DNA from: Chloroflexota bacterium
Lineage (GTDB): Bacteria; Chloroflexota; Dehalococcoidia; Lucifugimonadales; Lucifugimonadaceae
Assembly: GCA_002730555.1 (NCBI GenBank)
Contig: PCAM01000007.1
Location: 62,001-126,000, forward strand
Direction of reading: 5' to 3'
DNA length: 64,000 nucleotides
The notes beneath the pieces are model-generated. The model did no database searches. It worked only from the letters and a program-made list of their open reading frames with translations, and was not told the origin of the DNA. Position numbers and translations under genes: made by a program. Below are positions 1 to 64,000 of the stretch, piece by piece; positions within the stretch are counted from its first letter, which is position 1; every line of letters starts with the position of its first letter.

Positions 1-899
1 GCTTCATATTCCTCGGGCCGACGGGCGTGGGGAAGACGGAGCTGGCGCGGGTGCTTGCGAAGTTCATGTTTGACGACGAGGACAACATGGTCCGGATAGA
101 CATGTCCGAATACCAGGAGAAGCACACCGTCTCTCGTCTGATCGGCGCACCCCCCGGGTACATCGGCTATGGCGAGGGCGGTCAGCTCACGGAGGCGGTC
201 CGTCGCAGGCCGTTCCGGGTCGTACTTTTCGACGAGATCGAGAAAGCGCACCCGGATGTGTTCAACTCCCTGCTCCAAGTTCTGGAGGATGGTCGGCTCA
301 CAGACGGCAACGGCCGGACGGTGGACTTCCGGAACACGGTCATAATCATGACGAGCAACCTTGGTACCGGAGTGGTGTCGCGCGACGCCATCGGCTTCGC
401 GACGAGGCCCGACAGCGTTCCGGAACAGGAACGTTTGAGGACTGATATCGAGGAGGCACTGAAGCGCGCGTTCCGTCCCGAGTTCCTCAACAGGATCGAC
501 GACATCATCGTCTTCGACCCCCTGACGGAAGAGCAGCTCGGCGAGGTGGTGCGTTTGATTGCCCGGGACGTTAACGATCGGCTGGGCGAGATGGGCGTCA
601 CGATGGAGCTGGACGATAGCGCCCTGGGCTGGCTGGCTCGGGAAGGCGCGGACCCGGAGTACGGGGCGCGCCCGTTGCGCCGTGCGATCCAGCGTTTCGT
701 CGAAAACCCGATGTCCAAGAGGATCCTTAGCGGCGAGTTTTCCGAGGGCGATCACGTGAAGGTGAGCCTTGGCGAGGACGGTCTGAAGTTCGCGACGGTC
801 GAGCGGCCGGTTTCGGATGATGACGAGATATCGGAGGTTTCCGAGGCAACGAATCAGGATTCTGCAAGTGAGCCTGAAGCCGCCGTCGCCGGGGATTAA
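1..899 (+). CDS. clpC: ATP-dependent Clp protease ATP-binding subunit ClpC, 3' part
   Basis: This is the C-terminal AAA+ module of a Hsp100 unfoldase, a hexameric ATPase that feeds proteins to ClpP. The reading frame is open from base 3, so the gene begins outside the window. Visible in order are Walker A (GPTGVGKTE), Walker B with the Hsp100 signature ([14 protein letters not shown]), sensor 1 (IIMTSN), the conserved [10 protein letters not shown] segment, and sensor 2 in a D2-small domain ([12 protein letters not shown]). The last ~45 residues are an acidic, low-complexity tail. ClpC is preferred to ClpB because of the [11 protein letters not shown] and short C-terminal pattern, but the N-terminal and middle domains that would decide this are missing. 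A strong terminator follows, so this gene ends its transcript. Confidence 0.85.
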
Positions 900-928
900 C
901 TACCCGGTATTGGATCAGGGTGATTTGA

Positions 929-965
929 GAGGCTGGCGTTCTGCCGGGACGCCAGCCTCCTTTTG
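929..965 (+). terminator. Rho-independent terminator after clpC
   Basis: A perfect 11-bp stem (GAGGCTGGCGT pairing with ACGCCAGCCTC) closes a 9-nt loop and is followed by CTTTTGTT. It lies 30 bases after the clpC stop. The gap from 966 to 1197 has no gene and contains a GGGGC...GCCCCTACG repeat at 984-1004. Confidence 0.85.
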
Positions 966-983
966 TTCTTGGCAAGGGTGGGA

Positions 984-1004
984 GGGGCCAGCGCCGCCCC
1001 TACG
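984..1004. repeat. GC-rich palindromic intergenic repeat, copy 1
   Basis: GGGGC and GCCCC bracket a GC-rich centre and are followed by TACG. The motif GCCCCTACG recurs in many gaps of this window (near 5450, 15750, 19975, 20015, 39700, 51845) in either orientation and only outside genes. It looks like a REP or MITE-like family. Confidence 0.5.
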
Positions 1005-1197
1005 ATGTGTGGGCGATCGACACTCGTATCGTCATTCCGAAGCCAGCTCGCGAGGAATCTCCCGGCTTGCATTCCGCCAGAGTTGTATTTGGTCATTTGA
1101 TCCGTTTTCGCGGCCATCATAGGGTCGACAACGCCTGTATCCTGCTGAGTACCGGTTGGTCCCTATCCCGGATATGCAAGAGTGAAATGGGTTGTCG

Positions 1198-2406
1198 ATG
1201 CCGCCTGAAGTGTGGGCAAAACAGAATCAGACCGATACAGGTGTCGTACTCCTCGCCGCTGGCGGGGGTGTGCGCATGGGCGGCGACAAGATGCTGTTGG
1301 AACTGGCTGGCAAACCTGTGATCAGCTACTCGCTCGAGCTATTTCAAAGACTGGACCGCGTGAGCGCTATCGTCGTCGTCGCTTCTGACGCCAACCGCGG
1401 AGCGATCAACGAACTGGTGTCGAGCTCCGGGTTTGATAAGGTGACGGCCGTGATCACCGGAGGGGCCCGTCGTCAGGACTCGACCGCCAACGGCGTTGAG
1501 CGGCTCACGGCTGGTGATGCAAGCCAGATGAACTGGGTGCTGGTGCACGATGGGGCGAGGCCGTTTGTGGACGAGGCCATGGTGCTGCGAGGGCTTGAAT
1601 CAGTGGAGAAAAGCGGCGCGGCGGTTCCTGCACTGCCCGTTTCGGACACGATCAGGAGCATCAATGCGGAGGGGGATGTGGCGGGGACGCTGGACCGCTC
1701 TAATCTGCGCGCCATCCAGACTCCGCAGGCCTTCCGTCTGGACATCTTGTTGCCGGCGCTTCGGACCGCCCAGGACGTCACCGATGACGCGGGCCTTGTA
1801 GAACTGGCGGGGGGACGGGTCGGGTTATTCGAAGGCCATCCAGACAATATCAAGCTGACCACTCCTGACGATATCGACCGTGCGGAGGCGATCATCGCCC
1901 GCCGCCGGGGTGGTGGCGCTGAAAACAGGTGGGGCGCCGGATTTGACGGCCACGGGTTTGCGGACGGCGGGCCGTTGCGTTTGGGGGGCGTGGATATCGA
2001 CCACTGTGCGCACCTTGAGGGCCACTCGGACGGCGATGTTTTAATGCATGCTCTGGCGTCCGCAGTGCTCGGCGCGGCAGGGCTGGGCGACCTTGGCTCC
2101 AACTTCCCGTCAAGCGACGCCTCGTACGCCGGTATCGACAGTCGGGAATTGCTTCAGAGGACGGGCTGGATGGCCCGTGAGGCCGGGTGGGTGATCGCAC
2201 ATCTCGATGCTACAATTATCGCCCAGCAACCAAAGCTGGCTCCGTACGTGAACCGCATCAACGAATCGATCGCAGAGACACTCTCAATTTCGATCGATTC
2301 AGTCAACACCAAGATCACATCGACCGATCACATAGGGGCGATCGGACAGGGCGAAGGGATAGCTGCACAGGCAATCGCAACGCTCTCGACAAGCGCGGCG
2401 ACTTGA
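1198..2406 (+). CDS. ispDF: Bifunctional IspD/IspF (MEP cytidylyltransferase / MEcPP synthase)
   Basis: A fusion of two non-consecutive MEP-pathway enzymes. Residues ~12-230 are IspD, which transfers CMP from CTP to 2-C-methyl-D-erythritol 4-phosphate. It has the nucleotide-binding loop VVLLAAGGGVRMG, the VHDGARPFV motif and TPQAF. Residues ~245-402 are IspF, which cyclises CDP-ME 2-phosphate, with the metal-binding GFDGHGF motif, HSDGDVLMHA and the C-terminal TSTDHIGAIGQGEGI. IspE, which acts between the two steps, lies elsewhere in the window (54615). The ATG at 1198 is chosen; an in-frame TTG six bases upstream is possible and neither has a strong Shine-Dalgarno site. cysS follows 24 bases later, so co-transcription is likely. 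Confidence 0.93.
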   Translation: MPPEVWAKQNQTDTGVVLLAAGGGVRMGGDKMLLELAGKPVISYSLELFQRLDRVSAIVVVASDANRGAINELVSSSGFDKVTAVITGGARRQDSTANGVERLTAGDASQMNWVLVHDGARPFVDEAMVLRGLESVEKSGAAVPALPVSDTIRSINAEGDVAGTLDRSNLRAIQTPQAFRLDILLPALRTAQDVTDDAGLVELAGGRVGLFEGHPDNIKLTTPDDIDRAEAIIARRRGGGAENRWGAGFDGHGFADGGPLRLGGVDIDHCAHLEGHSDGDVLMHALASAVLGAAGLGDLGSNFPSSDASYAGIDSRELLQRTGWMAREAGWVIAHLDATIIAQQPKLAPYVNRINESIAETLSISIDSVNTKITSTDHIGAIGQGEGIAAQAIATLSTSAAT

Positions 2407-2430
2407 GCCGCTCCTTAAGCACGAGTATTT

Positions 2431-3804
2431 ATGAAGCTTTACAGTACCCTCACGCGCGGCAAACGCGACTTTGAACCCGCAGGCGACGCTGTCACGATGT
2501 ACGTCTGCGGCATCACCGCCTCCAACTCGTCACACGTCGGCCATGCGCTGAGCTCGATCGTGTTCGACGTGCTGCACCGTTATCTGGAGTTTCGCGGCTA
2601 TGAGGTGCGCAGGGTCCAGAACTTTACGGACGTTGATGACAAGATCATCACGAGGGCCAACGACGAGGGCCTGAGCTCCGAAGAGGTCGCCGAGAAGTAC
2701 ATCGAAGAGTTCTTCAAGGACATGGATGATCTCAACGTGCAGCGCGCGACGGTACATCCACGTGCGACGCAGGAGATCCCCGGAATCTTGAAGATGATCC
2801 AGGGACTGATCGAGAAGGGCAATGCCTATCCGGCGACCGATGAGAGCGGCAGCGTCTACTTCAGGGTCGACAGCGACGATGCGTACGGCAAGCTGAGCGG
2901 CCGGACGGTGGAGGAACTGCTGGAAGGCGTGCGCAACGAGATCGAGCCGGGCAAGGAAGCGCCGCCGGACTTTGCGTTGTGGAAGGCTTCGAGGCCCGGC
3001 GAACCGGCGTGGGACAGCCCGTGGGGACAGGGACGTCCGGGCTGGCACATCGAGTGCAGCGCGATGGCGTTGGAGTACCTGGGCGAGACGATAGATATCC
3101 ACGGCGGCGGGCTGGACCTCGTGTTTCCGCACCACGAGAACGAGCTCACGCAGAGCGAGTCGTACACCGGCAACAAGCCGTTCGCCCGGTTCTGGATGCA
3201 CAACGGCCTGCTCCGGCTTGATGGTGCAAAGATGAGCAAGTCGCTCGGTAACCTGGTGACGGTTCGAGATGCGCTGGAAGGCAACTCCGCCGACGCCATC
3301 CGCATGTACATCCTGACGTCGCATTACCGAAGCCCGCTGCTCTATGACGAGGACAACATCCACACGCAGGAACGCGCTGCTCGCCGGCTTCGGCAGGCCG
3401 CGACCGCGGAGTCCGATGGCAGTAGCGGTGAGTCTGTGAATCCGGCCCCGTTCAGGGAGCGTTACGTCGAGGCGATGGAAGATGACCTGAACACCCCGCA
3501 GGCGCTGGCGGCGATATTTGACCTCGCCCACGAGATCAACCGTGGCCGCGACGCCGGGCACGATCTGACCGACGCCCAGGCGGAGATGCGGTCTCTGGCC
3601 GGGGTCCTGGGCCTCACGCTGGCGGAACCTGAGGCGTCTGAAGACGGGTTGTCTGACGCGGACGTTGAGGCGCGACTTGCCAGCCGGACCGAGGCGCGTA
3701 CGAACCGTGATTTTGCTGCCGCCGACGCGATCCGTGATGAGCTGATCGAGGCAGGGATCGCAATAGAGGATGGTGCGGGTGGCACGATCTGGAGTCGCGT
3801 TTAG
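2431..3804 (+). CDS. cysS: Cysteinyl-tRNA synthetase
   Basis: A class I aminoacyl-tRNA synthetase that charges tRNA-Cys, 457 residues, normal for the family. The N-terminal YVCGIT carries the first zinc-binding Cys. The HIGH-type motif reads HVGHA. Further zinc ligands are in GWHIECSAM and PHHENE, and the KMSKS loop is intact (KMSKSLGN, ~residue 270). The C-terminal DALR-type domain has RTEARTNRDFAAADAIRDEL, typical of CysRS. The residues just before HVGHA (ASNSS) differ from the usual TVYDY-type sequence, a mild oddity. The 3' end overlaps the converging gene at 3801 by 4 bases. Confidence 0.95.
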   Translation: MKLYSTLTRGKRDFEPAGDAVTMYVCGITASNSSHVGHALSSIVFDVLHRYLEFRGYEVRRVQNFTDVDDKIITRANDEGLSSEEVAEKYIEEFFKDMDDLNVQRATVHPRATQEIPGILKMIQGLIEKGNAYPATDESGSVYFRVDSDDAYGKLSGRTVEELLEGVRNEIEPGKEAPPDFALWKASRPGEPAWDSPWGQGRPGWHIECSAMALEYLGETIDIHGGGLDLVFPHHENELTQSESYTGNKPFARFWMHNGLLRLDGAKMSKSLGNLVTVRDALEGNSADAIRMYILTSHYRSPLLYDEDNIHTQERAARRLRQAATAESDGSSGESVNPAPFRERYVEAMEDDLNTPQALAAIFDLAHEINRGRDAGHDLTDAQAEMRSLAGVLGLTLAEPEASEDGLSDADVEARLASRTEARTNRDFAAADAIRDELIEAGIAIEDGAGGTIWSRV

Positions 3805-4211
3805 GGAGTGCGGCGGGGCTGCCTGAATATCAGGGCGTTTTGGAGCGCCTGGCTGGCGATAGTTGGCAAGAGGCGGGCTTCGAACGGGTTTTCCGTGCGG
3901 ATCATGAAGTGGATCCCGAGCATCAGCGCGTTCATGCCCAGCATCATGAAATTCCCGGTCAGCCAAAAGTAACGCGTGTCCTTGAACGTCTGGTTGAAGA
4001 TCGCCGGGATGAAATTGACAACTAGGCCGAAACCAAAATTACCGCCAAAAGCGTGGAAGAAATCGAGGATGCCTTCGGCGAGGCCGGCGTCATGACGGAA
4101 GAAGCTGGTCAGTGAATTGCTCAACCCGGACGCGGTGCTGACGCCGAGCGAGAAGTACAAGTTTCCTGCTATGTACGGCCGGGTTGTGCGCGCGATGGAG
4201 ACAAGGTTCAT
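3801..4211 (-). CDS. Hypothetical protein, possibly membrane-associated
   Basis: A 136-residue protein that I do not recognise. It is rich in Phe and Gly, with a hydrophobic stretch at ~residues 60-75 (FGFGLVVNFIPAIF) and another at ~85-105 (TGNFMMLGMNALMLGIHFMI) that could be membrane segments. The C-terminus is basic (RQPRRTP). The start is an ATG with no convincing ribosome-binding site. It converges on cysS with a 4-base overlap. Coding is supported mainly by the long open frame and plausible composition. Confidence 0.55.
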   Translation of the reverse strand: MNLVSIARTTRPYIAGNLYFSLGVSTASGLSNSLTSFFRHDAGLAEGILDFFHAFGGNFGFGLVVNFIPAIFNQTFKDTRYFWLTGNFMMLGMNALMLGIHFMIRTENPFEARLLPTIASQALQNALIFRQPRRTP

Positions 4212-4255
4212 TGGTTAGTACACGTCCCGCGAGGGTGGCGGGCGTTTGACGCGAA

Positions 4256-5080
4256 CTATCGGCCCTGGATCTTCGGTGTGCGGCGTTCCAGGAAGGCCCG
4301 GCGGGACTCCTTGCCGTCCTCGCTCGCGAAGGCCGTTCCGATGGTCTGTAACTCGTACCGGACCTGGGACTCGATATCGATCTTGGTCGCTTCGCGCACC
4401 ACGCGTTTGGTCAGGCGTGCGGCGATAGGCGAGATCGTTGTGAGGGAGTGGCAGTACTCGACAAACCGGGCCTGGAACTGATGGTCCGGCACGACCTCGC
4501 CGATCAATCCGAGCGCAAGCGCTTCATCAGCATCGACACGTTTGTTCTCGAGCAGGAATCGCATCGCTTTTTCGTATCCGACAACCTGTGGCAGTGTCCA
4601 TGACAGCCCACCGTCTGGCGATCCGCCGATGCGTGAGTAACCCGGGAACAACCAGGCGCTTTCGGCGGCGAGCCGGGTGTCGCACGCCATCGCCAGGGCC
4701 ATGCCCGCTCCGGCCGCCACGCCGTTGAGACCCGCAACCACCGGCTTGTCGCATCGCTGTCGGATCGCCAGCGGGAAGTGACCGACCCAGCTCAAGTCGT
4801 CGATCTGTGATTGGATCTCTGACATCGGCCCGCGATCGGACGCATTACCCACCGGGGTCAGGTCCACGCCGGAGCAGAAACAATCATCAATCCCCGTGAT
4901 GGCGATCACCCATACATCGTCGTCCGCCGCTGAGTCGTCGATTGTCCGGATGATGTCCCATGCGAGCGTCTGCGACAGGGCATTCTTCTTGTGCGGGCGA
5001 TTCAGTTGGAGCGTACGGACGTGGGCGTGATCCGTGATGATGAGTTCAGGGGCGCCGTTGGTTTCGGAAGTGGTGGTCAT
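4256..5080 (-). CDS. Enoyl-CoA hydratase/isomerase family protein (crotonase)
   Basis: A 274-residue crotonase-fold protein that probably hydrates or isomerises an acyl-CoA double bond. The first oxyanion-hole segment is GIDDCFCSGVDLTPVG (~residues 64-79) and the second is GLNGVAAGAGMALAMACD (~118-135), giving the two Gly-rich backbone NH donors. The family phrase AWLFPGYSRIGGSPDGG follows. The catalytic Glu positions of true hydratases are not obvious, so the exact reaction (hydratase, isomerase or thioesterase) stays open. The gene stands alone, with a gap upstream of more than 500 bases. Confidence 0.85.
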   Translation of the reverse strand: MTTTSETNGAPELIITDHAHVRTLQLNRPHKKNALSQTLAWDIIRTIDDSAADDDVWVIAITGIDDCFCSGVDLTPVGNASDRGPMSEIQSQIDDLSWVGHFPLAIRQRCDKPVVAGLNGVAAGAGMALAMACDTRLAAESAWLFPGYSRIGGSPDGGLSWTLPQVVGYEKAMRFLLENKRVDADEALALGLIGEVVPDHQFQARFVEYCHSLTTISPIAARLTKRVVREATKIDIESQVRYELQTIGTAFASEDGKESRRAFLERRTPKIQGR

Positions 5081-5622
5081 CCCAGTCTCTTAATGCCAGT
5101 GATGTGCGGGTGAAATAAAGACTCGACGCATTGTAGGCGGGAAACCGGGCGCGGTGGGATCGTGGGAACGCCAGCGCCGCGATACTCACGACAACCTCGT
5201 GAAACTAACACCGGCGCCCTGAGGCTTACGAAGGGCCGGATCCGTCAGCAACGTCGGTGTTCCACGGACTAACGCGCTCGGACCCATGATCTGATTGCGA
5301 TCCGACCATGTTCCCCTCACCTGAGCCCATTCCCAAGGGGAGAGGAAGCTGGGAGTGCGAAAAAGATCGGACCGTCGCAGGGGCGGGGTTTGCTCCGCCC
5401 GATGGTGCGGTCTGAGTGGTGTTCACGAACACAACGTGGGCATATTGCCCTACGCCCCTACGGCCCGGTGCGACAAGAATGTTGCGTTTGTCTGCTAACG
5501 TTATCGATGGCATGGCGCGGGCGGAGCAAGCCCCGCCCTACGGTGGTTACCGTCTTTTCGCGACAACAAAATAGGGGGCGTCCGGTGATAAACCTCCCCC
5601 AAAATAGCCGCCCGGCAGGCCC
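5081..5622. other. Gene-free gap of about 540 bases carrying dispersed repeats
   Basis: No credible gene on either strand. It holds a CTCACC...GGGGAGAGG repeat (5313-5345), an inverted GC-rich repeat pair (5380-5401 and 5518-5538) and a half-copy of the GCCCCTACGG motif near 5450. Confidence 0.6.
5380..5538. repeat. Inverted GC-rich repeat pair around ~115 bases
   Basis: The 21-base arm GGGCGGGGTTTGCTCCGCCC(G) at 5381-5401 is the reverse complement of CGGGCGGAGCAAGCCCCGCC(C) at 5518-5538 with one mismatch. A third copy is at 39882-39902. Each arm is itself nearly palindromic. The arrangement resembles paired REP units or a miniature element, with no coding capacity between the arms. Confidence 0.6.
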
Positions 5623-5841
5623 CTAGTTGAAGCGAGCCGTCAGGACCGCGATCACCGCAAACAGGCCGGCGAGCACTATCGTGCCGCGGAAGAGGAATCG
5701 CTCGACACCCCGCCGGGTCCGGAACGAGCTCTCGGCCTGTCCAAACAGCGTCGTGCCAGAGCCGCGCACCTGCAGGAGGATCACCGCCGCAAGGGTCACT
5801 GCGATCACGATTTCTAGAAAACTTAGAAGATTGCTATTCAT
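5623..5841 (-). CDS. secG: Preprotein translocase subunit SecG
   Basis: A 72-residue SecG, the small two-helix partner of the SecYE channel. The first membrane helix is FLEIVIAVTLAAVILLQV (~residues 8-25). The conserved cytoplasmic loop reads GSGTTLFGQ, then FRTRRGVERFLFR, and the second helix is IVLAGLFAVIAVLTA. The frame is open 48 bases further upstream, but MNSNLLSF fits the family start. It lies 85 bases downstream of gatB on the same strand. Confidence 0.9.
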   Translation of the reverse strand: MNSNLLSFLEIVIAVTLAAVILLQVRGSGTTLFGQAESSFRTRRGVERFLFRGTIVLAGLFAVIAVLTARFN

Positions 5842-5926
5842 CGGTACTCCGCTGTCCCCGATTAGGTGTCCTGAGGCCCGACCGAGCATCGGGAATCCTG
5901 TGGGCCGCCCGGGGTGTTAATCAACG

Positions 5927-7438
5927 TTAACGTGCGGCCTTCACTTCCTCAAGAGTTCTGGTTAACAGTTCTGCCGCCACACCGGCGTCCGCACGCCCCC
6001 GGGTGGCCTTCATTACCTGGCCGACTAGGAACCTGACGGCGGTTTCTTTGCCGCCGACGAAGTCCTCTACGGCGTTCGGGTTGTTGTCTATAACTTCCTG
6101 CACCACCGGGAGAAGTTCGTCCGTTCCGCTCACCTTCAGCAACCCGCGGTCGGCGACCACCGAATCCGGGTTCGCGCCGGACGACCACATCTCCTCAAGC
6201 ACTTCGCGAGCGGCGGCGTTGCTAATCGTCCGCGCCTGGAACATCGCTACGAGCGATGCAAGCCCTTCGGGTTTCACCTTCGTGTCATTGATCTCCGACG
6301 GGCCTTCCGGGGCGTTCAGCAGTCGTGCCAGTTCACCGTTGACCCAGTTGGCGGATTCCTTGGCGAAAGCGGCACGCTCCTCGCCCGACAGATCCCGGAC
6401 GCCGACGGTGGCCTCGAAGTAATCGGCCGTGGCGCGGGAGGCCGTGAGCAAAGCAGCGTCGTACTCGCTCAGGTCGTATTCGTCCTCAAATCGCGCCTGG
6501 CGAACGTCTGCGAACTCCGGCAGCGAGGCGGTGATCTCTTCCACCCACCTGGGGTCGATCTCAAGCGGCGGGATGTCCGGCTCCGGGAAGTAGCGATAGT
6601 CGTGCGCCTCTTCTTTGCTGCGCTGAACGATCGTGACGCCTGCGACATCGTCCCAGCCGCGCGTCTCCATCTCGACACGACCACCGGACTCCCAGACCTC
6701 TGGTTGTCGTTTGATCTCGTGCTCGATGGCCCGCACAACAGCGCGCACTCGGTTCATGTTCTTGACCTCGACACGCTCCCGGAGTTCGTCCGACCCGACC
6801 GGACGGACGCTCACGTTCGCATCGACCCGGAAGCTGCCTTCTTCCATATTGGCCGTGCCGACGCCGAGGTAACGGATGATGTTCTGGAGTTTGAGGATGT
6901 AAGCCTCGGCCTGAGCTGCGCTGTGGATATCCGGCTCGGACACGACCTCCATCAGCGGTACGCCAGCGCGGTTGATGTCCATGAGCGTGTGGGAGTGGGC
7001 TGATTTCCCCCCAGGTGTTGTCAGAGGTTTCTCGATATGGGTCAGGCGAGCCACGTCCTCTTCCATGTGGACACGCGTGATGCCGATGTGTGCGTCTGGC
7101 TCGCCCTCCGGCTTGATGTCCATCCATCCTTCGTTGCAGATGGGCATATCAAACTGGGAGATCTGGTACCCCTTCATAAGGTCCGGGTAAGGGTAGTTCT
7201 TGCGGTCGAACTTGGTGATCTCTGAGATGCTGCAGTTGAGTGCGAGCCCGATTTTGATAGCGGACTCGACTGCGGCGATGTTGACCACCGGAAGTACGCC
7301 GGGAAGCGCCATGCATACCGGGCAGACGCGGGTGTTTGGCTCCGCCGACTGGTAGTCCGCCCCGCACGAGCAGAACATCTTGCTTTTCGTGTTGAGCTGG
7401 ACATGGACCTCAAGCCCAATTACGGCCTCGTACTCCAC
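5927..7438 (-). CDS. gatB: Asp-tRNA(Asn)/Glu-tRNA(Gln) amidotransferase subunit B
   Basis: The 503-residue kinase/transamidase subunit of GatCAB, which converts misacylated Glu-tRNA(Gln) or Asp-tRNA(Asn). It begins with EAVIGLEVHVQLNTKSKMFC and has the zinc-binding Cys pattern CSCGADY...CPVCMALPG (residues ~23-45). It continues with PYPDLMKGYQISQ and the LMDINRAGVPLMEVV block, and ends with a YqeY-like tRNA-binding tail. The GTG start at 7438 has AGGAG about 10 bases upstream. gatA and gatC are not adjacent, which is common outside Firmicutes. secG follows and may share the transcript. Confidence 0.95.
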   Translation of the reverse strand: MEYEAVIGLEVHVQLNTKSKMFCSCGADYQSAEPNTRVCPVCMALPGVLPVVNIAAVESAIKIGLALNCSISEITKFDRKNYPYPDLMKGYQISQFDMPICNEGWMDIKPEGEPDAHIGITRVHMEEDVARLTHIEKPLTTPGGKSAHSHTLMDINRAGVPLMEVVSEPDIHSAAQAEAYILKLQNIIRYLGVGTANMEEGSFRVDANVSVRPVGSDELRERVEVKNMNRVRAVVRAIEHEIKRQPEVWESGGRVEMETRGWDDVAGVTIVQRSKEEAHDYRYFPEPDIPPLEIDPRWVEEITASLPEFADVRQARFEDEYDLSEYDAALLTASRATADYFEATVGVRDLSGEERAAFAKESANWVNGELARLLNAPEGPSEINDTKVKPEGLASLVAMFQARTISNAAAREVLEEMWSSGANPDSVVADRGLLKVSGTDELLPVVQEVIDNNPNAVEDFVGGKETAVRFLVGQVMKATRGRADAGVAAELLTRTLEEVKAAR

Positions 7439-7478
7439 TTTCGGTTCGGCTCCTGACGCGCAAAAACGATTGATCTGT

Positions 7479-8257
7479 TCAAGGGATGCAGTTGTGTGAG
7501 TGTACGGCAGAACTGCGGGCCTGATTATAGCGCAGAGATGACCGTAATCCCGAACTTAAACCAGCTTCGCGGCCCGGAACGAATCGATCCGGCGGCGCGG
7601 ACTCCGGCCAGGCGTCACGGCCGATCACCGGAACGAACGCGCAGGCGCCGAGGTTATCGATCTCATGTCCGGCCCCGGTCTTCCTCATGAGCAGCAGTTC
7701 TTGTGCCCGACGAGACCGATAGGAACGACAATGCGGCCGCCGCCAGCGACCTGATCAACGAGCGGCAGCGGTAGTTCGGGCGCGCCTTCGGTCACCATGA
7801 TGCGGTCGTTAGGGTGCGCCATCCGGCCAGCCCAGGTCGCCGATCGTCTCCACTACAGTCACGTTTTCAAAGCCCAGGCGCAACAATCGCGCCCATGCGC
7901 CATCGGCCAACCGCGGGATCCGTTCAACGGTGATCACTTTTGACGCCATCAAAGAAAGAATCGCAGCCTGGTACCCGGTCCGACGCCGATCTCCAGCATC
8001 CGATCACTCGAACACACCTGGAGCGTGATCGTCTTCAGCTGCACGATCAGTGGCTGCGAGATGGTTTGTCCATCGCCGATCGGTAACGCGACGTTTTTGT
8101 AGGCGTCTGCGACCAGTTCCGGGGGCACGAACTCATGGCGTGGGACGCGCCTTATGGCGGAGCGAACGCGTTCGTCGCCCGACCGCTGCAAGACCAAGTC
8201 CAGCAGCTCATTGCGGGCGGCCGTAAATCGGTCGATTGTCCGATGTTCTTGTGCCAT
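7479..8257 (-). pseudogene. pcm: Protein-L-isoaspartate O-methyltransferase, broken by three frameshifts
   Basis: Homology runs through four frame segments. The first (from ATG 8257) reads IRRVPRHEFVPPELVADAYK and SQPLIVQ, then the SAM motif MLEIGVGPGT, and goes out of frame near 7972. The next frame gives GYQAAILSLMASKVITVER and GDLGWPDGAP, ending near 7812. The third gives NDRIMVTEGAPELPLPLVDQ and GGGRIVVPIGLVG, ending near 7705. The last gives LLLMRKTGAGHEI and FVPVIG, the usual C-terminus of Pcm. The first lesion fits loss of one copy of a tandem GGGTACC repeat, a slippage deletion. The intact enzyme would repair isoaspartyl residues. Assembly indels are an alternative explanation. Confidence 0.85.
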
Positions 8258-8402
8258 AAAGTGGGCATACCTGTCACCGGAGCAACTCACTCGTGATCGC
8301 GTCGTAATCATGGACAAATGTACTGCCTTCTGCCGACTGCCGTATGCGCGGGGGGGTGGGGTGTTCGGCATAACGATGCACCATTTGGTTAAAGAGAAAA
8401 CA

Positions 8403-8710
8403 ATGGCTTACATCGACCTTGTAGAGGTATCGCCCGACGTCTACACGGTTCTGTATGAGAACGATGCAGTGCGCGTTCTGGACATGACACTGCCCGCGGG
8501 CCAGACGGATAACGAGCGCTTCCACACCGCCGAGACGGTCATCTTCCTGAAGGGCGGCAAGGCGCACATCGCACTTCCGGCCAGCAACTCGATGGAAGCG
8601 GAACCTCCGACGGCCACATCATGTGGAGCGAACCTTGAACGCACACCGTCAGCAACACTGGCGACAGCGAGATCAAGGTGATCATCGTGGAGGCGAAGGG
8701 CCAGTACAGC
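8403..8710 (+). pseudogene. Small cupin-fold protein, broken by frameshift plus nonsense codon
   Basis: The frame from ATG 8403 reads like a compact cupin: VLYENDAVRVLDMTLPAG, then FHTAETVIFLKGGKAHIALP. Near 8605 the homology moves to another frame (DGHIMWSEP). There a TGA at 8636-8638 stands where the family has Trp (EPWTH), after which THTVSNTGDSEIKVIIVEAK continues. Two independent lesions argue against a working product. The stop cannot be read as selenocysteine because it follows a frameshift and replaces a structural Trp. It lies next to the decayed pcm gene on the opposite strand. Confidence 0.75.
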
Positions 8711-8874
8711 TCTGATCGAAAGACCTTTGGGCCGTCCCTAGCGCCTGCCGGGGGTGGCTTTTCTTGCGCCCTGGGGAAGTCCGGTTCGTGGGAATCAGTC
8801 CGGCCGAATTCGGAACCGTGAGGATACTTCACGACGAAATTCGTTGACACTCCAACGTGGCGTGTTTAACCTAT

Positions 8875-8895
8875 TGTTGACCCTTTTGGTCAACA
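8875..8895. promoter_or_regulatory. Perfect inverted repeat overlapping a -35 box upstream of sufB
   Basis: TGTTGACC-CTTTT-GGTCAACA is a perfect 8-5-8 inverted repeat. Its left arm contains TTGACC, a good -35 hexamer. A weak -10 (GATATT) sits 16 bases downstream at 8899-8904. A dimeric repressor bound here would block the suf promoter. The regulator is not identified. Confidence 0.5.
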
Positions 8896-8928
8896 TTAGA
8901 TATTTCGCGATTCTGCTACGATTGACTC

Positions 8929-8947
8929 AAACGTAAACACTACGTTT
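8929..8947. promoter_or_regulatory. Second perfect inverted repeat upstream of sufB
   Basis: AAACGTA-AACAC-TACGTTT is a perfect 7-5-7 inverted repeat, 57 bases before the sufB start and between the predicted promoter and the gene. It has the same spacer length as the repeat at 8875 but a different sequence, so a second DNA-binding protein or an RNA hairpin is possible. Confidence 0.4.
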
Positions 8948-9003
8948 TCACTATCGGCAAAATACCGTAAACAAGAGCACCGAAATACCCGGAGGCGCAC
9001 CGC

Positions 9004-10473
9004 TTGGTAACCCCCAATTCCATATCTCGAGAGAGCGATCTCTCCGGTGGCGAATACAAGTGGGGCTTCGTTACTGAGGTCGAACAGGATTTCGCTCCTC
9101 AAGGCCTGAACGAAGCCATCGTTCGCCTTATCTCCGCCAAGAAGGACGAGCCCGAGTGGCTGCTTGAGTGGCGGCTGCAGGCCTACCGTCACTGGGTGAA
9201 GATGACGAAGGATCGGGGCGAGCCGGACTGGGCGATGATCGAGTACCCGGCCATCGACTACGACAACATTTACTACTACGCCGCGCCTAAATCGTCGCAA
9301 ACCGAGGCGCCGAAGAGCCTGGCAGATGTCGATCCCGAGATGCTGGCGACGTTTGAGAAGCTGGGCATTCCTTTGCAGGAGCGCGAAAAGCTCGCCGGGG
9401 TTGCGATTGACGCCGTGTTTGACAGTGTCTCGGTCGCCACAACGTACACCGAGCAACTGGAGAAGCTGGGGATCATCTTCTGTTCCTTCAGCGAGGCGGT
9501 GAAAAACCACCCGGACCTCGTCAAAAAGTACCTGGGCTCGGTCGTTCCATACAGCGACAACTTTTTCGCATCGCTCAACTCGGCCGTCTTCAGTGACGGC
9601 TCGTTTGCGTACATCCCCCCCGGTGTGCGGTGCCCGATTGAGCTGATGACCTACTTCCGTATGAACGCGGAGGGGACGGGTCAGTTTGAGCGTACCCTGA
9701 TCGTCGCCGACGAGGGCGCCTACGTTAGCTACCTGGAGGGGTGCACGGCGCCCTTCCGCAAGACCAGCCAGTTGCACGCTGCGGTCGTGGAGCTAGTGGC
9801 GCTCAAAGACGGCGAGATCAAGTATTCGACCATCCAGAACTGGTTCCCCGGGACCAAGGAAGGCGAGGGTGGTGTTTACAACTTCGTCACCAAGCGCGGG
9901 ATCTGCCGCGGCGCCAACTCAAAAATATCTTGGACTCAGGTCGAGACCGGCTCTGCGATCACGTGGAAGTACCCTAGCGTCATCCTCCAGGGTGACGATT
10001 CGGTCGGCGAGTTCTACTCGGTGGCGCTGGCCAACAACCACCAGCAGGCCGATACCGGCACCAAGATGATCCACATCGGCAAGAACACCAAAAGTACGAT
10101 CGTCGCCAAGGGCATATCCGCGGGACAGGGCCAGAACACCTACCGTGGGCAGGTCAAGATCATGCCCACGGCCGAGAACGCCGTTAACCACACGCAGTGC
10201 GACTCGCTGTTGGTGGGTGACCGGTGCGGAGCGCACACGGTGCCTTACATCGAGGTCAGAAACCCCACAGCTCAACTTGAGCACGAGGCCTCTACCTCCA
10301 AGGTATCGGACGACCAGCTTTTCTATCTGAGGGCACGCGGGATATCCGAGGAAGAGGCGCACCACATGATCATTACCGGGTGGTCCCGGGACGTGATCAA
10401 AGAGCTGCCGTTTGAGTTCGCCATGGAGGCCGGACAACTGTTGAAGGTTTCGCTCGAAGGGGCCGTTGGTTAG
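9004..10473 (+). CDS. sufB: Fe-S cluster assembly scaffold protein SufB
   Basis: A 489-residue SufB, the scaffold subunit of the SufBCD complex on which Fe-S clusters form. It has the N-terminal [20 protein letters not shown] block, then [19 protein letters not shown], the EGCTAPFRK segment with a conserved Cys (~residue 247), and the C-terminal [20 protein letters not shown] beta-helix end. The TTG start is set by GGAGG at 8991-8995, 8 bases upstream. It is the first gene of sufB-C-D-S-U, downstream of two inverted repeats. A 137-base gap with a hairpin separates it from sufC. Confidence 0.96.
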
Positions 10474-10499
10474 ACGTAACCCCACCGACGTTATTCCGT

Positions 10500-10527
10500 A
10501 TATGAGATGCGTACGCCGCTCTCATAT
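10500..10527. repeat. Inverted repeat between sufB and sufC
   Basis: ATATGAGA and TCTCATAT form a perfect 8-bp inverted repeat around 12 bases that include the palindrome GCGTACGC. There is no U-tract, so it is not a terminator. It may be an mRNA processing or stability hairpin in the unusually long sufB-sufC gap. Confidence 0.35.
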
Positions 10528-10610
10528 CGCCTGAATCTGGATTCAACTCCCGACAACGCGTCGCCGCCCAAATGCGGTGATGCTGCCAAGAGGTAATCAA
10601 CACAACCACG

Positions 10611-11372
10611 ATGCTCCAAGTAACCGACCTTCACGCAGCGGTGATCGGTGCCGAAGACGCTGAGATCCTCAAAAGCCTTTCGCTCACCCTAAACGCGGGC
10701 GAAGTCCACGCCATCATGGGGCCGAATGGCAGCGGCAAGAGCACGTTTGCCAACGTCTTGATGGGGCGCCCGGACTACGTCGTCAACTCGGGATCTGTGA
10801 AGTTTGACGGCGAGGACATTCTGGAGATGGTGCCGGACCAGCGCGCACTGCGCGGCATGTTCCTGGCGTTCCAGTACCCGGCCGAAATACCGGGCGTCCG
10901 GCCCTGGCAGTTTCTGAAGGCGGCGTTGGACGCAAGGCGGGAGTTCGCCGGAGAAGACCCGCTGAGCGTTCGTAACTTCTCGGCGCTTTTCGACGGCAAA
11001 GTCAAGGACGTTGGGATCGATCCGGACCTAGTGAAGCGTTCCCTGAACGAGGGGTTCTCCGGCGGCGAGAAAAAACGCCACGAGATGCTCCAACTGGAGA
11101 TGCTGGAACCGCGCCTGGCGATCCTGGACGAGACCGACTCCGGCTTGGACGTGGACGCGCTTCGCATCGTGGCGGAAGGCGTGAACAACCTGCGTAGTAC
11201 GGAACGCTCCTTCCTGATCGTCACCCACTACCAGCGCTTGCTCAACTACATCAAGCCCGATGTCGTGCATATCCTCGTGGACGGACGGATCGTCGAGACA
11301 GGCGGGGCGGACCTGGCGATGGCGGTCGAGAATACCGGATACGAGCAGTTCATAAATGCCGCCGACGATTGA
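10611..11372 (+). CDS. sufC: Fe-S cluster assembly ATPase SufC
   Basis: A 253-residue ABC-type ATPase that drives conformational change in SufBCD. Walker A is GPNGSGKST (~residue 38), the Q-loop is AFQYPAEIPG, the ABC signature is FSGGEKKR, Walker B is LAILDETDSGLD, and the H-loop is VTHYQRLL. LDETDSGLDVDAL is diagnostic for SufC against transport ATPases. It is a soluble subunit with no membrane partner nearby. The ATG start lies within the suf operon, and sufD begins 58 bases later. Confidence 0.96.
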   Translation: MLQVTDLHAAVIGAEDAEILKSLSLTLNAGEVHAIMGPNGSGKSTFANVLMGRPDYVVNSGSVKFDGEDILEMVPDQRALRGMFLAFQYPAEIPGVRPWQFLKAALDARREFAGEDPLSVRNFSALFDGKVKDVGIDPDLVKRSLNEGFSGGEKKRHEMLQLEMLEPRLAILDETDSGLDVDALRIVAEGVNNLRSTERSFLIVTHYQRLLNYIKPDVVHILVDGRIVETGGADLAMAVENTGYEQFINAADD

Positions 11373-11430
11373 TCTGACGGCTTTTTGTCAACGCGTACTC
11401 CACATACCGAGAAGCAGGTAAAAGGTAACG

Positions 11431-12756
11431 ATGACGCTCGCCACCGCTAGAGGCGAAAAATACGCCGCCGATTTCAAGGCGCTAACCGAATCCCGTTCAG
11501 TCCCGGACTGGATGGGAGAATTGCGGCAGCGCGGGTGGGATCATTTCGATTCCATCAGGTTCCCGACCGCGAGACGCGGGAACGAACTCTGGAAGTACAC
11601 CGACCTCGGCCCGCTTGAGCGCGGCACGTTCGGTTTTCAATCTGAAGGGCCAACCGCGGTTAGCACAGGGGAGATGCGACGCTGCGCTCCATGGAGCGAT
11701 GACTGGGCGACCCTGGCGTTTGTCGACGGCCGATACTCGGAAGCGCTGTCCAACGTTTCGGCAAGTGACGGCCTTACCGTCCAGAACCTGGCGGACGCCG
11801 CCGAGAGCGCACCCCTGCGTGAGAACCTAACCCGCCATGCCGCGGTCGAAGAGAGCGCGTTCACGGCGTTGAACACGGCGTTCCTGGGCGACGGCGCATA
11901 TGTGCAGATACCCGACGACCACGAGGGCGATACGCCGATCCATCTTCTGTTCGTGACGACGGCGGGCGGCTCCCGGGCGACCTACCCGAGGACACTGGTG
12001 CTGGCTGGCGCCAATTCCCGGGCGAAGGTGATTGAGAGCTACGTCAGCCTGGGCGATGAAGGGTGCTTCACGGCGCCGGTCGCCGAGTTCGTCCTGGAGG
12101 CCGGGGCGGGCATCGAGCACTATCGCGTGCTTGTCGAAAACGAAGAGACGTTCCACATCGCCACCACCCGCGTCCACCAGTCCGACAACTCCGTCTTTAA
12201 CTCCATTTCATACGCTACCGGCCCGAAGATCGGCCGGAACGACCTCCACACACTGCTGGACGCGCCGGGCGCTGAGTGCACGCTGCACGGTCTGTATTTG
12301 ACGACGAATGACCAGCAGGTAGACAACCACATATCCACAACGCACGCCAAACCCCACGGCTCAAGCCGCCAGTTCTACAAGGGCGTGCTGTCCGGGAACT
12401 CACGGGCCGTGTTCAGCGGGCGGGTGCTTGTCGAGAAGGACGCCCAGAAGACAGTCGCGGAGCAGCGGGACCTAAACCTGGTTTTGTCGCATGGCGCTGA
12501 GATCGACACAAAGCCCAGCCTCGAGATCTACGCAGACGATGTGAAGTGCGCGCACGGCGCGACCGCCGGCCACACGGACCCATCCGCCATCTTCTACATG
12601 CAGTCCCGCGGCATTGACGAGGCGACCGCCCAGGTGATACTGGTGCGTGGGTTCGCCGCGGAAATAGAGGATGAGATCGGAGTCGAGACGCTGCAGGAAT
12701 TCGTCCACAACGTGACCGAAGAGACGATCCCACTGTTGTTGGCGGCGGCGGACTAA
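11431..12756 (+). CDS. sufD: Fe-S cluster assembly protein SufD
   Basis: A 441-residue SufD, the paralogue of SufB that completes the scaffold heterodimer. The N-terminal helical part has RFPTARRGNELWKYTDL. The central beta-helix includes NDLHTLLDAPGAECTLHGLY and the conserved DNHISTTHAKPHGSSRQFYK block, and the end has CAHGATAGHTDPSAIFYMQS with the conserved His. The stop overlaps the sufS start by one base (TAATG), indicating translational coupling. Confidence 0.95.
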   Translation: MTLATARGEKYAADFKALTESRSVPDWMGELRQRGWDHFDSIRFPTARRGNELWKYTDLGPLERGTFGFQSEGPTAVSTGEMRRCAPWSDDWATLAFVDGRYSEALSNVSASDGLTVQNLADAAESAPLRENLTRHAAVEESAFTALNTAFLGDGAYVQIPDDHEGDTPIHLLFVTTAGGSRATYPRTLVLAGANSRAKVIESYVSLGDEGCFTAPVAEFVLEAGAGIEHYRVLVENEETFHIATTRVHQSDNSVFNSISYATGPKIGRNDLHTLLDAPGAECTLHGLYLTTNDQQVDNHISTTHAKPHGSSRQFYKGVLSGNSRAVFSGRVLVEKDAQKTVAEQRDLNLVLSHGAEIDTKPSLEIYADDVKCAHGATAGHTDPSAIFYMQSRGIDEATAQVILVRGFAAEIEDEIGVETLQEFVHNVTEETIPLLLAAAD

Positions 12757-14018
12757 TGACCCCCAGGACATCTGGCTCGCCGCTGGACGTTCAGGCCATC
12801 CGCGCGGACTTCCCGATACTGGCGCGGCAGGTGAACGGACGCACACTCACCTATCTGGACAACGCCGCGACGTCCCAGACGCCAAAGCAAGTGATTCAGT
12901 TGCTTGTCGACTACTACGAGCGCTACAACTCGAACGTCCATCGCGGCGTCCACATGCTCAGCATCGAGGCGACCGAAGCTTACGAAGAGGCTCGCGGCAA
13001 GGTGGCGCGTTTTATCAACGCCCCATCTCCTGAGTCGGTTATCTGGACGCGCAACACCAGTGAGTCGCTGAACCTGGTCGCCTACACCTGGGGCGAGGCC
13101 AATGTCGGGGCGGGTGACGAGATCGTCACGACGGCGATGGAGCACCACTCGGACATCGTGCCGTGGCAGCAGCTTGCCATGCGGAAGGGCGCAACGCTCA
13201 AGATCATTCGGGAGACCGAGACCGGACGCCTGGACATGGAGCAGGCGGCGGAACTGATCACCGAGCGCACCAAGATCGTCGCCGCCACGCACATGTCAAA
13301 CGTGCTCGGCACGGTGAACGACGTCAAAGCACTTGCGGAAGCCGCTCACAGGGTTGGCGCTGTGATGCTTGTGGACGGAGCTCAGTCGGTGCCGCACATG
13401 CCGGTGGATGTGCAGGCGCTCGATTGCGACTTCATGGCCTTCTCGGCCCACAAAATGCTCGGCCCCACGGGGATCGGCGTTCTGTGGGGCCGGCCCGAAC
13501 TCCTGGAGGTTATGCCGCCGTGGATGTTCGGCGGTGACATGATTCTTGAGGTCACGTACGAGGACGCCAGCTGGAACGACCTGCCGTACAGGTTCGAAGC
13601 GGGCACGCCCAACATCGCAGACGCCATAGCGACGGGCGCCGCGGTCGATTATCTGACTGCTCTGGGCATGGAGGACGTCTGGGAGCACGAGCAACAGATC
13701 ACCGCTTACGCCCTCGACAAGTTTTCCGGGCTGAACGGCACCAAGGTTCTTGGGCCGAGAGAGGTCGATGACAGGGGCGCTGTGATCTCGTTCTCGCACG
13801 ACTCCGTCCACTCGCACGATCTCGGCACGGCGCTGGACCAGCTTGGAATTGCGATCCGAACCGGCCACCACTGTGCGATGCCGCTCATCCGTAGCCACGG
13901 TATCGGGTCTGCTGCGCGGGCCAGCTTCTACATCTACAACACAGAGGCGGAAGTGGATATCTTGATCGACGGCCTGGCGGAGGCCGAACGCTACTTTTCG
14001 AAGGCGGGAATTGCCTGA
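12756..14018 (+). CDS. sufS: Cysteine desulfurase SufS
   Basis: A 420-residue PLP-dependent desulfurase that takes sulfur from cysteine for SufU. It starts with the group II signature TYLDNAATSQTPKQVI and NSNVHRGVHMLS, followed by THMSNVLGT and the PLP lysine in AFSAHKMLGPTG (~residue 231). The catalytic Cys is in RTGHHCAMPL (~residue 372). The short loop around the Cys fits group II (SufS/CsdA) enzymes that need a sulfur acceptor. It overlaps sufD by one base and sufU by one base (TGATG). Confidence 0.95.
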   Translation: MTPRTSGSPLDVQAIRADFPILARQVNGRTLTYLDNAATSQTPKQVIQLLVDYYERYNSNVHRGVHMLSIEATEAYEEARGKVARFINAPSPESVIWTRNTSESLNLVAYTWGEANVGAGDEIVTTAMEHHSDIVPWQQLAMRKGATLKIIRETETGRLDMEQAAELITERTKIVAATHMSNVLGTVNDVKALAEAAHRVGAVMLVDGAQSVPHMPVDVQALDCDFMAFSAHKMLGPTGIGVLWGRPELLEVMPPWMFGGDMILEVTYEDASWNDLPYRFEAGTPNIADAIATGAAVDYLTALGMEDVWEHEQQITAYALDKFSGLNGTKVLGPREVDDRGAVISFSHDSVHSHDLGTALDQLGIAIRTGHHCAMPLIRSHGIGSAARASFYIYNTEAEVDILIDGLAEAERYFSKAGIA

Positions 14019-14473
14019 TGCAGCGGGGACTGGGCGATCTCGACGAGCTTTACCAGGAAGTGCTCCTGGACCACTACCGAAATCCACGGCACACGGATCG
14101 GTTGGATACCCCCACGTCCGAGGTGGACGCGATTAACCCGTTCTGCGGCGACGAGATTCACATGCAAATCGGCATGGAAGACAACACGCTGTCAGAGATC
14201 AGCGTCACCGGACAGGGATGCTCGATAAGCCAGGCGGCGGGTTCGCTCCTGACGGAGATCGTACGCGGCAAGTCCTCTGCAGAGTTACGTGAGCTGCGTG
14301 AGACGTTCCGAGCGATGATGACGGGCGAAGAACTGTCCGAGGAGCAGCAAGACCTGCTTGACGACAGCCTGGCGCTACAGGGCGTCCGCCGTTTCCCGGT
14401 GCGAATCAAATGCGCACTTCTGTCGTGGACGGCGCTGATCGATGCGTTGGATAAGGTAGCCCCGGGCAAATAG
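14018..14473 (+). CDS. sufU: SufU-type zinc sulfurtransferase / Fe-S scaffold
   Basis: A 151-residue U-type protein that accepts persulfide from SufS. It has YQEVLLDHYRNPRH at the start and three conserved Cys sites, NPFCGDEI (~43), GQGCSISQAAGS (~70) and RIKCALLSW (~130), plus the Asp of CGD. The ~20-residue insertion between the second and third Cys (MMTGEELSEEQQ...) separates SufU from IscU. It ends the suf operon. No sufA, sufT or iscR is present in the window. Confidence 0.93.
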   Translation: MQRGLGDLDELYQEVLLDHYRNPRHTDRLDTPTSEVDAINPFCGDEIHMQIGMEDNTLSEISVTGQGCSISQAAGSLLTEIVRGKSSAELRELRETFRAMMTGEELSEEQQDLLDDSLALQGVRRFPVRIKCALLSWTALIDALDKVAPGK

Positions 14474-14537
14474 GCTCCGCGGGCCGGATGATACAGGTAT
14501 CGAACCGTGGCCATTACGAGCCGCGTATGAGCGGGCG

Positions 14538-15248
14538 CTAGTGCCCCTCTTTTACCTGGACCTTCTGCCAGTCATAGTCGACGTCGCCGTCGTAGAAGCG
14601 GTCTGGGTGTTCGATGGCCCAGAGCTGTTTCCGCATGTTCCAGTGGTCGGGTTCGACCTTGATACCCTCGCGCCAGATAGCCGCTGCGCCTTCCAGGTCG
14701 CCGGAGCTATAAAGCGCAAGGCCGCGCTCGAAGTGGTCAAGGCTCGCGACGTCTACGGCGCCCTGTACCGGGGTGTCTTTCGTCAGGTTCATGTCGCCGT
14801 TCAACAGGAAGTCGCTGACTAACCGCTTCGTGGCCGACTTTCGGATGTCGAACCCACCGTATAACGCATATCGGAGCACGCCGTTCTCGTCGATCAGCGC
14901 GCCGTTTGGTACCGCGCGTACGCCGAATGTCCGGGTGACGATGGTCCCTGCGTCCACGACCGTCGTGAACTGAGCTCCCGCCTTATCGTGGAAGGGGCGT
15001 GGGAAGTCTGGGCCCTGAAGGTCGACGGCTATCGACAGCACGTCGGAGCCCGCAGCGGTAATGTCCCCGTACATTTGCTGCCAGACCGGCAGCTGTTCAC
15101 GGCAGCCTCACCACGAGGCCCACATAAATACGGCGATCCGCATGCCCCGATAGTCGGAGAGTTGGACGTCGACCCTTTCCAGCGAGGGCAGGGTGAAGTC
15201 CGGGACGAGATCACCGATGGCCGGGGTGGTTGTGCCGGTTGATGTCAT
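14538..15248 (-). CDS. Thioredoxin-like redoxin, candidate selenoprotein (UGA = Sec at residue 47)
   Basis: The frame from ATG 15248 (RBS GGGAGA just upstream) runs to 14538, 236 residues, interrupted only by one TGA at 15108-15110. The N-terminus is redoxin-like: IGDLVPDFTLPSLERV, then VFMWASW-U-GCREQLPVW, so the UGA falls where TlpA/AhpC-like proteins have the first active-site Cys. The fold continues in frame with VLSIAVDLQGP, the cis-Pro region FGVRAVPNGALID and GVLRYALYGGFD. After ~residue 170 there is a TPR-like tail (FERGLALYSSGDLEGAAAIW). A SECIS-like hairpin follows the UGA at the expected distance. The protein may reduce disulfides or peroxides. A simple nonsense mutation is the alternative, with a truncated product from ATG 15074. 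Confidence 0.75.
15077..15093 (-). promoter_or_regulatory. Bacterial SECIS-like hairpin
   Basis: Counting from the base after the UGA, bases 15-31 form GCUGCC-GGUCU-GGCAGC, a perfect 6-bp stem with a GGUCU loop. The loop matches that of the E. coli fdhF SECIS (GGUCU) and starts 21 bases after the UGA, against 19 in fdhF. SelB recognises such a loop to recode UGA. No obvious bulged U is present in the stem. Confidence 0.6.
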
Positions 15249-15312
15249 GCGTTCTCCCTCAATTTCCGGGGTTGTCGGGGGGATCCAGTAGCCGATCATG
15301 CATGTGGCTCTG

Positions 15313-15362
15313 GAAGGGGAGGCTTCTCCCTCACCCTGCACTCTCTCCAGCTGGGGGAGGGA
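15313..15362. repeat. Pyrimidine-rich intergenic repeat (TTCTCCCTCACC...GGGGGAGGG)
   Basis: GGCTTCTCCCTCACC followed by a GGGGGAGGG end recurs in similar form at 16087-16139 and, more diverged, at 5310-5345. All copies lie between genes. The arms are partly complementary, so an RNA hairpin could form. Confidence 0.4.
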
Positions 15363-15421
15363 TTATTTGAACCGGTCTCAATACTTTTCGGGAACTCACG
15401 GTTCCCGCGTGGTTAGAAGCT

Positions 15422-15652
15422 TCAGCCAATGCCGTGGAAACCGACTTCCACCTCTCCGTTGCGGAGCAGCACCGGCGTCGTGCGGTCGCCGCCGGTGAGA
15501 TTCTCCACCACCGGCCACTGGTCCTCGTGGACGCTCAGGTCGATCTCTTCGTACTTCACACCCTCTTCGTCGAGCTCCTCCTTGAGCATGTTGGAGAAGT
15601 CGCACTCGGGGTGCGTGTAGAGGATGGGTAGTGTGGTGTCAGGGGTAGTCAA
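15422..15652 (-). CDS. Glutaredoxin-like protein with a C-x-x-S active site
   Basis: A 76-residue thioredoxin-fold protein. The active site reads HPECDFSNMLKEELDEEG (~residues 14-31), so the second Cys of a dithiol glutaredoxin is Ser. YEEIDLS and the cis-Pro region RTTPVLLRNGE follow. One Cys suggests a monothiol mechanism, for example deglutathionylation or delivery of reducing equivalents. It starts with TTG with no strong ribosome-binding site. It lies upstream of the candidate selenoprotein on the same strand, separated by 170 bases that contain a repeat, so a shared redox role is possible but not shown. Confidence 0.75.
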   Translation of the reverse strand: MTTPDTTLPILYTHPECDFSNMLKEELDEEGVKYEEIDLSVHEDQWPVVENLTGGDRTTPVLLRNGEVEVGFHGIG

Positions 15653-15660
15653 GTTGGGTT

Positions 15661-15765
15661 GCCGTCCTTGGTTTGTTAAGTCTTTTCTCGTGCGATGGGG
15701 TGGCCGCGTCCTCAGGTTCTCGAAGGACGGCCGAGTCGATGCCCGCCCCTACGGTGTCCCGGGTC
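15661..15765. repeat. Inverted repeat and GCCCCTACGG motif between genes
   Basis: GCCGTCCTT (15661-15669) is complementary to AAGGACGGC about 55 bases later. A GCCCGCCCCTACGGTGT element follows. No coding frame is credible here. Confidence 0.4.
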
Positions 15766-15819
15766 GATCACGCTATTCATCGTATCCGACGCCCGGAGTG
15801 CGGTCATCGGTGCAGTCCC

Positions 15820-16026
15820 TTACATGGGCATGCCTTCAAAGTTTGGGTCTAGGTACTTGGCGGGCTCTTTTGAGAACGCGACCCGGCAGCCAGCGCCGCA
15901 GAAGTAGTAGGTCTCGCTATTGTGTTCATGGGTTCCTCCGTTCGGGTTACCCATGTCCACGTCCATCTTGCAGACGGGGTCTACGGCGGTGTCAGGGTGC
16001 TTGTTGAAAAACGGGATCTTGGGCAT
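15820..16026 (-). CDS. YHS-domain metal-binding protein
   Basis: A 68-residue protein that is nearly all YHS domain: DPVCKMDVDMG (~residues 17-27), then the second metal-binding part YYFCGAGCRVAFSKEPAKYL. YHS domains are thought to bind copper or related heavy metals and often accompany copper ATPases, matching the location just downstream of copA on the same strand. The ATG at 16026 has GAGGAGAGG directly upstream; the longer open frame to 16101 lacks such a site. The Cys-x-x-x-Cys of the second half is intact. Confidence 0.87.
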   Translation of the reverse strand: MPKIPFFNKHPDTAVDPVCKMDVDMGNPNGGTHEHNSETYYFCGAGCRVAFSKEPAKYLDPNFEGMPM

Positions 16027-16203
16027 TTCGCCTCTCCTCAAAGCGGGCGGATCGATATCCGTCCCTGCGGTGTTCTTGTCCGGACGAGGCTTCTCCCTCA
16101 CCTCTTAACCATTGGGGCCTCTCCCGGCCGGGAGAGGGAATCTCATTGCTGCTTGTTAGCCTGTTGCGGTTATGGACCCCTGGGCTGGTGATCCGCCCGT
16201 TGG

Positions 16204-18774
16204 TTAGTCGCTGTTGTGGACCGGCCGGCGGCCCAGGCGCAGGGAATTTGTCACGACCGTCACGGAGCTCAGCGCCATCGCCCCTGCCGCCGCGATCGGG
16301 TTCAGGACGCCGTTGTGGCCGAGGATTGGTTGTAGCACACCCGGGACGCTGCCGTCGGACCAGATCGGGTACAGCACGCCGGCCGCGATCGGGATCAGTG
16401 CCACGTTGTAGAAGAAGGCCCAAAACAGGTTTTGCTTGATGGTGCGCATCGTAGAACTGCTAAGGGCGATAGCTGCCGATACATCCCGCACGTCTCCGCG
16501 CATGAGCGTGATATCGGCGGTCTCGATGGCGACATCCGTGCCGGCACCGATCGCCATTCCCACGTCGGCCAGCGCCAGGGCGGGGGTGTCGTTGATGCCG
16601 TCTCCGACCATCCCGACGCGCCGACCGTCGGACTGGAAGCGGGCCACAACGTCTGCCTTGTCCGCGGGCAGGACCTCGGCGACCACGTTATCGATGCCGA
16701 TCTGCCGCGCCACGGCCTCCGCAGTACGACGGTTGTCGCCGGTGAGCATGACCGGCTCGATCCCCAGCGACTTGAGTTCGGCGATGGCCTGGCGCGCTTC
16801 CGGTTTGACCCGGTCCGCAACGCCGATCACGCCGAGGAGCACTCCGTCACGGGCGATGATGAGCGGCGTCTCGCCGTTGATCGTGAGCGTCGTGACATGC
16901 GGCTCGATGTCCGAAGCCAATATGCCTTCGCCCCGCAAGAACGCAGCGGTTCCGGCGAGCACGGTTACGCCGTTTACCGACCCTCGGACGCCTCGACCGG
17001 GGACGGCTTCGAAATCGGTGGCCTCCGCTATCTGGAGTCCGCGTGCGGCTGATTCTTCAAGTACAGCGGACGCGAGGGGGTGTTCAGACGGTCGCTCGAC
17101 CGCGACCGCGGCCTCGAACAGCTCGGCCTCGGACACGCCTAGCGCCGTTATCGATGTGACACGCGGCCGGCCCTCGGTGAGCGTCCCGGTTTTATCCAGG
17201 ACCACCACCTCAAGCTTGTGCGCCGTTTCCAGCGCCTCGGCGTTGCGGATCAGGATGCGGTTCTCGGCGCCCCGACCCATTCCGACCATGACGGCCGTGG
17301 GCGTCGCCAGTCCGAGTGCGCATGGGCAGGCGATGACCAGAACGGCCACCGTGGCTAGTAGTGCATTGACGTAGACCGGAGAAGGCCCGATCAACGCCCA
17401 CGTGACGAAGACGGCGGTAGCGATAAGTAGCACCGCGGGCACGAAGCGGGCGGTGATTACGTCGGCAAGTCGCTGGATGGGCGCTCGGGATCCCTGGGCG
17501 TCCTCCACCATCTTGATGATCTGGGACAGCAAAGTCTCCCGCCCCACGCCGGTTGCGGCGAATCGAATGCCGCCATGACCGTTTACCGTGCCTGCAAAGA
17601 CGTCGTCGTCGGTTGATTTCTCTACGGGAATGCTCTCGCCGGTGAGCATAGATTCGTCCACAGAAGTGCTGCCGGAGATTATCGTGCCGTCCACGGCGAT
17701 CCGCTCCCCGGGCCTGACGACGATCTCGTCGCCCTGCACGATGTCGTCCAGCGGCGTCTCCACCAATTCATCCCCGCGTGCCACCAGCGCCGTACGGGGC
17801 TGCAGCCCGATCAGCTTCTTGATGGCGTCGGATGTGCGCCCGCGTGCGCGGGCCTCAAGGAATCGCCCAAGGAGGATGAGGCCGATGATTGCGGCGGACA
17901 CGTCGTAGTAGGTGCCGGTAGCGTGGCCGCCGAACAGGCTTGATGCCTCAAACGTTCCGCGTGAGAGGGTCGCGGCCAGGCTGTATGCGAACGCCACGGA
18001 TGTTCCGATGGCGATCAGCGTGTTCATGTTTGAGGTGCGGTGCTTGAGCGCCCCCCATCCGCCGGAGTAGAACTCTTTGCCGGCCCAGAACTGGATGGGG
18101 ATCGCGATTGCCAGCAGGAAGACGTTGACCCCGGTGGGGGAGAGGTCTTCGAGGGCGGATACCGACTGGTACTGCATGATCAGCATCATCACGACGGCGG
18201 CGGTCAGTGACGCGATAACGCGTATGCGGAGTGAGCGGACACGCGCCGCTCGCCGAGCGTCCTCGTCCGGGCGCGACATGCCGTCGTCGATCATGCCCTC
18301 GACGGAGTAACCGGCGTCTGCGACCGCGGTGCGAAGGTCGCTGATATCGGCGGTCGCCGGGAAGTACTCGACGCTGGCGCGTTCGGTCGCCAGGTGGACG
18401 GTGGTGTTCACGATGCCGGTGACGGAGTTGAGCGCCTTTTCGACGTGGGCAACGCACGCGGCGCAGGTCATACCGCCGATCGACAGTGTGATTACCTCAG
18501 AAGCTGCACCGTATCCGGCACCCTTGACGGCCTCAATCAGGTCGTCCGGATTCACCTGCGAAGGGTCCAGGACCACGGTTGCCCGCTCCGTCGCAAGGTT
18601 CACCTCGGCGTTTGTGACACCTTCAACCTCGTTCAGCGCGTTCCCGACGTGGAAGACGCAAGCGGCGCAGGTCATGCCGGTGATCGGCATAGTTATGGAG
18701 ATGCTGTCTTCCAGCGTCGTATCTTCGGAATTCGGGGTGTCCGGGTGCGCGTGCGGTTGTTCGGTCGTTGTCAT
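16204..18774 (-). CDS. copA: Copper-translocating P-type ATPase
   Basis: An 856-residue P1B-1 ATPase that exports Cu(I) from the cytoplasm. Two N-terminal heavy-metal-associated domains carry [11 protein letters not shown] and [11 protein letters not shown] (~residues 33 and 103). Eight membrane helices are expected, with the copper-binding CPC in [15 protein letters not shown] (~483). The phosphorylation loop is DKTGTLTEG (~526), the nucleotide-binding part includes SEHPLA, and the hinge is [11 protein letters not shown] (~728). A His-rich N-terminus (EQPHAHPD) could add metal binding. csoR ends 2 bases upstream, so the two form an operon under copper control. Confidence 0.96.
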
Positions 18775-18776
18775 CG

Positions 18777-19043
18777 TTACTTGTTCGCCAGTCCGTAAAG
18801 TTCCACCAGTTCACCCAGCACCTCGTCCGAGCGGCCCTCGCGTACGCCCTCGATGACGCATGAGTGGAGGTGACCGTCCAGCAGATTGGACTCGAGTTTC
18901 TCGATGGCCCTTCTGATGGCGTAGGTCTGCTTGAGGATATCGACGCAGTAGCGCCCTTCCTGGACCATTTTTTTCACGCCTGCCAGGTGGCCTTCGATGT
19001 AGGAGATGCGATTTACGGCGTTTTTTGTGGTTGCGTCGATCAT
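18777..19043 (-). CDS. csoR: CsoR-family copper-sensing transcriptional repressor
   Basis: An 88-residue all-helical repressor. The Cu(I) site residues are in YCVDILKQ and LHSCVIEG with His in DGHLHSC (C-H-C pattern), and [17 protein letters not shown] is the family's first helix. Apo-CsoR binds GC-rich operators and leaves when copper binds. The start [10 protein letters not shown] at 19043 is chosen; the frame is open 8 codons further up. It lies directly upstream of copA, and a GC-rich inverted repeat is in its own leader, consistent with autoregulation. Confidence 0.93.
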
Positions 19044-19076
19044 GATGGAACCCGGGATTGAAAGCACTGTACCCGT

Positions 19077-19132
19077 ACCCCCCCGGTGGGGGTTTTGTAG
19101 CTATAATATGCCCGAGTTGAACCGATGTCCAA
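19077..19132 (-). promoter_or_regulatory. csoR-copA promoter with candidate CsoR operator
   Basis: On the minus strand TTGGAC (19127-19132) and TATTAT (19103-19108) are 18 bases apart. Just downstream, ACCCCC-CCGGT-GGGGGT (19077-19093) is an inverted repeat of the GC-rich kind bound by CsoR/RcnR proteins, placed at the likely start of transcription and 34 bases before the csoR start. Confidence 0.6.
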
Positions 19133-19249
19133 CCCGGCGCGCCACGCACCGACCGGCGGCATCGGGTCGTGGGGTGACCACTCGTTGACCGGTTCCGGTG
19201 CCACCACTAGCATCGTTTCAGATGACGCCACGTTCGGTGGAGATGAGCA

Positions 19250-19609
19250 ATGCCGGGACGATACGAGAAAGAGATCGAAGAGATCATTGATCGTGACGAA
19301 TCGCGCGCCCGTAGGATGGAGCGTGTGCGTACGGTGACGCGGCGCATCGCTATTTCGAAATCGCAACTGAAGTTGAGCTCCGGCAACCTGATGCTGGCCG
19401 GGGTGGCTTTGGTCGTGGCCGGGCTGATCCTGAGGTTCCTTTTTGTGACCCTAGCGACCGTCGGCGCACTGCTCTTCATCGCCGGATACATCGTGTACTT
19501 CACACGGTCCCGCCAGGCGCCGTTCCAGAAGCGCTGGCGCGGTGAGGAGGTCGACTTCCAGGATTCGTGGTCAAACCGATTTCGCCGTTTCTTTAACAGG
19601 CGGCGTTAG
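19250..19609 (+). CDS. Small two-helix membrane protein, unknown function
   Basis: A 119-residue protein with a charged N-terminal half (YEKEIEEIIDRDESRARRMERV), two adjacent membrane helices (~residues 48-62 LMLAGVALVVAGLIL and ~67-85 TLATVGALLFIAGYIVYFT) and a basic C-terminus rich in Arg (SNRFRRFFNRRR). Both ends are probably cytoplasmic. GGTGGAG precedes the ATG at a suitable distance. I do not recognise the family. The gene is divergent from csoR. Confidence 0.7.
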   Translation: MPGRYEKEIEEIIDRDESRARRMERVRTVTRRIAISKSQLKLSSGNLMLAGVALVVAGLILRFLFVTLATVGALLFIAGYIVYFTRSRQAPFQKRWRGEEVDFQDSWSNRFRRFFNRRR

Positions 19610-19765
19610 GACGACCTTCTTTTGGCCTGACAGCGCCTGATTCGGTCGAACCGGCCCGCAATCCCAACTTGCGCCGACGTGCGGCCTTCGCCGAACAAGG
19701 CACGCGCCGTCGCCCCGAATCCCCCGGACTTCGACGCGCGGGCCGTAACGGAGGGAACTAACCCC

Positions 19766-19946
19766 ATGACTACCGGCAGGGAATACGAAGGACAACTCGA
19801 GGAGACCGTCAGAATCACCGGCGATGGTGGAGATCGGCACGGATTCGGCCCAGCGGCTCGTCACGAGCATCGAATTAGCGCTACAGACGGGCGTGGATGC
19901 GCACGCACGGGATCTGACGCCGGGAATGTCTTCGCCAGCCGGGTAG
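19766..19946 (+). pseudogene. Possible broken small gene
   Basis: GGAGGG precedes ATG 19766, which opens MTTGREYEGQLEETVRITG. Coding-like sequence then continues in another frame from ATG 19824 (MVEIGTDSAQRLVTSIELAL, then QTGVDAHARDLTPG) to a TAG at 19946. The two pieces read as one amphipathic helical protein of ~60 residues split by an indel, or as two very small genes. No family is recognised. The rest of the gap (19610-20145) holds only GC-rich repeats and a terminator. Confidence 0.3.
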
Positions 19947-19967
19947 TGGCCCTGTCGCGGGACACGC

Positions 19968-20023
19968 GTAGGGGCGGCGCTAGCCCCGCCCACGGGCGGA
20001 CCGCTGCCCACCCCTACGGTGTT
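19968..20023. repeat. Two adjacent GC-rich palindromic repeats
   Basis: GTAGGGGCGG...CCCCGCCC is followed at once by GGGCGG...CACCCCTACGGTG. The ends GTAGGGG and CCCCTAC make the whole ~55-base block an imperfect large palindrome, the fullest copy of the repeat family in this window. Confidence 0.55.
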
Positions 20024-20088
20024 GTGGTTCATGACACACGGTTTCGCTTTCACACCAAGCGCCCCTACAAGGCCACGGCCAGAAAACG

Positions 20089-20120
20089 AGAAAGGCCCCG
20101 TCGCAAGACGGGGCCTTTCT
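20089..20120. terminator. Bidirectional rho-independent terminator
   Basis: A perfect 14-bp stem (AGAAAGGCCCCGTC with GACGGGGCCTTTCT) closes a GCAA tetraloop, with T-rich sequence on both sides. On the minus strand it lies 26 bases after the stop of the sulfite/nitrite reductase gene. Confidence 0.85.
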
Positions 20121-20145
20121 ATTTCGTCAGGTTCTAAGTCGTCTT

Positions 20146-21935
<1,790 letters not shown>

Positions 21936-21939
<4 letters not shown>

Positions 21940-22079
21940 CTAATACTCCCTGGGTCCGGTATGGCCACGTGGTGGCCGGGTTCAACTGGAATCAAAAAAG
22001 CCTCACCCGTTTGAAGTGAGGCCCGTATCGCAAGTGTCGCGCGCAGGAAGGCCCTCAGGCGATTCCACAACAAGCACAC
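21936..22079 (-). CDS. Possible 47-codon leader ORF overlapping the reductase start
   Basis: GTG 22079 opens VCLLWNRLRAFLRATLAIR (first residue is Met if GTG initiates). It runs through the leader terminator and stops at TGA 21936, overlapping the TTG start of the reductase by four bases (TTGA). The second codon is Cys. There is no Shine-Dalgarno site, so translation is doubtful. If it is translated, ribosome position could influence the terminator hairpin and couple translation to the reductase. Confidence 0.25.
21994..22022 (-). terminator. Intrinsic terminator inside the reductase leader (attenuator candidate)
   Basis: On the minus strand GCCTCAC-TTCAAACGG-GTGAGGC is a 7-bp stem followed by TTTTTTG. 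It sits between the promoter at 22118-22146 and the reductase start at 21939, about 90 bases after the predicted start of transcription. A terminator in this place implies conditional read-through. Confidence 0.7.
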
Positions 22080-22117
22080 GCGCGCGTTTTATTTTGGCAG
22101 TAATTCACAACCAGAGA

Positions 22118-22146
22118 ATTCTAGGAACGGCCTTCGTGAGTGTCAA
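22118..22146 (-). promoter_or_regulatory. Strong sigma70-type promoter of the sulfite/nitrite reductase
   Basis: On the minus strand TTGACA (22141-22146, perfect) is 17 bases from TAGAAT (22118-22123, five of six). Transcription should start near 22111, giving a leader of about 170 bases. Confidence 0.75.
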
Positions 22147-22331
22147 GGGAACCAAGTTAAAGGCGAAAATTATCGCGAATTCCGGGTTGTGCTTACTCCC
22201 GGCAGCGGAACTTCCCATCAACTATCGCCGCTATGAACCGGATTCGGGTAACCTGCGGCGGCGGATTCTCGTGCCGGCGATCATCCCGGCGCAGCCAGGA
22301 ACGTTCTACATATAACAACCCGGAGGATGAC

Positions 22332-23240
22332 TTGCCCGCCGACACCCGACTGAACGGTATCCACTTCATGTTGCCGACCCCGTTTAAAGAGAACGGCGAG
22401 GTTGATATCGCCCCGTTCAAACGACTCGTAGATTGCGCCGCCGAGACCGGATGCACCGGGGTCGTGGGCCTTGGCGTGATGGGGGAGGCGCACCGGCTCG
22501 CCGACGATGAGCGGACCGCTGCGCTAGACGCCATCGTGGAGGCCGCCGATGGACGTATCACGGTGACCGTGGGCGTGAGTTCAGAGAGCCACGCGCTGGT
22601 CACACGCCGGACGAAAGAGGCGGGGGAGCACGGCGCAACCGCTGTCATGGTGTCGCCCGGACGCATGGCGAAGCCGAACGAGCCCGTTCTGTACCGCTAT
22701 TTCGAGGCCGTGCAGGCGGTGACGACCATTCCGATCGTCGTTCAGGACCACCCCGGGGAGAGCGGTGTTTTCATGTCCGCGCCGTTCATCGCCCGCCTGA
22801 ACGCGGAGCTCCCGGACGCCCGGTACCTGAAGCTGGAGGATCCGCCGACACCGCCCAAGATCACACAGGTCCTGGCTTTGACGGGAGACAACATGGCCAT
22901 ATTTGGCGGTCTCGGGGGCTCGTTCCTGTTTGAGGAGCTCCGTCGGGGCGGTTCTGGCACCATGACCGGGTTCGCGTACCCCGAAGTGCTGGTTGCCCTC
23001 CACAGGCTGGTCGCGGCCGGCGATATCGACACCGCACGAAAGCTCTTTTACGACTGGGTGCCGTACATTCGATACGAGAACCAGCCGGGAATCGGCCTCA
23101 GCATTCGCAAATACTCGATGGTGAAGCGCGGGCTCATGGATACGTTCACGACGCGGCCACCGAGCCCGTCGATCGACAAGCCTACGCAGGACGAGCTGGA
23201 CGACATTCTCGCTTCCCTGCCGGACATTCCCGCCGTATAA
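22332..23240 (+). CDS. Dihydrodipicolinate synthase (DapA) family aldolase
   Basis: A 302-residue TIM-barrel Schiff-base aldolase/lyase. HFMLPTPFKENGEVD is the family start, GVVGLGVMGEAHRL replaces the classic GTTGE substrate loop, the Tyr lies in VLYRYFEAV, and the Schiff-base Lys is in ARYLKLEDPP (~residue 171). The altered loop and lack of lysine-pathway neighbours suggest a 2-keto-acid aldolase of sugar-acid breakdown rather than lysine synthesis. The TTG at 22332 is chosen because CGGAGG ends 5 bases before it; the longer frame upstream has no such site. It is divergent from the reductase leader. Confidence 0.85.
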   Translation: MPADTRLNGIHFMLPTPFKENGEVDIAPFKRLVDCAAETGCTGVVGLGVMGEAHRLADDERTAALDAIVEAADGRITVTVGVSSESHALVTRRTKEAGEHGATAVMVSPGRMAKPNEPVLYRYFEAVQAVTTIPIVVQDHPGESGVFMSAPFIARLNAELPDARYLKLEDPPTPPKITQVLALTGDNMAIFGGLGGSFLFEELRRGGSGTMTGFAYPEVLVALHRLVAAGDIDTARKLFYDWVPYIRYENQPGIGLSIRKYSMVKRGLMDTFTTRPPSPSIDKPTQDELDDILASLPDIPAV

Positions 23241-23284
23241 AGACATGAATCGATCCAGGAAAGGGGCAATCGTTGAAGCAGGGA

Positions 23285-24595
23285 TCAGGCTGCAAGAGCG
23301 CGGGCCCGGCTCGACGAAGTCGGGTTTCCGGCCATCAACGCTGCCACCCCGCACAGGGGCGGTAGCATCATGTACAAAAGCAGCCCGGCCGTGTAGGTGC
23401 CGGTGAGGTCAAGCGCGAGTGCCAGCGGCAACGGGCCAAGGGCGGCTGCGGCCATCATGCCGAAGTTGGTCACCCCACGAATGCTGCCCAGGTGATTGCG
23501 ACCAAAGTAAGCCGGCCAGACCGCCTGGGTGGAGTTCATTAAGAATCCCATGTTGAGACCGAGGACAGCGCCGTAGAGGTACGCGTGCCAGAGCTCGCTT
23601 ACCCCGAGCAAAAGGAGCATCGAAACCACTATGAACCCCTGCCCGGTGGCGATCAGATACCGGATCTGGATTCGCCCGGCCAGGTAGCCGGACACGAACT
23701 GCCCGACGATCATGGTGGGCGCAAACACGACGAACACACCCGCCGCGCCCGACGATGTGAAGCCTTTGGATGTCAGGTACGAAACCTGGTGGAACGTTAC
23801 TCCCGTCCCGACAAGAGACTGCGCGGTCCCGGCAAAGATGAGGAACCAGAGCGCACGGCTGTGCATCGCTTCGTTCAGTGTCCATGAACGCTCGGACTCT
23901 CCGGTTTTTGTTACGGCGCCGTCATCGACCTGGTCCCGTTCCGTTGAGTCGCCGTCCGGCAAAAGTCCGATGGATTCCGGGCTGGTGCGGACGAACAGGA
24001 CCGAGGGAAGGATAAGAAGGCCCCACGCTGTGAAGGCGATCATCACCCACGCCGTCCGCCACCCGAATTCCTCTATTAGCGTGGCGCCGTAGATCGGATA
24101 GAAACCACTGGCTACGGCTCCACCGAGTGCCATCAGGGCCAGCGCCATCGCTCTTTTTCTCACGAACCAGACGGACACCACCGTCGCCGGGATCAGGCTG
24201 AGCGCACCCTGGCCCATCGAACGCATGATCGCGAACCCAACAAACAGCGTCCACGCGGAGTCCGCCCACGACAGCCACATAGCGCCCAACCCGAGGAGCA
24301 GCGTGGATACGACGAGCATAATACGCGGGCCGAGTATGTCTAGGCTGCGGCCGACGACGATGATCACCAGAGCCGCCGTCAATGACCCGAACAGGTACAA
24401 CGTCGAGATCGCCGTGGATGACAGGCCGATGTCGTCGATAAGGGAGTTCTGGAACACCGAGAAGGTGTAGGTTTGCCCGGGCGCGGAGGTGAAACTCGCC
24501 AGTGCCGCAACCACCAACACGACCCAGCCGTAATAAAAGGGCGTGCGTGCAACCCGCGGCAGGGGTTTCGTCTGGTTGTCGGTTGTCGCTCTCAC
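23285..24595 (-). CDS. MFS transporter (monocarboxylate/oxalate-formate type)
   Basis: A 436-residue carrier with 12 predicted helices, starting YYGWVVLVVAALASFTSAPG, the opening typical of oxalate:formate and monocarboxylate porters. The motif between helices 2 and 3 is degenerate (GRSLDILGPR), and a long charged central loop (~residues 205-230, PDGDSTERDQVDDGAVTKTG) joins the halves. It probably moves an organic acid. It converges on the DapA-family gene with a 44-base gap, which may reflect a related substrate. The start is GTG without a clear ribosome-binding site. Confidence 0.85.
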   Translation of the reverse strand: MRATTDNQTKPLPRVARTPFYYGWVVLVVAALASFTSAPGQTYTFSVFQNSLIDDIGLSSTAISTLYLFGSLTAALVIIVVGRSLDILGPRIMLVVSTLLLGLGAMWLSWADSAWTLFVGFAIMRSMGQGALSLIPATVVSVWFVRKRAMALALMALGGAVASGFYPIYGATLIEEFGWRTAWVMIAFTAWGLLILPSVLFVRTSPESIGLLPDGDSTERDQVDDGAVTKTGESERSWTLNEAMHSRALWFLIFAGTAQSLVGTGVTFHQVSYLTSKGFTSSGAAGVFVVFAPTMIVGQFVSGYLAGRIQIRYLIATGQGFIVVSMLLLLGVSELWHAYLYGAVLGLNMGFLMNSTQAVWPAYFGRNHLGSIRGVTNFGMMAAAALGPLPLALALDLTGTYTAGLLLYMMLPPLCGVAALMAGNPTSSSRARALAA

Positions 24596-24756
24596 GGAGG
24601 ATCGAGTCTACCCAGGGGTGGTCGGGAACTGACGGCCACGCTGTGACGGAAATAGGAGGATTTGATGGATGGCCCCGGTCTCGATGCCATCCGGGGCTAT
24701 CCTGTGTCGGCCACGTAAACCGCACCCATTAACGCCACCGCATGCAGGAGGACCCC

Positions 24757-26664
24757 GTGTCACGATCCCGGGCCGAGTTTGATGTCGTTATTGAACGAGA
24801 CGTTATGGTGACGATGCGGGACGGCGCCCGGATGGCGACGGATATCTACCGTCCGGCGCGCGATGGTCGGGCCCTGGATGGACGGCTGCCGGTTCTCCTG
24901 AATCGCACGCCCTACAACAAGGTCGATAACGAACGCTCTTCCGGCTACAACACCTGGTTTGCGGAGCGCGGCTACATCGCCGTGACCCAGGACTGCCGCG
25001 GTTGCTATCGCTCCGAGGGCGATGTGCACTTCCTGCTGCCGGAGGCCGAGGACGGCTTCGACACTCTGGCCTGGATAAAAGAGCAACCATGGGCTGGCGA
25101 GAAGGTCGGAGCGTGGGGCACGTCGTGGGCGGCCTGGACTCAAACCTCGATGGCGGCGCTGGGCCCGGACAACCTGGCCGCCATGGTTCCGAACATGAGC
25201 GGCTCAAACGCCTACACGAGCTCCGTCCGGCATGGCGGCGCGCTGGAGCTGCGATTCCTGGCGTGGGCTTTCTGGCATTCGGCGCTCAACACGCAGGTCA
25301 GGTTGAAACCCGACCCCCACGTCGCAGCGTCATTGCTGTCCGGGCAACCGTCGTTCCGGGAGTGGCTGACTCGCCTGCCGATACGGCCGGATCAAACCCA
25401 GCTGCGTCTGACGCCGCCTTACGAGTGCTGGGCTATTGAGCTGACAACGAGCGCGGATTACGACGACTACTGGAAGCACCCGAGCATGAACCCGAGTCTG
25501 TTCTGGGACGAGTACCCGGAGGCTGCTACGTTGTACGTCGGCGGCTGGTACGATTCATATACGCGCGGGACCTTCGAGAGCTTCAACGGGCACGGGGCAG
25601 AATCTTCCTGCCCCGTCCGGGTGCTCGTAGGGCCGTGGACGCACGGTGGGGCGATGCCGGAGCGCTCCTACGCAGGGGACGTGGAGTTTGGTCCGAGCGC
25701 GGCGCTGGCCGACTTCCGCGAGACGCATCTGGGCTGGTTCGATACCGCGTTGAAGGGCGTGGAGGACACAGTGCAGCCGGATGCTCCGGTACGGATTTTT
25801 GTGATGGGAGGCGGGGGCGGCGAGAAAGACGGATCCGGACGTCTGCAGCACGGCGGCGTCTGGCGGGACGAGCTGGAGTGGCCGCTCGCCCGCACCCGTT
25901 TCACAACTCTTTACCTACATGGACACGGCTCGTTGCTGGAAGAAGCGCCGGCGGACGCGTCTTCCAGCACGACCTATCGGTTCGACCCATCAAATCCGGT
26001 CCCGTCCATCGGCGGCAACGTGTCGTCGCTCAGCTCGTTCACGGGGTTGCCCGTGGGTGCATCGGACCCGGAATCGGTGCCCCGGGCCGAGACGCTGGAC
26101 GAGATCATGGCCCCCGGCGGCTTCGATCAGATCGAGCGGGCGGATCTTTTCGGCGCCAGAGCGCCTTATCTGCCGTTGGGTTCGCGGCCGGACGTCCTGG
26201 TGTTCCAGACGCCGCCGCTGGAAGAAGACATGGAGGTCACAGGGCCGATAGAGGTGCGTCTCTGGGTATCTTCTTCGGCGGTCGATACGGACTTCACGGC
26301 CAAGTTGATCGACGTTTACCCGTCAAGCAGGTGGTACCCGGACGGGTATCGCCTGAATCTGACGGACAGCATCATGCGGCTGCGCTACAGGAACGGCGAT
26401 GGGATTCCGGATTTCCTGACCCCGGGAGATACGGCGGAGATAACTATCACCCTGTACCCGACCAGTAACCTTTTCTCACGCGGGCACCGCATTCGGCTGG
26501 ACGTATCCAGTTCCAACTTCCCGCGGTTTGACGTGAACCCCAACACCGGAGAGGCGATCGGCAGGGAGCGACGGCGGGTCACGGCGGACAACACCGTGTA
26601 TCACGATGCGCGCCGCAGTTCCGCGCTAATCCTCCCCGTCATCCCGGATGATTCTTCCCGGTGA
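24757..26664 (+). CDS. CocE/NonD family alpha/beta hydrolase (X-Pro peptidase-like)
   Basis: A 635-residue serine hydrolase. The N-terminal alpha/beta domain opens with MRDGARMATDIYRPA. The nucleophile elbow reads AWGTSWAAWTQ (~residue 120), in place of the commoner GxSYGG, and a catalytic Asp and His are plausible in GGWYDSYTRG and GPWTHGG. The C-terminal jelly-roll includes LGSRPDVLVFQTPPLEEDME and HRIRLDVSSSNFPRFDVN. Family members cleave acyl esters or Xaa-Pro bonds. GTG 24757 is chosen because AGGAGG (24746-24751) precedes it; an ATG 15 bases upstream overlaps that site. No signal peptide is seen. Confidence 0.88.
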   Translation: MSRSRAEFDVVIERDVMVTMRDGARMATDIYRPARDGRALDGRLPVLLNRTPYNKVDNERSSGYNTWFAERGYIAVTQDCRGCYRSEGDVHFLLPEAEDGFDTLAWIKEQPWAGEKVGAWGTSWAAWTQTSMAALGPDNLAAMVPNMSGSNAYTSSVRHGGALELRFLAWAFWHSALNTQVRLKPDPHVAASLLSGQPSFREWLTRLPIRPDQTQLRLTPPYECWAIELTTSADYDDYWKHPSMNPSLFWDEYPEAATLYVGGWYDSYTRGTFESFNGHGAESSCPVRVLVGPWTHGGAMPERSYAGDVEFGPSAALADFRETHLGWFDTALKGVEDTVQPDAPVRIFVMGGGGGEKDGSGRLQHGGVWRDELEWPLARTRFTTLYLHGHGSLLEEAPADASSSTTYRFDPSNPVPSIGGNVSSLSSFTGLPVGASDPESVPRAETLDEIMAPGGFDQIERADLFGARAPYLPLGSRPDVLVFQTPPLEEDMEVTGPIEVRLWVSSSAVDTDFTAKLIDVYPSSRWYPDGYRLNLTDSIMRLRYRNGDGIPDFLTPGDTAEITITLYPTSNLFSRGHRIRLDVSSSNFPRFDVNPNTGEAIGRERRRVTADNTVYHDARRSSALILPVIPDDSSR

Positions 26665-26769
26665 TGCCGGAAATATCAGGAAACCCCGGCGGGTTCTGAC
26701 ATCCCTGCCCCATGGCAGCTACGTACTGGAATACGGTCAGGTACTCACATCACCATCGGCATTGATGCG

Positions 26770-27615
26770 ATGATGGTGTTCGCAATAGCGATTATTAAAC
26801 AGGTGGATCAAAGCGTGTACTGCGCCCATTGCTGTACTAATAACCAGGACGCCCTTGAGTCTTGCGGCCGGTGTGGTGAGTTACTGGAGCGAATGAACCC
26901 CGCTCACGTAACTCACCTCGGCATCAGAATTTGTCCTGATTGCACGACGGTGAACGCCCCGCGTGCCAGATTCTGTACCGAATGCGGCCGTAATGTCGAC
27001 GATGTGATTGCGACAAACGGCGCCACGCCGCCCGCCTATCGGCCGGCCGCTGCGATACCGGCCGGCGCTCGCCGATCACCCGTCAGCCCCGTTCCTCCAC
27101 CTCCGACACCGCCCGGTCCCGGAACTCAGGGCTCTTCGGCGGGATCCTCTGAGGTTCGCCGGCCGGCTCCCAGCACAACGCGTCCGACGGTGACGACGGG
27201 CGGTGTCCGCCCCGGACGAAGCCCCCAGGATCTCCGCGCTGATAGCGATGTCCCGTCGCTGGCCCCCAACGATTCCGGTACGCCGGAATCCCGATTGCCG
27301 ACGGAGTTGCAAGGGTGGAACCTGGGCGCTCTGTTTCTACCGTTCGTGTGGGGACCGTACAACCGGGTCTGGATCGGGCTGGCCGTCCTGATCGTTTTGC
27401 TCCTGCCGGTCCCGCCGATGCTTGGGATTCTTATTTACGGACCGATAACGATGTATGTGGGGATGCGCGGGAACGAGCTGGCGTGGCGCGCCCGAAAGTG
27501 GGACTCGGTCGAACAGTTCCGCTCCGTGCAGGGGCAATGGGCGAAGTGGGGAACGATCTGCTTCATCGTGTTTGTCTGTGCGATCCTGATCGTCATGTCC
27601 AGCGGCAGCGCGTAG
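26770..27615 (+). CDS. Double zinc-ribbon membrane protein
   Basis: A 281-residue protein in three parts. Two zinc ribbons lie at the N-terminus (YCAHCCTNNQDALESCGRCG and ICPDCTTVNAPRARFCTECG). A Pro/Thr/Gly-rich low-complexity linker spans ~residues 75-175. The C-terminal membrane part has helices around WIGLAVLIVLLLPVPPMLGI and TICFIVFVCAILIVM, with LGALFLPFVWGPYN before them. The segment after the first helix (YVGMRGNELAWRARKW) resembles small membrane proteins that handle 'whole-cell' tasks of unknown kind. The start may instead be GTG 26815, just before YCAHC. Function unknown. Confidence 0.75.
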   Translation: MMVFAIAIIKQVDQSVYCAHCCTNNQDALESCGRCGELLERMNPAHVTHLGIRICPDCTTVNAPRARFCTECGRNVDDVIATNGATPPAYRPAAAIPAGARRSPVSPVPPPPTPPGPGTQGSSAGSSEVRRPAPSTTRPTVTTGGVRPGRSPQDLRADSDVPSLAPNDSGTPESRLPTELQGWNLGALFLPFVWGPYNRVWIGLAVLIVLLLPVPPMLGILIYGPITMYVGMRGNELAWRARKWDSVEQFRSVQGQWAKWGTICFIVFVCAILIVMSSGSA

Positions 27616-27636
27616 CGCCTGATGGCCGGTTAGCCG

Positions 27637-28542
27637 ATGCCAGGAACGCCCCGCAGGTTTGAGTGGGAGGACGCCCTGCCCGGGCTGCGTTCGGGCGAGT
27701 TCGAAATCCAGGTCGACGAAGCGTCGATACGCGCCTACAAAGTCGCGACGGGCGATGGCTCACCCGCATCAGAGATTGCGCCGCCGGGATACGTCTTTCC
27801 CGCCGCGCCCCAGCGGCGGTACGCGACGATGGCCTCCATCGGTTGCAGGGCCCCGGAACAGGATCCCGGTGAGCCGCGGAGCACGCCTTACGTCGGATCA
27901 GATGTGCGCTTTCACCGGCCGATCAAGGTCGGCGATACGGTCCGCAGCGTAACGGTCCTAGATCGGACGTTTGAACGCGGTGGAAATCGATTCATGGTGT
28001 TTCGCGTGGACGCATCGGACGCCCACGGCACGCCGATAGCGGAGTACGACTACACCGTCCTCTGGGAACGAGGGAGTCAGAGGGCGGGGAACGCTCCGAA
28101 GCGGACCGCTCCAAGTACTCCAGATATCAGGGGTGACAGCCGGATCGGGACCGGCACCGTGCTCGTGAAAGCCGAGACGGTGCAGACGATAGCGGCGTAC
28201 GGCAGCTTGCCGGTCGGGCGCCCGGATGACTGGTTGAGCACGCACACGAACGAAGATTTCGCACGCACGGCGATATTCGGCGCTACAGTGAACGCCGGGG
28301 TCGCCACGGTCGGCTACACGGCCCAGTGGTTGGACATCGTGGAACGGCATGGCGTTTTATGGAACGGCGGCCGGCTGGAATCCAGGGCGCTGGCTCCCGT
28401 CAAGGCCGGCGACGACCTGCAGATCTACGGCGAGCTTCGCCCGGCGCAGGACGACGGAGCCGGGCGTGTGTACGAGATCCTTGTGGTCAACCAGTCGGGC
28501 GTAACGGCGTTTCGGTCGGTGGCGACGCTCCCGATCGCCTGA
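27637..28542 (+). CDS. MaoC-like double hot-dog protein
   Basis: A 301-residue protein with two hot-dog modules. The first has VDEASIRAYKVATGDGSP and YVGSDVRFHRPIKVGDTVRS (~residues 90-108). The second has VQTIAAYGSLPVGRPDDWLS and HTNEDFARTAIFGATVNAG, then LAPVKAGDDLQIYGELRP. MaoC-type proteins hydrate 2-enoyl thioesters or bind acyl-CoA. The usual D-x4-H catalytic pair is not clear, so a hydratase role is only likely. It begins 22 bases after the zinc-ribbon gene and ends one base before the converging acetyltransferase gene. Confidence 0.75.
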   Translation: MPGTPRRFEWEDALPGLRSGEFEIQVDEASIRAYKVATGDGSPASEIAPPGYVFPAAPQRRYATMASIGCRAPEQDPGEPRSTPYVGSDVRFHRPIKVGDTVRSVTVLDRTFERGGNRFMVFRVDASDAHGTPIAEYDYTVLWERGSQRAGNAPKRTAPSTPDIRGDSRIGTGTVLVKAETVQTIAAYGSLPVGRPDDWLSTHTNEDFARTAIFGATVNAGVATVGYTAQWLDIVERHGVLWNGGRLESRALAPVKAGDDLQIYGELRPAQDDGAGRVYEILVVNQSGVTAFRSVATLPIA

Positions 28543-29286
28543 CTACTCTCGCTCGAACCGGCTGCCAACGCCTTCCCATCGGCGGGCGTGATCCGTTGAG
28601 AGTTCCGCCAGGTGGGCGGCGTACTCCGTGTCGCGGACGTCCGGCGTGGTCATGATCAGGGCGTCTTCGTTATCGTCGATGTAGTACCCCTTGCGTTCAC
28701 CGACGACGCGGAACCCGTACTTGCGGTAAAGGGCCTGAGCCGCTTCGTTTGATCTACGGACCTCCAGCGTCAACTCGTCACAGTCGTTCGCTGCGGCCGC
28801 CTCGATAGCGCCCTGGACCAACAACTCGCCGACGCCGCGCCTTCGGTCAGACCCGGCAACGCCGATCGACGCTATGTGCGCCTCGCCGACGACAAACCAC
28901 ACGACGGTCCAACCAGCGATGGGGTCTTGCTTAGACCGGTCCCCGGTACCGGATGCGGTGCCGGGTTTGGCCAGGGTTCGAATTCCATCGACTACGCGCT
29001 CCACAAGGGAACCAGACACCTCAGACGAGTCCGGCGCTGGCATGCCGGAACGGAGGCTTACCACCAACACCTTCTGGCCGGACTTCTTGATCTCCCGGGT
29101 GAAGTTGGTGGGCGGCCACAGGGTCGGGAAGACCGACTGTTCCAGTTTCGTGAGCTGGTCAGTGTCCCTGGCGCTGGCGCTGCGTAAGAGGTAAAGCCGT
29201 GACCCGACCGAGTCCCGTTGGAACGCGGGGTCAGAACGCGGATTGGACGCCGTTTTACCGGTCGAACCGTGGTGCTTTGTTGGCAT
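28543..29286 (-). CDS. GNAT acetyltransferase, RimI-like
   Basis: A 247-residue acetyltransferase. The acetyl-CoA loop is IGVAGSDRRRGVGELLVQGA (~residues 150-169), followed by the RimI-type LEVRRSNEAAQALYRKYGFR and a C-terminal YYIDDNEDALIM. RimI acetylates the N-terminal Ala of ribosomal protein S18. This protein is longer than usual: ~40 basic residues precede the fold (KHHGSTGKTASNPRS) and a ~30-residue insertion (GSLVERVVDGIRTLAKPG) lies before the core, so the substrate is uncertain. Confidence 0.85.
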   Translation of the reverse strand: MPTKHHGSTGKTASNPRSDPAFQRDSVGSRLYLLRSASARDTDQLTKLEQSVFPTLWPPTNFTREIKKSGQKVLVVSLRSGMPAPDSSEVSGSLVERVVDGIRTLAKPGTASGTGDRSKQDPIAGWTVVWFVVGEAHIASIGVAGSDRRRGVGELLVQGAIEAAAANDCDELTLEVRRSNEAAQALYRKYGFRVVGERKGYYIDDNEDALIMTTPDVRDTEYAAHLAELSTDHARRWEGVGSRFERE

Positions 29287-29483
29287 TGGGGGGCGATGTT
29301 ACGTGGACGGGACCATCTGATGACGATGCCATTTGACACGGATTATGGCAGGGATGAGCAGGACGGCGTCAAATAACGTCGGCGGCGATGGCGCGTGTGC
29401 ACCCAGGCGGCGAGCGGAGTAGACTCGCCCGGCTGGAGGCCCGGACGGGCCCGTCCGTCACCGAGGATATGAAAGGGCAGTCA

Positions 29484-30377
29484 ATGGCGATCACTGTAGG
29501 CAGCGGCAATTATCGATACGAACTGGTTGAGGGTTGGGGTAAGCTCCCGGCCGGCTGGGAGTTCAAACAGGTCGGCGCCGTCGCCGTCGACGACAACGAT
29601 GAGGTTTATGTGTTCTGCCGGGGCGAGCACCCGGTGATCGTGTTCGACAAGGACGGAAACTTCATCCGGTCGTTCGGCGAAGGCCACTTCCCGAGCGCGC
29701 ACGGCATTTGCTGGGGCGAGAACGACACGGTCTGGCTCGTCGATAGTGCAGACCACACGGTCAAGCAGTTCTCCAAGGGTGGCGATCACATCTTGACGCT
29801 TGGGACGAAAGATGTGGAGGGCGCGGACGGTCAACCGTTTAGCCGTCCGACGGATGCCGCTGTTGCCGACAATGGCGACCTTTATATCTCGGATGGATAT
29901 GGCAACACCAAGGTCCACGTTTACTCACAGTCGGGTGACTACAAGTTTGGCTGGGGGCAGGAAGGCCACCGAACGACGCTGAACCCGACAGGGACCGGGG
30001 TGGCTGACGGAGACTTCAATACTCCTCACAACATCTGGGTGCACGAAGACACGGTGTATGTGGCGGACCGTGAAAACCACCGTGTCCAATTATTTGATCT
30101 CCAGGGCAACCACAAGGAAAACTGGGCCGATTTTATCCAGCCGACCGACATCTATATAGACCCGCGATACCCGGACACGGTCTACGTGGGTGAACTGCGA
30201 AACCGCATGTCTATCGCCAACTCTAAGGGCGAAGTGCAAAGCCGGTGGGGCCGCTTCATGACCGACGACCCGGGCCAGTTCTATGCCGTGCACGGAATCT
30301 GGTCGGACTCAGAACAATCACTCTATTGTGGCGAGGTACTGGAAGGCCAGCGAATCCAGAAATTCCGCAGGATTTAG
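29484..30377 (+). CDS. NHL-repeat beta-propeller protein
   Basis: A 297-residue six-bladed propeller. Repeated blades read VGAVAVDDNDEVYVFCRGEH, VIVFDKDGNFIRSFGEG, VWLVDSADHTVKQFSKGGDH, DNGDLYISDGYGNTKVHVYS and EDTVYVADRENHRVQLFD. This resembles the lyase half of peptidyl-glycine amidating enzymes, but no catalytic assignment is safe. No signal peptide is present. ATG 29484 is favoured because AAAGGG lies 8 bases upstream; the frame is open from 29388. A strong terminator follows 30 bases after the stop. Confidence 0.8.
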   Translation: MAITVGSGNYRYELVEGWGKLPAGWEFKQVGAVAVDDNDEVYVFCRGEHPVIVFDKDGNFIRSFGEGHFPSAHGICWGENDTVWLVDSADHTVKQFSKGGDHILTLGTKDVEGADGQPFSRPTDAAVADNGDLYISDGYGNTKVHVYSQSGDYKFGWGQEGHRTTLNPTGTGVADGDFNTPHNIWVHEDTVYVADRENHRVQLFDLQGNHKENWADFIQPTDIYIDPRYPDTVYVGELRNRMSIANSKGEVQSRWGRFMTDDPGQFYAVHGIWSDSEQSLYCGEVLEGQRIQKFRRI

Positions 30378-30406
30378 GCGGTCCGGGATCAAATAGGTGA
30401 GTCGAA

Positions 30407-30442
30407 GAGAGGCCCGACGATTAAAGCCGGGCCTCTCTTTTT
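30407..30442. terminator. Bidirectional rho-independent terminator
   Basis: A 10-bp stem (GAGAGGCCCG with CGGGCCTCTC) around an 11-base loop is followed by TTTTTATT. It separates the NHL gene from the converging membrane-protein gene, whose stop is at 30444. Confidence 0.85.
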
Positions 30443-30443
30443 A

Positions 30444-32438
30444 TTAACGATCAGCCATGTCAGTGGCCTGCCCCCAAAACCTGTGTCCGGTGGGCGAGTA
30501 TCGCTTTATTGAACCGAATCGCGACACGTTGATGGCGATGCTAGCCATGATCGCTATCACTCCGCCCGCGAGCCACAGGAAGGCGTAACTGGCGAACTCA
30601 CTGATGATAGCTTCGCTGACGCCACGAGCTTTTGTGACCCCCTCATCCCGGGCTAATTCCAGCATCCCGGTCGGATCGCCCCGGTATTCCGCCGAGGCGA
30701 TACGTTCGTCGATAACGTCGATGAGCCTGCTTTCTACGAAATCAGAGCCTGCGCCACTGATGATCTGGCCAATCGCCAGCCAGACGATTAGGGACACGAT
30801 AATCAGGGCACTGGCAGCCCAGATCAATCGTGTGGTCCAAGCGCGACCGCCGAGCCTCCCGATGACGAATAATAGGAGTAGTGACATGGCCGCTGCTGCC
30901 GCGGCCCCCACGGTACCAAATGCCAGCCCGAATATACCCCGGAACATATCGATGCTCTCGAGGGAATCGACACCGTCGCGGGCTGTTGCCGGCTCTCCCC
31001 GGAAGCGTTCGAAATCGGCCAGCGTAAAGGGGCGTCCGGTCCTGATGATGTCAAGAATAGCCTCGGCGGTCTCGGCCTGTTCAGAAAGCCGCTCCAGCAG
31101 ATCGTCATCGGTAATGGTAATACCGTTCGCGATCTTGTCCCGTACACCTTCCAGATTTGTCGAACCCTGACCGGCGAGCGCACTGGTGAACAGTGATTCG
31201 TCGTAAGTAGCAGAGGTTGGGAAGTTCCGACCGATGCTCGATTTGACGTCGTCTGTCAACCGGGAAACCAACGGTGAAAGGAATTTGTCGAGTGGCAGGT
31301 TTGAATCCGTGCAGTCCGGAAGGCCACCGATCACTATGGCTCGATTGGCGTTCTGGGCCTCGGTGCTAGATGCACATGTGAACAAGGTGTTTATCTCCGC
31401 GGTTGCTTTGGCCACGGCGAGTTCTGCGATGACGTCTACGGCCCCGTCGATCGGTTCTGAGAGGTCAATCGTGTAAGCAAGTGAGTCTGACTCCTTGGAC
31501 ATGTACGCGGCGACGTTATCGATGATGGCGTTTATATGACCATTCACCCATTCGGCCGGGACTGCCCGGTTGTAGGCATCTGTAATTTCGTCGTCCCCGA
31601 TCGTGACCTGGTAGGACAGGAGCGTTAGTTGACCGATCTTTTCCGTGATCTGGGGTTTGATCAGCTTGTCGAAGATTACCTGGTCGGCATTGGCCTCGGT
31701 GAGTACCCTTTTAGTTACATCGGCCGCTACAGGCACACGGTCTTTGAACGAAATGTTGGCCGCTAGGGTGTCGGACTGTCCGCTCAAGTACAGGTCGAGC
31801 GCAGTGAGCGTAGAGAGCACCTGCTCATCTATCCACTCCGGCGGGGCAATCTCACGTGCCGCTTCCCCCGCCTGTTCCGGCGTAAATACGAGGCCAAACG
31901 GCCCTTCGGTGAAGTCGCTCGCAGACTGGATAGCGACAGGAGTGATGAGTTCGTCGACCAACACGTCGGCCAGGCCTATCTTGAGGTAAGTGTTCTCGAC
32001 TCCCGCGAAAAAACCCGAGACCCGCTCGTTCAGCTCAAGTGGTATCTCGAAATCATCTGCCTCGCCGCGAACGTATGGCATGAATCCCGCTAGCGCCTGT
32101 GATGTGGTCTCTTGCAGGTACTCGGGTGGGAATGTTGCACGAAGCAGTGCGCGTGCCTCATCACGAGTTGTAACCGGATCCGCAAATTCGATCGTCGTCT
32201 GCCCTGTGGGCAGGAAACTACCGTCCACTTCCACACCGTTGGTTACCCGCTCGTCTAATGCGACGCGGATCAGGTCATCATGGAGCCAGTTGTAGAAATC
32301 CTGCTCTTCAAGTTGACCGGCGAGAAAACTATCGTCGAACAACGTGTTATCGATGCCCGACCTGAATGTGCTGGCGGTGAACCAGAGGAGGAAGATCGGG
32401 ATCAGGAGAATCGCTATGAGCCGGCGAATGACGATCAA
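30444..32438 (-). CDS. Large membrane-anchored protein with three 95-residue repeats
   Basis: A 664-residue protein that I do not recognise. An N-terminal helix (LIAILLIPIFLLWFTAS) is a signal anchor. A long extracytoplasmic domain follows, then two helices around ~530-590 (GAAAAAAMSLLLLFVIGRL; ASALIIVSLIVWLAIGQII) and one near the end (FLWLAGGVIAIMASIAI). Within the outer domain PPEY (104-107), PPEW (199-202) and PAEW (294-297) head three repeats exactly 95 residues apart, each continuing with a helix, a Y-[VLM]-[RS]-[GK] turn and a D-x-[FL] strand. Two Cys at ~363 and ~385 could form a disulfide. It is a lone gene behind a terminator. Confidence 0.75.
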   Translation of the reverse strand: MIVIRRLIAILLIPIFLLWFTASTFRSGIDNTLFDDSFLAGQLEEQDFYNWLHDDLIRVALDERVTNGVEVDGSFLPTGQTTIEFADPVTTRDEARALLRATFPPEYLQETTSQALAGFMPYVRGEADDFEIPLELNERVSGFFAGVENTYLKIGLADVLVDELITPVAIQSASDFTEGPFGLVFTPEQAGEAAREIAPPEWIDEQVLSTLTALDLYLSGQSDTLAANISFKDRVPVAADVTKRVLTEANADQVIFDKLIKPQITEKIGQLTLLSYQVTIGDDEITDAYNRAVPAEWVNGHINAIIDNVAAYMSKESDSLAYTIDLSEPIDGAVDVIAELAVAKATAEINTLFTCASSTEAQNANRAIVIGGLPDCTDSNLPLDKFLSPLVSRLTDDVKSSIGRNFPTSATYDESLFTSALAGQGSTNLEGVRDKIANGITITDDDLLERLSEQAETAEAILDIIRTGRPFTLADFERFRGEPATARDGVDSLESIDMFRGIFGLAFGTVGAAAAAAMSLLLLFVIGRLGGRAWTTRLIWAASALIIVSLIVWLAIGQIISGAGSDFVESRLIDVIDERIASAEYRGDPTGMLELARDEGVTKARGVSEAIISEFASYAFLWLAGGVIAIMASIAINVSRFGSIKRYSPTGHRFWGQATDMADR

Positions 32439-32618
32439 TAGAATCTCCGTTGCATCGCTATGAAGAGAGGCGCGCGGACGAGTGCCGGGAGACGTGCGGT
32501 GTGAAATTTAGCCATCTTCTGTTACCCGAGCGTTACGCTGGTACGCCCGAATCACGTTAGGGGAAGTCGCGATCCCCGCCCAGTGTGAGCATGTACAGGC
32601 TTGTTGCATGGGTATTGA

Positions 32619-33362
32619 TCAACCCCGGCCGATGTAAACCATCGTGTTCGGAATGACCGTCATCTCCAACACATTGGCCTCCGGCGGAAGCGTCGCCATG
32701 AAAACGGCCGCGTTCGCCATATCGACCGTCTCAACCATCGGTTCGGCGCCCATGTCCTTCCCGCTGGCGGAACGGCCGTCCGCCCGGCGCTCCACCCAGG
32801 TGTTGCCGGGGTTCAGCTGTCCGCACGAGATGCCGTATTCGCGCCCGTCGAGGGCCGTTGATTTCGTCAGCCCGGTCACGGCGTGCTTGCTGGAGGTGTA
32901 CGGGGCGGACCAGTCTCGGGGCCGATCGGAGGCGACTGAGCCGATGTTGATAATCCGACCCCCACCCTGGGATTTCATGATGATGAAGGCCTCACGGGTG
33001 CACATCATCAGCCCGTCCACGTTGACACTGAAGGTCTGTCGCCACTTCTCAAGAGTGAGTTTGTCGATGGGATCGCCGGCAATCACGCCGGCGTTGTTGA
33101 CCAGCAGGTCCACGCGTCCGAACTCGGCCATCGCCCGCTCAAATAGCGTCATCACGTCCGACTCTATGGCCACGTCCGTGGGGACGGCCAGCGTACGCAC
33201 GCCCAGCTCAGCGATTTCGGTAGCGGACTCGTCAAGTCGCTCCGCGTTTCTTGCAGCCAGGACGAGGTCGCAGCCCTGTTCCGCGAACGCTTTCCCGATG
33301 GCCTTCCCGATGCCGGTGCCGCCGCCGGTGATGACGGCGACCTTGCCATCAAGTTTGCCCAT
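32619..33362 (-). CDS. Short-chain dehydrogenase/reductase (copy 2)
   Basis: A 247-residue classical SDR. The cofactor loop is TGGGTGIGKAIG (~residues 12-23) with LAARN after beta-2, a basic pattern that could admit NADP. The NNAG motif, catalytic Ser in IGSVASD and YTSSK (Tyr-x-x-x-Lys) are all present. The C-terminal PPEANVLEMTVIPNTMVYIG is shared with the next gene, so the two are paralogues in tandem. The substrate is unknown. Confidence 0.9.
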   Translation of the reverse strand: MGKLDGKVAVITGGGTGIGKAIGKAFAEQGCDLVLAARNAERLDESATEIAELGVRTLAVPTDVAIESDVMTLFERAMAEFGRVDLLVNNAGVIAGDPIDKLTLEKWRQTFSVNVDGLMMCTREAFIIMKSQGGGRIINIGSVASDRPRDWSAPYTSSKHAVTGLTKSTALDGREYGISCGQLNPGNTWVERRADGRSASGKDMGAEPMVETVDMANAAVFMATLPPEANVLEMTVIPNTMVYIGRG

Positions 33363-33416
33363 GTTGACGTTCCTGCTATCGATTCTGGGTGATGGATTCT
33401 TGGATGAAAGAAGAGG

Positions 33417-34154
33417 TTAACCGCGGCCGACGAAGGGCTGGACTATCGGCATGACCGTCATCTCCAGCACGTTGGCCTCCCCGGGCAGGGTCGCCATGTA
33501 GAGCGCCGCCTCGCCCTGGGTCCAGACCGGGATCATCGGATTGGCGTCCGCGCCTTCCCTGGCGCGCGTGGCGATCATGAGCTCCGACTCGGTATTCCCG
33601 GGATTGAGCTGTCCGCATGAGATACCGAACTCTCGGCCTTCCAGCGCCGCGGTTTTCGTGAGCCCGGTCATTGCGTGTTTTGTCGATGCGTAACCGACGG
33701 AGCCGAAACGCGGCACTTTCGCCGAGATCGAGCCGATGTTGATGATCCGTCCGCCGCCCTGCGGTTTCATGATCTTGAACGCCTCACGGGTGCAAAGGAA
33801 CGGCCCGGTCAGGTTGATCGAAACGATGTACTGCCAGTCTTCCAGAGACGTCTCTTCGATCGGGCCGCTCTGGCCGACCCCGGCGTTGTTGACCAGGATG
33901 TCCAGACGCCCGAAACGGGAAACGGTTTGCTCAAATAGGCTGATTACGTCGGCCTCGTTTGTCACGTCTGACTGGACGGTCATGACGGTGCCGCCCCCGG
34001 CCTCAAGTTCGGTTTTCGCCTTTTCCAGAGGTTCAGCCCTGCGCCCGGATATCACAACGGTGCAACCTTCGGCGATGAAAGAGTCCGCTATCCCGCGTCC
34101 AATTCCGGTGCCGCCGCCGGTGATGATCGCTACCTTGCCGTCGAGTTTGCCCAT
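33417..34154 (-). CDS. Short-chain dehydrogenase/reductase (copy 1)
   Basis: A 245-residue SDR closely similar to its downstream neighbour: both begin MGKLDGKVA and share RIINIGS, SSKHA/STKHA, GLTK and the LEMTV C-terminus. Here the loop is TGGGTGIGRGIA, and the catalytic residues lie in IGSISAK and YASTK. The ATG 34154 follows the family start; the frame is open 31 codons further. The two genes are 54 bases apart and probably one transcript, following an MFS exporter gene on the same strand. They may act on the same compound as that exporter, but this is a guess. Confidence 0.9.
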   Translation of the reverse strand: MGKLDGKVAIITGGGTGIGRGIADSFIAEGCTVVISGRRAEPLEKAKTELEAGGGTVMTVQSDVTNEADVISLFEQTVSRFGRLDILVNNAGVGQSGPIEETSLEDWQYIVSINLTGPFLCTREAFKIMKPQGGGRIINIGSISAKVPRFGSVGYASTKHAMTGLTKTAALEGREFGISCGQLNPGNTESELMIATRAREGADANPMIPVWTQGEAALYMATLPGEANVLEMTVMPIVQPFVGRG

Positions 34155-34262
34155 TGGTGGGTCTCCAGTAGATTCTTTGTGATGCCCGGAAATAACCGGG
34201 AGTCGGAGCTGTTTCGGATGTGGACCGGTGTAATTCACACCGGTCACCGCAGCAGTTTAGCT

Positions 34263-35825
34263 CTAGTCCAAGTCGCCCGCAGACATATAAACGCTCGGTC
34301 TGCGCTCAGACTGTGACACGTTTCTGCCGGCCATGACGGCCGAAAGCATGGCAACCAGTCCCGATGCGATCAATACCCGGAACACGATGTGCATCCCGGA
34401 GATGAAGGCGTCGCCCGCAGGACCGGATGGATCGTCCGATACCGATTCCAGATTTGAGCCAACGCCGCGAGAGATCATGACGCCGGCCACGATTGCCGCC
34501 GCCACGGCGATCGCCGTGACATTGGCCGTGTTACGCACCAGGTTCAGGAACGCTGCCGCCACTCCGTACATCGATCTCGATATGGCGCCGACCGCGGCTG
34601 ACATGTTGGGCGCCATCCACAATCCGGAACCTAATCCGTGTACGAACATTGTCGGGAGAATTACGGTCAGCGGGGTGCTCTGACTGAATGTTGAGAAGAT
34701 CGTGAGGGTTCCGAGTTGCATCCCCAGGCCGACGAGTATGAAAACACGGAATCCGAAGCGATCTGACAACCGCCCGGAAAGCGCGCCCACGATCGCCATC
34801 ATTATCGGCAACGGCGTCGATATCAGTCCGGCCTGACTGGCGCTGCGGCCCGTGATTTCCTGCAAGTAGAACGGCATGAGGAATTGGGTGGGGCCGTTCA
34901 TCAGGAAACCGAAGAAACGACCGGACACGGCCCACGAGAACTGGCTCACTCGGAATATCGTGAGATCGATCATCGGCGAGCTGGCGCGCATCTCCCAGCG
35001 CAGGAACCACGCAAACAGCAGGAAGAAGGCCACGAATCCACCGATTATGAAGGGCGAGTCCCAACCGAGTTTGTTGCCGTTTGTGAGCGACAGGATCAGG
35101 ATCGCCAGCCCGGCGCTTGATGTGAAGATACCCGGCCAGTCCAGAGATCCCCGGTCGCTCCCGGTATCCCCCCGGACACGGGCCTCATCGATGACGATAA
35201 GGGCGAGTCCAGAGCCGACAATGGTGACGGCCCCGGTGGCCACGAAAATGGCGCGCCAGCTGAATATGTCGACAAGGACCCCGCCCACAACCGGCCCGCT
35301 CACCGCGCCGAGGCCGATGACGAACATGTTCATGCCGAGCGCCTTGCCGAGCTCACGCGCGGGGAAGACGGAAGTGATTATTGCGATCGCGACGGTCATC
35401 ACCATCGCCGCGCCAAACCCCTCGATGACACGTCCGATCAGCAGCATCGGCAGGTTCTGTGAAGTGGCGCTTACGGACACGCCCAGGGCCATTACGAGGA
35501 GGCCGGCGATGTAGACGCGCTTACGGCCCAGGAGGTCGGACAAGCGGCCCATCGGCAGGAGAACGGCGCTGATGGTGAGCGCCATGGCGACCATCACCCA
35601 GGACGCGGTGGCGAGGTCTAGCTCAAGGTCGTCGGCGATCCTTGGCAGTGCAACCGATGTACCGGAGTTCCCGATGACGGTCGTGAACTGGCCGACGGCG
35701 ACCGTTGTAAACGCCAGCCATCGGTACGGGTCGCTGATCGTCTGGTTGGTGGAGTTCGTGTGGGGAAGTCCCTTCAATTGGGTGCAGCGAGTGGGGCTAG
35801 GCCACGGAATATTACTCTCGTGCAC
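34263..35825 (-). CDS. MFS transporter, DHA2 (EmrB/QacA) family
   Basis: A 520-residue drug:proton antiporter with about 14 helices. Motif A is GRLSDLLGRKRVYIAG (~residues 98-113), and motif C-like GVLVDIFSWRAIFVATG appears twice in the typical positions. The N-terminus (~35 residues) is hydrophilic and may be over-long; starts downstream of GTG 35825 cannot be ruled out. It is followed by the paired SDR genes, 108 bases away on the same strand. Confidence 0.88.
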   Translation of the reverse strand: MHESNIPWPSPTRCTQLKGLPHTNSTNQTISDPYRWLAFTTVAVGQFTTVIGNSGTSVALPRIADDLELDLATASWVMVAMALTISAVLLPMGRLSDLLGRKRVYIAGLLVMALGVSVSATSQNLPMLLIGRVIEGFGAAMVMTVAIAIITSVFPARELGKALGMNMFVIGLGAVSGPVVGGVLVDIFSWRAIFVATGAVTIVGSGLALIVIDEARVRGDTGSDRGSLDWPGIFTSSAGLAILILSLTNGNKLGWDSPFIIGGFVAFFLLFAWFLRWEMRASSPMIDLTIFRVSQFSWAVSGRFFGFLMNGPTQFLMPFYLQEITGRSASQAGLISTPLPIMMAIVGALSGRLSDRFGFRVFILVGLGMQLGTLTIFSTFSQSTPLTVILPTMFVHGLGSGLWMAPNMSAAVGAISRSMYGVAAAFLNLVRNTANVTAIAVAAAIVAGVMISRGVGSNLESVSDDPSGPAGDAFISGMHIVFRVLIASGLVAMLSAVMAGRNVSQSERRPSVYMSAGDLD

Positions 35826-35886
35826 TCCGGCTATGGATGTGGATAACCACCTTGGACGGTAGTGATCGGCGACGCCGGGTGGTCGG

Positions 35887-36672
35887 TCAGCTATCTGGAT
35901 TGCCCAGAGTGGGATTTGCAGTCCTCTGTCGCACCGCCTCGTACAGGACTATGGCGGCCGCGACGGAGGCGTTCAATGACTCGACCGCGCCCGCCATCGG
36001 CAACCCGACGATGAAGTCGCATTTCTCCCTGACCAGCCGTGACATTCCGGAGCCCTCGGAACCCACCACGAGCGCGGTCGGGACCTTGAGGTCGACATCC
36101 GTATGGAGCTGCGTCCCCGCCCCGTCCAACCCGACGATCCATAATCCCGCGTCTCGTAGTCGGTCCAGGGCGCGTGACAGATTTACGACGCGAGCGACCG
36201 ACACGTGCTCCAGCGCGCCGGCCGATGCGCTGATGGCGCCGGGTGTTATGCCGACGGCGCGCCGCTCCGATATCACGAGTCCATCCGCGCCTGCGGCATG
36301 AGCGGTGCGCGCGATCGCTCCCAGGTTGTGCGGGTCTTCGATCCCATCCAGGACGACGATCAATGCGCTACGCCTGGACGCCGTGGCCGAATCCACCAGT
36401 TCGTCGAAATCCGCGTAGTGGGGATCCCCGGCCCGGGCGATCACGCCCTGGTGTCTCCGGGTTCGTGCCCGTCGTTCAATGTCCCGGCGATTCTCAAACA
36501 CGACCTCGACCGAAAGCTCGCCTGCGGCCTTCAGGATCTCGTTGATTTGCGGGCCGCGTTCCACCGTTTCCTGAACGTACAAACGTTCCACCGGGGTCCC
36601 GGCGCGCAGCGCTTCGAGCACGGCACGCCGCCCCTCTATCGTGTGGCCCAGTCGTTCGCGCCTCGGTGGCAA
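35887..36672 (-). CDS. rlmB: TrmH-family 23S rRNA 2'-O-ribose methyltransferase
   Basis: A 261-residue SPOUT methyltransferase, likely RlmB (Gm2251). The N-terminal L30e-like substrate-binding part starts IEGRRAVLEALRAG. The knotted SAM-binding part has the motifs NLGAIARTAHAAGADGLVI, LVVGSEGSGMS and GLPMAGAVESLNASVAAAI. Upstream frame to 36846 looks non-coding. TTG 36672 is chosen because GGGGAG lies 4 bases before it and the resulting length fits the family. Confidence 0.88.
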   Translation of the reverse strand: MPPRRERLGHTIEGRRAVLEALRAGTPVERLYVQETVERGPQINEILKAAGELSVEVVFENRRDIERRARTRRHQGVIARAGDPHYADFDELVDSATASRRSALIVVLDGIEDPHNLGAIARTAHAAGADGLVISERRAVGITPGAISASAGALEHVSVARVVNLSRALDRLRDAGLWIVGLDGAGTQLHTDVDLKVPTALVVGSEGSGMSRLVREKCDFIVGLPMAGAVESLNASVAAAIVLYEAVRQRTANPTLGNPDS

Positions 36673-37017
36673 TGGACTCCCCTGACAACGATCCGGATTG
36701 GTATGGCTATTAGCGTAGCCGTTAATCGGTTTGCCTGGCGTTCCGTGGACACCACTGGTTGGGATTCGATCAGGACAGCATTCGGTGTTGGTCTGTCTCT
36801 GCACTTCCGAGTTTTTCGGAAACGACGATGATCGATTGGTGTGCATACGTATCTACCGGGAGTGGCCTTCACCGGCCTGCTGCATGGATTGCGCTCGGCG
36901 AAGTTTCTGACGCGCAGGCTTCGGCTGGGTAATCACGCGATCAGCAGAGGGCGGGGCGGGACAGGCCGGTGGGCCGCCATTCCATTCCCGCTACCAGGCG
37001 CGCCATCGCCCCGGCCA

Positions 37018-38316
37018 CTAACTCCAGGTCCGGTCGTGGGCATCCAGCGCATCCCACTCGTCGGTAGGAGCAAACATGCCCTGGTGTGTGGCGAAGTTCT
37101 CGGTCCCCCGGTTTAGGTGCTCCTCGACCGCCTCTTCATTTAGCTCGATCCCCAGCCCCGGGCCTTCCGGTGCCTGGATGTAACCGTTCTCGACGATCGG
37201 CTTGCTCACGCCGTCTACGAGATCGTCCCACCAGGGGTTGTCGACCGAGTGCATCTCCAGCGCCATGAAGTTCTCGGTGGCCAGCGCGCAGTGGACGTTC
37301 GCCATCGCCACCACCGGCGAACCGGCTTGGTGCAACGCCATCATCACGCCGTGTTCCTGGGCGTAATCGCCTATCTTCTTGGTCTCCAGTATCCCGCCAG
37401 AGGTCGCGAGGTCGGGATGAATCACGCCGACGGCCCGCGAGTCCAGCAGCGGCCTGAAACCCTCTTTTAGGTAGATGTCTTCGCCGGTGGCCACGGGAGT
37501 GGTGCATGACTCAGCGAGCCGTTTCCACTGATCCGTGTACTGCCACGGAATCATGTCCTCGTACCAGGCGAGGGAGAACTGGTCCAGCGCCCGTGCGACC
37601 TTGATGCAGCTCTCCAACCCGATGTGCCCGAAGTGATCGGAGGCGAGAGGGACCTCGTACCCGATGATGTCACGGACCGTGGCCACGTACTCCTGCATCG
37701 CCTCGATGCCGCGATCCGTGATCTGGATGCCTGTCAGCGGGTGTGAAACGTCGGTGGTCTCCAGCATGCCGGACGGGTAGTTCAACCCGCCTTCTATGCC
37801 CTCTGCGATCCATGTCCCGATATCCATCTTCAGGTAGGTGAAGCCGCGCTCCATCCGGCCCTTGAGCGCTTCGCCCATGGCCTTTGGATCCCGCAGCGCC
37901 GGGGTGTCCGCATAGCAACGGACGCTGTCCCTGAACTTACCACCGGTGAGCATGTAAGCGGGTACGCCGTACGCCTTCCCGGCGAGGTCCATCAGCGCCA
38001 TCTCCACACCGCAAACACCGCCACCGAGCCGGGCGTCTCCGCCGAACTGTTTGATCTTGCGGAACAACCTGTCGACCTCGGTCGGATTCTCCCCTAGCAG
38101 TCGGCTTTTTAGCATCAGCGCGTAGCGGGCGCTCGCCCCATCCCGGACTTCGCCGAGACCGATCAACCCCTGGTTTGTGTAGAGGCGGATGATCGGCCAT
38201 CGCCAGTTGTTCTCGCCCACCACCGCGATGCGCATGTCGGTGATCTTCAGATCTGATGGCCGGGAACCGGTGCGTACTTTATCGAGGACGGATTCGTGTT
38301 CGGATTGGGCGGTCAA
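37018..38316 (-). CDS. Enolase-superfamily dehydratase (mandelate racemase/muconate lactonising type)
   Basis: A 432-residue enzyme of the kind that removes an alpha-proton from a carboxylate. The capping domain starts KITDMRIAVVGENNWRWPI. The barrel has KMDIG (the K-x-D/K base position, ~residue 150), metal ligands around SDHFGH, YEDMIPWQ and ATGEDIY, and the C-terminal HQAGSPVVAMANVH with a catalytic-type His. This fits a sugar-acid or galactarate-like dehydratase; the substrate cannot be assigned. TTG 38316 has GGGAG 9 bases upstream. Expanded families of such enzymes are described in SAR202 genomes. Confidence 0.87.
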   Translation of the reverse strand: MTAQSEHESVLDKVRTGSRPSDLKITDMRIAVVGENNWRWPIIRLYTNQGLIGLGEVRDGASARYALMLKSRLLGENPTEVDRLFRKIKQFGGDARLGGGVCGVEMALMDLAGKAYGVPAYMLTGGKFRDSVRCYADTPALRDPKAMGEALKGRMERGFTYLKMDIGTWIAEGIEGGLNYPSGMLETTDVSHPLTGIQITDRGIEAMQEYVATVRDIIGYEVPLASDHFGHIGLESCIKVARALDQFSLAWYEDMIPWQYTDQWKRLAESCTTPVATGEDIYLKEGFRPLLDSRAVGVIHPDLATSGGILETKKIGDYAQEHGVMMALHQAGSPVVAMANVHCALATENFMALEMHSVDNPWWDDLVDGVSKPIVENGYIQAPEGPGLGIELNEEAVEEHLNRGTENFATHQGMFAPTDEWDALDAHDRTWS

Positions 38317-39033
38317 TAGAGGGGCTCCCGGAGGTTGTGTGGCGCGCCCGAAACACGGCGCAACGTTTAATTGTGAGCGGTCAAGCAGGGCCGCGCAACG
38401 TCATGTCTCGATTGAGCGTTATATCCAGACGCGCAGCCCGCCCCTTGACTTGCGATTTCGAGGGGCGCACTCGGATGCGGGCCTAGTCATCGCTCCCGAA
38501 GTTACCTGGCGAGAGCTTTCCGTTCGCGCATTTGCGGAAACTTTGGCACCACGATCCCGATGGCCAGTGCTCTGACCGGCGACATCCCGACCACCCCGGG
38601 GGAACCAGGAAGGGAGAGCCGGTGGCTTCAACGATCACCCAGCCCACGACGGTGATCGCAACCCAGCGGGACAGATGTATCAGGAGCAGTGCGCCCAGAT
38701 GTGCCAGAACGGAAAGATCTGGAGCGCTCGGGGCATGGCAAATTTGCCAAACAGTCGTGTGGGGTCGATCGGCTGTGCAAAGACCGGTGTGGTCGTAGCG
38801 ATCTGCGGCATTTCTTCTGGACCCCTGTATTAAATTATTGGTTCAGGCGCCCGTTTTCACAGGAGAAGCCCAGTCGGCCGGACCTTCAAGTTAAGGAGTG
38901 CGCGACCGGTGGACGTTTTCGATTTCGCGACGACACGACCGGGCCGGTTCCCGTAGCAATGAGAGAAACCGCCCGTTTCGATTGACGAATTGTTAAGTCT
39001 TGGACCTGGCGCTGGCGCCAGCAGAACTGGCCT
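38317..39033. other. Gap of about 715 bases without a convincing gene
   Basis: Apart from a short open frame at 38675-38833 (MYQEQCAQMCQNGK, 52 residues, four Cys, out of frame with a GTG at 38622 that has GGGAG before it), nothing credible is seen. It may hold the remains of a small gene and the promoter of the enolase-superfamily gene. Confidence 0.4.
38675..38833 (+). CDS. Possible Cys-rich mini-protein
   Basis: Opens MYQEQCAQMCQNGKIWSARG and ends GCAKTGVVVAICGISSGPLY, then TAA. The spacing of Cys (C-x3-C near the start, C-x11-C near the end) is suggestive, but the ribosome-binding site is weak and no family is recognised. It could be the displaced C-terminus of a gene starting at GTG 38622. 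Confidence 0.2.
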   Translation: MYQEQCAQMCQNGKIWSARGMANLPNSRVGSIGCAKTGVVVAICGISSGPLY

Positions 39034-39570
39034 ATGCTTGGCCTCATGATTCAGCGCCTGCGCAGACTGTTCAAACGGCCATCCCAAGCACAGGGACTGG
39101 ACCCCTCGCACGCCATGGAGCGATATGAGCGCGGGGTGGCCCTGTTCGGTAAAGGCAAGATGCCCGCGGCGGAGCGTGAATTTACGGCCGCGATAGCGTC
39201 GTCGCTTCCGATCGCCGGGCTGTATCACCACCGCGGCTCGGCGTTCGCCGAGCAGGGCAAGTACCTGGAGGCGGTGGCGGATTACGACGCGGCGGTAAGG
39301 CTGCGGCCGGACTACCCGGACATCTACGTGGATCGCGGCAACTCGTATCACGCTGTGGGACGCGACGAAAGCGCGGTGAAGGACTACTCAGAGGCGATCC
39401 GGTTGAGGCCGAACTACCCTGAGGCGTACGCGAATCGCGCCGCCGCGCACGCCGCAATGGGTGACGACGATGCGTCACGCCTGGATGCAGAGGAGGCGAC
39501 GGCGCGCGGGATTGACCGCGACGCACTTGAGGAGTTGCTGGAAGAGACGGTGAAGGAGCGGGACGGATAG
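39034..39570 (+). CDS. TPR-repeat protein
   Basis: A 178-residue protein with about three tetratricopeptide repeats after a basic N-terminus (IQRLRRLFKRPS). Repeats read ERYERGVALFGKGKMPAAER, HHRGSAFAEQGKYLEAVADY, VDRGNSYHAVGRDESAVKDY and ANRAAAHAAMGDDDASRLDA. TPRs bind other proteins; no partner is indicated by the neighbours. The C-terminus is acidic. An internal ATG (39046) is an alternative start. Confidence 0.8.
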   Translation: MLGLMIQRLRRLFKRPSQAQGLDPSHAMERYERGVALFGKGKMPAAEREFTAAIASSLPIAGLYHHRGSAFAEQGKYLEAVADYDAAVRLRPDYPDIYVDRGNSYHAVGRDESAVKDYSEAIRLRPNYPEAYANRAAAHAAMGDDDASRLDAEEATARGIDRDALEELLEETVKERDG

Positions 39571-39600
39571 GGGCGGAAACTCATCGTTATTCCCGGGTAA

Positions 39601-39905
39601 TCGGGAATCCAGTTACACGAATTATGTAGTCACGCTTTGGGCAGGCGGAGGCTGCATCTGGATTCCCTCCCGCGCCGAAATCACGGGGAAAAGGGTGTAG
39701 GGGCGTATGGCGATACGCCCATAGCCGATCCGGCGAGAACCTCAGGACACGGGAACTTAGGACGTACGGAGATCCCTGCAAGAGCGGGCCTTGGCCCCGC
39801 CCGTCGCCGGTTCAGTGGGAGAGCCGAACACCGGAAGCAGGTTACTCGGCGTTAATGACGGGATCGTCATATAACCGGAGGGCGGAACAAGCCCCGCCCC
39901 TGCAG
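39601..39905. repeat. Cluster of intergenic repeats
   Basis: The ~480-base gap 39571-40054 has no gene. It contains GGGAATCCAG (39602) with its complement CTGGATTCCC (39658), a GTGTAGGGGCGTATGGCGAT palindrome (39697-39724), GCGGGCCTTGGCCCCGCCCG (39783-39802), and a copy of GGGCGGAACAAGCCCCGCCC (39882). Confidence 0.55.
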
Positions 39906-40054
39906 GGTTTCATGCGCGGCGAGTGTAACTGTAATCCCGATCCTTCCGGTATCGGAAGGACGAGGGACCTTTACCAACAGACCGGACAGCAAAAGCACAC
40001 CGAATTTGCGAGGACCTTTGACCTCCCTCACCCCACCCCTCGATGGCATGCCAT

Positions 40055-41464
40055 CTACGCCCCGTGGATAGCCTCGCCTTCCACGGACAGCGCCGCTTCC
40101 ATCAGCGCCTCTGACAGGGTCGGGTGGGCGTGCGTGGTCCACGCGATCTCGTCCGGTGTTCCCTCCAGCGTCTTGACGACGCCGATCTCGGCCAGGAGCT
40201 CCGTCACGTCCGGGCCGATCATGTGTGCCCCGATGATCTCGCCGGACTCGGCGTCCGACACGATCTTGATGAATCCGTCGTACTCGTTGAGGGCGATCGC
40301 CTTCCCGTTTCCGCGGAAGATGAACTTCCCGGTGTTGACATTCATGCCCTGTTCCACCGCCTGTGCCTCAGTCAGCCCGATGCTCGCCACCTGGGGCTGG
40401 CAGTAGGTCGCCCGCGGCATGTCTGAGTAGACGACGTCCGAGGTTTCCATGCCCTTGATAGTCTCGGCGGCGACGACACCCTGTTTGAAGGCCACGTGCG
40501 CCAGCAGCAGCTTGCCGGTAACGTCTCCCACGCAGTAGATGTTGGGGACGTTGGTCCGCATCTTGCCATCCACGGGGATGAAGCCGCGCTCATCCAGCGC
40601 TACGCCTGCGGCCTCAAGTCCAATGTCGTCCGTATTGGGAGCAACGCCGATGCCGAGCAGCACCATGTCGCACTCGTACTCGGACGCCTCCCCGGCGGCT
40701 TCGTAATTGACGATCGTCTTGCCGTCACGCCGCTCGGTCGCGGCGACGCGTGCCCCGGTCACGTACTTGATCCCCAGCTTTTTGTAAGCGCGTTCCAGTT
40801 CAACCGACACCTCTTCGTCCTCGTTCGGGACGAGGTGGTCCAGCATCTCGAATATCGTCACCTCCGCGCCATAGGCACGGAAATAGTAGGCGAATTCGAC
40901 CCCGATGGCGCCGCCGCCGACGATGGCGATGGCGTTCGGCGTCTCGCGCATCTCAAGCGCGTTACGGCTGGTGATGACCGACTCGCCGTCGATCTCAAGT
41001 CCGGGTAGAGAACGCGGTCGCGCTCCCGTTGCGATCACAATGTCGTTGGCGCTGAGTTCGGGTCCGTCTTCTACTTGGACAGTGGTAGTGGAGGTGAGGC
41101 GTCCGGCGCCGCGGAACAGTTCTATCTTGTGCTTGCGGAGCAGGTAGCCGACGCCTTGCGTCAACGTGCTTGAAACCTTGCGGCTGCGGTCTACCGCCGC
41201 TCCCATGTCCGCCTTGAAATTATCGAACGAGAAGCCCCATTCGCCGGGTTTCTTCATCAGGTTCAGGAGCTCGGCATTCTTGAGGAGCGACTTGCTCGGG
41301 ATGCAGCCCCAGTTCAGGCAAACCCCGCCCAATCCGCCGATTCCGGTGCCGTCGTCTTTTTCGATAACCGCGACCTTGAGGCCTAACTGTGCGCCGCGGA
41401 TGGCGGCATGGTACCCGCCGGGTCCGGCGCCGATGACCACAAGGTCGAAGCTGGTTTCCGCCAT
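40055..41464 (-). CDS. lpdA: Dihydrolipoyl dehydrogenase (E3)
   Basis: A 469-residue FAD-dependent disulfide oxidoreductase that reoxidises dihydrolipoamide in 2-oxoacid dehydrogenases or the glycine cleavage system. FAD loop VIGAGPGGYHAAIRGAQLG, redox-active disulfide GGVCLNWGCIPSKSLL (C-x4-C), NAD loop AIVGGGAIGVEFAYY, the second FAD site YCVGDVTGKLLLAHVA, and the C-terminal catalytic HAHPTLSE with His-x4-Glu pattern are all present. AAGGAG lies 9 bases before the ATG. No E1 or E2 genes are adjacent. Confidence 0.95.
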   Translation of the reverse strand: MAETSFDLVVIGAGPGGYHAAIRGAQLGLKVAVIEKDDGTGIGGLGGVCLNWGCIPSKSLLKNAELLNLMKKPGEWGFSFDNFKADMGAAVDRSRKVSSTLTQGVGYLLRKHKIELFRGAGRLTSTTTVQVEDGPELSANDIVIATGARPRSLPGLEIDGESVITSRNALEMRETPNAIAIVGGGAIGVEFAYYFRAYGAEVTIFEMLDHLVPNEDEEVSVELERAYKKLGIKYVTGARVAATERRDGKTIVNYEAAGEASEYECDMVLLGIGVAPNTDDIGLEAAGVALDERGFIPVDGKMRTNVPNIYCVGDVTGKLLLAHVAFKQGVVAAETIKGMETSDVVYSDMPRATYCQPQVASIGLTEAQAVEQGMNVNTGKFIFRGNGKAIALNEYDGFIKIVSDAESGEIIGAHMIGPDVTELLAEIGVVKTLEGTPDEIAWTTHAHPTLSEALMEAALSVEGEAIHGA

Positions 41465-41639
41465 TCAGGTTGTCTCCTTCGTGGAATTTTGTCGCCACGT
41501 GTGAGGTTCCGTCGCTGTTGAAACTCAGGATCCCCGGCGGCGCGCATGCGGGCGGGGGTATCTGACGGGAGTAGCGATTATACGCAGCGCCAGACGTGGG
41601 TCCTGAAAGGCCCCGGGGAAAAGCCCGGGCGGGAGTGAG

Positions 41640-42289
41640 CCGAGAAGGAGAACGCCAGGCTGAAGAGAGCCGTTGCGGAGTTAACCCTGGACAGGCTGAC
41701 CCTGAAAGAAGCATCCGAGGGAAACTTCTAAGCTCTTCCAGCCGTCGTAAGTACATCGAACATGTCCGTGTGCGCCTCGGTGTAACAGAGCGCAGGGCCT
41801 GCAAAGTACCTGGCCAGCCGAGAACAACGCAACGCCGTCAGTAGAAACCGCCAGGCGACGAGGAGCCTCTCGTCGGGGATATCGTCGATCTCGCGAGTCG
41901 TTTCGGAAGGTACGGAGTTGTTTGTGTTCCGGGGAGTGCCGGGGCACGTCTGGTCGAACAACAGACTTGAGTTCACGGCGGTTGCCCGGCGGGAGTGGTT
42001 GAAGAACGTGGGGGCAGGAACGCTTTACATCGAGCCGGGTAGCCCATGGGAGAACGGCTACGCGGAGAGCTTCAACGGGAAGTTCCGCGATGAGTTTCTG
42101 AATCGTGGAATCGTTTACACGCTCAAGGAGGTGCAGATACTGATCGAGATGTGGAGAAGGGAGTACAACACGATTCGGTCTCATAGCTCCCTGGGCTACA
42201 GGCCGCCGGCGCCAGAAACATTCATACCAGCGTTCCCGCAGGCGGCTGAACTAACATAACCCCTGGTACGGCGTCAGGGGGCGGGTCAA
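41640..42289 (+). mobile_element. IS3-family insertion sequence remnant
   Basis: Three pieces of an IS3-type transposase survive. The C-terminal end of OrfA (EKENARLKRAVAELTLD...KEASEGNF, then stop near 41730) is followed by the N-terminal part of OrfB (RRKYIEHVRVRLGVTERRAC; QPRTTQRR). A TAG and a frame change come next, and then the C-terminal part of the DDE core from ~41918 (EPGSPWENGYAESFNGKFRD; REYNTIRSHSSLGYRPP). The first Asp-containing block and most of the core are deleted, and the second motif reads WSNNRLEF instead of SDNGxEF. The right end may be near TGGTACGGCGTCAGGGGG...GGTCA (42264-42289); no matching left end is seen. It cannot move itself. Confidence 0.85.
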
Positions 42290-42321
42290 TGATGGGCCCG
42301 GCCTAGGACGTGCCGTACCAG
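42263..42321. repeat. Inverted repeat between IS remnant and MFS gene
   Basis: CTGGTACGGC (42263-42272) and GCCGTACCAG (42312-42321) are perfect 10-bp complements with 39 bases between them. The pair lies 17 bases before the MFS start, so it may be an operator or leader hairpin created next to the IS end. Confidence 0.5.
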
Positions 42322-42337
42322 TCACCGACGGAGACAT

Positions 42338-43684
42338 TTGTTGGCAAACGGGAAAACCGAACTTGAGCGAGAACGACAGGGCATCTTCTATGGTTGGTAC
42401 ATCGTCGCTGCGATGTTCTTCACCACATTCGTTGTGGTGGGCGCCAGGACGGGATTCGGCGTTTTTATCCCGACCTGGGAAGAAGAGTTCGGCACCAGCG
42501 TCGGCCTGATCTCGGTCGCATCCGGTGTTGGGTGGGCGGTCAATGGATTAGTTCAGCCCCTGGCGGGCCATTTGACTGACGTCTACGGGGGCCGACGGGT
42601 AATGATCGCCAGTGTCGCCCTCTTAGGTCTGCTAACGATGGCGATTGCGGCCGTTCCGAATGTTTATGTCTTGATATTCGTTAACGGCGTGCTACTTTCC
42701 TCCGTGGCCGCTGGCCTGTTCCCGACGCCAAGCACCTCAGTGCTCTCACGTTGGTTTGTGCTGGGCAGGGGGAAGGCGTTGAGTCTGGTGGCGGCCGGTG
42801 GTTCGGCTGGCGGGATCATTATGATTCCGTTCGCGGCGTATCTGTTGATCCTTACTGACTGGCGAACGGTCTGGTTTGTGTTTGGATTGATCGTCCTGGG
42901 CCTTGGCTTGCCGGCGATGGCGATGATCGTCCGTAACGATCCCTCTGAAATGGATCTCGAACCGGACGGCGGGTCGGGCCCCGAGTCGGGCCGTGTCGAC
43001 GTTCCAGTACACGTACCTGGTCCGTTAGAGACGCGTGACTGGCGGGAGTCGTTTCGCTCCGCCCCCATGTGGCAGCTTTCTCTGGGGTTCTGGGTTTGCG
43101 GTGTTACCACGGCGTCCATCGGTGTCCATTTCGTCAAATGGGCCGGGTCGGAGGGCATATCAATTGAGACCGCTGCTCTCGCTTTCGGGGCGCTCAGCGC
43201 CATCAACGCGTTGGGCGTTATTGTTGTTGGATCGGTGTCTGACCGAATGCAGCGAAAGAATCTGCTCGGCGCGGTTTATCTGATTCGGGGACTGGCGGTG
43301 CTGTGTTTGATAATGTTGCCAGGGACAGTTGCTCTGTGGACATTCGCAGTGCTCGGCGGTGCGTCGTGGCTCGCGACGGTTCCACTCACGACCGGCCTCA
43401 CGGCAGATGTCTATGGCCTGAAGAACCTGGGGACCATCAACGGCCTGGTGAACATGTTCCACCAGCTCGGTGGTGGACTCGCTGTCGTCGTCTTTGGAGT
43501 CGTGTTCGATATCTGGGGTTCGTACGATCAGGTACTCGGTGTGAGCGTCGTACTCCTGATTGTGGCTGGAGCACTCAGTTTCGCTATCCGGGAACGCAGG
43601 TATTCGATCCGTTATCAATCCCGGCCGATCGAGGCCCCAACGCCTTCGATCCCGGCGGTGGGATCGGCTACCGACAGGGACTGA
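42338..43684 (+). CDS. MFS transporter
   Basis: A 448-residue, 12-helix carrier of the same broad type as the one at 23285 (FYGWYIVAAMFFTTFVVVGA at the start). Motif A-like GHLTDVYGGRRVMIA lies between helices 2 and 3, and a long hydrophilic loop (~residues 205-230, DPSEMDLEPDGGSGPESG) joins the halves. It probably transports an organic anion. The start is TTG 42338 or the adjacent TTG 42341, with GGAG just upstream. It sits between IS debris and a tRNA fragment, so it may have been acquired with this patch. Confidence 0.83.
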   Translation: MLANGKTELERERQGIFYGWYIVAAMFFTTFVVVGARTGFGVFIPTWEEEFGTSVGLISVASGVGWAVNGLVQPLAGHLTDVYGGRRVMIASVALLGLLTMAIAAVPNVYVLIFVNGVLLSSVAAGLFPTPSTSVLSRWFVLGRGKALSLVAAGGSAGGIIMIPFAAYLLILTDWRTVWFVFGLIVLGLGLPAMAMIVRNDPSEMDLEPDGGSGPESGRVDVPVHVPGPLETRDWRESFRSAPMWQLSLGFWVCGVTTASIGVHFVKWAGSEGISIETAALAFGALSAINALGVIVVGSVSDRMQRKNLLGAVYLIRGLAVLCLIMLPGTVALWTFAVLGGASWLATVPLTTGLTADVYGLKNLGTINGLVNMFHQLGGGLAVVVFGVVFDIWGSYDQVLGVSVVLLIVAGALSFAIRERRYSIRYQSRPIEAPTPSIPAVGSATDRD

Positions 43685-43916
43685 CCCGCCTAAAATTCCA
43701 GGGCACTGACACGGTGCCCGGGATCACCGGTGGAACGGCCGGCAGATCAAGAAGGACGCCCTCCGGCCTTCCGATCACTCCCGACACTTCAGTGATCTTT
43801 ATGCAAGATGCAAGACGTGGTCGGCCAGGATTCTGGCTGGGAGCGAGCCGGCACGGTGGGCCCGGTCGGACGATAAGGTAGAACTCACAGCTACCGCTTC
43901 CGTCTGGCCTCAGATG
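43685..43916. other. Gap between MFS gene and tRNA fragment
   Basis: About 230 bases with no convincing gene, RNA or repeat. Confidence 0.4.
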
Positions 43917-43951
43917 TGGACCCTGTCGGATTCGAACCGACGACCTGCTGA
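43917..43951 (-). pseudogene. tRNA 3'-half fragment
   Basis: The minus strand reads a tRNA 3' half: TCAGC (anticodon-stem 3' side), AGGTC (variable loop), GTCGG-TTCGAAT-CCGAC (T arm) and AGGGTCC-A (acceptor side and discriminator). The upstream 5' half is missing; in its place is the end of the MATE gene, whose stop touches the fragment. The anticodon-stem and variable-loop sequence resembles tRNA-Thr(UGU), a tentative identity. Such fragments typically mark integration sites of genetic elements. Confidence 0.65.
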
Positions 43952-45361
43952 CTAACCGTACTTCCACCCTGGTCCGCGCAGTACATTCAACACCTGGCCA
44001 ACGCCGATTACGGTTAGCCCGGTCGCAACGCCGACGAAAACTGTGGTGAGGCTCCAATCGAAGATTGTTGCGGCCAGACCGAATCCCGCCACCACGAGGA
44101 ACCGGGTGTACGTGATGAGCACCGGCAGGACCATGTGGCCCGTTCCCTGGCTCGCGAAATACAGGGTTTGACCGCCCCCGAAAATTCCGTATACCGGTGC
44201 TGCGATGCCCAGGTATGAGGCACCAATTGCATAGACCTCCGGATCTGTGGTGAAACGATTGAGCCAGATCCCCGGCATGAACGTTATCAAGATACCGGCG
44301 ATAGATGTCACGACGAGCGTGGCCCCGGCTCCCGTCCAGGCGATCTGTCTTGCCCTTGCAATCTGTCCGGCGCCGAAATTGGCACCTACCGCAGTTGTCA
44401 GGGCGGCGCCCACACCGAACGCGAGAGGCACAAGTGTGATCTCCAGCCGGCTGCCCAAACCATATCCGGCGAGTGCATCGTCGCCGAATCTCCCGACGAA
44501 GCCTGTTACGACGATAACCGTAAGTATCAGGCCGGAACTGTTGATCAGCCCCAGCCCACCTACCTTCATGATGTCCTTGACCGGAGTCCAGGAAAAATAA
44601 TGGGGGCGTAGGTTTATTCTTGCTTTTCCGCCCAGCACCTGGGCGAAGAGATACAGGGCCGCAAGCCCGTGAGACACGACCATCGCCGTAGCCGGACCTG
44701 TGATGCCCAGGTCTGGGAACGGCCCCCATCCCAGGGTCAGGGCACCAGACAGGGGGATGTGAAAAATGCTGGCAGCGATGATGGCGTTGGCCGCAATCGC
44801 CATTTCTCCGGTACCACGCAGTATGGCTGAACACATGAAGGCGAGCCATACGATAACGGCCCCACCGAATACGATGTGGGCGTAATCGACCGCACCGTCC
44901 AGAACCTCACCCGGCCCGATTATCAGTGAAAATACGGGCCTGGCGAACAACCCCAGCACGACCACATACAGGATCGACATGAAAGTGCCGATTACCATGG
45001 CGTGCCAGGCGGCGCTTTCTGCCTTGCGGGTGTCGCTCCCGCCAAGAGACCTGGCGACCGATGATACGACACCACCGCCTATGGCGCCGTTCGACATCAT
45101 CCCCATGAGGGTCTGGAAAGGGAACACGATCGCCAGGCTCGCGAGGGCCGTTGTCCCGAGCCGGCCGATGAAATAGACGTCAGCGAATGTGACGGCAGTG
45201 GTAGTGGCCACTGCGGCGACGTTGGGGGCAGCAAGCCGTGCCAACATCCTCAGGATCGGCCCGTGCAGGATCAGTTGCATGCGCGGGTTCAGGGCAGTGG
45301 TCAAAAGGGAGATTTCAGGATGCCCGACAAGCCTTAAATGAGTTAAGTCCAGCGTCGCCAA
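43952..45361 (-). CDS. MATE-family multidrug/metabolite exporter
   Basis: A 469-residue, 12-helix carrier of the MATE group: GPILRMLARLAAPNVAAVAT, DVYFIGRLGTTALASLA, and in the second half GFVGRFGDDALAGYGLGSRL with AVGANFGAGQIARARQ. It exports cationic or other small compounds by H+ or Na+ antiport. The first ~27 residues are atypical; MQLILHGPIL at 45280 may be the true start. The last codons abut a tRNA fragment at 43951, suggesting that the gene's 3' end lies at an integration junction. Confidence 0.9.
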   Translation of the reverse strand: MATLDLTHLRLVGHPEISLLTTALNPRMQLILHGPILRMLARLAAPNVAAVATTTAVTFADVYFIGRLGTTALASLAIVFPFQTLMGMMSNGAIGGGVVSSVARSLGGSDTRKAESAAWHAMVIGTFMSILYVVVLGLFARPVFSLIIGPGEVLDGAVDYAHIVFGGAVIVWLAFMCSAILRGTGEMAIAANAIIAASIFHIPLSGALTLGWGPFPDLGITGPATAMVVSHGLAALYLFAQVLGGKARINLRPHYFSWTPVKDIMKVGGLGLINSSGLILTVIVVTGFVGRFGDDALAGYGLGSRLEITLVPLAFGVGAALTTAVGANFGAGQIARARQIAWTGAGATLVVTSIAGILITFMPGIWLNRFTTDPEVYAIGASYLGIAAPVYGIFGGGQTLYFASQGTGHMVLPVLITYTRFLVVAGFGLAATIFDWSLTTVFVGVATGLTVIGVGQVLNVLRGPGWKYG

Positions 45362-45417
45362 TAGTACAGGAAGGAGGCACTTAAGTGCGCCCGGGATGAG
45401 CCCATCGTGGGCCTGGC

Positions 45418-45588
45418 CTACCTCACGAACGCCGTCTTGACCAGATACTTCACGATCTGGCGAACACTCTCGGTGTAGGTGGCGGCTGTGTTGGCGCTAT
45501 TGAACGGCGGAGCGATAGCCCCCCGGAAGCTGTCTAGGTTGCGTCCGATGTCACCTTGAGTTGTAATCGATGCAGGGCCTTGCGTCAT
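45418..45588 (-). pseudogene. N-terminal stub of a tyrosine recombinase/integrase
   Basis: From ATG 45588 (GGAG 9 bases upstream) 56 residues read IGRNLDSFRGAI, then SANTAATYTESVRQIVKYLV and a stop after KTAFVR. This matches the SAM-like core-binding N-terminus of XerC/D-like integrases, where ~60 residues precede the catalytic domain. The catalytic R-H-R-Y domain is absent downstream, where the MATE gene begins. It is a remnant beside a tRNA-Leu gene. Confidence 0.6.
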
Positions 45589-45709
45589 GGTGACGTTTCT
45601 CCGGATTCAGGCATGTAGAACTGCATCAATTACGCGTCGAAACACTACTAGACGTAAATACCTGTTAGCCAGATCACCGGTTATATTCCGAATCTAGCTA
45701 GGACTTCAC

Positions 45710-45795
45710 GGGGAAGTGGCGAAATGGCAGACGCGCATGCCTTAGGAGCATGTGTCTTAATCGACGTGCGGGTTCGAATCCCGCCTTCCCCACCA
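45710..45795 (+). tRNA. tRNA-Leu (anticodon UAG)
   Basis: An 86-base class II tRNA. The acceptor stem GGGGAAG pairs with CTTCCCC, and the D arm reads TGGCGAAATGGCAGACGC. The anticodon loop is CTTAGGA with anticodon TAG and stem GCATG/CATGT-type. A long variable arm (TGTCTTAATCGACGTG), the T arm GCGGG-TTCGAAT-CCCGC, discriminator A and an encoded CCA complete it. It reads CUA-family Leu codons. An integrase stub lies 120 bases upstream. The 229 bases after it (45796-46024) show no gene. Confidence 0.96.
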
Positions 45796-46024
45796 ATCGT
45801 AAAATCCAGCCCTGGATTGCACCGTTACCCCAAACATCGCGCGGTCGGGCGTTGTAAATTGGACGCAGGTCGGGCCGCCTACTTCGGTTCGACTCAGGGG
45901 TCGTCTTCGTTCCCGCGTTGGCGGCCCCGTTTCGCGCTCGGCTCGATAGCGAACCCGTGAAACGGCGTCTGGCGACGGTTACGCGAGCCACGTGCCATGG
46001 CTGCAATTGATGGGCAGCAAGCGC

Positions 46025-46261
46025 TCAAGCGCGCTGGAATCGTTCCTCGAACTCCGATGTCGGGGATACCGAGTAACGGCCGTACGTGTCCCGGACAATC
46101 CAATCTCCGTCGCGCACGACTTGCCGTCCTCCGCCCGAGATGTCCAGGTAGGGGCTCTGCTCGGGCCGATCAGGGTCGAACCGCATCGGCCCGATGAACG
46201 GGTCGCGCTCTCGCCACTGTTTGGCCATGACTATTTCCGGGAGCCGTTCGTAAGGTTTCAA
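46025..46261 (-). CDS. Small PGDWI-type protein, function unknown
   Basis: A 78-residue protein. The C-terminal part DGDWIVRDTYGRYSVSPTSEFEERF resembles the short 'GDWI...G.Y......F...Y' modules seen in phage and chromosomal proteins of unknown role. The N-terminus carries AKQWRERDPFIGPMRFDPDR. The internal Met at 46228 is an alternative start. It stands alone between the tRNA and a PEP-utiliser gene. Confidence 0.55.
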   Translation of the reverse strand: MKPYERLPEIVMAKQWRERDPFIGPMRFDPDRPEQSPYLDISGGGRQVVRDGDWIVRDTYGRYSVSPTSEFEERFQRA

Positions 46262-46459
46262 ATCTCAACCAATGCACTGGGTCGGGAGCGCTGCCCTGGT
46301 GGCGGCGGTCCCCGGGATCCTGAAATGTCTTGGGAGGTCCCCGGAATTTCCAGGATTTCGGGATGCTATCGGTCGCGGCGTGAAGAATGCATGAGCTTTG
46401 TGACATCTTCGAACGCCGGAATGTGAAAACTTCGTAACGAGCCGAGACGCGCCCGGTAT

Positions 46460-48100
46460 TTACGGTTCGATAGTGACGACACCCGTAACGCCGTCGACGC
46501 GTATTTTCACGCCGTCTTTGACGATCGATGTGGCGCCAGGCGCCCCGACGATCGCCGGGATGCCGTACTCGCGAGCGACGACGGCGCAGTGGGCAAGCGG
46601 CCCCCCTGCGTCTGTGACGACTCCGCCGGCTATGGCGAACAGCGGTGTCCACGGCGGCGCCGTTGCGTATGTGACGAGGATATCGCCCGGTTTCAGGCGA
46701 TCCGACTGGTCAAGGGTGAGGATGACGCGGGCGGTGCCTGTAACCGTCCCCGCGCTGGCCGGTAGGCCCTTGATCGTGGGAGGCGATTCCGAATCGTGTT
46801 CGTGTGATCTTGGGCGACCGGAATTTGGAAAGACCGGAGCGTCTCCGCCGATCATCGGCGGCGGGAGGACGTGCATCCATTTTTCACGGTTCGCCCGACG
46901 CTCTGCGACCAGCGATTGGTAAGTCTGATCCGGGCGGATGATGTGCGTTTTGATCTCTCCGATGTGGAGATAGAACACGTCGTCCGCTTGATCGATAGCG
47001 CCTGCCGCCACCATCCTCACCCCGATGGCCAGATGAGGGGTTCTGAGCGAGGTGTAGGCACGTTGGTCGATGTAGTAGTTGTGATCCTCCATCAGGACTG
47101 TGTGCTGCTGGGCCCGACGTTGCCCGATCAGGAATTCATCGACATCGTCCCGGCTCGTCAGGCGTGATTTCACGTCTTCGGTCCTGGCTTTGCGGACTTG
47201 GACGGCGCGTTCATGGAGGACTGACGGGTTTTGCTCTTCAGGAGCGTCGAGGTAGGTACTAATGATTGATATGACGAACTCGGGGTCTTCGGACCAGGCC
47301 GGGAAGCCGATCTCGTAGTACGACTCGTTACGCTGGCCCCAGATCCCAAGAAAACGCGTCAGATCCTGCCGGAACGCCGGACCCTCACTCACGCCATCGA
47401 GGTTATACAGGAACGCCTCAGGGGTCTGCATGCGGAGCAGGTCAGCGACGGTGGGTCGGTTTGCCGCCTGCCGAGAAAGCTCCCAGAGGGCTTTGCCAGA
47501 CTCGACCGACATGTTGGGCATGCCGGAGACGGACCCCACAGCGATGTGCGTGCCTTGGTCGCCGAATTTTTCGCGACAGAACTCATCGAACTCGCGCATC
47601 GCAACGCCGGCCAGTCCTGTGGAGATAGTGTGCAGCTCGCCGCACCTGCGCCACGCGTTTTCGATCTGGTCGTATCTGCTTAGCAGATCGAGCAACGAAT
47701 CGTCCTTGCCCGCCCAGGCCATTATCGATGTCGTCAGCGCCTCAGTTTCGGGTCGATAAGTGGACTCCCAAAGATCGGTGAGGTGGTCGACACGCAGCTG
47801 GAAATCGCGTTCTGCCAGTTTCTGGAAATGGTCGGTGGCGGCCGGGTCGCCTTCCAGTGAGCGGGAGAAACCGTAGCCGTTGGCGTACATCCGTTCTTCG
47901 TAAAACGGGCGTCCGGTTGCCTCACCGCCGCGGTACATCCCCTGGCGCTTGAGGGCGATCAGGTCTTGCGCCAGGGGTGTCAACGGCGTGGGATTGTGAA
48001 CCTGATCCCAGCGCCAACTGGAGTGAGCGAGGTCGTCATCGGCCCAATCGACCGGGAACGGCGGCCCGTCGGGGCATTCGTATATGACTTGATGTGTCAT
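46460..48100 (-). CDS. PEP-utilising-enzyme mobile-domain protein
   Basis: A 546-residue protein whose last ~110 residues form the swivelling phosphohistidine domain of PPDK/PEP synthase. It includes LPASAGTVTGTARVILTLDQ, KPGDILVTYATAPPWTPLF, then GGPLAHCAVVAREYGIPAIV with the phospho-accepting His, and GVTGVVTIEP. The preceding ~430 residues are not the usual ATP-grasp domain; they contain WRWDQVHNPTPLTPL, FYEERMYANGYGF and a DDVFYLHIGEI segment seen in rifampicin-phosphotransferase-like proteins. It may be one half of a split phosphotransferase. ATG 48100 with AGAGG upstream is chosen; the frame is open to 48358. Confidence 0.8.
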   Translation of the reverse strand: MTHQVIYECPDGPPFPVDWADDDLAHSSWRWDQVHNPTPLTPLAQDLIALKRQGMYRGGEATGRPFYEERMYANGYGFSRSLEGDPAATDHFQKLAERDFQLRVDHLTDLWESTYRPETEALTTSIMAWAGKDDSLLDLLSRYDQIENAWRRCGELHTISTGLAGVAMREFDEFCREKFGDQGTHIAVGSVSGMPNMSVESGKALWELSRQAANRPTVADLLRMQTPEAFLYNLDGVSEGPAFRQDLTRFLGIWGQRNESYYEIGFPAWSEDPEFVISIISTYLDAPEEQNPSVLHERAVQVRKARTEDVKSRLTSRDDVDEFLIGQRRAQQHTVLMEDHNYYIDQRAYTSLRTPHLAIGVRMVAAGAIDQADDVFYLHIGEIKTHIIRPDQTYQSLVAERRANREKWMHVLPPPMIGGDAPVFPNSGRPRSHEHDSESPPTIKGLPASAGTVTGTARVILTLDQSDRLKPGDILVTYATAPPWTPLFAIAGGVVTDAGGPLAHCAVVAREYGIPAIVGAPGATSIVKDGVKIRVDGVTGVVTIEP

Positions 48101-48356
48101 CGGCCTCTGGCTGGCCCGTGCGCGGGCGCTATCCCAGTGTTGGTTGCAGTGCGATGGTTCGTGACGCAGCGGATCATACAGGTAGCATTTATCGGCGACC
48201 CACAGCAACCGGTAACTAAACGGCTCGGACGTCGGAGGTATCGATCGCCGTATTGCTGACGGCCGCATGTGGAAGGTCCGGGGTCGAAACGTATTTTCAG
48301 CCACCGACCCCATTTTTGAGCGATATCCGCGATCCGTAGCTGCAGTGGGTTCGGAC

Positions 48357-48681
48357 ATGTCTCAAGTGGCTTCGGCACTACCGGATGGAGCGGTTGTTGT
48401 GTTTCCGACGGCAGAGGGCTCAAAGGGCGCTTTTGTGACGATATTCCGAGACACGGGGACCGCAATAGAGAGCGACCTGACTGCCTGGGACGACTTCGAC
48501 GGAATATCACTCGTTAATTCGGGAAGTCATGATGCTGCGTTTTGGCGCCATGCAACACGGAGGACAGGCGCTCGTGGAGGGGACGCTGGTCGACCTGTTT
48601 GTGGAGGTAGAAACCGCTATGTCGGAAGCCAACACCAGGCTGAAACTAGCGCTCGACGAGGCCGATAAGATACGGCGTTGA
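48357..48681 (+). other. Unrecognised pair of overlapping open frames
   Basis: ATG 48357 opens MSQVASALPDGAVVVFPTAE and reads coding-like to about DDFDGISLVNSGS. From ATG 48529 a frame shifted by one reads MMLRFGAMQHGGQALVEGTL and continues DLFVEVETAMSEANTRLKLA to TGA 48681. Either these are two small overlapping genes or one broken ~105-residue gene. No family is recognised. Confidence 0.35.
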
Positions 48682-48768
48682 TCTCCAGTTCCGGCGGGCA
48701 TCGTGTGGCAATCCTCACGATGCTCCGGGAGAGATGTGGAGGTCCGCTCTGTTACATTCAAGCTCCCG

Positions 48769-49890
48769 ATGGCATTCAACACTGAAATACCCCAGGACCC
48801 GGCAGATCTGCGCGCCTACCTCTCCCACGAACTGGAGTTGGCGGAGCTTTATCGGCGCATTGCGGACGCCGAGTCGGATCCCGTGAAGGCCGCCGGGTAC
48901 GCCCGGCTGGCGCAGGAAGAGCTGGAACACGCCCACGAATGGGCTGAACAGCTTGGTGCGGACCCGGACTCGATACGGCGGGGCGGCATGGGATTAAAGC
49001 TGCGGATCGTGTGGTGGGCTTCACGACTCATCGGATCGGAACGAGCGGTGCTACTTCCGCTTCTCATGCGTGGCGAGGAACGGGTTGTCGCTGCTTACGC
49101 TGCCCATCCATCACTACGCGAGCTTAAGAATGAGGCGCGGGCGCACGCGGAAGAACTGGCGAGACTTGGTGGCCCGGGCGCGTTTGACGGAATACGCACC
49201 GCCATCGGGCGCAGCGCCAGTTCAAGCGGCAGCCTTCGGGCCGCCGTGCTCGGGATCAACGACGGACTGGTGTCCAACGTCAGCCTCGTGATGGGCGTCG
49301 CCGGCGGCACGAGCGACTCCGATATTGTCCTGCTGGCCGGAATAGCGGGTTTGTTCGCCGGGGCGTTTTCGATGGCCGCAGGAGAGTGGGTCTCGATGCG
49401 TTCGCAGCGGGAAATGTTTGAGCACCTGATCCGCTTCGAAGGACGCCTGATAGATAACCATCCGCGCCTGGCCGCGGAGCAGATAGCGGAGATCTACGAA
49501 AGCAAGGGTATCGAGAAGGAACAGGCGGAGGCGATCGCACGCCGGCTCATGTCTGACAGGGTCACTGCGCTGGACACGCTATCGAAAGAGAAGCTGGGCG
49601 TGGACCCGGCTGAGCTTGGGTCGCCCTGGGGCGCGGCGTGGAGTTCGTTCCTGGCGTTCACCGTCGGGGCAATATTCCCGGTGGTGCCGTTCATCTTTGC
49701 CGGCGGAACCACGGCGGTGCTTGTGGCTGCGGCTGCGGCATCGGTCGCACTATTGATCGTGGGCGGTGCGATGGCGGCCTTTACCGGCAACTCGGTTGCC
49801 CGCGGGGGCATCCGTATGTTTGTGGTCGGCATGGTGGCGGCCGCGGTGACGTTCGGCATCGGCAGCGCCGTTGGTGTGGCGCTGGACTGA
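48769..49890 (+). CDS. Membrane ferritin: ferritin-like domain fused to a VIT1/CCC1 transporter
   Basis: A 373-residue protein. Residues ~1-130 are a ferritin-like/rubrerythrin four-helix bundle with iron-site motifs (LAYRR-type [28 protein letters not shown] and [10 protein letters not shown]). The rest is a VIT1/CCC1 iron/manganese carrier ([40 protein letters not shown], then three C-terminal helices). Related proteins (MbfA type) export iron under oxidative or iron stress. ATG 48769 is the chosen start. The ribosome-binding site is weak. Confidence 0.88.
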
Positions 49891-49975
49891 TCGTCGGTCA
49901 GATCGGGAATGCCTGAGACCGGTTTTGGGCTTCATACGGGTGTGTTCAAGCCCTGCACGGCCTATCATTCCTTTA

Positions 49976-51823
49976 ATGGACCTATCGCGCATACGCAATT
50001 TTTGCATCATCGCCCACATCGATCACGGCAAGTCCACGCTCGCCGACCGTTTGATGCAGGCCACCGGCGCCGTCTCGGAACGGGAACTGACCGCGCAACA
50101 TCTGGATTCGATGGATCTGGAGCGTGAGCGCGGGATAACTATCAAGGCGCAGGCTGTCAGGCTGTCGTACAAACCGCTGGACGGCTTTGAATACCAGCTG
50201 AACCTGATCGACACACCCGGGCACGTCGACTTTACGTACGAGGTGTCGCGCAGCCTCGCTGCGTCCGACGGCGCTCTGCTGGTGGTCGACGCCACGCAAG
50301 GCATCCAGGCCCAGACGCTTGCCAACATCTACCTTGCGATGGAGTACGACCTCCCCATCATTCCAGTGGTCAACAAAATCGACCTCCCGGCTGCGGAACC
50401 TGAGCGGGTCGCCAGCGAAATGGCCTCGGCGTTTGGGTTCACGGACGATGAGTTCGTTTTCGTATCGGCGAAAACGGGCGAGGGCGTGGTCGAAATCCTG
50501 GACGCGATCGTGGAGCGCGTTTCGTCGCCAAAGGGCGAGACGGCAGAACCGCTCAGGGCATTGATATTTGACAGCAAATACGACTCTTACAAAGGCGTGG
50601 TGGCGTACGTTCGCGCCGTGGATGGCCGACTGGATACGGCGGGAGCGATCCGGCTGATGGCGACCGGCGCGACGGCCGAAGCGCTTGAGATCGGTTTCTT
50701 TGGCCCCGGGATGACTAGCACAAAATCGCTCGAGACCGGCGAGGTCGGATATGTCGCAACGGGTCTCAAGGATGTCGCCGCCTGCCGTGTAGGCGACACG
50801 ATGACGACCGGCGGCCCCTCACACACCGACCCGCTGCCCGGCTACGAGCCGATGAAGCCGATGGTTTACACCGGCCTCTACCCGGCGGACGGGGAGTCGT
50901 TCCCGGAGCTGCGGGAGGCGCTTGAGAAGCTGCGGTTGAACGACCCGGCGCTTTCGTTTGAGCCCGAGTCGTCCGCCGCGCTTGGATTCGGCTTCCGTTG
51001 CGGTTTCCTCGGGTTGCTCCACATGGATGTGACACAGGAGCGCCTTGAACGCGAGTACGACCTGACCCTGATCGCCACCGCGCCCAGTGTGGGTTACAAA
51101 GTCCTTATGACCAACGGCGACGAGATAGACGTGGACAACCCGTCCGCGATGCCTTCGATCCAGGAGATCGACAAAATCTTCGAGCCGTGGGTGGATCTCA
51201 GCATCGTCGCTCCGTCGCGGTTCATCGGCTCCGTCATGGAGCTGGTAACGACCCGTCGCGGCGAGTACACCCGCATGGAGTACCTGCAGTCGGTCGACAC
51301 CAAACGGAAAGATGACGGCGGTTCGGCGACGGCGGACGCTCGCGTTCTGCTCGAGTACAAGATGCCACTGGCTGAGCTGCTGGTCGACTTCCATAGCCAG
51401 CTTAAATCACGGTCCCAGGGCTATGCATCGATGGACTACTCGATCGGCCAGCCACGCCCGGGCGACATGGTGAAGCTGGATGTGCTCGTGAACTACACGC
51501 CGGTGGACGCTCTATCGATGATGCTTCACCGGGATAATGCGCAGTCGCGGGGACGGGAACTGGTAACGAAACTGAAGAAGCTCATCCCCCGGCAGATGTT
51601 CGAGGTCCCCATACAGTCGGCCATCGGCAGCCGCGTTGTCGCCCGTGAAACCGTGAAGGCGATGCGCAAAAACGTCCTGGCGAAGTGCTACGGCGGCGAC
51701 GTGACGCGAAAGCGCAAACTGCTGGAAAAGCAGGCGAAGGGGAAGAAGCGGATGAAGAAAATCGGCAGTGTGGACGTGCCGCAGGAGGCCTTCATGGCGG
51801 TGCTGTCCCTGGAGCGGGACTAG
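49976..51823 (+). CDS. lepA: Elongation factor 4 (LepA)
   Basis: A 615-residue translational GTPase that acts on stalled or mistranslocated ribosomes. G1 is [10 protein letters not shown]2 [14 protein letters not shown]3 DTPGHVDF and G4 [13 protein letters not shown]. The LepA-specific C-terminal domain is complete ([59 protein letters not shown]). ATG 49976 matches the family start MDLSRIRNF. The frame is open 35 codons upstream but that part is not family sequence. Confidence 0.97.
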
Positions 51824-51841
51824 GGCGCGTGGGCGTGAACG

Positions 51842-51870
51842 CGTAGGGGCGGGCAGCGGCCCGCCCTTGT
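51842..51870. repeat. GC-rich palindromic intergenic repeat
   Basis: CGTAGGGGCGGGCAGCGGCC followed by CGCCC is another copy of the repeat family, placed between lepA and the broken DUF1684 gene. Confidence 0.5.
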
Positions 51871-51964
51871 ATCGGGTGACACTTTCCCAAAACCGTGTCC
51901 AGAGGCTCTCGAAGGGCCGGGATCCGGCCTCCGCCCTTAGTGCTCCGGATCCGGATACAGACGT

Positions 51965-52434
51965 TCTCTGGCAGAACGAGTTGTATGCGTAGTTGAAGTC
52001 CAGCCACACGTCGCCGCCGTCGAGATGATGGACCTCCAGGTAGCGCTCCACGGCGTAGGCCCCGCTGCCCACAGTCCCATCTATGAACGGCCGAAAGAGC
52101 GGGCCGCCTTCATCTTCCCGGGAGACGGTGAGCGTTTTCTGCCCCCCCCTAATTTCAAACGAGACCGTGCTCCAGCGATGTGTTGATATAGCGCCGTCGG
52201 TGGAAAGCGGGATGTCAATCTCTGTCGACCCTTCGACCGGGAATGGCGTCAACCTGAGAGCAAGTTCGGCGCTTCAACAAAATACGCCAGCCCGTTGAAA
52301 CGCTCACGCTGCCCGTTTGTGATCGGCGGGCCGTGGTCCGTACCGAAATAGGCGTCTTTTCCGGACCGGAACCCGGCGATATGGCACATTTCTTGTTGTT
52401 TCCTAAGAGCGTGGGAAAAGCTTTTCGAGGTCAT
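51965..52434 (-). pseudogene. DUF1684-type protein, frameshifted and truncated
   Basis: From ATG 52434 the frame reads MTSKSFSHALRKQQEMCHIA and YFGTDHGPPITNGQRERFNG to LAYFVEAPNL, then stops. One base out, homology resumes at 52252 with TPFPVEGSTEIDIPLSTDG, LFRPFIDGTVGSGAYAVERY and LDFNYAYNSFC, the conserved DUF1684 core. The C-terminus after this core is lost. One indel near 52255 and a missing end suggest decay. Confidence 0.7.
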
Positions 52435-52516
52435 TGATTCGTTGCGCTCTTCGTCCGTTCGATTCGGGGTCAGGATTTGGGCGGTGGGTCCGTAAGCAGC
52501 CTTAACCCTGAGATCA

Positions 52517-53356
52517 CTACGAAGCCATCGCCCGCCTGCGCTCCTCATAGACGTTGGCGGCGAACAGCCCCGGGGGTGTGCCGGCGTCGATGTGGTCGCC
52601 TTCAAACTCGCAGGCGTGCACCGGCTCAACGCCGATGGCTGCGGCGATGGCGTCCGTGACCTGGATTTCGCCCAGCGCGCCCGCCGGTCCGTGCTCGATG
52701 CGATCGAACACGCCCGGTGTGAGGATGTAACGGCCGATTATCGCCAGGTCGCTGGGCGCCTCTTCGATAGAAGGCTTCTCGATCAACCCGCGGACGCGAT
52801 GCACGTCGTTACCCATCGGGTCGGCGTCGATGATTCCCAAGCTCGGTATCGCCTCCCGTGCGACGCGCTTGGCCGCCAGTACGCTGCCGCCGTGCTCCTC
52901 CGACACTCCCAACAACTGGGCGATGGCCGGGGCGGCTGACCAGATCAGATCATCCGGTAGAAGTACGGCGAACGGCTCGTCCCCGATGAAGTTACGGGCC
53001 ATGAGGATGGCGTGCCCCAGACCACGGGCTTCGGTCTGTTCGATGACGGTGATCTCAGCCATGTCGTTGATCGCTTTGAGCTGCGCCAGCCGTTCTTCAT
53101 CGCCACGCTCCTCAAGCGCCCCCATGAGCGTCTGATTCGGCTCAAAATACCCGGCCACGGCTTCAAACCCGGGCGAAAGCACCATCGCTATGTCGTGTAT
53201 CCCCGCCGCCGCCAGCTCCGCGACGGCGTAGTGGATGAGCGGTCGATCGATGACTGGGAGCAGCGGTTTTGGGACGGCGCTCGTGATGGGGAGGAAGCGG
53301 GTACCGAGCCCGGCCGCCGGGATTACGGCTTTACGCACTGATTGAGGCATGCACAT
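52517..53356 (-). CDS. galU: UTP-glucose-1-phosphate uridylyltransferase
   Basis: A 279-residue nucleotidyltransferase making UDP-glucose for polysaccharides and glycolipids. Nucleotide loop VIPAAGLGTRFLPITSAVPK, sugar-binding EARGLGHAILMARNFIGDEP, LLPDDL, GLIEKPSIEEAPSDLAIIGR and DRIEHGP...GEIQVTDAI are typical of bacterial GalU. The start MCMPQSVRK or MPQSVRK six bases later is possible. It stands divergent from the SRP RNA. Confidence 0.94.
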   Translation of the reverse strand: MCMPQSVRKAVIPAAGLGTRFLPITSAVPKPLLPVIDRPLIHYAVAELAAAGIHDIAMVLSPGFEAVAGYFEPNQTLMGALEERGDEERLAQLKAINDMAEITVIEQTEARGLGHAILMARNFIGDEPFAVLLPDDLIWSAAPAIAQLLGVSEEHGGSVLAAKRVAREAIPSLGIIDADPMGNDVHRVRGLIEKPSIEEAPSDLAIIGRYILTPGVFDRIEHGPAGALGEIQVTDAIAAAIGVEPVHACEFEGDHIDAGTPPGLFAANVYEERRRAMAS

Positions 53357-53458
53357 AGTGTATCCAGAGGGCCTGTGACACGTTTCCCGGGATTATTGAC
53401 TACGTGAAGATTGAAAATACGGGCCGAAATCTGGCCCCGAGCACCGTATACTGGAAGG

Positions 53459-53690
53459 TGGTCGTGCTAGGCGGGGAGTTAGCGGTGTCCTGTACCTGCA
53501 ATCCGCTTCAGCAGGGCTTAATCCCTTCAGGAGGCCGGACACGTTAGTCACTACGTCGTAGATACGGTGTTGAGAGTTGGGTCCTGCGCGGCGAGGCCTC
53601 GTGAACCCCGTCAGATCCGGAAGGAAGCAGCGGTAAGTGAGTCACCTCGGGTGACGCAGGTTGGCCTGGCTCGAGTCGTTATCTACGCGC
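53459..53690 (+). ncRNA. ffs: Signal recognition particle RNA, long type with Alu domain
   Basis: The S-domain core GTCAGATCCGGAAGGAAGCA (53610-53629) is followed by GCGGTAAG, and CCTGCG/CGCAGG pair around it. The outer helix CGTAGATA (53557) pairs with TATCTACG (53680). Upstream, GTGCTAGGCGGGGAGTTAGC and CAATCCGCTTCAGCAGGGC match the Alu domain known from the Bacillus scRNA. TATACT at 53447-53452 is a -10 box that places the RNA start near 53459. The 3' end is approximate. Confidence 0.93.
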
Positions 53691-53712
53691 ATACTCGCGT
53701 TGTTCGAACGAA

Positions 53713-54618
53713 ATGAAGGTGCACGACCACTCCCAGAACGTTAATCGGGGATCCGTACCGTCCGGCGCAAAACGCCGTCCGGGCGGATCTCCGAAAAAAT
53801 CTCTGGGACAACACTTCTTGATAGATTCCTCTATCGCCGCGCGCATCGTAAAAGCGGCGCGGATCGAGCCGGGGGAAACGATCCTTGAGGTCGGCCCAGG
53901 CCGGGGCGCGATCACGGGGATGCTCGCCGACAAGGCCGAACGGCTGGTACTGATCGAGATGGACAGTGCGCTGGCGGCGATGCTGACCGAGCGGTACGCG
54001 GCTACGAACAACGTTCGGGTGATCGAGTCCGACGCCCGTGACCTGGACCTTGCCGAGGGCGGCGATATCCCGGAGATCGTTGGACGACCGTACAAAGTCG
54101 TCGCCAATCTGCCGTACTACGCCGCAGCGAACATCATCCGGCGGTTCCTGGAGTCTGATGACGCACCGGTCGAGATCGTGGTGATGATTCAAAGCGAGGT
54201 GGCGCTTGAGATGGCGGCCCCGGAAGGGAAGATGGGGCTGCTCTCGGTAGCCACCCGCTTCTACTCGGAGCCAGAAGTGCTGTTCGACGTGCCGGGCTCT
54301 GCGTTCACTCCGCCGCCCAAGGTGACATCTTCTGTTATCCGCCTGGTTGGTCGCCCGGACAGGCCCCTGCAACTTGACGACGAATCCGGGTTTTTCAAGT
54401 TTGTGCGGGCCGGTTTCAAGGCACCGCGCAAACAGTTGCACAACTCGCTGGCCCGGGGCTTAATCATCGATGTGACCGAGGCGTCCGACATCATCGCCCG
54501 GGCGGAACTGGACTCGATGCGGCGTCCTCGGACCCTGTCTATTGCGGAGTGGGGGCGGCTCTATGAGGCGCGGGTGGCGACCGTTTCCGCAGAACCCTCT
54601 GGGCCCGACGACCGATGA
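53713..54618 (+). CDS. rsmA: 16S rRNA (adenine1518/1519-N6) dimethyltransferase
   Basis: A 301-residue KsgA/RsmA methyltransferase. KKSLGQHFLIDSSIAARIV is the family start, the SAM loop is ILEVGPGRGAITGMLADKAE, the catalytic NLPYY motif is present (VVANLPYYAAANII), and the C-terminal part has GSAFTPPPKVTSSVIRL and FKAPRKQLHNSL. It modifies the 3' end of 16S rRNA late in small-subunit assembly. The stop overlaps the ispE start by four bases (ATGA). Confidence 0.95.
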   Translation: MKVHDHSQNVNRGSVPSGAKRRPGGSPKKSLGQHFLIDSSIAARIVKAARIEPGETILEVGPGRGAITGMLADKAERLVLIEMDSALAAMLTERYAATNNVRVIESDARDLDLAEGGDIPEIVGRPYKVVANLPYYAAANIIRRFLESDDAPVEIVVMIQSEVALEMAAPEGKMGLLSVATRFYSEPEVLFDVPGSAFTPPPKVTSSVIRLVGRPDRPLQLDDESGFFKFVRAGFKAPRKQLHNSLARGLIIDVTEASDIIARAELDSMRRPRTLSIAEWGRLYEARVATVSAEPSGPDDR

Positions 54619-55538
54619 CCTCCGGACCGGGTTTTGAGTTAGAAGCGCACGCCAAGATCAATCTGACCCTGGAGGTGCTTGGTAAGCGTGACGACGGGCA
54701 CCACGACATCGTGTCGATAATGCAGACCATCGATCTGCACGACACGCTTGCGATGCGTCCGTCGGACGAGATCACGCTTTCATGCGACGACCCGGAGCTT
54801 GGTGGCGATGACAACCTGGCGTTCGTCGCCGCGCTAAAGTTGCGTGAAGCGGCCGGCGTGAACCGGGGCGTGGATATCAGCCTGGGGAAGCGTATCCCCG
54901 TCTCGGCCGGACTTGGCGGAGGCTCAAGCGATGCCGCGGCCGTGCTGAACGGTCTCAATCGGCTCTGGGAGCTCGAACTCGATCTACCGGAACTGGAGGA
55001 CATCGCTGCGGGTATCGGCTCCGACGTTCCGTTCTTTCTAAGCGGCGGCACGGCGCTTGTGCAGGGACGGGGGGAGCACGTCGTGCCGCTGGCCCATGCC
55101 AATATCGAGTGGATGGTCGTTGTGGCGCCGGGGTCCGATCTGCCGGACAAGACGGCACGGCTCTACGGGCAGATCGTCGCATCGGACCACACACGCGGCG
55201 TCTTGACGCACAAGCTGGCGGGCCGAATCAGGGGCGGCGGAGATGCGCCGGCGCAGTTCTTCTTCAATGTCTTTGAGCCGTACGCAGACAAGGTTTTCCC
55301 GGAGTACGCGTCGATCCGCGAAACCTTCCGTGGCCTTGGAGCGATGGGGATACTGATGTCCGGCGCCGGGCCAAGCATGTTCGCCCTGGCCCCGAGCCGA
55401 GAGGTCGGGGTCGCATGGCAATTGATGCTTGAGATGCAGCACGGCCTTTGCTCATTCCTAACTCGTCGGTGGGACCCGCCGGATTCGGTCCGTAAATCCA
55501 CAATGAGGGCGCACGCGAGCCGGGACTCCACCACATGA
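54615..55538 (+). CDS. ispE: 4-diphosphocytidyl-2-C-methyl-D-erythritol kinase
   Basis: A 307-residue GHMP kinase that phosphorylates CDP-ME, the step between the IspD and IspF reactions encoded by ispDF at 1198. It has AHAKINLTLEVLGKRDDGHH, the ATP loop PVSAGLGGGSSDAAAVLNGL, IGSDVPFFLSGGTALVQGRG and a C-terminal MGILMSGAGPSMFAL. The rsmA-ispE order is common in bacteria. It overlaps both neighbours by four bases, indicating one coupled operon. Confidence 0.95.
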   Translation: MTSGPGFELEAHAKINLTLEVLGKRDDGHHDIVSIMQTIDLHDTLAMRPSDEITLSCDDPELGGDDNLAFVAALKLREAAGVNRGVDISLGKRIPVSAGLGGGSSDAAAVLNGLNRLWELELDLPELEDIAAGIGSDVPFFLSGGTALVQGRGEHVVPLAHANIEWMVVVAPGSDLPDKTARLYGQIVASDHTRGVLTHKLAGRIRGGGDAPAQFFFNVFEPYADKVFPEYASIRETFRGLGAMGILMSGAGPSMFALAPSREVGVAWQLMLEMQHGLCSFLTRRWDPPDSVRKSTMRAHASRDSTT

Positions 55539-55924
55539 CCATCGTGGTCGGCTTCCTGGCGGGCACTTTGATGGCGCTCGTCTTCGTTGCCCACATCTCG
55601 CTCATGTTCGTGTCCAACCCCCCGCGCTTCGTAAAGACCGCCGATAGCGAAAACAACAACCTGGCGCGCGTGATCTTGATGATGCACGGCATGGCGCTGT
55701 TGATCTGGCCGGTGATCGGCATCGTGACGGCGCTGGCGTACGCGGCGGTGTCTGACGAGGTGAGTGACGGTGTGTTTGTGGGCGGAGTGCTGGTGATCGA
55801 GTTGCTGATGGCGCCGGTGCTGGTGCTGCTTATGAAGGGACGTCGCCTCCATTTGCTGGCGCAGTTCGGGGCGTTTTTCATCGTCTTTGGCGTTGTGATC
55901 CCGGTGCTTGTCTCACGGGTGTGA
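55535..55924 (+). CDS. Small integral membrane protein
   Basis: A 129-residue protein with four probable helices (VGFLAGTLMALVFVAHISLM; VILMMHGMALLIWPVIGIVT; FVGGVLVIELLMAPVLVLLM; AQFGAFFIVFGVVIPVLV). There are no recognisable motifs. It is the last gene of rsmA-ispE-X, overlapping ispE by four bases and ending before a strong terminator. The function is unknown. Confidence 0.75.
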   Translation: MTIVVGFLAGTLMALVFVAHISLMFVSNPPRFVKTADSENNNLARVILMMHGMALLIWPVIGIVTALAYAAVSDEVSDGVFVGGVLVIELLMAPVLVLLMKGRRLHLLAQFGAFFIVFGVVIPVLVSRV

Positions 55925-55953
55925 TGTGACGGGCCCCGTTCTTCTGAATCGCG

Positions 55954-55985
55954 AAAAGGCCCCGGCAGAACGCCGGGGCCTTTTT
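55954..55985. terminator. Bidirectional rho-independent terminator
   Basis: AAAA-GGCCCCGGC pairs with GCCGGGGCC-TTTT around AGAAC, giving a 13-bp stem with T-rich ends in both directions. It lies between the rsmA operon and the converging peroxiredoxin gene. Confidence 0.88.
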
Positions 55986-56011
55986 CATGTGATCGTGGAC
56001 TTCGGGTACGT

Positions 56012-56485
56012 CTAGTTGAGCCCGTCCACCGCCGCCTTGACTGCCTCGTAATCCGGCTCGATCCCGGGGTTCTCTCCCCGCCACACGAACTGAATCGTGC
56101 CGGAGCCGTCAACTACGTAAACGGTCCGGTTGGCGGCCGTGTAACCGTCCATCCCGGCGAAGTTCTCAAGCACCGTGTCGTAAGCCCTCGCGGTCGACGC
56201 CGTGTGGTCCACGAGGATCGGGAAGTTCAGGTTGTGCTTGGTCTTGAACTCCTTTGCAACAAAGAAGTTGTCGACGGCGATTCCAAGGACATCGGCGCTG
56301 GCATTGTTCAGATCGGAGAGCGAATCCCGGAATGCGCAAACCTGGTTGTCACAAACACCCGAGAACGCGGCCGGGTAGAACGATAGGACGACCGTCTTGC
56401 CGGAGTAGTCACTCAGGCTGACATCGTTTCGGTCGCTGTCTTTTAAAGCGAAAGCGGGCGCTTGCGTCCCAACTTCGAGCGGCAT
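56012..56485 (-). CDS. Peroxiredoxin (AhpC/TSA family, AhpE-like)
   Basis: A 157-residue thiol peroxidase. The peroxidatic Cys is in FYPAAFSGVCDNQVCAF (~residue 45), corresponding to the P-x3-T/S-x2-C active site. A further Cys (VCAF) lies five residues on, and the conserved Arg is in ANRTVYVVDG. The sequence VGTQAPAFALKDSDRNDVSL is the family start. No resolving Cys is visible in the C-terminal half, so an external thiol may resolve the enzyme. Confidence 0.9.
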   Translation of the reverse strand: MPLEVGTQAPAFALKDSDRNDVSLSDYSGKTVVLSFYPAAFSGVCDNQVCAFRDSLSDLNNASADVLGIAVDNFFVAKEFKTKHNLNFPILVDHTASTARAYDTVLENFAGMDGYTAANRTVYVVDGSGTIQFVWRGENPGIEPDYEAVKAAVDGLN

Positions 56486-56569
56486 ACTCGTCTCCTGTGG
56501 TTAGTTACATGTATTGCATGTTTATTCTCTGGAGCGGCGATTATGACACGTCCGGGCCAGAACCGCGGG

Positions 56570-57562
56570 TTAATCGCCCCCGTTCACGGCCATAACGGCC
56601 TTGATGATGCCGTCCTGCTGTTTGGAGTACATCTCGAAAGCTTGCGGGACATCGTCGAAGGTCATGTGGTGCGTGATGAGCCTGGACGGGTCAATCCAAC
56701 CTTTGTCCATCAGTGCGATGACTTCGTTGATATCGCCGGTCGGGTCCGGTGAACTGATCGAAGAGCACGGGATGAGGGTGGCGACCTTGCCCATCCACGC
56801 CATGTGCTTGAACGGAACCACGGCGTTCATGCTGATCAGGCTGAATCCGAGCACCTTGCCGTACTGGTTGACGTAGGAGATCGCCTGGTTCAGGCCTTCC
56901 GGATCCCCTGAGGCGTCAACGACCACGTCCAGGCCGCGCCCGCCTGTGAGCTCGGCGATCGCCTCAAGTGGATCGACATTGTCCGGGTTGATGGTGTCGG
57001 AAGCGCCCATCTGCTTCGACTTTTCGAGTCGGTAGTCGAGGATATCGATACCGATCACCTGCGCTGCGCCCTGCGCCGCCGCCAGGTTTGTGAACGACAG
57101 CCCGATCGCACCCTGTCCGACGATACCTATCCGTAAACCAGCCGTCGGACCCCAGAGCTTGGTTGCGAAAAGCACTGTGCCCATTGGCTGGCACATCAAC
57201 CACTCGTCCAGGCCGCGATCGTCCGGGACAGGCATGACCATGTTCCCGGGGATATTGATGTACTCGACCAGCCCGCCAAGGGCGTCCGGGTTTCGGAAGC
57301 TGGAGAGAACGATCGCTCGCTGGCCGACGTCGATGCCTTCCACCCGTGTCTCGACTACCGTTCCGGCGATTTCGTGACACGGCGAGCCGGGGCGACTCGG
57401 GTACATCTCCTCCGGCAGTACCTGGTCGTAAAACATGTGCGTGTCACTGCCACAGACGGACACCTGTTGGACCTTGAGAAGGATTTCTCCCTCTGCCGGC
57501 ACCGGCGTGTCCATCTCGAAGTACTCGAAGGTGTGTGGCGCCGACATTCGTGCTGCTCGCAT
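56570..57562 (-). CDS. Zinc-type medium-chain dehydrogenase, array copy 1
   Basis: A 330-residue alcohol dehydrogenase-like enzyme. The catalytic zinc site is supported by SVCGSDTHMF and PCHEIAGTVVE. The third ligand Cys is probably in WLMCQPMGTVLF. The cofactor loop GQGAIGLSFTNLAAAQGA is followed by an acidic residue (VIGIDILDYR), favouring NAD. The Cys-rich structural zinc lobe of classic alcohol dehydrogenases is absent. ATG 57562 fits the other copies; the frame is open to 57655. Members are described under copies 2-7. Confidence 0.88.
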   Translation of the reverse strand: MRAARMSAPHTFEYFEMDTPVPAEGEILLKVQQVSVCGSDTHMFYDQVLPEEMYPSRPGSPCHEIAGTVVETRVEGIDVGQRAIVLSSFRNPDALGGLVEYINIPGNMVMPVPDDRGLDEWLMCQPMGTVLFATKLWGPTAGLRIGIVGQGAIGLSFTNLAAAQGAAQVIGIDILDYRLEKSKQMGASDTINPDNVDPLEAIAELTGGRGLDVVVDASGDPEGLNQAISYVNQYGKVLGFSLISMNAVVPFKHMAWMGKVATLIPCSSISSPDPTGDINEVIALMDKGWIDPSRLITHHMTFDDVPQAFEMYSKQQDGIIKAVMAVNGGD

Positions 57563-57733
57563 ATATTTGACCGCCTCTTTTACAGGATTAAGGGCGTCAG
57601 AATCGGACTTCCCACATCGTCGCCCGTTCGCCCCGCCATTATTTCGGGTCAGCAAGATAGAACCCGCCCGGGCATTTTATTCCTGATTCGTGCTTAAAGT
57701 GGCGTCGAACCAATTCAAGTTCGGACAATCGCG

Positions 57734-58257
57734 ATGAATCGACAACAGATCGAGTGGGACTGGTCCGATGTTGACTCCCAACGTGCCTTCGCCGAGTGGG
57801 TCGGTTTCCCGGACGGCGTCGTCACAGAACGGGAGACCATGGCCGCTCTTACACTGCCGGGCGTGGTGGTGTCGGGCCATGTCCTCGAGATCGAATTCCG
57901 CCTGGGAAGCGGGCGTGATCTTGCGGACAACGCTCGTTTTCATCTGACCGTGGCGTTCAACCACGCGCTGGGATTTATGGAAGAAAAAGTGGGAGCGCAC
58001 TTCTCAGCGGTGTTTCACGCACTCTTAACTGGCGGGTCGTTCCTGTTGACGTTCGCCGGACCCCTGCGCACCTGGAACTGGCCTCCGCCTGAAGAAAAAT
58101 CATGGGCCAAAGCGGAGTCCGCTACATTCTCTCGCACAAAACTTACGAGGACGCTCAACGAGTCGAACGCAATATAGAGATCGACACTGCAACGGGCGAG
58201 TCGATCGAGTTTGTCGAAAGGCAGACGGCGCGCTTTTTGGCCGAGGTAATCGCCTGA
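57734..58257 (+). other. Two overlapping open frames, possibly one broken gene
   Basis: The first frame (57734-58177, 147 residues) starts MNRQQIEWDWSDVDSQRAF and has FHLTVAFNHALGFMEEK. A second frame (ATG 58102 to TGA 58257, 51 residues) reads MGQSGVRYILSHKTYEDAQR and continues IEIDTATGESIEFVERQ, more protein-like than the overlapping end of the first frame. An indel near 58095 could have split one gene. No family is recognised. Confidence 0.4.
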
Positions 58258-58387
58258 TACAGAAATCGGGATTCGACCGGCCACAATGTTTCAGCGACCT
58301 GGAGGGGTCACCTGCCGACGAATCCCGGTTCCGTGTGTTCACTTGCCGGCGCCCGTGAATGGCGAACGGCGATATTCAAGCGATTGA

Positions 58388-59377
58388 CTACCCTTTGACG
58401 GAAATGACCGTTTTGATGATGCCGTCTTTGCGGTCGGCGTACATCTCGTAGGCCTCCGGGATTTCATCCCAGCCGTGGGTGTGGGTCGTCAGCCGTGACG
58501 GGTCCATCCAGCCGCGATCCCGGAGGGCGACCATGTCTGCGATGCAAGATGTGGCGTCCTCGGAGCCGGCGGAACCGGTCGGGATTACCTGGACCTCTTT
58601 GCGCATCCATTCCTGGTGCCTGAACACGGTCGTTTCGGTCTGGGATGACACCAGGCTGAAGCCGACCACGAGTCCCCGTGGATTGACGAGGTTGACCGCC
58701 TGGTTGATGCCGTCCGGGTCTCCGGAGGCGTCCACGACGACGTCGACACCCTGGCCGCCGGTGGCCTCTGCGAGCGCCTCGACGACGTTCTCTCTGTCGG
58801 CGTTGATGGTCCCGGTTGCGCCGAACTCTTCGGACTTGGCAAGCCGGTAGTCCTCGAGGTCGATGGCGATCACTTCCTGGGCGCCCTGGTTGGCGGCGAT
58901 CATTGTGAAGGAAAGACCGATTGCGCCCTGCCCGAGCACGGCGATACGCTTGTCATCCGTCGTGCCCCAGCGCCGTGCTGAGTACAGGACCGTGCCGGAC
59001 GGCTGGCACATGATCCATTCATCCGTGCCTCCGTAGTCCGGAATCGGGATCACCCGGCTGGTGGCGATCAACTCGGCAAGTCCGCCGGATGTGGCCTCTC
59101 CGCCCATCACGCGGTCCGTGAGCACGATGGCGCGCTGGCCGACAGCGTACGCCGGGTTCTTGGACTCGACGATTGTTCCCGCGATCTCGTGGCACGGCAT
59201 ACCGGGCGTGAACGGGTACTGCTCTTCAGCGAAGACCGGCTCGTAACGTAGGTGCGTGTCACTGCCGCAGATCGAAACGTGTTCGATTTCAAGCAGGACC
59301 TGCCCGTCGTTGACCGTCGGATCCGGGGCGTCCGTAGCTTCAAGCTTGCGTGGGCCTGTGAGCTGGTAGGTTTTCAT
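58388..59377 (-). CDS. Zinc-type medium-chain dehydrogenase, array copy 2
   Basis: A 329-residue paralogue. It has SICGSDTHLRYEPVFAEEQY, PCHEIAGTIVESKNPAYAVG, WIMCQPSGTVLYSARRWG, the loop GQGAIGLSFTMIAANQGA with IAIDLEDYRL (NAD type), and the family phrase FRHQEWMRKEVQVIPTGSAG. The conserved DRGWMDPSRLTTH...WDEIPEAYEMY C-terminus is shared by all copies. 88 bases separate it from the copy at 59467, and a hypothetical frame lies between it and copy 1. Confidence 0.92.
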   Translation of the reverse strand: MKTYQLTGPRKLEATDAPDPTVNDGQVLLEIEHVSICGSDTHLRYEPVFAEEQYPFTPGMPCHEIAGTIVESKNPAYAVGQRAIVLTDRVMGGEATSGGLAELIATSRVIPIPDYGGTDEWIMCQPSGTVLYSARRWGTTDDKRIAVLGQGAIGLSFTMIAANQGAQEVIAIDLEDYRLAKSEEFGATGTINADRENVVEALAEATGGQGVDVVVDASGDPDGINQAVNLVNPRGLVVGFSLVSSQTETTVFRHQEWMRKEVQVIPTGSAGSEDATSCIADMVALRDRGWMDPSRLTTHTHGWDEIPEAYEMYADRKDGIIKTVISVKG

Positions 59378-59466
59378 CTGGAGAGTGTTCCCTTCTGGCT
59401 TAAATGCCCGTTCTTGATTGGCACGACTTCCGATTCGATGTGGGCCTGCCGTGCGCTCAACGTTAA

Positions 59467-60450
59467 TTACTCGATAGCTATCACGACTTTGATTACTCCA
59501 TCGGTCCGATCTGCGTACATCTCATATGCGTCCGGGATCTCGTCCCAGCCGACGCGGTGGGTTATCAATTCAGCGGGGTCCCACCAGCCGCGGTCCCGCA
59601 GCCCGACCATGTCACGTATCGGCGTCACCGGGTCGATAGCGCCGGCGGCGTTGGTCGGGAGGATGCGAACTTCTTTTCGCATCCACTCCTGGTGTCTCAA
59701 GATCGTAGGATCGGTCGCCAGCACGAGGCTGAACCCGATGATCGTGCCGCGTTTCCGCACGAGTCCGAGCGCCACGTTAAGCCCGTCCGGATCGCCGGTG
59801 GCTTCCACGACGACATCGACGCCTTCGCCTTCGGTCAGGTCCATCACGGCTTCCAGGAGATCATCCCGATCCGCGTTCAGCGTCACCTCTGCACCCAGTT
59901 GGGACGCCTTGTCCAGTCTGTAATCGTCGAGATCGACGGCGATCACCTTCTGCGCGCCCATCCGGTACGCCACTGCGGTCGTGGAGAGGCCGATAGCGCC
60001 CTGTCCCATCACGAGGAATGTCTTGTCGTCGGTGGTGCCCCACTCACGGCTGGCCTGTATCGCCGTTCCCGCCGGCTGGCACATCACCCAGTCCGAGGTT
60101 TCGCCGTAGTCCGGGAGGGGGATGACCTTTTCGCTTGCGATGTACTCCGCAAGCCCGCCGGTGGTTATGCCGACCTCGGCGGCGAAGGCCGGCAGTAGGA
60201 TCGCTCTCCCCCCGACCGCGTGTTCCGGATTCTTGCTCTCCACAATCGTTCCGGCGATCTCATGGCATGGGAGGCCCGGGGCGAAGGGATACGACTCCTC
60301 CGGAAGAGCCGGGCCGAAATTCAAGTGCGTGTCGCTGCCGCAGATCGAAACGTGCTCGATCTTGAGCAGTACCTGGCCATCTTCGGGCTCCGGGTCCGGG
60401 GCGTTTACTTCCTCAAAAGTGCGCGGACCCGTTAGCTGAAATGCCTTCAT
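59467..60450 (-). CDS. Zinc-type medium-chain dehydrogenase, array copy 3
   Basis: A 327-residue paralogue with SICGSDTHLNFGPALPEESY, PCHEIAGTIVESKNPEHAVG, WVMCQPAGTAIQASREWG and GQGAIGLSTTAVAYRMGA. The region after the cofactor loop (VIAVDLDDYRL) again indicates NAD. It diverges more than its neighbours in the middle third (AFAAEVGITTGG). Its start codon overlaps the stop of the copy at 60447 by four bases (ATGA), showing co-translation. Confidence 0.92.
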   Translation of the reverse strand: MKAFQLTGPRTFEEVNAPDPEPEDGQVLLKIEHVSICGSDTHLNFGPALPEESYPFAPGLPCHEIAGTIVESKNPEHAVGGRAILLPAFAAEVGITTGGLAEYIASEKVIPLPDYGETSDWVMCQPAGTAIQASREWGTTDDKTFLVMGQGAIGLSTTAVAYRMGAQKVIAVDLDDYRLDKASQLGAEVTLNADRDDLLEAVMDLTEGEGVDVVVEATGDPDGLNVALGLVRKRGTIIGFSLVLATDPTILRHQEWMRKEVRILPTNAAGAIDPVTPIRDMVGLRDRGWWDPAELITHRVGWDEIPDAYEMYADRTDGVIKVVIAIE

Positions 60451-61454
60451 GTCTTGACCTGCGATTCGCCGGCGCCAGAGACGTCCATCACGGTCTTAAT
60501 GACGCCGTCCGTGTGTCCGGCATACATCTCGTAGGCGTCCGGGATGTCATCCCAGGCCGTGTGATGCGTAATCAAGACCGACGGGTCGAGCCAGCCGCGA
60601 TCACGGAGTTCGACCATCGACTCGATGGCCTCGGTCGGCGTCTGCGATATGAACGATCCGGTGGCGATGATCCGGGCTTCCTTCATCATCCAGTCCGGGT
60701 GCCGGAACGTCGGAAGCTGGTCGCGGGGGATCTGGCTGAAGCCGATGATCGTGCCGTACATGTTCACCAGACCCACGGCCTGGTTGAGGCCCTCCGGATC
60801 GGCAGAGGCGTCAACGACCACGTCCACGCCTTCGCCGTTTGTGATCTCTGCGACAGCCTCGACGATGTTCTCTTTATCGGCGTTTACAGTGTGTGTCGCA
60901 CCGACCTCGCGCGCCTTGTCGAGGCGGTAGTCCAGAAGGTCGATCCCGATTACCTGTTTTGCACCCGTGCGCTCGGCGATCATGCTGAACGACAATCCGA
61001 TGGCGCCCTGTCCGATGATGGCGATGCGCTTGTCGGTGGAGTGGCCCCAGCGCCGTGCCGAGTACAGGACGGTTCCGGTGGGCTGGCACATCAGCCAGTC
61101 TTCCGTCGTGCCGTGTTCCGGGAGCCGGATCAAATGACGGCTCGCTATGTATTCCCCGAGCCCGCCGCCGGGCCCTCCCGGCGAGGACGGGTCCGGCAGG
61201 ACGATTACGCGCTCACCGACCGGGTGGTCCGGATTTCGGCTTTCGACGATGGTGCCCGCGATTTCGTGGCAGGGCGCGCCCGGGGCGAGCGGGTATCGCT
61301 CTTCTGGAAGCGCAGGCTCGTAGTTGATGTGCGTGTCGCTGCCGCAAACCGAGCCGCAATCGATTTTGACGAGGGCCTGTCCGTCCCCAGGCGTCGGGGT
61401 GTCGACGTCGACCTGCTCCAACCGGCGGGGGCCCGTTTGCTGATACGCCCTCAT
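60447..61454 (-). CDS. Zinc-type medium-chain dehydrogenase, array copy 4
   Basis: A 335-residue paralogue: SVCGSDTHINYEPALPEERY, PCHEIAGTIVESRNPDHPVG, WLMCQPTGTVLYSARRWG, GQGAIGLSFSMIAERTGA and VIGIDLLDYR. An insertion PDPSSPGGPGGG stands where others have shorter Gly-rich turns. It carries FRHPDWMMKEARIIATGSF in place of the FRHQEWMRKE phrase. The C-terminal tail (SGAGESQVKT) is longer than in the other copies. It is 21 bases from copy 5. Confidence 0.92.
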   Translation of the reverse strand: MRAYQQTGPRRLEQVDVDTPTPGDGQALVKIDCGSVCGSDTHINYEPALPEERYPLAPGAPCHEIAGTIVESRNPDHPVGERVIVLPDPSSPGGPGGGLGEYIASRHLIRLPEHGTTEDWLMCQPTGTVLYSARRWGHSTDKRIAIIGQGAIGLSFSMIAERTGAKQVIGIDLLDYRLDKAREVGATHTVNADKENIVEAVAEITNGEGVDVVVDASADPEGLNQAVGLVNMYGTIIGFSQIPRDQLPTFRHPDWMMKEARIIATGSFISQTPTEAIESMVELRDRGWLDPSVLITHHTAWDDIPDAYEMYAGHTDGVIKTVMDVSGAGESQVKT

Positions 61455-61475
61455 ATGGACTCTACAATCTCGCCG

Positions 61476-62471
61476 TTACTCAGGGTTGATCTCCATGACG
61501 ATTTTGATGACGTTGTCTTTTCTGTGTGAGTACATTTCGTACGCTTCCGGGATGTCGTCCCACCCGAAGTGGTGCGTCGTGAACTGCGACGGGTCCATCC
61601 ATCCCCGGTCCCGAAGATCGACCATCGCCATGATCGCCTCGGTCGGGGTGGCGGAACCACCTGAGCTTGTGGGATGAATGAAAACCTCTTTGCGCATCCA
61701 CTCCTGGTGACGGAATATGACCTGCTCCTCGGTCGGGATGAGGGAGAAGCCGATGATCAGGCCGCGCTGGTTGACCATCTGGACGGCCTGGTTGATGCCG
61801 TCCGGATCGGCCGAAGCATCGACCACGACGTCCACGCCCTCGCCGTTTGTGATCTCCTCGATGGCCTCGATCACGTTGTCACGGTCAGGGTTGATCGTGT
61901 CGGTCGCCCCAACGTCCGTCGCCTTGTCCAGGCGGTAGTCCAGGAGATCGATGGCGATCACCTGTGCTGCGCCCTGGTTTGCAGCGATGTTGGTGAACGA
62001 CAGTCCGATGGCGCCCTGGCCCATGATGGCGATGCGCTTGTCGTCGGTCGAACCCCAGCGCCGAGATGAGTACAGGGCGGTGCCCGCGGGCTGGCACATC
62101 AGCCAGTCAGCGGTGCTCCCGTAGTCCGGCAGCGGAATAACCTTTGAACTGGCGATGTAGTCCGCCAGCCCGCCGCCGCGGTGCCCTCCGGCAGAAACCG
62201 CAGTCTCGGGCAGGACGATGGCGCGCGTACCGACCTCGATCCCGGGTCTTCGCGATTCCAGAACAACACCGGCGATCTCGTGGCAGGGAGATCCGTAGAA
62301 CATCGGGTAACGCTCTTCCGGGAGCGTTGGCTCGTAGTTCAAGTGGACATCGCTGCCGCATATCGAGCTGTACTGGACCTTTAGGACGACCTCGCCGTCC
62401 TCGGGCGTCGGATCCGGTGCGTCCGTGACCAGATTGAGACGGCGCGGTCCTGTTAACCGATAGGCCTTCAT
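61476..62471 (-). CDS. Zinc-type medium-chain dehydrogenase, array copy 5
   Basis: A 331-residue paralogue with SICGSDVHLNYEPTLPEERY, PCHEIAGVVLESRRPGIEVG, WLMCQPAGTALYSSRRWG, GQGAIGLSFTNIAANQGA and VIAIDLLDYR. The third position of the CGSDTH motif family is Val here (SDVH), so substrate contacts may differ. The Gly-rich insertion reads SAGGHRGGG. It is 18 bases from copy 6. Confidence 0.92.
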   Translation of the reverse strand: MKAYRLTGPRRLNLVTDAPDPTPEDGEVVLKVQYSSICGSDVHLNYEPTLPEERYPMFYGSPCHEIAGVVLESRRPGIEVGTRAIVLPETAVSAGGHRGGGLADYIASSKVIPLPDYGSTADWLMCQPAGTALYSSRRWGSTDDKRIAIMGQGAIGLSFTNIAANQGAAQVIAIDLLDYRLDKATDVGATDTINPDRDNVIEAIEEITNGEGVDVVVDASADPDGINQAVQMVNQRGLIIGFSLIPTEEQVIFRHQEWMRKEVFIHPTSSGGSATPTEAIMAMVDLRDRGWMDPSQFTTHHFGWDDIPEAYEMYSHRKDNVIKIVMEINPE

Positions 62472-62489
62472 CCCTGTCTCCGAATCCGT

Positions 62490-63476
62490 CTAGCCGTTTA
62501 TGTCCATCACGACCTTGATGACCTGGTCTGACCGGTTGGCGTACATCTCGTAGGCGTCCGGGATGCCGTCCCAGCCAACCCTGTGCGTGATGAGCCTGGC
62601 GGGATCCGCCCAGCCGCGCTCCCGCAGGGCGACCATCTTCTGGATGGCCTCGGTCGGGGTTGGCGAAGCGCCGGACACTGTCGGCGCCAGACGGGCGGCA
62701 CTGCGCATCCACGCTTGGTGGTTGAAGACGACGGGTTCGGTGGCGGATACGAGGCTGAAGCCAACGATCAGGCCGAACCTGTTGACCAGGCTGACGGCCT
62801 GGTTCAGGCCTTCGGGGTCACCGGAGGCGTCCGCAACAACGTTCACGCCCTCGCCCTTGGTCAACTCCTGGATGGCCTCGGCGACGTTTTCTTTGTCGGC
62901 GTTGACGGTGTCTGTTGCGCCGAGCTCTGAGGCCTTCTCAAGCCGGTAGTCCTCGAGGTCAATGGCGATCACCTGCCGGGCACCCTGCGCCGCAGCGATC
63001 ATCGTGAACGACAGACCGATCGCGCCCTGGCCCAGGATGGCGATGCGCTTGTCGGATGCGTTGCCCCACTGGCGGGCGGAGTAAAGAACCGTTCCGGACG
63101 GCTGGCACATCACCCACTCGTCAAGACCGCCGTGGTCCGGGAGGGCGATGATCCGGCTGCTTGCGATGTACTCGGCCAGCCCGCCGCCGGATGGGCCGGT
63201 CTCCGGGTTGTAGTCCGGCAGCACGATGGCGCGCTGGCCGACCCTGTAGTCCGGGTTGCGGGATTCAACGATCGTGCCCGCTATCTCGTGGCAGGGCGCA
63301 CCCGGCACGGACGGGTAGCGTTCTTCCGGCAGCGTCGGCTCGTACGAAAGGTGGGTGTCGCTGCCGCAGACGGATGCCTGCTCGATCTTGAGGAGGACCT
63401 GTCCCTCGGCCGGGGTCGGGTCTGGCGCCTCGATGAACTCGAGCTTTCGGGGTCCGGTTAGCTGTACCGCTTTCAT
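62490..63476 (-). CDS. Zinc-type medium-chain dehydrogenase, array copy 6
   Basis: A 328-residue paralogue with SVCGSDTHLSYEPTLPEERY, PCHEIAGTIVESRNPDYRVG, WVMCQPSGTVLYSARQWG, GQGAIGLSFTMIAAAQGA and VIAIDLEDYR. The segment FNHQAWMRSAARLAPTVSGA departs from the FRHQEWMRKE phrase of copies 2 and 5. 80 bases separate it from copy 7. The tight spacing of copies 3-6 supports one operon. Confidence 0.92.
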   Translation of the reverse strand: MKAVQLTGPRKLEFIEAPDPTPAEGQVLLKIEQASVCGSDTHLSYEPTLPEERYPSVPGAPCHEIAGTIVESRNPDYRVGQRAIVLPDYNPETGPSGGGLAEYIASSRIIALPDHGGLDEWVMCQPSGTVLYSARQWGNASDKRIAILGQGAIGLSFTMIAAAQGARQVIAIDLEDYRLEKASELGATDTVNADKENVAEAIQELTKGEGVNVVADASGDPEGLNQAVSLVNRFGLIVGFSLVSATEPVVFNHQAWMRSAARLAPTVSGASPTPTEAIQKMVALRERGWADPARLITHRVGWDGIPDAYEMYANRSDQVIKVVMDING

Positions 63477-63556
63477 TGGGAGATCAAGTTCCTTTCGCGC
63501 GTCGTGTGCGCTGCACCTGTGGGCCGTCTGAAACGTACGTCGGTCAGACGGATTTA

Positions 63557-64000
63557 TTAGTTCTGTTGCATTACGACTTTGATCACTCCATCGCTGTGAT
63601 CGGAGTACATGTCGTAAGCGCCCTGGATGTCATCAACGCCGAAACCGACCCTGTGGGAGATCAGTTTTCCCGGATCCACGTAGTCGACTTCCTTCATACG
63701 GATCATCTGGCGGATCGTGTCGGTCGGCCGGTCCGTTCCGGCGACCTGGGTCGGGATGATCGTCGCCGCTTTTCGCATCCATGCGGAGTGGTTGAAATCG
63801 GTCGAACGGCCGCCGAGCAGGCTGAAGTTGATGATGGTGCCGTGTCGCTTCACGATGGAGACGACGGTGTTCAACCCCTCGGCCGCGCCGGAGGCGTCGA
63901 CTACATAGTCCAGACCCTGTCCGTCCGTCAGGTCGTTCACGGCTTCGACAAGGTTGACGTCGTCCGGGTTGAGCGTGCTGGAGGCGCCCATCTCCGTGGA
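63557..64000 (-). CDS. Zinc-type medium-chain dehydrogenase, array copy 7 (partial)
   Basis: The C-terminal part of a seventh paralogue; the frame continues past the window edge. Visible are GASSTLNPDDVNLVEAVNDL, LDYVVDASGAAEGLNTVVSI, FNHSAWMRKAATIIPTQVAG and DIQGAYDMYSDHSDGVIKVV. The zinc and cofactor motifs lie outside the window. It is the most diverged visible copy (VDYVDPGKLISHRVGF instead of RDRGWMDPSRLTTH). Confidence 0.88.
   Translation of the reverse strand, partial: STEMGASSTLNPDDVNLVEAVNDLTDGQGLDYVVDASGAAEGLNTVVSIVKRHGTIINFSLLGGRSTDFNHSAWMRKAATIIPTQVAGTDRPTDTIRQMIRMKEVDYVDPGKLISHRVGFGVDDIQGAYDMYSDHSDGVIKVVMQQN

Follow-up and report, generated by a model that had tools for sequence, protein, structure and literature searches.

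A UGA codon very probably read as selenocysteine in the U-x-C site of a TlpA/ResA-type redoxin from Chloroflexota

The in-frame UGA at codon 47 of a thioredoxin-like gene from marine Dehalococcoidia is almost certainly read as selenocysteine (Sec) in the active site of the encoded enzyme, a reading first proposed from the sequence and now supported by the Sec machinery of the genome, a UGA at this codon throughout the phylum and a covarying hairpin downstream of it. Taken as a whole, the data leave little doubt that the locus is best explained as a functional selenoprotein gene, with Sec47 in the U-x-C site of a TlpA/ResA-fold oxidoreductase. The gene lies in a stretch of 64,000 nucleotides (the window; contig C9:62001-126000) taken from a draft genome of 2.57 Mb in 41 contigs, with 91.7% completeness. 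The reading frame, UGA conservation, covariation in the SECIS stem, Sec machinery, protein fold and gene order were computed, and homologues were searched for in 400 Chloroflexota genomes and in a public genome scan. The features discussed are listed in Table 1.

Table 1. Features of the selenoprotein locus and of the adjoining gene array, in window coordinates.
Feature	Position	Strand	Evidence
Selenoprotein gene, AhpC-TSA/ResA-type redoxin, 236 residues with predicted Sec47, TAG stop	14538..15248	-	Reading frame; AhpC-TSA (PF00578) 62.3 bits (cut-off 26, passed); orthologues 80-86% identical in other species
In-frame TGA, codon 47, predicted Sec	15108..15110	-	TGA in all site-spanning homologues; selA, selB, selC and selD in genome
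Cys49, predicted resolving Cys of the U-x-C pair	15102..15104	-	Translation; invariant in 19-protein alignment
SECIS hairpin (candidate), 6-bp stem, loop GGUCU	15077..15093	-	21-nt hairpin -11.6 kcal/mol, z -3.0 vs shuffles; six stem pairs formed in 97.2% of cells (30 distinct sequences); covariation 0.226 vs 0.099 +/- 0.014 in shuffles (0/500 as high)
TPR-like C-terminal tail, ~residues 170-236, EPDHWNMRKQLWAIEHPDRFY motif	14541..14741	-	AlphaFold helices; weak TPR_2 match below cut-off
Glutaredoxin-like gene, TTG start, HPECDFS motif (Cys, not Sec), just upstream of the selenoprotein gene	15426..15653	-	Glutaredoxin PF00462 38.3 bits; adjacency conserved in L031-L034
Small YHS-domain protein, metal-binding type	15820..16101	-	YHS 28.5 bits, just under cut-off 30.3; conserved order
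CopA-like heavy-metal P-type ATPase	16204..18774	-	Sequence motifs (two GMTCAACV heavy-metal-binding motifs, DKTGT); order conserved in L031-L034
CsoR-like repressor (putative), first gene of the array	18777..19067	-	Named from sequence; order conserved in L031-L034

Reading frame and conservation of the UGA codon

The gene is read on the minus strand from an ATG at 15248-15246, with GAGGGAG 5 bases upstream, to the stop codon at 14540-14538, while the plus strand of the same interval contains stops and offers no useful frame. The first-pass annotation had given the details of the locus correctly but had left the strand unstated; translation of the minus strand confirms the 236-codon frame that it described, broken only by the TGA, which sits in VFMWASW-U-GCREQLPVWQ. 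Protein-like sequence continues for the 189 codons after the TGA with no frameshift, as had also been claimed, and the frame is kept across homologues. The list of open reading frames additionally holds a 178-aa ORF (15074-14538), and the locus could accordingly be divided into two genes, a 46-residue peptide ending at the UGA and a 178-aa protein starting from the ATG at 15074; this division can practically be discounted, as conservation within the family is among its highest at the codons for GCREQLPVWQQ, between the UGA and that ATG, and a complete thioredoxin fold is obtained from the whole frame only.

TGA is present in all orthologues from other Dehalococcoidia and Chloroflexota species, both those in the identity range given in Table 1 and a more distant one (L036) at ~55-57% identity. 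A sequencing error or a nonsense mutation, with TGC or TGG as the true codon or with the gene reduced to a pseudogene, is a concern that a draft assembly of this kind naturally raises, yet it is scarcely credible here, since homologues of 26-86% identity, from many species assembled independently, share TGA at this same codon and keep the frame for ~190 codons downstream. A profile search of the 400 Chloroflexota genomes returned matches in 22 genomes, with TGA in every match that spans the site, and a broader profile gave 29 matches at or above 206 bits, ranging from 329 down to 207 bits, all with TGA. In these genomes and the public scan taken together, TGA is kept by every homologue covering the site, to as low as ~30% identity. 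The 30th match, which scores 194 bits and has no stop, is a fragment starting past the site, whose other half on contig C17 carries TGA; the next matches, at 112 bits or less, are ordinary proteins, and the top two, when read, are WCPPC proteins without the tail. A DNA pattern admitting TGA, TGC or TGT at this codon (W-x-x-W-[TGA/TGC/TGT]-x-C-R-x-x-L-P) was also run on the 400 genomes and produced 30 matches, 28 of which are family members, all 28 with TGA. Two pattern matches with a Cys codon (L083 and L089) were rejected as relatives, being unrelated frames from outside the family.

By profile and by pattern, no orthologue with Cys at the Sec position was found in the 400 Chloroflexota genomes, and neither Trp nor Gly occupies the site in any family homologue; Cys stands at the aligned position solely in the broader TlpA/ResA family with CxxC, the nearest members of which score about half as high. 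The comparison of homologues that had been proposed at the outset thus upholds a UGA conserved through the phylum, without Trp or Gly, but not the mixture of Sec and Cys forms that was then expected. As far as its sequences tell, the redoxin clade is Sec-only within the Chloroflexota of this sample.

Several individual members and a further search may be recorded here. The L138 gene (G045:C2:327671-328390) has the variant site WASY-U-GCAFDLP, in which the Trp and Arg beside U-x-C are replaced and the TGA is retained. Genome G302 (L042, L062) holds three copies of the family, one of them also with an in-frame TAG and perhaps a decaying duplicate, and L043, L044 and L062 carry, beyond the tail, a C-terminal CGPxGC that might be a second redox pair. 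A plasmid search returned ordinary TlpA-type proteins alone, at <60% identity.

Selenocysteine machinery and the candidate SECIS hairpin

A search of the genome for selA, selB, selC and selD, suggested as a check on the Sec reading, found all four above curated cut-offs: selA at 528.6 bits (cut-off 267.9), selB at 336.1 bits (cut-off 242.25), selD at 353.4 bits (cut-off 125) and the tRNA-Sec gene selC at 66.5 bits (cut-off 47), with the anticodon TCA by ARAGORN. Because selC lies on contig C9, the window's own contig, a binning artefact is ruled out for this gene. selA is present in 25 of 27 Chloroflexota carriers of the redoxin gene, the two carriers without it being genomes of 77% and 86% completeness, versus 26 of 33 sampled non-carriers; given its frequency in the latter, co-occurrence is not discriminating, the machinery being necessary and the selA test excluding only its absence. 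The selD of the same genome (L020, G000:C6:66146-67072) has its own in-frame TGA, in SCAG-U-AGK, with a stable hairpin 24 bases later, and a second predicted selenoprotein of this genome is glutaredoxin-like, with NG-U-GPC and the TGA in frame (L001 1429-1731; G000:C17:30969-31145).

Decoding of the UGA as an amino acid other than Sec, whether by reassignment to Trp or Gly or by near-cognate readthrough, would agree with a set of homologues that have TGA only, so that no relative reveals the residue. It is nonetheless very improbable: TGA terminates 14 of the 44 coding-like ORFs longer than 200 aa in the window, and UGA is therefore not generally reassigned; the tRNA with the UCA anticodon fits the tRNA-Sec family; at the corresponding position canonical relatives carry Cys; and the sequence downstream of the UGA contains a SECIS hairpin that covaries. 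For Sec, the reading retained here, SelB and Sec-tRNA(Sec) would bind this hairpin 14 bases past the UGA and Sec would be inserted at codon 47.

The perfect 6-bp stem and GGUCU loop that the first-pass annotation had placed about 15 bases after the UGA were recovered as described, with six pairs joining 15093-15088 to 15082-15077 around a loop at 15087-15083; the stem begins at the 15th base past the UGA, and the spacing from UGA to loop is 20 bases. The published model of the bacterial SECIS comprises a loop of 3-9 nt, a stem of 4-16 bp, a spacing of 16-37 nt and an MFE <= -7.5, with G in the first two loop positions and a pattern of G then G or U (PMC13188914), and the window hairpin falls within it in loop, stem, spacing and MFE. 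When 48 nt are folded alone the result is weakly unusual (z -1.8 vs shuffles), so the SECIS case rests on comparative evidence. Over the 30 distinct sequences, the stem covaries more strongly than in any of the shuffles (Table 1), and in any slid register the value is <=0.108; covariance, one of the checks proposed for the region after the UGA, thus speaks for the hairpin. The outer pair shows compensatory changes (G-C 13, C-G 10, A-U 1, U-A 1), the second pair is C-G in 25, U-G in 3 and U-A in 2, and the three inner pairs are invariant, hence uninformative on covariation. The SECIS of E. coli fdhF likewise has a GGUCU apical loop, at a similar distance from its UGA, and differs in stem sequence.

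The stem overlaps the conserved protein motif LP[GV]WQ, and part of its conservation could be protein-driven. G is the third base of the Leu codon within the stem in all 34 genes, as against 214 of 451 (47%) Leu codons elsewhere in the same genes, a comparison of related sequences that carries no formal probability. Across the redoxin family the loop varies (GGUCU, AGGUU, CGUGU, CGGGU) with G then G/U kept, and LP is followed in every case by Gly or Val, encoded by GGN or GTN. Exactly these codons would result from a loop rule of G then G or U, and the RNA signal may thus constrain the protein sequence at LP-[GV]-WQ.

Protein fold, probable chemistry and gene neighborhood

The protein matches Redoxin at 53 bits in addition to AhpC-TSA, and its AlphaFold model (pLDDT 88.9, pTM 0.85) shows a thioredoxin fold and, beyond it, helices starting at residue 170 (170-181, 185-198, 203-213, 215-218 and 225-233). 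The fold is like those of 3gl3 and ResA (2f9s), with TMt 0.87, and when the protein is aligned to 3gl3 the UGA matches the first CxxC cysteine and the following Cys the second, with a gap of one residue; a fold search against viral proteins returned nothing of interest. The tail had been described as TPR-like, and the model agrees with its helical nature, but the TPR_2 match of 18.9 bits stays below the curated cut-off of 27, so that no TPR repeat is recognized and the tail is TPR-like only. No signal peptide is evident by eye at the N-terminus MTSTGTTTPAIGDLVPDF.

Judged by sequence and model, the window protein is a cytosolic TlpA/ResA-type redoxin with a helical tail, in which the canonical CxxC, less one residue, has become U-x-C, and it would act as a thiol(selenol)-disulfide oxidoreductase. 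Cys49 is the sole Cys codon of the translation, and the redox pair must therefore be U47-C49 within one chain. In the predicted chemistry, residue 47 would supply the selenol that attacks a disulfide or a peroxide and Cys49 would resolve the intermediate as a selenenylsulfide, while the tail, to go by its fold, probably binds a partner or substrate. An AhpC/TSA-type selenium peroxidase, instead of a disulfide reductase, is an unlikely function but one with several points in its favor, namely the Pfam AhpC-TSA and Redoxin matches, the many selenoproteins of the same fold that are peroxidases and the publication of the type as 'Prx-like' (PMC2398784). In sequence and structure, however, the nearest proteins are reductases of the TlpA/ResA/DsbE type (3gl3, 3kcm and ResA), ahead of peroxiredoxins, the top NCBIfam match is named ResA-like, and a U-x-C at the CxxC site suits dithiol chemistry, all of which argues for the disulfide reductase.

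The selenoprotein gene is the last of an array whose order, csoR, copA, YHS, glutaredoxin-like and selenoprotein, is kept in the close relatives L031-L034, with suf genes on the opposite side wherever the contig is long enough to reach them. Scanned as a protein, the glutaredoxin-like product gave no Pfam match above its cut-off. The conserved order suggests a link to copper stress, which is tentative because the later genes of the array are separated by gaps of ~100-180 bases, no promoter-like site above shuffles was found inside the array, and L036 lacks the array, its gene being flanked by ispG- and proS-like neighbors (named from sequence). The position of the selenoprotein at the end of the array would be in keeping with redox repair during copper stress as the protein's function. 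A broader scenario, put forward as doubtful, is that a one-residue loss from CxxC gave rise to a selenium-only U-x-C clade, that the need for a SECIS shaped LP-[Gly/Val]-WQ, and that in marine Dehalococcoidia the clade joined a CsoR-type copper-resistance operon, with selenium serving redox repair under copper stress. Elsewhere in the window, positions 53462-53726 match the bacterial large SRP RNA (181 bits).

Relation to known selenoproteins and redoxins

The locus provides a clean, well-supported selenoprotein from an uncultured marine lineage, in a gene of which standard annotation would yield a split or truncated version. With no Cys version in the sample, the family lends itself well to asking why some enzymes retain selenium, and the codons around the site would represent an RNA signal acting on protein sequence; if the copper link is true, selenium use would be tied to metal stress in Chloroflexota. 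The U-x-C site is unusual, as the first-pass annotation held, but its novelty is lower than was claimed, the type being catalogued already (PMC2398784, PMC13188914, NCBIfam NF041054); a literature search for the WAxxUGC motif or SAR202 selenoproteins found nothing. The U-x-C selenoprotein type is thus known, the window protein is a short form of it with a TPR-like tail, and the Sec-only clade and the copper-operon context are modest additions.

The GOS selenoproteome of 2008 lists a 'Prx-like (UGC-containing)' family, pfam00578 with the motif UGC, with 46 selenoproteins and 855 Cys homologues (PMC2398784); a 2022 review names UGC-containing Prx-like proteins (PMC9312934), and a 2026 review a 'UGC-containing TlpA disulfide reductase family protein', cd02966 (PMC13188914). 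The window protein has both features that define this type, pfam00578 and U-G-C, and further shares with it the predicted Sec and the bacterial SECIS model, the likeness to its exemplars (MBL6689828.1, MDE0950781.1) being one of domain and motif, i.e., of description. In contrast to the 855 Cys homologues of the GOS family, the 400 Chloroflexota genomes hold no Cys form with the spacing and tail of the window protein. Its best named match is NCBIfam NF041054, WAxxUGC_long (ResA-like WAxxUGC motif-containing protein), which has the same WAxxUGC site; with 136.1 bits against a cut-off of 300 over a 354-position model, the best stretch covering residues 15-125, the window protein does not belong to this family, a longer sister form, and is itself shorter, without the N-terminal extension. 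Members of NF041054 do occur in Chloroflexota, e.g., L060 at 463.7 bits, with the same SECIS. The ResA/TlpA/DsbE (CcmG) proteins have the same fold and the same WASWC-R-P surroundings, but they carry CxxC and are exported or membrane-bound, whereas the window protein lacks an evident signal peptide and combines U-x-C with a helical tail.
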